This document shows positions 1 through 22,350 of a stretch of 22,350 bases of DNA, piece by piece. This DNA is from a virus. The stretch's first letter is position 1. Each line of letters begins with the position of its first letter. Position numbers and translations under genes: made by a program. Below the pieces are notes generated by a model. It saw only the letters and a program-made list of their open reading frames with translations, had not been told where the DNA came from and ran no database searches. The DNA is taken from the IMG/VR virus record IMGVR_UViG_3300046002_003626, positions 1 through 22,350 of that record; one strand, written 5' to 3'.

Positions 1-37
1 GGGGCTGGCCTTTACACCAGCCCCAAACCTTTGTCAA
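1..37 (-). promoter_or_regulatory. Leftward promoter built into an inverted repeat
   Basis: On the minus strand TTGACA (32-37) is followed after exactly 17 bp by TAAAGG (9-14). The -10 region is the loop and edge of a perfect 8-bp inverted repeat: GGGGCTGG (1-8), loop CCTTTACA (9-16), CCAGCCCC (17-24). The TGA stop codon of the gene at 34-429 lies inside the -35 hexamer. The same arrangement recurs at 1592-1628 with two compensatory base-pair changes in the stem. Transcription would run left, out of the window. The inverted repeat could be an operator or an RNA hairpin. Confidence 0.55.
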
Positions 38-429
38 CCCTTCAAAAGCTGGCGAGCGGCAGCAACACCATCCGACAACAGATCAATTTCCGCATCATTC
101 AAAACAATGACGGTGGCGTCCATTTGTGTTTTAACGGCTCGCCAGCGGCGGTCCAAAGCGTGAATAGCTGTAAGCTGACGTTCCGTCCAATAGTAATAAG
201 ATGGCGTTAAGCCATGGTCCACATATCTCATAAGAACCTCGCTATCAGCTAAACGCTTAATCAGCGCTTTCTTAGTATTCGGGAACCACGACCGAGCAAG
301 ACGCTCTTTAGTTACGCGACGAACAATGTCCTCATATTTAGCAGCCATTAGAACGCTAAGGGCTTCAAATGTCTCCAGTGCGATATTGATAGTTTCGCGA
401 GTGTCGCGGTGGTTAACAGTGGCTTCCAC
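34..429 (-). CDS. Hypothetical early phage protein, 131 aa
   Basis: I do not recognise the family. The open frame reaches an ATG at 462, but that ATG lies between the -35 and -10 boxes of the promoter at 453-481 and so cannot be on the transcript. The GTG at 427-429 has GGAGAG five bases upstream and is chosen as the start, giving a product beginning VEATVNHRDT with Met first. The protein is soluble, mixed alpha, rich in Arg/Lys in the middle (RRVTKERLARSW) and has an aromatic patch (PSYYYWTERQ) near residue 80. It has no signal peptide or membrane span. It is the last gene of the leftward cluster seen here. Its TGA stop sits in the -35 box of another leftward promoter. An internal Met (MAAKYED) is a possible but less well supported start. 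Confidence 0.7.
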   Translation of the reverse strand: MEATVNHRDTRETINIALETFEALSVLMAAKYEDIVRRVTKERLARSWFPNTKKALIKRLADSEVLMRYVDHGLTPSYYYWTERQLTAIHALDRRWRAVKTQMDATVIVLNDAEIDLLSDGVAAARQLLKG

Positions 430-452
430 GTGATCTCTCCGGTTGATGAGAT

Positions 453-481
453 ATAATACCATGTTTCGACAATATGTCTAA
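453..481 (-). promoter_or_regulatory. Leftward extended -10 promoter for the 131-aa gene
   Basis: On the minus strand TTAGAC (476-481), 17 bp spacer, TATTAT (453-458), preceded by TGG (an extended -10). It closely matches the promoter at 3553-3581 (TTGGAC-17-TATTAT, same TGG). Both have a similar GTAACAnTAyGTGAT stretch just upstream of the -35. The expected start near 446 leaves a leader of about 17 nt carrying GGAGAG before the GTG at 429. Confidence 0.7.
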
Positions 482-498
482 TCACGTATTGTTACAGT

Positions 499-563
499 CT
501 AACCCATTGATTTTGCTAGCAAATTTCGGGGGGCCCCAAATCCTCAATGAAATCAAGGACTTA
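499..563. repeat. GGGGCCCC intergenic repeat, copy 1
   Basis: First of five related intergenic elements. Read on the plus strand, it has the conserved order CTAACCCATTGAT, an AT-rich stretch, GGGGGGCCCC, then AAATCCTCAATGAAATCAAGGACTTA in diverged form. It resembles copy 5 (3599-3663) most, sharing GCTAnnAAATTTnGGGGG. It lies between the promoter at 453-481 and the end of the 49-aa gene. The role is unknown; the GGGGCCCC core is self-complementary. Confidence 0.6.
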
Positions 564-576
564 GGTTTGTCAACCC

Positions 577-726
577 CTAACGACGGAAAATTGTCGCCAA
601 AATGATGAGAATATAAAGAAGCAGGGCTGGGTACATCGGAGCCCAGACCAGCCACCATGACCAGTCAATAACGCCAAGCAACTTGAGAACGATGAAAATC
701 ACCGTAAGAGTTTCGAGCAGTCCCAT
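577..726 (-). CDS. Small phage membrane protein, 49 aa ('transmembrane Fragile-X-F'-like)
   Basis: The ATG at 724-726 is preceded by GGAG seven bases upstream, and the frame ends with TAG at 577-579. The product has two hydrophobic stretches (about residues 6-20 and 27-46) around the very characteristic block VLKLLGVIDWSWWLVWAP, and ends in RR. This block matches a small membrane protein common in phages of Proteobacteria and often labelled 'transmembrane Fragile-X-F protein'; its function is unknown. The gene lies downstream of the 107-aa gene and probably shares its transcript. A role in host-membrane takeover or lysis support is possible but is inference. Confidence 0.75.
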   Translation of the reverse strand: MGLLETLTVIFIVLKLLGVIDWSWWLVWAPMYPALLLYILIILATIFRR

Positions 727-778
727 AGTAAATCTCCAAGTTAAAGAGGTAGCGGGGCTTTCACCCGCCCGCTTTTAC

Positions 779-1102
779 TTAGGCCGCGAAGGCGTCCCGG
801 ATGGCCTGAAGCGCGGGCTTCGGGGCCTTATCCAGACCGTCAAGGTTGCCCTCGACAAACTTCGCGATTTCCGCGACCAGCAGTTCCTTACGCTCAACCG
901 GCTCGCCGGTCTTCGTAACAGCGGCCTTTTTCTGATAAGGCAGCTTCATGCTGTTGATCTTGGCGATCACCATGCGACCGGTGAACGACGGGCCGAACGA
1001 TTCGGCAAGGCGATTGGCCACGGCCTGATTCAGGACGGGTTCGTCCCGGATAGCCTGTTCCATCGCCGGGGTGTACTTCGAAGCGGTTTTGTTGGTAGCC
1101 AT
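779..1102 (-). CDS. Conserved phage protein, 107 aa, possible HTH DNA-binding
   Basis: The ATG is at 1100-1102 with a purine-rich AAAAGGA about 14 bases upstream, a rather long spacing. Residues 9-60 have the layout of a small phage family with YTPAMEQAIRDEPVLNQAVANRLAESFG followed by RMVIAKINSMKLPYQKK. This reads as two or three helices ending in a recognition-helix-like VIAKINSM, and then a basic TKTGEPVERK turn. I recognise the pattern from small conserved phage proteins but cannot give a proven function; DNA binding is inference. It is transcribed from its own promoter (1154-1182), and a hairpin (1128-1144) sits at the predicted 5' end of the mRNA. GC content is higher than in the structural genes. 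Confidence 0.8.
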   Translation of the reverse strand: MATNKTASKYTPAMEQAIRDEPVLNQAVANRLAESFGPSFTGRMVIAKINSMKLPYQKKAAVTKTGEPVERKELLVAEIAKFVEGNLDGLDKAPKPALQAIRDAFAA

Positions 1103-1127
1103 GTTAGTTATTTATTTCCTTTTAAGT

Positions 1128-1144
1128 GGGCGGCCCATCCGCCC
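1128..1144 (-). other. 5'-UTR hairpin of the 107-aa gene
   Basis: GGGCGG / ATGGG / CCGCCC on the minus strand forms a perfect 6-bp GC stem with a 5-nt loop. With the -10 box at 1154-1159, transcription should start near 1147, so the hairpin would lie almost at the mRNA 5' end and ahead of the ribosome binding site. Known 5' hairpins of this kind slow RNA decay; that role here is inference. Confidence 0.5.
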
Positions 1145-1153
1145 GATTTGTCT

Positions 1154-1182
1154 AATGTAGTCTCTTTGACTTAGGAAGTCAA
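1154..1182 (-). promoter_or_regulatory. Leftward promoter of the 107-aa gene
   Basis: Minus strand TTGACT (1177-1182), 17 bp spacer, TACATT (1154-1159). It lies three bases downstream of the TAG stop (1186-1188) of the preceding 67-aa gene, so the 107-aa gene can be made independently of or in addition to the upstream transcript. Confidence 0.65.
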
Positions 1183-1185
1183 CAC

Positions 1186-1389
1186 CTATTTTTCAGAAAG
1201 TCGCTTTTCGTAGTAGCCGACGAAACCGGCAGCAGTCCGCACGCCGTCGGCTTCATTAGCCGTCAGCTTGGCTTTCAGAGCCGCATCGGCGGCGGGATAG
1301 TCGGTGGTCACGTTCGCCAGACGCACTTCGGCGGCGGCTTGAATGCCTTTCCAGAGCGTGAGGCGGGCTTGGAGATCGGGGAATGCCAT
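1186..1389 (-). CDS. Hypothetical protein, 67 aa
   Basis: The ATG at 1387-1389 has AAGGAAA six bases upstream; the stop is TAG at 1186-1188. The product is alanine-rich and largely helical (DLQARLTLWKGIQAAAEVRL and the C-terminal GFVGYYEKRLSEK), with no membrane span or known motif. I do not recognise it. It is the first gene behind the divergent promoter module at 1415-1499. It is probably expressed together with the 107- and 49-aa genes downstream. Confidence 0.7.
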   Translation of the reverse strand: MAFPDLQARLTLWKGIQAAAEVRLANVTTDYPAADAALKAKLTANEADGVRTAAGFVGYYEKRLSEK

Positions 1390-1414
1390 GTCGTTTCCTT
1401 TTCTTGACCTTCAT

Positions 1415-1443
1415 AATGTAGGCCTTTGGGGTGATTATGTAAA
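1415..1443 (-). promoter_or_regulatory. Leftward promoter of divergent module A
   Basis: Minus strand TTTACA (1438-1443), 17 bp, TACATT (1415-1420). It drives the 67-aa gene with a leader of about 20 nt that carries a Shine-Dalgarno site. The -35 box is one base from the palindrome at 1445-1458, the same geometry as in modules B and C. Confidence 0.65.
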
Positions 1444-1444
1444 G

Positions 1445-1458
1445 TTACAAATTTGTAA
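1445..1458. promoter_or_regulatory. Palindrome TTACAAATTTGTAA, module A
   Basis: A perfect 14-bp palindrome between two divergent promoters: 1 bp from the leftward -35 box and 12 bp from the rightward -35 box (1471). The same site recurs at 2270-2283 (one central base changed) and 2842-2855 with the same spacing. It is a likely operator or activator site for a dimeric regulator; the binding protein is not identifiable here. Confidence 0.7.
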
Positions 1459-1470
1459 TGTTATACGGCC

Positions 1471-1499
1471 TTGACAGGCCCTTGGCTATGTGCTAAAAT
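1471..1499 (+). promoter_or_regulatory. Rightward promoter of module A, no gene ahead
   Basis: TTGACA (1471-1476), 17 bp, TAAAAT (1494-1499), a near-consensus sigma70 promoter. Downstream on the plus strand (1500-1625) there is no ATG-started frame. A transcript would begin near GGCGCGCC, contain CCCAAAAG/CTTTTGGG complementarity (about 1507-1552), and run into the 3' end of the opposing 77-aa gene. A small or antisense RNA is the simplest reading. Confidence 0.6.
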
Positions 1500-1523
1500 C
1501 GGCGCGCCCAAAAGCCAGGCGCG

Positions 1524-1589
1524 CTAAGTCATTGATTTCATTGGACTTTTGGGGCCCCTCCAAAAAAGCGTTATAATTCAAGCAGTTAG
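1524..1589. repeat. GGGGCCCC intergenic repeat, copy 2 (core inverted)
   Basis: It starts with CTAAGTCATTGAT as in copies 3 and 5, but the second half (about 1548-1579) is the reverse complement of copy 4. On the minus strand it reads TTGAATTATAA, CGCTTTTTTGGA, GGGGCCCC, AAAAG. The inversion pivots on the self-complementary GGGGCCCC. Confidence 0.6.
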
Positions 1590-1591
1590 CT

Positions 1592-1628
1592 GGGATTGGC
1601 CTTTACACCAATCCCAAGCCGGTGTCAA
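1592..1628 (-). promoter_or_regulatory. Second inverted-repeat promoter, leftward
   Basis: Minus strand TTGACA (1623-1628), 17 bp, TAAAGG (1600-1605). The -10 lies in an 8-bp inverted repeat, GGGATTGG (1592-1599) / CCTTTACA / CCAATCCC (1608-1615). The loop is identical to that at 9-16, and the stem differs by two compensatory pairs. As at 1-37, the upstream gene's TGA stop (1625-1627) lies inside the -35 box. It has no T-run, so it does not look like an intrinsic terminator. Confidence 0.55.
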
Positions 1629-1858
1629 TTGAAATCTAGGGTAGGGTTTGTATTCATTTCCGGGCGGGGAAGCCTTCTCCACGTTTGCTCGTAAATGTCA
1701 TATCCACCGTTTCTTAGAAATTCTTGGTTGTAACCACGTGTCTTGAAGTCTTCCGCACAATAAGCTTGCGCCTCTTCTAACGTGGGAAACTCTTTGACGA
1801 ATTCGTATGAGGTTTGAATTCTCTCAATCCAGCATTCGGCCCTAAACATTAGTTCCAT
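1625..1858 (-). CDS. Hypothetical protein, 77 aa
   Basis: The ATG at 1856-1858 has AGGAAAG directly upstream. The frame overlaps the preceding 52-aa membrane gene by 17 bases, which suggests translational coupling. The N-terminal part (FRAECWIERIQTSYEFVKEF, then LEEAQAYCAEDFKTRGY) looks like a small beta-strand/helix fold of the kind seen in many unnamed early phage proteins; the C-terminus is polar. No known family is recognised. It is the last gene of the 2235-1625 operon. Confidence 0.75.
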   Translation of the reverse strand: MELMFRAECWIERIQTSYEFVKEFPTLEEAQAYCAEDFKTRGYNQEFLRNGGYDIYEQTWRRLPRPEMNTNPTLDFN

Positions 1859-2000
1859 CTTTCCTAGTAAGGGCTAGCAGGATGCTAGCCAGAGCAACCC
1901 ATGTTGCAACGCAAAACAGCCAGAATGAATCGGCCTCGTAAGAAGCATAGAACATCAGGGGCGTGAAGGCAAGCCCTATGGACCCAATAATTTTAGTCAT
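1842..2000 (-). CDS. Small membrane protein, 52 aa
   Basis: The frame can be extended to an ATG at 2114, but the extra 38 residues only read through the preceding gene in another frame. The ATG at 1998-2000 overlaps the end of that gene by 8 bases, as usual in this cluster, and is preferred. From it, the product has two membrane spans (about residues 4-19 and 26-43), a short loop (YEADS) and a basic tail (TRKDGT). No family is recognised. It is the middle gene of a three-gene operon. Confidence 0.7.
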   Translation of the reverse strand: MTKIIGSIGLAFTPLMFYASYEADSFWLFCVATWVALASILLALTRKDGTNV

Positions 2001-2235
2001 AGCCAAGCACCTCGTTGACAGCGGCAGTGCCGCCCATGAGTGCGGCTTCCCGCACTTGCTCGGTGTGTTGTTCCGAGAGTTGTTCGCGCGAATAGCGCGG
2101 GGCGATACCGGCATCGGTACCCTTGTGATACCATTGACGGTCCGTCAGGCCGAGGCTTTCGCCTTGCGCGACGGTGGTGACTTTGCCACCCTTGGCGAGG
2201 AAGGCGGCGATCAGGTCGTTCGTGTTCGTTTTCAT
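1993..2235 (-). CDS. Small conserved phage-type protein, 80 aa
   Basis: The open frame extends to 2268, but that region is the promoter (2241-2268). The ATG at 2233-2235 is therefore used; it sits only five bases from the -10 box. Residues 7-20 (DLIAAFLAKGGKVT) match a motif I have seen in many small uncharacterised phage proteins ('FLAKGGKVT'). The rest is helical and polar (SREQLSEQHTEQVREAAL). Function is unknown. It begins the 2235-1625 operon. The first codons (ATGAAAACG) resemble those of the genes at 3546 and 2805. Confidence 0.75.
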   Translation of the reverse strand: MKTNTNDLIAAFLAKGGKVTTVAQGESLGLTDRQWYHKGTDAGIAPRYSREQLSEQHTEQVREAALMGGTAAVNEVLGYD

Positions 2236-2240
2236 TCCTA

Positions 2241-2268
2241 ATAGTACCATAAAAAGTGGGTTTGTCAC
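2241..2268 (-). promoter_or_regulatory. Leftward promoter of module B, leaderless geometry
   Basis: Minus strand GTGACA (2263-2268), 16 bp, TACTAT (2241-2246) with TGG ahead of the -10 (extended -10). The ATG of the 80-aa gene begins five bases after the -10 (TAGGA, ATG), so transcription should start at or next to the start codon. The palindrome at 2270 is one base from the -35. Confidence 0.6.
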
Positions 2269-2269
2269 A

Positions 2270-2283
2270 TTACAAGTTTGTAA
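2270..2283. promoter_or_regulatory. Palindrome TTACAAGTTTGTAA, module B
   Basis: Same site as at 1445 and 2842 with one base changed at the centre. It lies 1 bp from the leftward -35 and 11 bp from the rightward -35 at 2295. Confidence 0.65.
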
Positions 2284-2294
2284 TGTTAAAAGGC

Positions 2295-2323
2295 TTGACC
2301 TTGGCCAGTGTTTAGGCTAAAGA
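2295..2323 (+). promoter_or_regulatory. Rightward promoter of module B, no gene ahead
   Basis: TTGACC (2295-2300), 17 bp, TAAAGA (2318-2323). It is weaker than its relatives at 1471 and 2868 but holds the same position relative to the palindrome. No plus-strand gene follows; the transcript would cross repeat copy 3 and run antisense into the 73-aa gene. Confidence 0.45.
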
Positions 2324-2333
2324 GCCAGGCGAC

Positions 2334-2399
2334 CTAAGTCATTGATATATAAGGCTTTTTTGCGGGGGCCCCAAAAATCTAATGATTTCAAGGGTTTAT
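2334..2399. repeat. GGGGCCCC intergenic repeat, copy 3
   Basis: The order is CTAAGTCATTGAT, ATATAAGGCTTTTTTGCGG, GGGCCCC, AAAAATCTAATGATTTCAAGG, GTTTA. The right half matches copies 4 and 5 closely (AAAAACCTAACGATTTCAAG there). Confidence 0.65.
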
Positions 2400-2402
2400 C
2401 TG

Positions 2403-2624
2403 TCAAGTAATTTCTTTCATGAGTTTTTCGATGTGACGCAGGGTCACGATAACGTCGGTTTCATTAATGAATCGGTGATGATGATCTGCCTCATATTCAA
2501 ATTCGCCAGCAAATGCTGCGCCTAGCGTTTCGCCAGTGAAGCAACCGCGCCCCCAATTCAGGAGGAACACCATAAGGTTAAATTGGTTCAAGTCGGGAAC
2601 CACACGATAGGGCATAACTTGCAT
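2403..2624 (-). CDS. Hypothetical protein, 73 aa
   Basis: The ATG at 2622-2624 overlaps the TGA of the 29-aa gene by one base (TGATG), so it is probably translated by coupling; Met4 is an alternative start. The protein has a hydrophobic, aromatic N-terminal half (QFNLMVFLLNWGRGCFTG), a HHHR run near residue 49 and a helical C-terminus (LRHIEKLMKEIT). No family is recognised and no clear membrane span is seen. It is the last gene of the 2805-2403 operon; its TGA stop lies in a TTGACA hexamer (2401-2406) with only a poor -10 ahead. Confidence 0.7.
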   Translation of the reverse strand: MQVMPYRVVPDLNQFNLMVFLLNWGRGCFTGETLGAAFAGEFEYEADHHHRFINETDVIVTLRHIEKLMKEIT

Positions 2625-2713
2625 CAGAAATTCACCAGAAGATAGACGGATAAGGCGAGAAGGCCAATGGCGATCAGGCTGGACGGATTGAAGATTGCGC
2701 GAATGATTTTCAT
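2624..2713 (-). CDS. Membrane micropeptide, 29 aa
   Basis: A short frame joined at both ends: its ATG (2711-2713) shares one base with the TAA of the 30-aa gene, and its TGA shares one base with the next ATG. The product starts MKIIRAIFNPSS and continues into a hydrophobic span (about residues 12-28, LIAIGLLALSVYLLV). It is a single-span peptide with a positively charged N-terminus. The perfect stop-start nesting on both sides is the main evidence that it is real. Function is unknown. Confidence 0.65.
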   Translation of the reverse strand: MKIIRAIFNPSSLIAIGLLALSVYLLVNF

Positions 2714-2805
2714 TAGAGGACCATCCCGATGAAGCGAACGATGATGCCGTTAACCTCTCCGTAGAGGAAGTTTCCGATTTGAACGATTTTCTCTTGCGTT
2801 TCCAT
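2713..2805 (-). CDS. Micropeptide, 30 aa, leaderless candidate
   Basis: The ATG at 2803-2805 lies six bases after the TATATT box (2812-2817), so it is probably the first codon of the mRNA. The sequence METQEKIVQIGNFLYGEVNG then IIVRFIGMVL has an amphipathic first half and a hydrophobic end. Its first codons (ATGGAAACGCAA) resemble the other two leaderless candidates (ATGAAAACG). It ends in TAA overlapping the next ATG. It could be a leader peptide that lets ribosomes enter the operon, or a true small protein. Confidence 0.6.
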   Translation of the reverse strand: METQEKIVQIGNFLYGEVNGIIVRFIGMVL

Positions 2806-2811
2806 TCTTAG

Positions 2812-2840
2812 AATATAGGCCTTTGCCCTGACTAATGCAA
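2812..2840 (-). promoter_or_regulatory. Leftward promoter of module C, leaderless geometry
   Basis: Minus strand TTGCAT (2835-2840), 17 bp, TATATT (2812-2817), then six bases (CTAAGA) and ATG. The palindrome at 2842 is one base behind the -35. Confidence 0.65.
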
Positions 2841-2841
2841 A

Positions 2842-2855
2842 TTACAAATTTGTAA
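2842..2855. promoter_or_regulatory. Palindrome TTACAAATTTGTAA, module C
   Basis: Identical to the site at 1445-1458; 1 bp from the leftward -35 and 12 bp from the rightward -35 at 2868. Confidence 0.7.
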
Positions 2856-2867
2856 TGTTGCACGGTA

Positions 2868-2896
2868 TTGACACGCTGCGGCTCTTACTGTAAAAT
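2868..2896 (+). promoter_or_regulatory. Rightward promoter of module C, no gene ahead
   Basis: TTGACA (2868-2873), 17 bp, TAAAAT (2891-2896), followed by CGGCGCG as in module A. No plus-strand gene follows before 2990. The presumed RNA would contain TTTTGGGG (2906-2913) and CCCCAAAA (2955-2962), which can pair. Confidence 0.6.
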
Positions 2897-2920
2897 CGGC
2901 GCGAATTTTGGGGGTCAGCG

Positions 2921-2985
2921 TAAGTGTTTGAATTATAAGGCTTTTTTTGGAGGGGCCCCAAAAACCTAACGATTTCAAGGGCTTA
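2921..2985. repeat. GGGGCCCC intergenic repeat, copy 4
   Basis: TAAGTGTTTGAATTATAAGG, a T-run, GGAGGGGCCCC, then AAAAACCTAACGATTTCAAG and GGCTTA. The left half matches the inverted half of copy 2; the right half is identical to that of copy 5. Confidence 0.65.
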
Positions 2986-2989
2986 GTTC

Positions 2990-3190
2990 TTAGAAGACGC
3001 TAACTATGGATTTCGCAGGGGGCGTGATCTTTACTGTCAGTTGGTTGCAGTATACTCGATAGGTGAAGTTGTTATCAGAGTCGTTCTCAAGTTCGGCGAT
3101 ACGTTCCTCAACCTCAACACAGCTTTCGAATTCCTCGACTGTGTAAAGATATTCACCGTTACAACGATAAACGAGAAGGGCGTAGTTCAT
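2990..3190 (-). CDS. Hypothetical protein, 66 aa
   Basis: The ATG at 3188-3190 follows the 20-aa gene's TAA by one base and has AAGGAAA upstream. The product starts with strands (NYALLVYRCNGEYLYTVEEF), then a helix with acidic residues (VEVEERIAELENDSDN) and a second strand pair (FTYRVYCNQLTVKI). This is an alpha/beta layout of about 60 residues common in phage early proteins of unknown function. It is the last gene of the 3546-2990 operon. Confidence 0.75.
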   Translation of the reverse strand: MNYALLVYRCNGEYLYTVEEFESCVEVEERIAELENDSDNNFTYRVYCNQLTVKITPPAKSIVSVF

Positions 3191-3191
3191 A

Positions 3192-3254
3192 TTACATTTT
3201 CCTTAGGATAAAGATGAAAGCGATACCGAAGATGATTGCTGCTAGGATGCGCAT
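3192..3254 (-). CDS. Membrane micropeptide, 20 aa
   Basis: The ATG at 3252-3254 has GGAGA four bases upstream, a good ribosome binding site placed inside the preceding gene, which it overlaps by 13 bases. The product is one hydrophobic span (ILAAIIFGIAFIFIL) with Arg2 at the front and RKM at the end. The Shine-Dalgarno site, span-like composition and tight packing support a real gene, but at 20 residues chance cannot be excluded. Confidence 0.5.
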   Translation of the reverse strand: MRILAAIIFGIAFIFILRKM

Positions 3255-3406
3255 ATAATCTCCATTTGAAATACGAAGCCCAAGTCCCAAAGGTCCGCAG
3301 TCTCTTGCGAAGCTAGAAGTCTAAGGCCTTCACGATATGGATTGTCTTTAATTGTAGAGCCCGATTTAGCTGCGGCTATACCTTCCATGAATGCGGGGTT
3401 AGCCAT
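3242..3406 (-). CDS. Small protein with RMF/CrpP-like pattern, 54 aa
   Basis: Its ATG (3404-3406) shares one base with the preceding TAA (TAATG). The product reads NPAFMEGIAAAKSG, then DNPYREGLRL, then ADLWDLGFVFQME. This spacing (a ..G..A...G helix, a NPY turn, and W..GF) resembles the short ribosome modulation factor-like proteins often carried by phages. If so, it would act on ribosomes or another host target; that is inference from a pattern, not an alignment. The C-terminus (EIICAS) overlaps the 20-aa gene. Confidence 0.6.
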   Translation of the reverse strand: MANPAFMEGIAAAKSGSTIKDNPYREGLRLLASQETADLWDLGFVFQMEIICAS

Positions 3407-3546
3407 TAGTTCTTCTTTCCGAAAGCATTGTTGATCGTATTCAGTGCGTGTTGGATTGCTTCTTCCGCCGTCGGGGCCTTAGCCATATGGTCATAGAAGC
3501 CGTGGCGGCGGAAGAAGGCTTCTTGGTGGCTCATCTGCGTTTTCAT
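3406..3546 (-). CDS. Hypothetical protein, 46 aa, leaderless candidate
   Basis: The ATG at 3544-3546 lies six bases after the -10 box TATTAT (3553-3558), with AGGA directly before it, so the mRNA probably begins at or just before the start codon. The product is polar and helical (SHQEAFFRRHGFYDHMAK, then TAEEAIQHALNTINNAFGKK). No family is recognised. It is the first gene of a four-gene operon with the 54-, 20- and 66-aa genes. Confidence 0.7.
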   Translation of the reverse strand: MKTQMSHQEAFFRRHGFYDHMAKAPTAEEAIQHALNTINNAFGKKN

Positions 3547-3552
3547 TCCTAT

Positions 3553-3581
3553 ATAATACCAGAACCCATGCGAATGTCCAA
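3553..3581 (-). promoter_or_regulatory. Leftward extended -10 promoter, leaderless geometry
   Basis: Minus strand TTGGAC (3576-3581), 17 bp ending in TGG, TATTAT (3553-3558), then ATAGGA and ATG. Sister of the promoter at 453-481; both have repeat copies 5 and 1 directly behind them and lack the TTACAAATTTGTAA palindrome. Confidence 0.7.
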
Positions 3582-3598
3582 TCACATAATGTTACAGC

Positions 3599-3663
3599 GT
3601 AAGTCATTGATATTGCTACGAAATTTGCGGGGGCCCCAAAAACCTAACGATTTCAAGGGCTTA
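3599..3663. repeat. GGGGCCCC intergenic repeat, copy 5
   Basis: GTAAGTCATTGATATTGC, TACGAAATTTGCGG, GGGCCCC, AAAAACCTAACGATTTCAAG, GGCTTA. Left half as in copy 1, right half as in copy 4. Confidence 0.65.
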
Positions 3664-3667
3664 ACTG

Positions 3668-3916
3668 TTAGTTGCTGCTCCATTTGTCGAAGAAGCCATC
3701 GCAGAAACAATCTGCCATATAGTCATCCTCAAACGGGAGGATGAAGGCACGATCAACAATCTTGCCGTCCTTAATCAAAGTGACGACAACTTCCTCAACG
3801 TGGCGAGCAACCTGAAAGGCGTCGCGCGGATTCTTGCCAACATATTCACCGTCATCAACATCAAAGGTGAAGCCTTCGACGGAGGCGGCGATGAACATGG
3901 ATTGAAGCGAGCGCAT
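3668..3916 (-). CDS. Hypothetical protein, 82 aa, first leftward gene
   Basis: The ATG at 3914-3916 has GAGAG about nine bases upstream; Met7 is an alternative. The product has a beta-rich start (FIAASVEGFTFDVDDGEYVG), a NPRDAFQVARHVEEVVVTLI helix-strand block with Lys/Asp turns (KDGKIVDRAFILPF), and an acidic, aromatic C-terminus with two Cys (DDYMADCFCDGFFDKW). No family is recognised. It is the gene closest to the divergent control region and has a strong extended -10 promoter (3943-3948). Confidence 0.75.
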   Translation of the reverse strand: MRSLQSMFIAASVEGFTFDVDDGEYVGKNPRDAFQVARHVEEVVVTLIKDGKIVDRAFILPFEDDYMADCFCDGFFDKWSSN

Positions 3917-3942
3917 AATGTTTTCTCTCTGTTTATGCCCCT

Positions 3943-3948
3943 ATTATA
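3943..3948 (-). promoter_or_regulatory. Leftward extended -10 promoter of the 82-aa gene
   Basis: Minus strand TGTTATAAT is a perfect extended -10 (TGnTATAAT). There is no good -35 at 16-18 bp, as is usual for this promoter type. The start near 3936 gives a leader of about 20 nt before the ATG at 3916. Confidence 0.6.
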
Positions 3949-4093
3949 ACACCGTGATTGAGTTTGTGTGTGAATCTTTTGTGACAGTAAAAAGACTTGC
4001 CCATAGGGGGGTTTCGAGACATGGATTTTGGCACAAACGCCTGCACCCCACCGCGTGCGGTATACTCTACCCAAATTTCCAACTTAGGTGTCA

Positions 4094-4122
4094 AGTATAT
4101 CAAACCCCGACACAATTGTCAA
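4094..4122 (-). promoter_or_regulatory. Second leftward promoter in the divergent region
   Basis: Minus strand TTGACA (4117-4122), 17 bp, TATACT (4094-4099), close to consensus. No convincing gene starts directly downstream. It would produce a leader of roughly 170 nt reaching the 82-aa gene at 3916, crossing the short inverted repeat ACCGC/GCGGT (4050-4061). It may be an upstream or early-acting promoter for the whole leftward cluster. Confidence 0.65.
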
Positions 4123-4154
4123 GAACTTTCCCACCACCACCCAAAATTTAGACC

Positions 4155-4183
4155 TTGACAAGATGCCCCAAACCGACTATAAT
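4155..4183 (+). promoter_or_regulatory. Perfect-consensus rightward promoter of terS
   Basis: TTGACA (4155-4160), exactly 17 bp, TATAAT (4178-4183): no mismatch to the sigma70 consensus. The terS ATG (4191) begins seven bases after the -10, so transcription should start at or next to the A of ATG. There is no room for a Shine-Dalgarno site on the mRNA. Confidence 0.85.
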
Positions 4184-4190
4184 TCGGATT

Positions 4191-4601
4191 ATGCTTACAA
4201 GAATTTCCCCCGAAGGTTTCGATATTGCAAATGCGTGGCTGCAGTATGGCACGATTGCCGAAACAGCTCATGCTCTGCAAGTCACTGAAAGTTCGGTTGT
4301 CACCGCACTAAAGGAGCCTACGATTAAATCGTACCTTGACAGTGTTTATCTTGATATGGGTTATCGTAATCGCAACAAACTCGGTGCTCTGCTGGACAAG
4401 ATTATCGATATTAAAATCCAAGAAGCCGAAGAATCAGAAATGTGGACTAGCAAGGATATTATTGACCTGATTACTCTAGCTCACAAGATGCGTATGGATG
4501 AAATTAAAGCCACTGCCACAAACAATACAACCGTCAACGTTGCAAACTTCAATGAAGGTAGCAACTATGGCAAGCTTATGGAGAAACTAATAAATGGATG
4601 A
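4191..4601 (+). CDS. terS: Terminase small subunit, 136 aa
   Basis: The subunit recognises phage DNA and hands it to the large subunit for packaging. The frame stays open to a TTG at 4155, but that TTG is the first three bases of the -35 box, so the ATG at 4191 is the start. The N-terminal region reads as a helix-turn-helix (FDIANAWLQYGTIAETAHAL, then VTESSVVTALKEPTIKSYL). A helical oligomerisation region follows (LGALLDKIIDIKIQEAEESE, ITLAHKMRMDEIKA), and a polar tail ends the protein. This layout and length fit small terminases, and it lies four genes ahead of terL. The last bases overlap the next start codon by eight bases. Leaderless translation is predicted from the promoter position. 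Confidence 0.8.
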   Translation: MLTRISPEGFDIANAWLQYGTIAETAHALQVTESSVVTALKEPTIKSYLDSVYLDMGYRNRNKLGALLDKIIDIKIQEAEESEMWTSKDIIDLITLAHKMRMDEIKATATNNTTVNVANFNEGSNYGKLMEKLING

Positions 4602-4713
4602 TAAAGAAGTTTTTGTACCAGTAGAAAAACCAGTACTAACCGCAGACGAAATCAATGCTGCACAGATCGCTGCGGCGAAGGCCGCCGGTAAGGAATACCA
4701 AGGTAAGGTATGA
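4594..4713 (+). CDS. Small hypothetical protein, 39 aa
   Basis: The ATG at 4594-4596 lies inside the end of terS (overlap of eight bases), and the TGA overlaps the next ATG by four bases (ATGA). The product is charged and alanine-rich (MDDKEVFVPVEKPVLTADEI, then AAQIAAAKAAGKEYQGKV) and probably a single helix after an extended N-terminus. No family is recognised. Its fit between two coupled genes is the main support. Confidence 0.6.
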   Translation: MDDKEVFVPVEKPVLTADEINAAQIAAAKAAGKEYQGKV

Positions 4714-5108
4714 TCACTTTAGTAAGAGGCCGCGCAGCAGAGCGCACTTTAGCTGCCGACTTAAACGCTAACTTTCTAGACGCCGATAATGACCGCATTG
4801 TTACAACGCTTACAGCGCTAGCAGCTAACGGCACTTTCACAGTTCCGGCCGGATATCGCATTAGTCACGTCGATATTACAAACACGACTGCAAATGCCGT
4901 AACTGGTGGCATACACCTAGGAACTACAGCTCTTGGTTCCGATATTGTAAACGCAAAAGCTATTGGTGCTAACGCACGTGTTAGTGTTGAAACTCTTGAT
5001 AAGCGTTTCTTTGCAGCAGAGCAGATTGTATACATTAGTGCTCACACAGCTTGGAATAGCGCATCGCTTACAGTAGTAATCATGCTCGACCAAATGTCTG
5101 AGGCGTAA
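4710..5108 (+). CDS. Beta-rich virion-type protein, 132 aa
   Basis: The ATG overlaps the preceding TGA, with AAGG upstream. After a short helical start (RAAERTLAADLNANFL) the rest is strand-rich: GTFTVPAGYRISHVDITNTT, then VTGGIHLGTTALGSDIV, and a closing AEQIVYISAHTAWNSASL. The 'VPAGYRI ... NTTANAVTGG ... GTT' pattern is one I know from uncharacterised phage structural proteins near the packaging genes. It could decorate the capsid or form a fibre. The role is inference; membership of the virion is likely but unproven. Confidence 0.65.
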   Translation: MITLVRGRAAERTLAADLNANFLDADNDRIVTTLTALAANGTFTVPAGYRISHVDITNTTANAVTGGIHLGTTALGSDIVNAKAIGANARVSVETLDKRFFAAEQIVYISAHTAWNSASLTVVIMLDQMSEA

Positions 5109-5425
5109 TGCAAGTCTGGGAAGCCCTGCGTAGCGAACGCCGCAGAGATTTTGCCCTAGGCTCAGTAATTGGTGGCGGGGTGGTAATGACTGCCCTAGTT
5201 TTTGCCACTACATGGTTTCTACGAGATGCCAACGCAGTATATATGTTTAACATCGCTATTGGCGCGTTAATCAATATAGCAATAATTTTCACAGGCATAC
5301 TAGGCCTACTAGTAAAGAGGAGACTATCGGTTTCACGATCAGAGTTATCTGTTTCTGACTTCGACGAAAATGCAAGTAAGCCGAGCGAATGTAACGAGCG
5401 ACCGAATACAGGAGGATCTACCTAA
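5108..5425 (+). CDS. Two-span membrane protein, 105 aa, possible holin
   Basis: The ATG overlaps the previous TAA by one base. It has a positively charged start (RSERRRDF), spans at about residues 17-37 (LGSVIGGGVVMTALVFATTW) and 44-68 (YMFNIAIGALINIAIIFTGI), then a basic and polar tail (KRRLSVSRSELSVSDFDENA). Two spans, small size and a charged tail fit small holins or other lysis membrane proteins, but no endolysin lies beside it and the location just before terL is only suggestive. The last 56 bases overlap the terL frame. Confidence 0.6.
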   Translation: MQVWEALRSERRRDFALGSVIGGGVVMTALVFATTWFLRDANAVYMFNIAIGALINIAIIFTGILGLLVKRRLSVSRSELSVSDFDENASKPSECNERPNTGGST

Positions 5426-6671
5426 TGCCTTCTTGCGTCTGCCAATCACAAAATACTTAGAAGTAATCGGAGTTGTTCCGATTGCACCACAGATAGCGCT
5501 AGTTAACGCGGTGAACCGATATAGATTCGTGTGCGCCGCGTTATCTCGACGTGTAGGAAAGACTTATATCTCGAACATTATTGGCCAGGTAGTTGCTTTA
5601 GTACCTGGTTCCAACGTTCTGATCATGTCACCGAACTACTCTTTGTCGCAGATTTCTTGGGACTTACAACGCGAGCTAATTCGTAAGAATGGCCTTGAAG
5701 TCGTTGTAGACAACAAGAAAGACAAAGTAATCGAGCTTTCAAACGGTTCTACTATTAGAATGGGTTCGATCAACCAAGTGGACTCATCTGTAGGCCGCTC
5801 GTACGATCTTATCATATTCGACGAAGCAGCGCTAGTTGATGGCAAAGATGCCTTTGAGCGCGCACTTCGTCCAACTCTTGATAAACCAGGTTCAAGAGCA
5901 ATCTTTATTAGCACACCACGCGGTAAAACGAACTGGTTTGCTGAGTACTATGAGCGCGGTTTTAGTGCCGACTTCCCGGAGTGGTGCTCTATTAAAGCAA
6001 CCTATAAAGACAACCCTAGAATGGCTGATAGTGACATTGATGAGGCTCGCAAGGCGATGTCTCCTGCACTATTTGCTCAGGAGTATGAAGCTGACTTCAA
6101 CACTTATGAAGGTCAGATCTGGAACCTTCTAGACAAGCACATCATTGGCAATTCAGAATGCTCGATGAATATACCAGACCGCGACGATATGGATATTATC
6201 GCTGGACTGGATATGGGATACAAAGATTCAACCGCATATGTTATTGTTGGATACGACTTTAAGCGTGAGCTATTCTTTATTCTAGACGAGTACAAAGATA
6301 ATAAAAAGGTAACATCACAATACGCTGCTGCTATCACTGAAGTGAATGCGCGCTGGGACCCTGATTTTATCTTTATCGACTCCGCAGCGGCGCAGACAGC
6401 TGCTGACTTAGCTTACGACTACGATATTAACACTTCGAAAGCCAAGAAGTCCAAGTTGGACGGTATTGGTTACGTAGCCTCTCTAGTTGAGGGAGATCGG
6501 CTGTATGTTGACCCAGCATGTGTTGAAGTATTGAAATGCTTTGACGCTTATGCCTGGGACCCAAACCCGAACTTGATCACAGAGAAGCCTAAACATGATG
6601 ATGCCTCTCACATGGCTGACGCACTGAGATACGCACTGTATAGTCACGTAGTATCTATTGGAATAGGATAA
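5370..6671 (+). CDS. terL: Terminase large subunit, up to 433 aa
   Basis: This is the ATP-driven packaging motor and DNA-cutting nuclease. From the ATG at 5370: an ATPase with a deviant Walker A SRRVGKTY (59-66), Walker B DLIIFDE (146-152) and coupling motif ISTPRG (180-185). The RNase H-like nuclease has acidic residues D281 (GLDMGYKDST), D337 (FIFIDS) and D417 (DDASHMADAL). All key motifs are present. The start is uncertain. The best ribosome binding site (AGGAGG, 5410-5415) is placed for the ATG at 5425, which is in another frame and stops after 11 codons. The ATG at 5370 has no clear site and overlaps the previous gene by 56 bases. The recognisable family sequence begins near residue 22. 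Confidence 0.9.
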   Translation: MQVSRANVTSDRIQEDLPNAFLRLPITKYLEVIGVVPIAPQIALVNAVNRYRFVCAALSRRVGKTYISNIIGQVVALVPGSNVLIMSPNYSLSQISWDLQRELIRKNGLEVVVDNKKDKVIELSNGSTIRMGSINQVDSSVGRSYDLIIFDEAALVDGKDAFERALRPTLDKPGSRAIFISTPRGKTNWFAEYYERGFSADFPEWCSIKATYKDNPRMADSDIDEARKAMSPALFAQEYEADFNTYEGQIWNLLDKHIIGNSECSMNIPDRDDMDIIAGLDMGYKDSTAYVIVGYDFKRELFFILDEYKDNKKVTSQYAAAITEVNARWDPDFIFIDSAAAQTAADLAYDYDINTSKAKKSKLDGIGYVASLVEGDRLYVDPACVEVLKCFDAYAWDPNPNLITEKPKHDDASHMADALRYALYSHVVSIGIG

Positions 6672-6672
6672 A

Positions 6673-7050
6673 ATGGGTAAGCCGAATAGACAGGCATATA
6701 AGAATAAACTTAAATGGTGGTATGATTTACGTCGCTATACGGCCAGAATAGCCGCTAGGTCGGCAAGCCCTGCTGTACCGGAGTGTTTAGTTCTACCACT
6801 TATATTTGGACTGCCTGTAGCAGGTGGGACACTTACAGCGGACGTTGGTCGCTGGGCATCTAGTAATGGTGCAATAGTTTATACTTATCAGTGGCTCAAT
6901 GGAGGCGCGAATATTTCTGGTGCCACTTTGTCTACTCTAGTAACAGTTGATGGTACGGACGAAGGAAAGATAATCTCCCTACGTGTTACAGCTACAAATG
7001 CCTCGGGCGCAACTTCAGCTACTAGCACAGCATTACCAGCTCTTACCTAA
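6673..7050 (+). CDS. Ig-like domain protein, 125 aa
   Basis: The start lies one base after the terL stop. The N-terminal 30 residues are basic (KPNRQAYKNKLKWWYDLRRY, then TARIAARS). The following region contains a bacterial/phage Ig-like fold: AGGTLTADVGRW, IVYTYQWLNGGANISGAT, LVTVDGTDEGKIISLRVTAT. The 'YQWLxxGxxIxGAT ... D.GK.ISLRVTATN' pattern is typical of Ig-like repeats on phage capsids and tails, which are thought to bind carbohydrates weakly and decorate the virion. A capsid decoration role is inference. The basic N-terminus could anchor it. Confidence 0.75.
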   Translation: MGKPNRQAYKNKLKWWYDLRRYTARIAARSASPAVPECLVLPLIFGLPVAGGTLTADVGRWASSNGAIVYTYQWLNGGANISGATLSTLVTVDGTDEGKIISLRVTATNASGATSATSTALPALT

Positions 7051-7095
7051 GAAAGCGGATTGAAGGCGTACAACCATACCGGGCGATTATAGTTC

Positions 7096-7124
7096 TTGAC
7101 ATTTACCCCCATACAGGATATAAT
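7096..7124 (+). promoter_or_regulatory. Perfect-consensus promoter of the HNH gene
   Basis: TTGACA (7096-7101), exactly 17 bp, TATAAT (7119-7124), then CAAAAA and ATG (7131). This is the same geometry as the terS promoter: no consensus mismatch and only six bases from the -10 to the start codon, so a leaderless transcript is predicted. Confidence 0.85.
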
Positions 7125-7130
7125 CAAAAA

Positions 7131-7514
7131 ATGAATACGAGCTTTAAGAGGGATAAAATCAAATATATCCGGGATAAAGCGAAGGGCCGCTATAATAAAG
7201 GTCCGAACTGCGAGATTTGCAATACCAATGAGGAGTTAGAGTTCCACCACTATTATTCCCTGACTCCTTTGTTTAACAAATGGGTTAAAGATAATAAGTT
7301 GAATCTAGACTCAGAGGAGGCTCTACTGGCAGTTCGTGATCAGTTCATAGCTGAACACATGAACGAGCTATATGATGAAGCCGCGACGCTCTGTAAGACG
7401 CACCACGCAAAACTTCACTCCGTGTATGGGAAAGACCCTGCACTAGCAACGGCATTGAAACAAAAGCGCTGGGTTGGTATTCAGCAAGAGAAGTACGCTT
7501 CAAAAGGAGACTAA
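7131..7514 (+). CDS. HNH endonuclease, 127 aa
   Basis: The zinc/HNH signature is visible: CEIC (27-30), EFHHYYSL (catalytic His 39-40), and LCKTHHAKLHSVYG near residue 90, with two paired-Cys positions (C27/C30 and C88 region) to hold zinc. The N-terminus is basic and helical (KRDKIKYIRDKAKGRYNKG). HNH proteins beside the terminase in HK97-like phages can help cut DNA during packaging; others are mobile homing nucleases. Here the gene has its own perfect promoter and is separated from terL by the Ig-like gene, so both readings are open. It is coupled to the portal gene by adjacent stop and start (TAA then ATG). Confidence 0.85.
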   Translation: MNTSFKRDKIKYIRDKAKGRYNKGPNCEICNTNEELEFHHYYSLTPLFNKWVKDNKLNLDSEEALLAVRDQFIAEHMNELYDEAATLCKTHHAKLHSVYGKDPALATALKQKRWVGIQQEKYASKGD

Positions 7515-8723
7515 ATGAGCGTGCTCACAAAAACTGTAGATCGCCTAAAGGATATTTTTGTTGCAGAGAAACTTAACCCAATTCAGCCCCACCTGCGGGA
7601 GCCTATTGAGGCCCCTTCTAGGGAGAATGTTACTTCTTATCAGCAATGTTATGAACGTATCGAAGTCGTAAACCGCGCAGTCAATATGATTGTTGATGAC
7701 GCGTCACAAATCAGGTATGTAGTTGGGGACGATCCAACTGGCATCACCCCCTTTGCTAAGGGCGTTAGAAAAGTCCAACTAAACAGACTATTAAATAAAG
7801 AACCTAACCCGTTCCAAGATATTAACTCATTTAAGCGCGCACTTCTATTAGACTTCGTGATTGATGGGAATATCTTTATTTATTGGGATGGCGCGCATCT
7901 ATATCACATGCCCGCTTCCCGTATGTCTGTTGTTATGGACAAATTAACGTACGTTAGCCACTATACATTTGATGGTACTTCTGAGAAGTTTAAACCAGAA
8001 GAAATCATTCATATTAAGGATAACAACTACCAAACTATTTATCGCGGAAGCTCACGGTTGAAGCCCGCACTAGCAACAATGAATGCAATCCTGAACATGA
8101 AAAAGTTCCAGGATAATTTCTTTGTAAACGGTGCCACTCCCGGACTTATTCTACGAACTGAAGAAAAGCTTAACGATCGACACAAAGCCAAGCTGCTTAA
8201 TGAGTGGCAAAGCAAGTACCGCCCCACTAGCGGCGGGCACCGTCCAGTCATTCTTGACGGCGGACTAGATGTTAAAGCAATCAGTGAGGTAAATTTCCGA
8301 GAACTAGAATTCAAGGAATCCATTGCTAGCCATGAAGAATCGGTTTTAAAAGCGTTAGGTATTCCACCACTTCTATTAGATAGTGGGAATAACGCTAATA
8401 TAAAACCAAACCACAGAATTTATTACCTAGAAACCGTACTTCCTATCATTGAAAAGATTACATCTGCCTTTGAGAGATTTTTCGGATTTGAGGTCTACGA
8501 GGATATTACATATATCCACGCGCTTCGCCCAGAACTTGCAGACGAAGCTGCGTATTATACCACTTTAGTAAATGGGGGAGTCATGTCAGCGGCGGAAGCC
8601 AGAGACAAGCTTGGTCTCCCAGTAAAAGCAGGCCATGACGACCTACGAATTCCAGCAAATATTGCTGGTAGTGCTGTAGACCCGAGCCAGGGCGGAAGAC
8701 CGCCCAAAAAGGAAGAACAATGA
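7515..8723 (+). CDS. Portal protein, HK97 family, 402 aa
   Basis: It forms the dodecameric ring at one capsid vertex through which DNA enters and leaves. The start has AAGGAGA seven bases upstream. Family features in order: NPFQDINSFKRALLLDFVID (about 97-116), GNIFIYWDG, HLYHMPASRMSVV, EEIIHIKDNN, YRGSSRLKPALATMN, then the stem/wing region with RTEEKLNDRHKAKLLNEWQS and GIPPLLLD (near 287-294). The C-terminal GGVMSAAEARDKLGLP and the Lys/Pro-rich tail are typical of HK97-type portals. The length is normal. The stop overlaps the next start by four bases. Confidence 0.93.
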   Translation: MSVLTKTVDRLKDIFVAEKLNPIQPHLREPIEAPSRENVTSYQQCYERIEVVNRAVNMIVDDASQIRYVVGDDPTGITPFAKGVRKVQLNRLLNKEPNPFQDINSFKRALLLDFVIDGNIFIYWDGAHLYHMPASRMSVVMDKLTYVSHYTFDGTSEKFKPEEIIHIKDNNYQTIYRGSSRLKPALATMNAILNMKKFQDNFFVNGATPGLILRTEEKLNDRHKAKLLNEWQSKYRPTSGGHRPVILDGGLDVKAISEVNFRELEFKESIASHEESVLKALGIPPLLLDSGNNANIKPNHRIYYLETVLPIIEKITSAFERFFGFEVYEDITYIHALRPELADEAAYYTTLVNGGVMSAAEARDKLGLPVKAGHDDLRIPANIAGSAVDPSQGGRPPKKEEQ

Positions 8724-9055
8724 CACAAAGAACCGCCACAATTGATAAACTAGTGGTATACTTTAATGAGATAGGCCAAGTTTTAAAGCCGCACGAGTAT
8801 CGTCTTAGAACCGATACGCCAATCCGATACGCTAGAATCCGATCAATTTTTGGAAGCTGGAATCGCATGGAGAATATAGTGAGAAAACACAACGCTAGAA
8901 ATGAGAAGCCGGCTGACTATGTACCAGCTACAGATGTAGACGAAGTACTAGCAGCAGCCTTCGCCGCGCAAGCTCCTAAAGCTGTAGTTGAAGAAGAAAA
9001 GGCCCCCGCGCCTACTCCTAAGCCTAAAGTTGAAGGGAAGCCTGCTAAGGAGTAA
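8720..9055 (+). CDS. Hypothetical protein, 111 aa
   Basis: The gene is coupled to the portal by an ATGA overlap. Residues 1-65 are folded-looking and basic (TIDKLVVYFNEIGQVLK, RYARIRSIFGSWNRMENI, VRKHNARNEK). The C-terminal part (DVDEVLAAAFAAQAPKAVVE, then a Pro/Lys/Glu-rich stretch) is low complexity. No family is recognised. Its position between portal and protease suggests a head assembly role, but nothing in the sequence proves it. Confidence 0.7.
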   Translation: MTQRTATIDKLVVYFNEIGQVLKPHEYRLRTDTPIRYARIRSIFGSWNRMENIVRKHNARNEKPADYVPATDVDEVLAAAFAAQAPKAVVEEEKAPAPTPKPKVEGKPAKE

Positions 9056-9058
9056 AGG

Positions 9059-9112
9059 ATGAAGAAATTCGGAAAAGACTCCGTGATGAAGAAATTCTGG
9101 TTAGACTCCAAA
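9059..9112 (+). repeat. 27-bp tandem duplication at the start of the protease-capsid gene
   Basis: Positions 9059-9085 and 9086-9112 are near copies. Both begin ATGAAGAAATTC and contain GACTCC; 4 of the first 24 bases differ. They encode MKKFGKDSV and MKKFWLDSK. The second ATG (9086) may be the ancestral start; the first has the better Shine-Dalgarno site (AAGGAG, six bases upstream). Confidence 0.75.
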
Positions 9113-11062
9113 ATTATCAATGTCGAAGAGGCTGATGATGAATTAACCATCAAAGGGTACGCAAGTACCAGTGATGTTGACAGGGCAGGAGATGTAATCC
9201 TGCCTACCGCATGGACAGAGGAAGGTTTACGTAATTTCAAAAAGAATCCAGTTATTCTTTTTAACCATGATTACAATAAGCCAATTGGTCGTGCGAAGTC
9301 GCTTCAAGTAGACGGAAACGGTCTCCTACTTGAGGCTGTAATTAGCAAGAGCGCAGAACAATACGAACTGATCAAAGAAGGTATTTTAAGTACATTCTCA
9401 GTCGGATTCCTCGTAAAAGATGCGGATTACAACCAAACTACCGATGGCTTCATTATCAAGTCAGCCGAACTACTAGAGACTTCAGTTGTGACGATTCCAT
9501 GCAATCAAGACGCATGTTTCTCCCTAGCTAAGTCATTTAATAACCCAAAGGATTTCAAAGAGTTTTTAGCAAAAGAGTTAAAAATTGAGTCCACAAATAG
9601 TCAAGTTGCTGACGATGAAATTATTGTCTCAGACCCAGTAATTGACGAAGCAGGCCTTAATACAGCCTTAGAGAGAAAAATTAATATGGAACCCGAAGAA
9701 CTACAAAAGCTGGCAGAAGCTGCCGCTAAGAAAATGTTTGACGCCGCTGAAAAGGCACGTCTGGACGCTGAGCAAAAAGCTGCTGACGCTGCTGCTGCTA
9801 AGCAAGCTGAAGAAGTACGCTCTGCTGCGATTGTAAAATCGGCTACAGACGCTGTACGTGAAGGCTTTGAAAAGAAGCTAGCAGAAAATAACGAAAACTT
9901 CGAGAAGACGATTGCTCAGTTCAAGACTACTTTCGAAGAAAAAGCTGCTGAATTTGCCGCAGAGCGTAATAGCAAGCGTGCATTCAATGACCGTGGCACA
10001 AGCAACGACGATTGGAAGAAGGCTCACAGAGAAGAAATTGCCGACGCACTCATTATGAGTAAGATTGCTCGTAAGGGCTACGGCGACACAAACTACGGTA
10101 AAGAGCTTATGGAAAAGGTTAACGCCCACTCCACAGTAGTTGTACCAAGCGCTCTGTTCGAAACAGAAGCATCGTCTACAATTGAACGCGACATTCAGAA
10201 CGAGCTAGTTATTGCTCCTCTGTTCCGTGAAATCACAATGAATGCCGCAAACATGACAATCCCAGTCATGCCAGACGCTGGTTACGCTGAAATTACTTCG
10301 GCTCAAACAGCTTCGGGTACTTCACCAAACGGTAACATGGACGTTCGCGGTGCAGCCTACGGCACACCATGGGGCGGTGTTCCTATGAGCGAAATCAACC
10401 TAACCACAATCAAAATGATTGCGCGTTCGTACCTAGGTAACGAAACAGAAGAAGATGCGATTATTCCTATCCTTCCTCTGATTCGCGAAAGCATGGTACG
10501 TGCCCACGCACGTGGTGTTGATAACCTTCTACTAGCCGGTAACGACGCTGACGGTAACTATACTTCCGGCGCACGTGATGGTCTGATCAAGCTAGCTCGC
10601 ACAAACAGCCGCATGGCTACAGCTGCTGGTGTTTCGACTGCTCTTACAGCTTCGGCGCTATTCAGCCTTCGTAAGCTGATGGGCAAGTACGGTGTTAACC
10701 CACGTGACGTCGTATATATCGTAAGCCAAAAAGCTTACTACGAGCTAATCGAAGACGCTGAGTTCCAAGACGCCGACCTAGTTGGCAACATGGCAACGAA
10801 GCTTACCGGTGAAATCGGTATGGTCTACGGTTCGAAGGTTATCATGAGTGACGAATTTGCTGCACCAGCTGCATCTACATTCCACGCTCTTGCTGTTAAC
10901 CGTCGTAACTTCATCGTTCCACGTCTACGCGGAATGACAGTTGAAAGTGACTACGAAGTTTCCGACCAACGTCGTCTTCTGCTTTCGAGCCAACGCCTGG
11001 GCTTCAACGAGCTTATCGTTAACGCACCAGCTGTTACAGGTCTACGTTACGCAGCTTCTTAA
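9059..11062 (+). CDS. Prohead protease-scaffold-major capsid fusion, 667 aa
   Basis: One open frame holds what is often two or three genes. Residues about 15-160 are an HK97-type (U35) prohead protease: GYASTSDVDRAGDVI, VILFNHDYNKPIG with H70, and ILSTFSVGF with S114. Residues about 205-305 are an Ala/Glu/Lys-rich coiled coil like the HK97 delta/scaffold region. Residues about 320-667 are an HK97-fold major capsid protein (VPSALFETEASSTIERDIQN, LNTTIKM-like IARSYLGNET, GVDNLLLAGN, VSDQRRLLLSSQRLGF). Cleavage near the scaffold/capsid border (about 300-320) is expected to release the mature shell protein. Met210 (9686) with AGAGAG ten bases upstream could also start a separate scaffold-capsid product. 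A hairpin follows at 11073. Confidence 0.9.
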   Translation: MKKFGKDSVMKKFWLDSKIINVEEADDELTIKGYASTSDVDRAGDVILPTAWTEEGLRNFKKNPVILFNHDYNKPIGRAKSLQVDGNGLLLEAVISKSAEQYELIKEGILSTFSVGFLVKDADYNQTTDGFIIKSAELLETSVVTIPCNQDACFSLAKSFNNPKDFKEFLAKELKIESTNSQVADDEIIVSDPVIDEAGLNTALERKINMEPEELQKLAEAAAKKMFDAAEKARLDAEQKAADAAAAKQAEEVRSAAIVKSATDAVREGFEKKLAENNENFEKTIAQFKTTFEEKAAEFAAERNSKRAFNDRGTSNDDWKKAHREEIADALIMSKIARKGYGDTNYGKELMEKVNAHSTVVVPSALFETEASSTIERDIQNELVIAPLFREITMNAANMTIPVMPDAGYAEITSAQTASGTSPNGNMDVRGAAYGTPWGGVPMSEINLTTIKMIARSYLGNETEEDAIIPILPLIRESMVRAHARGVDNLLLAGNDADGNYTSGARDGLIKLARTNSRMATAAGVSTALTASALFSLRKLMGKYGVNPRDVVYIVSQKAYYELIEDAEFQDADLVGNMATKLTGEIGMVYGSKVIMSDEFAAPAASTFHALAVNRRNFIVPRLRGMTVESDYEVSDQRRLLLSSQRLGFNELIVNAPAVTGLRYAAS

Positions 11063-11072
11063 TTGCAACTTT

Positions 11073-11096
11073 GGGAGGGGTCGCAAGGCCCCTCCC
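11073..11096 (+). other. Hairpin with GCAA loop after the capsid gene
   Basis: GGGAGGGGTC / GCAA / GGCCCCTCCC forms a 10-bp stem (one T-G pair) closed by a GNRA tetraloop. It lies 10 bases after the capsid stop. No T-run follows (TACTTTGGG), so a full intrinsic terminator is unlikely. A 3' mRNA-stabilising or partial-termination role, keeping capsid mRNA more abundant than the connector mRNA, is inference. Confidence 0.7.
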
Positions 11097-11113
11097 TACT
11101 TTGGGAAATACTC

Positions 11114-11695
11114 ATGGCAAATCTAATTACTTTGGCTGAGTATAAAGCCGCAAAAGGTATCGTAAAGACCGACCAAGATACTATTATCGAAGGTTTAATT
11201 ACTACCAGTAGTGCAATCGTAACAAAGACTGTTGAAAAGAACTTCTATGCCTCGGCAACTACAGTTACCGAAGTACTGGATATTGACTATGAATCGGATG
11301 TTATCTATTTAGAAAATTTCCCGATTAATTCGGTTACTAGCGTGACTGCTATTGACCCCGAAACAAATGATAGTACCGTATTTTTCCCAGTTAGTGCTTC
11401 AACGCAATACTCGGTGAATTTAGCTTATGGTAGTATCTCTAGAATTGATGGAGTTAATTGGCCACAAGGCCGCGCAGCAGTAACAGTTGTTTATTCCGTC
11501 GGTAGCGCACCAGTTTCTGTTCCAGCCGAGCTGAAGCAGGTCACAATTGATATTGTTACATATTATTTAAAGGAAGAGTGGAAAGAGTCTCGCAGCATGA
11601 TGGGCGCATCAATGCGGAATGAACCAATCTACAGTTCTTCTACCAAATTCCCACCACACATACAACGCATTTTGGACCTTTATGGCACAGGGTGA
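11114..11695 (+). CDS. Head-tail connector, gp6-like, 193 aa
   Basis: The frame can be opened from 11063, but that would cross the hairpin. The ATG at 11114 (MANLITLAEYKAAKGI) is the natural start, with only a weak GGGAAA site. The protein has a helical N-terminus (LAEYKAAKGI, DQDTIIEGLITTSSAIVTKT), an inserted beta domain (TEVLDIDYESDVIYLENFPI, SVTSVTAID) and closing helices (VPAELKQVTIDIVTYYLKEE, PPHIQRILDLY). This is the usual order in HK97 gp6-type adaptors that dock under the portal. It lies directly after the capsid gene, as in related phages, and overlaps the next gene by 14 bases. Confidence 0.8.
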   Translation: MANLITLAEYKAAKGIVKTDQDTIIEGLITTSSAIVTKTVEKNFYASATTVTEVLDIDYESDVIYLENFPINSVTSVTAIDPETNDSTVFFPVSASTQYSVNLAYGSISRIDGVNWPQGRAAVTVVYSVGSAPVSVPAELKQVTIDIVTYYLKEEWKESRSMMGASMRNEPIYSSSTKFPPHIQRILDLYGTG

Positions 11696-13235
11696 CCTAC
11701 GAAGAACTCTTAATTCATTAGAAAAGCGAATAATTAAGTCTATGGAAAAGTCTTTTTCTGAAAATTTTCGTAAGCAAAGAGAGCTAGATACCCATATACT
11801 TACGTTAGACCCTACGCAGATTAAAAAAGAAATTCTTATTCAAATTCAAGAGTTACGTTTATCTACTGCCGAGCAAGAAAAGGCCGGGGATGTGCTGGGT
11901 CACTCCATCCGTAGAAGGGAAGGTTCTAGAATTAGAAGCCCTAAAGACGATCGTATTAAGGCCCGTAGAGATTCTGCAGCGGCAGTTCAGGCCTACGCAA
12001 ATAAGGCCGTAGACCCTGCTTTAATAGCAAAAGTAGAACAGGCTGTAGCTAAAATTATGAGCACGGCCGAACGAGTTAGTTCTGTAGATAAAAAAACCAA
12101 AAGATCTTCGCAGATCACTCCGGGAATGAAATCGGCAAATCTAACCTATAAAGATAGTAGTTTAAAGTCTTCTGTAGTGCAGGGAGTAGGTTTAGAAGTT
12201 CAGTCGCTACCAGGTGGGGGTATTCAGCTAACTTTTACAAACGAATCCGGAAAAGCTAATATATTCGAAGCAATAAAACGCACAATAGTTACAGACGCAA
12301 AAAGAGCGGTCGGAGATATTTTAAAAGAATTATTTCCTACTCAGGACATAAAGGCGATACAAGATAGATTCTTCAATCTTGGGCACGTAACAGCGGTTTC
12401 CGCTATTAAACTGGGGCAGGGAATAGAGTGGGCTGACGATAGATTCAAAAGCAGAATTTCAAAATTTGCCAAGGATAATGCGGATGCAGCTAATGCAACC
12501 ATGCAAATTAGAACTGAGCTATTAAGTCAATTTGATGATATACAAAGGTTTCCGTTTACTAAAAAAACGTTTAGAATTGGAGTAACACTAGAGTCCGAGG
12601 CTACAAACCTAACCGACTCCGACTACGAAAAGGCAATTCTAGAGGCCTGGAAATCGGCAATCCGTGATCAAAGAGACTTATTAGAAAAAAGCGCATTTTG
12701 GGCTAATCATCGAAGTTCTGATTCCTTTAATGAGGCAGCAACCAAGCTATTACTAGCATCTTCTTTGAAAGCAGCTGGCCAAAAAGTTCCTGCTAATTTA
12801 CGAGTAGACTCTAAATCTTCTAAAGCCCAATCACAAAGTCGTATGAAGGCTCCACGAAAAAAGCCCAGTAAATTGATTTCAAGCCAGGGTCTGTCCGTAG
12901 CAAATTTGGCACTCCCAAAGCGAAGACAACAGGCTTCGCCTGTAAGTATGCAAAATCTTATCCCAATGCTCAACCAAAAGCTTCCAGAGCTAGTTAAACA
13001 AAACATGGGACAAGGTGGTAGATTACGCAATCGCACTGGACGCTTTGCAGAAAGTGTAGAGGTCCTTTCAGTTAGTGGCGATGGATTAAATGTTGGCTTT
13101 ACTTATCAAACAGACCCATATGCGGTGTTTGAAGGCAGAGGAGCCAGAGACCCGCGAAGTCTTATCGATCTTTCTATTAGACAGGCAGCAGCAGGGATAA
13201 TGAGTACTAAATTTAGTACAGGGAGAGTACGATGA
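11682..13235 (+). CDS. Neck/head-tail joining protein with gp10-like C-terminus, 517 aa
   Basis: The ATG at 11682 (MAQGDLRRTLNSLEKRIIKS) is chosen over 11619: the earlier codons only read through the connector gene. The C-terminal 70 residues have LRNRTGRFAESVEVL, GLNVGFTYQTDPYAVFEG and ARDPRSLIDLSIR. This is the pattern of HK97 gp10-like or neck proteins that join head and tail. Such proteins are usually 100-180 residues; here about 440 residues precede the domain, with several helical parts and a Lys/Ser-rich linker (SKSSKAQSQSRMKAPRKKPS). The extra part is unrecognised. It overlaps the next gene by four bases. Confidence 0.65.
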   Translation: MAQGDLRRTLNSLEKRIIKSMEKSFSENFRKQRELDTHILTLDPTQIKKEILIQIQELRLSTAEQEKAGDVLGHSIRRREGSRIRSPKDDRIKARRDSAAAVQAYANKAVDPALIAKVEQAVAKIMSTAERVSSVDKKTKRSSQITPGMKSANLTYKDSSLKSSVVQGVGLEVQSLPGGGIQLTFTNESGKANIFEAIKRTIVTDAKRAVGDILKELFPTQDIKAIQDRFFNLGHVTAVSAIKLGQGIEWADDRFKSRISKFAKDNADAANATMQIRTELLSQFDDIQRFPFTKKTFRIGVTLESEATNLTDSDYEKAILEAWKSAIRDQRDLLEKSAFWANHRSSDSFNEAATKLLLASSLKAAGQKVPANLRVDSKSSKAQSQSRMKAPRKKPSKLISSQGLSVANLALPKRRQQASPVSMQNLIPMLNQKLPELVKQNMGQGGRLRNRTGRFAESVEVLSVSGDGLNVGFTYQTDPYAVFEGRGARDPRSLIDLSIRQAAAGIMSTKFSTGRVR

Positions 13236-13678
13236 CGCAGCCTTATTCAAGTAGAAGAAGCCTCATTGTAGAGGCTTTAGTAGCCAAGCTTAAGCTTATT
13301 AATGGTACTGGAAATTATAGAACAGACCTTGGTAATAACGTTCATCCTCGTCTTTTATTTTGGGACGAAGTAAATGAATTTCCTGCAGTACATGTTTCAG
13401 CTGGAAATGAACAACGTGAATATCTCCCTGGAGGTGTACAAAATAGATTTTTGTCTGTAACAGTTAGATTCTACGTAAAAGCGGAAGATCCTGTTGCAGA
13501 AATAGAAAAGCTCCTAAATGATATTGAGTTTGTTATTGAAGAAAACGGCAGGCTGGCTTATCAAGATCATTTAGGTGCCCAAACTACCCGAGATATACTT
13601 ATAAATAGTATAGACACAGACGAAGGGGTTCTTAGCCCCTTAGGTGTAGGAGAAATTCTACTCCAAGTGCGCTATTAA
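13232..13678 (+). CDS. Tail terminator / tail completion protein, 148 aa
   Basis: The start overlaps the previous stop (ATGA). The protein has an N-terminal helix (SRRSLIVEALVAKLKLING), then YRTDLGNNVHPRLLFWDEVN, EFPAVHVSAGNEQREYLPGG and a strand VTVRFYVKAEDP. It closes with helix AEIEKLLNDIEFVIEENG and the C-terminal VGEILLQVRY. This layout fits small tail terminators (lambda gpU/gp15-type fold), which cap the tail tube before joining the head. Location just before the tube gene supports the call. Confidence 0.75.
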   Translation: MTQPYSSRRSLIVEALVAKLKLINGTGNYRTDLGNNVHPRLLFWDEVNEFPAVHVSAGNEQREYLPGGVQNRFLSVTVRFYVKAEDPVAEIEKLLNDIEFVIEENGRLAYQDHLGAQTTRDILINSIDTDEGVLSPLGVGEILLQVRY

Positions 13679-13744
13679 AAACCATCTAGTACGAACAAAC
13701 GTTCATTCTAAGATGCTTTTCAAGATAGTAGGAGATTTTCAAGA

Positions 13745-14899
13745 ATGGCTAATAACATTTACTTCGGCAGAGATACCAGAGTATTTATGGTGCAAGGAGC
13801 AAACGTATGGGAAATCCCCGTACTAAATGGCTTCAGTTTTGCACAAAACAGTAACACTTCCGAAGTCGCTCTAAATGAAATGAGCGATGCAGCCGGAACA
13901 AGTCGACGTGGACGTACAATGTTCACCGACTCGCAGGCTCCAGCAGATTGGAGCTTTGACACATATATCCGCCCAACAATTGCTTCAACTCTACACCGTT
14001 CGGTTGAAGAGCCACTATGGGCAAACTTTGTTGCTAATAACGCATACGCTGCGGGTGTATGGCTTGCAGACACCGTTAACCCAGTATCTACAACGTCTCA
14101 GGATATTGTATTCACTGGTTCGAACAAAACAGAGCTAGGCAAGTTTGACCTTGTATTCGTTGCGGGCGGTAACTCAACGGCTACTGCATTCAACACAGGT
14201 ACCGGCTCTACGGCCGGAACTGCATACGGTGTTAAGATGTTCCGCGTATACGATGCTTCGATTAACGAAGTTTCGATCAATTTCGACATTGACGGTATCG
14301 CTATGCTTAGCTGGTCAGGTAATGGTGCTCGTCTTCGCGAGTACGGCCCATCCTTCTCGGTTGCATCCGCAATTCGTACAGGTATCGACCAAACAAACAA
14401 CTTCATTCGTAACCGTCTGACACAGGCTACTGTTATTAGAAAGGACGCTGCTGGCGCAACTGTAAAAACTTACGGAATTACGCTAACTGGCGGTACAATT
14501 ACTCTAAGCAATAACCTAACATACCTAACCCCAGAACTCCTAGGTGTTGTTAATACCCCACTTGGTCACATTACTGGTACGCGTTCAATCAGCGGTAACT
14601 TTACTTGCTACCTTGATTCTACTGCACTGGGAAGTTCGGAACTATGGGAAGATTTGTCGGAAGATACGACAGCTATCAGAAACTATTTCGATCTCACCTT
14701 CTATATTGGTGGTGCTTCTGGCACAGCCGATGTGGCTCGTGCTCCAGGTGTCGCAATTAGTATTCCTAGAGCTCACGTCTCTGTTCCATCAACAGATCTT
14801 GGAGACGTTATTTCCCTGAGTGTTGATTTCAATGCACTACCTTCAGATATGGGTACCGCAGACGAAATCGATCTAATTCGTTATATTGGGGTAGCGTAA
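13745..14899 (+). CDS. Major tail tube protein, 384 aa
   Basis: GGAGA lies about 11 bases upstream of the ATG. The protein starts NIYFGRDTRVFMVQGANVWE and is strand-rich throughout, as expected of tube subunits that stack in rings. Conserved-looking blocks are PVLNGFSFAQNSNTSEVALN (about 26-45), DWSFDTYIRP (about 68-77) and AMLSWSGNG. The C-terminal half contains a second set of strands (ITLTGGTITLSNNLTYLTPE, GHITGTRSISGNFTCYLD), possibly an outer domain. It is followed by a promoter and then an intrinsic terminator. Its start (RDTRVFMVQG..VWEIPVL) resembles that of the next protein (RNCKVYLVSG..RWKIEVY), so the two are probably paralogues. Confidence 0.8.
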   Translation: MANNIYFGRDTRVFMVQGANVWEIPVLNGFSFAQNSNTSEVALNEMSDAAGTSRRGRTMFTDSQAPADWSFDTYIRPTIASTLHRSVEEPLWANFVANNAYAAGVWLADTVNPVSTTSQDIVFTGSNKTELGKFDLVFVAGGNSTATAFNTGTGSTAGTAYGVKMFRVYDASINEVSINFDIDGIAMLSWSGNGARLREYGPSFSVASAIRTGIDQTNNFIRNRLTQATVIRKDAAGATVKTYGITLTGGTITLSNNLTYLTPELLGVVNTPLGHITGTRSISGNFTCYLDSTALGSSELWEDLSEDTTAIRNYFDLTFYIGGASGTADVARAPGVAISIPRAHVSVPSTDLGDVISLSVDFNALPSDMGTADEIDLIRYIGVA

Positions 14900-14908
14900 A
14901 TTTAGTCC

Positions 14909-14937
14909 TTGACTTTTAATGCGACAACCCGTATAAT
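14909..14937 (+). promoter_or_regulatory. Promoter ahead of the second tube gene
   Basis: TTGACT (14909-14914), 17 bp, TATAAT (14932-14937), one mismatch from consensus. The predicted start near 14944 is only about seven bases before a strong intrinsic terminator (14951-14978), which would stop most transcripts at roughly 35 nt unless overcome. Confidence 0.75.
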
Positions 14938-14950
14938 ATAACTAAGAATT

Positions 14951-14978
14951 GGGGAGGTCAATTTGACCTCCCCTTTTT
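14951..14978 (+). terminator. Intrinsic terminator after the first tube gene
   Basis: GGGGAGGTCA / ATT / TGACCTCCCC is a perfect 10-bp stem with a 3-nt loop, followed directly by TTTTT (14974-14978). It lies 52 bases after the tube stop and 15 bases before the next ATG, with a Shine-Dalgarno site (AAGAGGT) just after it. Confidence 0.9.
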
Positions 14979-14992
14979 CATAAGAGGTATTC

Positions 14993-15877
14993 ATGACTGC
15001 ATATAGTTTTAAACGTAATTGTAAGGTATATTTAGTTAGCGGAAGCTCTAGGTGGAAAATCGAAGTATATCCTGATTTAAATTTCTCTCAGACATTCGAT
15101 GAAAAGGCGAACAAAGTAAAGACTTTGCACGACCAGAATGCATTGTTTGAAGAAGCGACAATCAACAAGTTTAACCCGGCAAATTTCAACTTCACTGTAC
15201 TATTAGTGAAAGGGAATGACTTCAATATTATTGGAGACTGGCTAAGCAGTGCGCTAGATACATACGATATTTATGTAGATACAGACGCGGATATATTCAA
15301 ACTTGAAAAAGCTGTACTAACTAATGGGGTCTTTCAGATTCAGAAAGATCAGTTGGTCACAGTATCGGTAAGTGGAGAAGCCAGAAAGCTGACGCGCTTT
15401 GTTGGTGCTATCCCAGGAACACTACAATCAAGAGATGCTACATTAACTCCGATTATTGTACGCTCGATGCAAATCGAACTTGATTCCGTAGTGCTACCAC
15501 ACATTTCAGGAGTATCATTCGAACTTAGTAATAAGATTGAGTGGGTTGGATATGAAGATATTCATAAATCATTGTATGTTACCAGCGCCTCGGACTCACA
15601 GAGTCCCGAGGCTTTTGTCGTTAATGCAAAGACACTATCTGGAACTATTCAGCAATACTTGACTGAAACCACTAACACCCGGCTACAGACGTGGTCGACT
15701 AATTCTACATTACGTGTTCGAGTTGGTGATGGTGCGAGTTACTACATAGACCTCAACATCCCCTCAGCGGTGTTTACGAATAGGTTAAATGTTGAGGATG
15801 TATTTCTACAAACGTACGACTTCAGAATGACACATAGTCCAGTTTCTGTCGCTACAATTTTAAATTATAATCTATAG
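14993..15877 (+). CDS. Second tail-tube-like protein, 294 aa
   Basis: AAGAGGT lies six bases upstream of the ATG. The protein starts MTAYSFKRNCKVYLVSGSSR, then WKIEVYPDLNFSQTFDEKAN, which matches the register of the first tube protein's start. It is strand-rich, with NPANFNFTVLLVKGNDFNII, LVTVSVSGEARKLTRFVG and a C-terminal SNKIEWVGYEDIHKSLYVTS. It may be a minor tube or tube-end/tail-tip adaptor made in smaller amounts, which would fit the terminator between the two genes. That role is inference. It is followed by the tail chaperone genes. Confidence 0.7.
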   Translation: MTAYSFKRNCKVYLVSGSSRWKIEVYPDLNFSQTFDEKANKVKTLHDQNALFEEATINKFNPANFNFTVLLVKGNDFNIIGDWLSSALDTYDIYVDTDADIFKLEKAVLTNGVFQIQKDQLVTVSVSGEARKLTRFVGAIPGTLQSRDATLTPIIVRSMQIELDSVVLPHISGVSFELSNKIEWVGYEDIHKSLYVTSASDSQSPEAFVVNAKTLSGTIQQYLTETTNTRLQTWSTNSTLRVRVGDGASYYIDLNIPSAVFTNRLNVEDVFLQTYDFRMTHSPVSVATILNYNL

Positions 15878-15885
15878 GAGTTAAT

Positions 15886-16335
15886 ATGAGTTTACTAAAA
15901 GGCCTTATGGTCGACACAAAATCAGCATGGGTAGAGTATCCCGGTCTACGTGGCTTCGAAGTCGAGATCGCAAACATTCCCCGCGCACAACTAATTAAGC
16001 TACGTAAGGCTTGTACAATTAGCAAGTTTGACCGTAAGACAAAGCAGCCAGTAGAGAGCCTAGATGAAGAAAAGTACGTCTCCGAGTTCACGAAGGCCGC
16101 AATCAAAGGATGGAAAGGGCTAACACTAGGTAAGCTAGAGCAGCTAGTCCTTATTGATATTGGAAGCAAGTCTCCTGATACAAACGTTCCATTTACAATG
16201 GAAGATGCTGAACTACTAGTTGCTAACTCGGGCGATTTCGATAGCTGGCTGACCGATGCGGTCTTCGATCTAGAGAATTTTCGTACAGAGCCAACTGGAG
16301 GAGCTGTGGACACGGCTGGAAAGGTGGCAAGCTAA
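15886..16335 (+). CDS. Tail assembly chaperone G-like, 149 aa
   Basis: AGGAG lies five bases upstream of the ATG. The protein is helical and polar (FEVEIANIPRAQLIKLRKAC, EEKYVSEFTKAAIKGWKGLT, FTMEDAELLVANSGDFDSWL). Position between tube and tape measure genes, size, and an overlapping +1 frame that continues into the next gene all fit the lambda G/GT type of tail assembly chaperone, which coats the tape measure during tail assembly. The last 60 bases overlap the open T frame (16274 onward). Confidence 0.8.
   Translation: MSLLKGLMVDTKSAWVEYPGLRGFEVEIANIPRAQLIKLRKACTISKFDRKTKQPVESLDEEKYVSEFTKAAIKGWKGLTLGKLEQLVLIDIGSKSPDTNVPFTMEDAELLVANSGDFDSWLTDAVFDLENFRTEPTGGAVDTAGKVAS
16279..16282 (+). other. 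Candidate +1 frameshift site TTT-C in chaperone G
   Basis: The T frame has a TAG at 16271-16273 and is then open to 16666, so any shift must occur between 16274 and the G stop at 16333. In this stretch the G codon TTT (16279-16281) can slip forward one base onto TTC (16280-16282), both read by tRNA-Phe. After it the T frame reads QSQLEELWTRLERWQANSEG before the ATG at 16349, which looks like coding sequence. A shift here gives a product of about 259 aa. A -2 slip at another site is possible. Confidence 0.5.
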
Positions 16336-16348
16336 TAGCGAAGGTAAA

Positions 16349-16666
16349 ATGACTAGAGAGGCGTATTTCACCATGTGTGAGCAGCTTGAAAAAGAGCCTG
16401 ACCCAGATGAAATACCGCCTGATCTAGAAGACTTCCCAGAAGAAGTTCAACAGGCTATAATTACTTTCGGAAAGCTTGGTGATAGGATCGTTGCCGATAT
16501 CGGATATTTAGGGAAGGACTATACGTCTCTATCCCTTCATATGGACTTACTAAACTTAGACAACCGAAGTATATTTGTTGAAACAATACTCAGACTCGAT
16601 GAGCGACTAATTACTAAGTCAGCTGAGAGTATGAAAAGAGAGCGAGATAAGCTTAAGAGAAAATAA
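16349..16666 (+). CDS. Tail assembly chaperone T-like (as a separate frame), 105 aa; likely expressed by frameshift
   Basis: From the ATG at 16349 (AAGGT four bases upstream) the product starts TREAYFTMCEQLEKEPDPDE and continues IPPDLEDFPEEVQQAIITFG and LGDRIVADIGYLGKDYTSLS, ending in a basic tail. The acidic 'EPDPDEIPPDLEDFPEEVQ' block is typical of the T part of siphovirus tail chaperones. The frame is open upstream to 16274 in phase +1 to G and reads as coding there, so expression as a G-T fusion is more likely than, or in addition to, this start. Confidence 0.75.
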   Translation: MTREAYFTMCEQLEKEPDPDEIPPDLEDFPEEVQQAIITFGKLGDRIVADIGYLGKDYTSLSLHMDLLNLDNRSIFVETILRLDERLITKSAESMKRERDKLKRK

Positions 16667-16668
16667 AG

Positions 16669-19600
16669 ATGTTAAAGGGCCTTATTGAAGTAGCAGTTAA
16701 AGCAGTTGGTGCTGGAAAGGCCAAGGGCGATCTTGATGCTATGGGTAAAAGCGCCCAGAATGTTGGGAAGTCGCACAATGCTGCGCGCGATGCTGCAGAA
16801 GCACACTATGCTGTTCAAGCAAAGGGTGTGATCGGCACTGCCAACTCTACAAAAAGTTTCTCTAAGCTTGCACGTACAATGGGCGAGGGTGGCGGTATCG
16901 TTGGTGCTTATGCTACTCTCGCCGCTAACGTATTCGCCGTCACCGCGGCATTTAACGCACTCAAGGGTGCTGCGCAGGTTGAGCAAATCACGCGCGGTCT
17001 TGAGGTTCTAGGTAACCGTGGTGGTCAAACACTAGGAATTGTTGCTTCACAACTAAGAGATATTACTGCAGGTGCTATTAGCACAGAACAAGCGCTGCGT
17101 TCTACTGCGCAAATTTCATCCGCGGGATTCAAAAGTGACGCTGTACTAAGAATTGGTAAGCTGGCATCTGACGTTTCGCTCGCGCTGGGTCGAGATATGA
17201 CTGATTCTATGGATCGTCTAACTCGTGGTATCATCAAGCTTGAGCCAGAACTTCTGGACGAACTTGGCCTAATGACACGTCTCGGTGAAGCCAGCTCGGC
17301 ATATGCTTTACAACTGGGTAAGCCGGTATCGGCGCTGACTACTCTTGAAAAGCGTCAAGGCTTCATGAACGCAATCATGGCTGAAGGTGAGCTTAAGTTT
17401 GGTGGAGTTTCTGATGCGGCGGGTAACCTAAAGAATTATGATAAGTTAGCTGCAACATTTGCTGATTTAACAAAGACTGTATTTAGTTTTATTAACGCAA
17501 TTGGTGGGTTAAGCATCGCTGGGTTTTTCGCGGATAACATGGCTGTGCTTGGCGGTGCGGCTGTACTGTTTCTATCTACTTTAAAAAACCAACTGTTACC
17601 TGGAATTCTTAGTATTACCGCTACTGCGACTAAAGCTACGGCGGCGGCGCGCGAAACTGCGCTAAAAGAAAATACTGATATTTCCAAAGCCCACGCTAGC
17701 CTTGGCTCAAACCCAGCATTCTTAAAGCCTTTAGCAGATGCGGGCTTTGAAAATGCGGGGCCACAACTATACGCAAAAGCCGTTGATGAAGCAAAAAGAG
17801 CAATATTAGAAGAAGAGGCTGCTGAGAAGAGTGTTCAAGGCACTACAAAAAAAGCTATGGCTCAACGTGCAGAACACGCACAAAAAGTAAGGGATTACAA
17901 AGAAGCGCTAACTGAAGTTTATCAGTCACAAATTGCCAACGCAGCACTATCAAAAGCCGAAAATGCACAAGCAGCAGTTACAGCAGCTTCCAACCTTAGT
18001 ATAACCGGGACTATACGTGGTATCTCTGCAAGTATGGCTGCTTATAGAGCAGAGTTGCAGCTTACTCATGTTGCTGCCGGCGGACTAGGTAAAGCTAATA
18101 CATTATTAGCGGTTTCACTGCACGGTGTAAAAATAGCCGCACAGGCTGCTGGTGCGGCTTTGCTTAGTGCTATGAGTTGGATAGGTATTGCCTTCGCAGT
18201 AATTGGCGGGGCAATCGCTGTTTTCAAAGCACTACAGTCTGAAGAAAAGAAGCTGGAAAGTAAGAAAGCAAAAGAGCTAGCAGAAGTTTACGGACAACTA
18301 GGCGATAAATTAAAAGAATTAGAAAAAATTAATAAGAGTGCTGCATCTGCTTACGCAGTTACTATATCAGCTTTGACTTTAGAGAGCAATGCTGTTATTG
18401 AGTTGGCTGCTAAGTATCAAGAATTGCAAGATGCAAAAGACAAAAATGGTGGTCCGTCGGCAAGAACAGCTACAGGCGGACGCGCTAATAGTGTCGCCAG
18501 ATGGTGGGATCCTGCAATTGACTTAGCGCTAAACGGCACAGGACCTGCAGGTCTTAGACGTGCTGCGGAGTCGATTCAAAGCAATCGTACACAAATTAGA
18601 AGAGGCTCGGCTGCATTAACCATGACAGACGATGCTGGAGTTGCTCAAGGGTTAGATAGCATAAGTCAACTTTCACCTGAAAGATTTGATGCAATTAGAC
18701 TATCTTGGGCTAACATGAGCAAAGAAATGCAGAGTAAGGAAGTTAATAAATCCTTGCAAGCAATAGCAGCTGAAGCTCAGAGAGTTTCGGATGTAATTGC
18801 TTCTTTCCCGGCGACTAATAAGGCTGCTTCCGATAGCTTTATTGCTTTGATTAAAAACGCAACCCCAACAACCGCATTCGACGCTCCGCTCAAGTCTCTG
18901 TCTAGTTTTATCAATGATTATGTCAAACTACTAGCGTTAGAAGGCGCTTCGGAAGAGCAGAAATCCGCACTAATTGGAGGAATAGAATCAGGGTTATCGG
19001 CCCAGCTGAGTTTAAAAACGCAGACATACATTCAAGATGTACAAACAGTCGCTAACCTAGAACAACAGGTAAATAGTGGCAAGGCCTTGAATCAAGTCCA
19101 GTACGAAGCCCTCTCATTAGCTCAACAAAGAATTGCAGTTTCTGACGTTGGTAGAGAAGGCGTACTACGCGAGCTTATGCTTTTACAGCAAAAAACAGCA
19201 GAAGCGCAAGCAGAAATTATAATCGCTAAGTCAAGAAATGACCTGTTATCCGCAAGAATAGCTGAAGAAAAGACTGCTAATTCTGTAACCTTAGAAGGAT
19301 TACAGAAAGAAATGGATATGCAAAACGAGATCGTTGCAAACGAAGTTCGTATGCTGGAAATAGAAAAGCAGAAGTTATCCGCACAGCTGGCAACCAACGA
19401 GGCAAAAGTTGCACAGATGAGAGCAGACTTAGCAAAGTTTGACTTAGAGACCGAAAGCTTAACTTTAGCCAAAGCTATGACCGACGAGTTACATAAACAA
19501 GAATTAGCAGTGTCTAATATGATACAGGCACAAGCCGATTTTCAAGCTATTGCCAATCCAACTCAATACCAATCATACGCTCAAGAGTTATTTAATCGAA

Positions 19601-22350
19601 ATGAAGCAAGACGCCCTGCAATAACATTATCTGCAGAGGCTCAAAGACAAGTCGAAGAAGAATACTCTAAAATGATCGAAGCTAGGGCTGCTAGCAGAAG
19701 TGCAAGTAAGTTAGCTATAGATGCTGCCATTGCAGAAAACAGAACTCTGTTGTTAGGTGTAGATGCGTTAAACTCGCAAATAAGTGCAACTCAATTAAAG
19801 TCATTGAGTGCTATCGAACAAGCACTAGCACTTCAAGAAAGAGCTCTACAGATAAATAGAGGACGAGAAGCTCAAGAACGAGAAATCGCGAAAAGTTATA
19901 GACTTCAAGTAAGTTTACAACAACGTAGTAATAATCTCCTAAACAATAGATCTGCTCTTGAAACTAATCTTGCTTCTATACGAGAAGCTGCGGTTGAAGA
20001 ATTGGACACTATTAAAGCTCAGATTAAAAAAGAGCGTGAAGACATTGTACTTGCTCGCAATCGCGGCGCAAATACTGATGATGCTAGAATTAGAGACGCA
20101 AACACGGCTCATTGGAATATTGAAGAAGGTATTCTAGATCGTCGTGAACAATCTGCATTGGCCGTACACGCTGCTCAGTTACAGCTTAACCAACTTCAAG
20201 CCGTTTATTTTGATAGTCAAATTAAAGGCGTAGAAATGCAACAAAACGTTGTATCTATGCTTGAAAAACAAGCATCGGTTAGAGCAGAAATGAATGCCTC
20301 TGCACAAACATTAGCTCAAGCAGAAGAACGTTTAGCTAGACGTAGAAGTGGTTATGGGGCTGAAACAAGGGAAGGAAGAAGAGCTTCCGAAATTAGTGTA
20401 GCACTGGATTCATTAAAGATAGCCGATCGCGAATATGACTTAAAACTGCTTCAGATCGATATGGAATATGATCTTCTTGATGCTAGAACCAAGCTCTTGC
20501 GCGAAGAGACTAGAGTTCATCTTACTAACGCACGAGCAGCTAATACTGATGGCGTTTTAGACACTCAAATTGCCCAACTAGAAACCGTTGTTAATGGTTT
20601 AGGAGGTGTTCTAGATAACTCAGCACGAACTAGAGCGTCGGCACGAGCTACTGCCGGTAATATCCGCGATAGTGCACGAGCAAATCTAGAAACGGCCTTG
20701 ACTCCAGAAGGGACCAGAAATGCTACTGGTTATGATAGAAATAGACTGAGAGGGGTGCAGGCCTCTGCTGAACAATATCTCGGTAATAGAATAGAAGCTC
20801 AAACTACTCAATATGTTCGTGGTACGGCTGCGGTAATTAATCTAACCACCGCTATAGAAGATCTACGACGTAACCCAGAGTTAGTAAGTGTAAATTCAGA
20901 GCCGGGTCAGCGTGTTAGCACGCCTCGTTCTGTTACACGCAGCGCCTCTAACGAGGCTTTAGCACTTGGTAGAGAAATTAATAGTAGACGTGGATTCCGT
21001 GCAGACGAACACCCACAACTTGGAGGTGTAAGTCCTACAGCTCACGTTCGCAACTCATACCATAATACTGGACGCGCGTTAGATATTAACTACGCGGGCC
21101 CGGATGAGCGTGCTCAATTAGATAGATTAGCGGTTGAACTGCGTAGACGCTATGGTGATTCTGTAAGAGTTCTGTGGAGAACTACAGGTCATATGGGGCA
21201 TCTACACATACAGTTCTTACGAGATAGCTATGGAAGTATGGTTAACTCGTTTGAAAGCGTCGTAAGTTCCGCAGGTGCTAGAGTTGAGGCTGCTGCTGAA
21301 ACGATCGAAACAGCCGCAGCTATAGAAACCCCAACTGGTTTAGTACAGACTCTTAGCAATCCAGGTAACTCAGGTCTACGTGATCTAACCACAAGAACAG
21401 ATTCTGCTGTGCCTGCCGCTACTATTGCCCCCATGGGGGTTACTGAAGCGCTTCAAGACCTTCCAGGACACCTAAGCCCCCTTATGGATATGTTTGGTGA
21501 ACTAGGCCCAGAAGGCCAAGCTATTACAAATGCTATTGCCGGTATCGGTTTAGTAGGCGATAAATTAGCAGAAGTTACAAATTTAATGAAAACAGCCCCT
21601 AATGATAAAGCGGGAATTTTCTCAGCAATGGCCGATACCGCCGTGGCTGGTCTAGGAGTGTTAAGAAGTGCACTAGAGGCTACAAGTCAAGCAAAAATAG
21701 CAAGCATTGATCGCGAAATTGCCGCCGAGCAAAAGCGTGATGGTAAATCTGCCGACAGTGTAGCAAAAATAGCTGCGCTTGAAAAGAAAAAAGAAGCCAC
21801 TGCAAGAAAGGCCTTTGAAGTTAATAAGAAGCTTCAAATTGCCCAGGCTGTAATTTCTACTGCTTCTGCTGTTATGCAAACATATGCTAACTCGGGAGGA
21901 GCCCCATGGGCTATTCCATTGGCGGCTATGGTTGCTGCGGTTGGTGCGGCTCAAATCGCAATGATTGCAGGTACATCTTATCAAGGTGGTGCGGCATCTA
22001 CAGCCTCCGTATCTACGCCAAGTACCCTATCCATAGGCAAACGAGGCGACTCCGTTGATCTGGCAAAGAATAACCCCAATGCCGGCGGAGAAATCGGATA
22101 CCTAAGAGGTGCACGTGGGCGTGGTACAAGTTCTGCCAACTATTCTCTAATTGGTTCTGCCTATGGTGGAGCTATGCCAAGAGGATACGGCAACACTGCC
22201 TTCGTAGTTGGAGAGCACGGTCCGGAAACTATTACTCCAGAAACTCCGATTACTGTTAGACCAACTAACGATAACGCAGACGGGCAGCGTGCGCTTCCAC
22301 CAGTTAATATCAACATTCAAGCACTTGATGCAAAGGGTGTTGAAGAAATA
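16669..22350 (+). CDS. Tape measure protein with embedded LAS peptidase, partial (>=1894 codons)
   Basis: The frame begins two bases after the T stop and is still open at the window edge. It sets tail length and is ejected with DNA. Features: N-terminal hydrophobic segment about 77-100 (IVGAYATLAANVFAVTAAF), segments about 271-305 and 493-520 (WIGIAFAVIGGAIAVF), a very long Gln/Ala/Glu-rich coiled-coil region about 690-1250 (EKTANSVTLEGLQKEMDMQN and similar), a zinc peptidase domain about 1425-1516, a hydrophobic patch about 1725-1768, and FVVGEHGPETITPE at 1845-1858, a common tape measure end motif. At about 1.5 angstrom per residue the tail would be at least about 280 nm (inference). Confidence 0.92.
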   Translation, partial: MLKGLIEVAVKAVGAGKAKGDLDAMGKSAQNVGKSHNAARDAAEAHYAVQAKGVIGTANSTKSFSKLARTMGEGGGIVGAYATLAANVFAVTAAFNALKGAAQVEQITRGLEVLGNRGGQTLGIVASQLRDITAGAISTEQALRSTAQISSAGFKSDAVLRIGKLASDVSLALGRDMTDSMDRLTRGIIKLEPELLDELGLMTRLGEASSAYALQLGKPVSALTTLEKRQGFMNAIMAEGELKFGGVSDAAGNLKNYDKLAATFADLTKTVFSFINAIGGLSIAGFFADNMAVLGGAAVLFLSTLKNQLLPGILSITATATKATAAARETALKENTDISKAHASLGSNPAFLKPLADAGFENAGPQLYAKAVDEAKRAILEEEAAEKSVQGTTKKAMAQRAEHAQKVRDYKEALTEVYQSQIANAALSKAENAQAAVTAASNLSITGTIRGISASMAAYRAELQLTHVAAGGLGKANTLLAVSLHGVKIAAQAAGAALLSAMSWIGIAFAVIGGAIAVFKALQSEEKKLESKKAKELAEVYGQLGDKLKELEKINKSAASAYAVTISALTLESNAVIELAAKYQELQDAKDKNGGPSARTATGGRANSVARWWDPAIDLALNGTGPAGLRRAAESIQSNRTQIRRGSAALTMTDDAGVAQGLDSISQLSPERFDAIRLSWANMSKEMQSKEVNKSLQAIAAEAQRVSDVIASFPATNKAASDSFIALIKNATPTTAFDAPLKSLSSFINDYVKLLALEGASEEQKSALIGGIESGLSAQLSLKTQTYIQDVQTVANLEQQVNSGKALNQVQYEALSLAQQRIAVSDVGREGVLRELMLLQQKTAEAQAEIIIAKSRNDLLSARIAEEKTANSVTLEGLQKEMDMQNEIVANEVRMLEIEKQKLSAQLATNEAKVAQMRADLAKFDLETESLTLAKAMTDELHKQELAVSNMIQAQADFQAIANPTQYQSYAQELFNRNEARRPAITLSAEAQRQVEEEYSKMIEARAASRSASKLAIDAAIAENRTLLLGVDALNSQISATQLKSLSAIEQALALQERALQINRGREAQEREIAKSYRLQVSLQQRSNNLLNNRSALETNLASIREAAVEELDTIKAQIKKEREDIVLARNRGANTDDARIRDANTAHWNIEEGILDRREQSALAVHAAQLQLNQLQAVYFDSQIKGVEMQQNVVSMLEKQASVRAEMNASAQTLAQAEERLARRRSGYGAETREGRRASEISVALDSLKIADREYDLKLLQIDMEYDLLDARTKLLREETRVHLTNARAANTDGVLDTQIAQLETVVNGLGGVLDNSARTRASARATAGNIRDSARANLETALTPEGTRNATGYDRNRLRGVQASAEQYLGNRIEAQTTQYVRGTAAVINLTTAIEDLRRNPELVSVNSEPGQRVSTPRSVTRSASNEALALGREINSRRGFRADEHPQLGGVSPTAHVRNSYHNTGRALDINYAGPDERAQLDRLAVELRRRYGDSVRVLWRTTGHMGHLHIQFLRDSYGSMVNSFESVVSSAGARVEAAAETIETAAAIETPTGLVQTLSNPGNSGLRDLTTRTDSAVPAATIAPMGVTEALQDLPGHLSPLMDMFGELGPEGQAITNAIAGIGLVGDKLAEVTNLMKTAPNDKAGIFSAMADTAVAGLGVLRSALEATSQAKIASIDREIAAEQKRDGKSADSVAKIAALEKKKEATARKAFEVNKKLQIAQAVISTASAVMQTYANSGGAPWAIPLAAMVAAVGAAQIAMIAGTSYQGGAASTASVSTPSTLSIGKRGDSVDLAKNNPNAGGEIGYLRGARGRGTSSANYSLIGSAYGGAMPRGYGNTAFVVGEHGPETITPETPITVRPTNDNADGQRALPPVNINIQALDAKGVEEI
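20941..21216 (+). other. LAS-type (M15/MepA-like) zinc peptidase domain within the tape measure
   Basis: Residues about 1425-1516 of the tape measure read SNEALALGREINSRRGFRAD, then NSYHNTGRALDINY, then VLWRTTGHMGHLHIQF. H1465 and D1472 fit the H-x6-D zinc motif in S-x-H-x-x-G-x-A-x-D. H1511/H1513 supply the H-x-H motif of LAS enzymes that cut peptidoglycan cross-links. Both halves are present at normal spacing, so the domain looks active. It could open a hole in the cell wall as the tape is ejected. Confidence 0.8.

Follow-up and report, generated by a model that had tools for sequence, protein, structure and literature searches.

Do operons of this phage begin, on both strands, with mRNAs whose first bases are the start codon itself, and if so, is this a general translation strategy or one used for particular genes? 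The question arises from 22,350 bases of a virus known only from metagenomes (record IMGVR_UViG_3300046002_003626; this whole stretch is hereafter the window). Small leftward operons run from about position 3916 down to 34, and rightward genes follow from the small terminase gene at 4191. The initial annotation had placed -10 boxes 5-6 bases before the minus-strand ATGs at 3546, 2235 and 2805 and noted that the first codons were alike; coordinates, spacings and codons are all confirmed, and the similarity of the first codons is real.

The phage belongs to the T5-like (Demerecviridae-related) group, its terminase and capsid genes being homologous to T5-type genes: TerL is about 49% identical to the TerL of Vibrio T5-like phages, and a fused protease/capsid protein matches T5-like phages. 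No DNA-level relative of window positions 1-5000 was found among 50,697 phage records, and Rfam gave no match. Contigs carrying TerL relatives have been binned in Gammaproteobacteria, Porticoccaceae and Halieaceae MAGs, as well as in Bacteroidetes and Parcubacteria bins, which hints weakly at a host among marine Gammaproteobacteria. We rejected these MAG bins as a guide to leaderless use by the host, as consensus promoters (4 bins) were located on few contigs, some of them evidently phage.

Leaderless-type starts in the window

The elements concerned are as follows.

3553..3581, minus strand: promoter TTGGAC-17 (or TGGACA-16)-TATTAT, 6 nt from the ATG at 3546; same -10, discriminator and start in the sister contig L006
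3406..3546, minus strand: 46-aa gene with leaderless-type start (ATGAAAACGCAG), first in its operon; stop overlaps the next ATG (TAATG)
3242..3406, minus strand: 54-aa RMF-like protein (Pfam PF04957), second gene of the 3546 operon
2812..2841, minus strand: promoter TTTGCA-18 (or TTGCAT-17)-TATATT, 6 nt from the ATG at 2805; TATATT-CTAAGA identical in L006
2713..2805, minus strand: 30-aa peptide gene with leaderless-type start (ATGGAAACG); TAATG overlap with the next ORF
2241..2268, minus strand: promoter GTGACA-16-TACTAT, 5 nt from the ATG at 2235; other promoter, same geometry in L006
1993..2235, minus strand: 80-aa gene with leaderless-type start (ATGAAAACG); N-terminus resembles the SutA RNAP-binding domain
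4155..4183, plus strand: 12/12 promoter TTGACA-17-TATAAT, 7 nt from the ATG at 4191
4191..4601, plus strand: small terminase subunit gene (TerS, by homology to T5-like TerS) with leaderless-type start
7096..7124, plus strand: 12/12 promoter TTGACA-17-TATAAT, 6 nt from the ATG at 7131
7131..7514, plus strand: 127-aa HNH-endonuclease-like gene (phrog_3497) with leaderless-type start

From -10 box to first codons, the leftward starts read TATTAT-ATAGGA-ATGAAAACG at 3546 (6 nt; -35 TGGACA-16 or TTGGAC-17), TACTAT-TAGGA-ATGAAAACG at 2235 (5 nt; -35 GTGACA-16) and TATATT-CTAAGA-ATGGAAACG at 2805 (6 nt; -35 TTTGCA-18 or TTGCAT-17). We scanned all 617 ATGs of the window, on both strands, for a -35 box, a spacer of 16-18, a -10 box with A2 and T6, and 5-7 nt to the ATG, scoring each out of 12. 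Only six reach at least 9/12: +4191 (12), +7131 (12), -3546 (10), -2805 (9), -2235 (9) and +6165 (9). The last is located inside terL and ties with 2805 and 2235, the promoters of which match the consensus at only 9/12. Five of the six hits fall on gene starts (hypergeometric P ~2e-6, assuming 33 gene starts assigned without a gene finder). Each of the five thus has a -10 box 5-7 nt before the start within a sigma70-type promoter, at 9-10/12 for the leftward starts and 12/12 for the plus-strand pair.

No usable Shine-Dalgarno (SD) sequence precedes these five starts, for which predicted pairing is weak (-3.2 to -4.1 kcal/mol). AGGA is found immediately before the ATG at 3546 and 2235, with zero spacing, and is lost at 2235 in L006. 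In-frame start codons also exist further upstream (GTG 3585 for 3546 and, in the window only, ATG 2250 for 2235); at 3546 and 2805, stop codons alone leave room for an upstream start inside the promoter.

The third codon encodes threonine (ACG or ACA) at 4191, 7131, 3546, 2805 and 2235, a feature noticed post hoc and lacking in the wider clade. The N-terminus of the 1993-2235 product matches PF20661 (SutA RNAP-binding domain; E 3.3e-6, 26.8 bits, below the curated cut-off of 29.3), so that a SutA-like modulator of host RNA polymerase is a possible function; at E 0.1 the phage records contain no relative of this protein, and relatives of three small leftward proteins were likewise not found among isolated phages.

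Other genes of the same phage are preceded by leaders. The leftward starts at 3916, 1389, 1102 and 432 (a GTG) are leadered, most with an SD, and the leaderless layout is therefore not general to leftward operons. Most led genes in the window have AGGAG-type SD motifs, and the portal (AAAGGAGA) and capsid (CTAAGGAGT) genes of the late region are SD-led.

Conservation in a sister contig

The sister contig L006, with a TerL 96% identical to that of the window, contains orthologues of all five leaderless-type starts. Between the two contigs, pN is well below pS in each leftward gene (0.045 and 0.351 for 3546, 0.118 and 0.372 for 2235, 0.064 and 0.336 for 2805): the three are real genes under purifying selection. 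Protein conservation extends from the first methionine on. At 3546 and 2805, the -10 box, discriminator and start are unchanged in L006. The 2235 orthologue has TATATT-TAACTT-ATG instead of TACTAT-TAGGA-ATG; AGGA is gone, no SD is present, and an in-frame TAA lies two codons upstream of the ATG. Here a different promoter has the same geometry, and the leaderless arrangement thus outlives promoter replacement.

Leaderless-type and leadered starts across the clade

We measured -10-to-ATG distances in the window and six related metagenomic records (G001 and G003-G007), considering promoters of at least 11/12 and the first ATG of an ORF of at least 30 codons. Distances for the 71 strong promoters are bimodal, with 11 at 5-7 bases, 3 at 8-19 and 15 at 20-30. 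As a background, an ATG-started ORF (at least 30 codons) lies 5-7 nt downstream of 1.3% of TANNNT hexamers, which gives 0.95 expected in the short class against 11 observed (P ~3e-9). Promoters of the leadered class are followed by SD motifs, for example CGGAGGAAC at G001:13492.

Of 26 related metagenomic loci, 21 have a leaderless TerS start (16 of 20 after dereplication); for the HNH-like start the count is 61 of 86 (11 of 23 after dereplication). These counts are not independent, since the loci share kinship. In contrast, eight isolated T5-like phages of Escherichia, Klebsiella, Vibrio and Aeromonas all have a TerS leader, in most cases including a clear SD. A leader has been acquired at HNH or TerS by some relatives (the L072 group, L044 and L049), and a gene with the N-terminus MNLFYLD has a leaderless start at G004:18512 but a leadered one at G001:5576; orthologues can therefore switch between the two states. 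The exact leaderless pattern has 15 matches in 13 clade records (~445 kb), against 0 for a reversed control pattern, and 2 matches in ~925 kb of isolated T5-like phages. The clade and the isolated phages show no significant difference in their leaderless-to-leadered promoter ratio (P 0.25, small counts), because strong promoters themselves are also commoner in the clade.

Leaderless geometry on both strands, as initially proposed, is thus retained in L006 and, for TerS and HNH, across dozens of metagenomic T5-like loci. That they amount to a phage-wide strategy does not hold: leadered promoters in the clade (15 at 20-30 bases) are no fewer than leaderless ones (11 at 5-7), and most other window genes keep an SD. 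The layout is a selective device beside SD-led genes, not evidence of altered ribosomes.

Other elements at leftward operon junctions

A repeat of about 60 bp is present at leftward operon junctions (499-565, 1524-1590, 2335-2402, 2921-2988 and 3599-3663), with several copies in L006. It forms an imperfect palindrome centred on GGGGCCCC (TAAG..CTTGAAATCGTTAGGTTTTTGGGGCCCC..CAAAAAAGCCTTATAATTCAA..CTTA) and, lacking a T-tract, is not a standard terminator. A distinct palindrome, ATTACAAATTTGTAAT, lies between divergent promoters at 1444-1461, 2268-2285 and 2842-2859. In L006 the distance of two copies from the -10 box is larger by roughly one helical turn (33 versus 22-23 bases), a shift as expected for an activator site, which the palindrome may represent.

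At 1471-1506 and 2868-2903 (plus strand), near-consensus promoters are followed at once by GC-rich CGGCGCG/CGGCGCCG and no ORF. The same arrangement is observed at G004:29795, G004:29884, G005:31951 and G005:31768. Small RNAs or origin elements are possible identities. Finally, hairpins GGGGCTGGTGTAAAGGCCAGCCCC and GGGATTGGTGTAAAGGCCAATCCC (1-24 and 1592-1615, minus strand) are located at operon ends and have no T-tract; their stems show compensating changes while the loop is unchanged.

The RMF-like gene

The initial annotation also pointed to an RMF-like small gene in the cluster and to a possible change in host ribosomes. The ORF is real. Its resemblance to RMF is a weak profile match that includes an NPY motif (PF04957, E 5.8e-4, 20.3 bits), and the scores obtained, 20.3 and 24 bits, are below the curated cut-off of 27.9. 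Among the phage records searched, the gene occurs in the window and L006 alone; the protein has no relative among the 50,697 phage records at E 0.1, and G001-G007 contain no RMF-like match. Five of these (G001, G003, G004, G005 and G006) nevertheless keep a leaderless TerS or HNH start.

Probable leaderless mRNAs and alternative explanations

We consider it likely that these starts belong to true leaderless mRNAs, used selectively at the three leftward operons, TerS and the HNH-like gene, beside SD-led genes. The sigma70 promoters would start transcription at the A of the start codon or within 1-2 bases of it. The resulting 5'-terminal AUG would be recognized as in lambda cI, for the most part by 70S ribosomes that have not dissociated. 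Leaderless starts would in this way serve a subset of operon-first genes, the rest having SD-led leaders. First and second genes of the leftward leaderless operons overlap (TAATG at 3406 and 2713, ATGACTAA near 2000), and translational coupling therefore probably gives access to the downstream genes. The sequence itself shows the geometry, its enrichment and conservation, the lack of a usable SD and the coding status of the genes; where the transcripts begin, the 70S route, the coupling and a regulatory purpose, if any, are what we infer from it.

The promoters might instead be real while the relevant transcripts begin further upstream and carry a weak or SD-independent leader, the closeness of -10 box and ATG being a by-product of compact intergenic regions. 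Compact phage genomes do overlap their signals, other sigma70-like sites exist in the region, and AGGA stands directly before two of the ATGs. Yet the distances are not spread but bimodal, with few at 8-19 nt; the AGGA is unspaced from the ATG and disappears at 2235 in L006 while the geometry stays; and no better minus-strand promoter is present in the few bases immediately preceding each start. We regard this explanation as unlikely. That the spacing and similar first codons arose by chance in an AT-rich phage is the least credible reading, hardly worth entertaining: the 1.3% background shows that such hexamers do occur before ORFs, but strong promoters far exceed it (11 against 0.95), and the geometry is conserved in L006 and related loci.

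A phage-wide switch to leaderless translation may also be envisaged, brought about by a phage-made change in host ribosomes in which the RMF-like protein covers the anti-SD and favors leaderless messages. The idea is coherent, since RMF reportedly captures the 16S rRNA anti-SD (PMC10502375); moreover, selective translation of leaderless mRNAs has been reported for MazF-trimmed ribosomes without anti-SD (PMC12186496), and in both the window and L006 the RMF-like gene comes second in a leaderless-type operon. Against it, good SD motifs are retained in the late structural genes of this phage, which argues for an intact anti-SD; the RMF match is below the cut-off; and the gene is absent from clade records that retain leaderless starts. 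We thus rejected a ribosome change as a general explanation, given the continued use of SD motifs and the restricted occurrence of the RMF-like gene, and we hold such a switch to be very improbable. Slightly more doubtful still is a variant in which the protein would mask the host 16S anti-SD while the phage's own leaderless operons, including that of the protein itself, continued to be translated, so that SD-led host messages would be shut off to the phage's own advantage. Selectively used leaderless mRNAs remain our preferred explanation.

Comparison with known systems

In phages of proteobacteria, the familiar examples of leaderless mRNA are single repressor genes such as lambda cI, a leaderless phage gene transcribed from a host-sigma promoter into an mRNA that starts with the AUG and has no SD. 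The genes described here would be alike in these respects. Lambda cI, however, is a single repressor gene in a temperate phage, whereas in the present T5-like phage the geometry is found at packaging and small leftward genes and is conserved across a clade.

Binding of the 5'-terminal AUG by 70S ribosomes is described for leaderless mRNAs (review PMC9031893), and kasugamycin is reported to spare such transcripts (PMC5230787). In bacteria, the TANNNT of TA-led leaderless genes lies some 12 bases before the start; of 239 gammaproteobacterial genomes surveyed, only 15 contained genes of this type (Zheng 2011, PMC3160421). The spacing is that of 3546, where TANNNT begins about 12 bases before the ATG counted from its first T; TA-led genes come from cellular surveys, while here we deal with a phage and with full -35/-10 promoters. 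Leaderless genes with a -10 motif are also described in Deinococcus-Thermus (PMC12340547), and a paper on phage AR9 notes that leaderless transcripts are frequent in phages (PMC5312081). Within the T5-like phages, with which the window shares T5-type terminase and capsid genes, the eight isolated members with leadered TerS differ from the mostly leaderless group of the window. We found no report of leaderless starts in T5-like phages in the open-access literature searched. Leaderless starts as a kind are already known; their conservation at particular genes of a T5-like clade appears to be new.

If the starts are truly leaderless, their clade-wide, gene-specific occurrence together with orthologues that have gained leaders would provide a natural comparative series on the purpose of leaderless translation. 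They would also be a warning for gene callers that rely on SD motifs, as to where the true starts lie in such phages.
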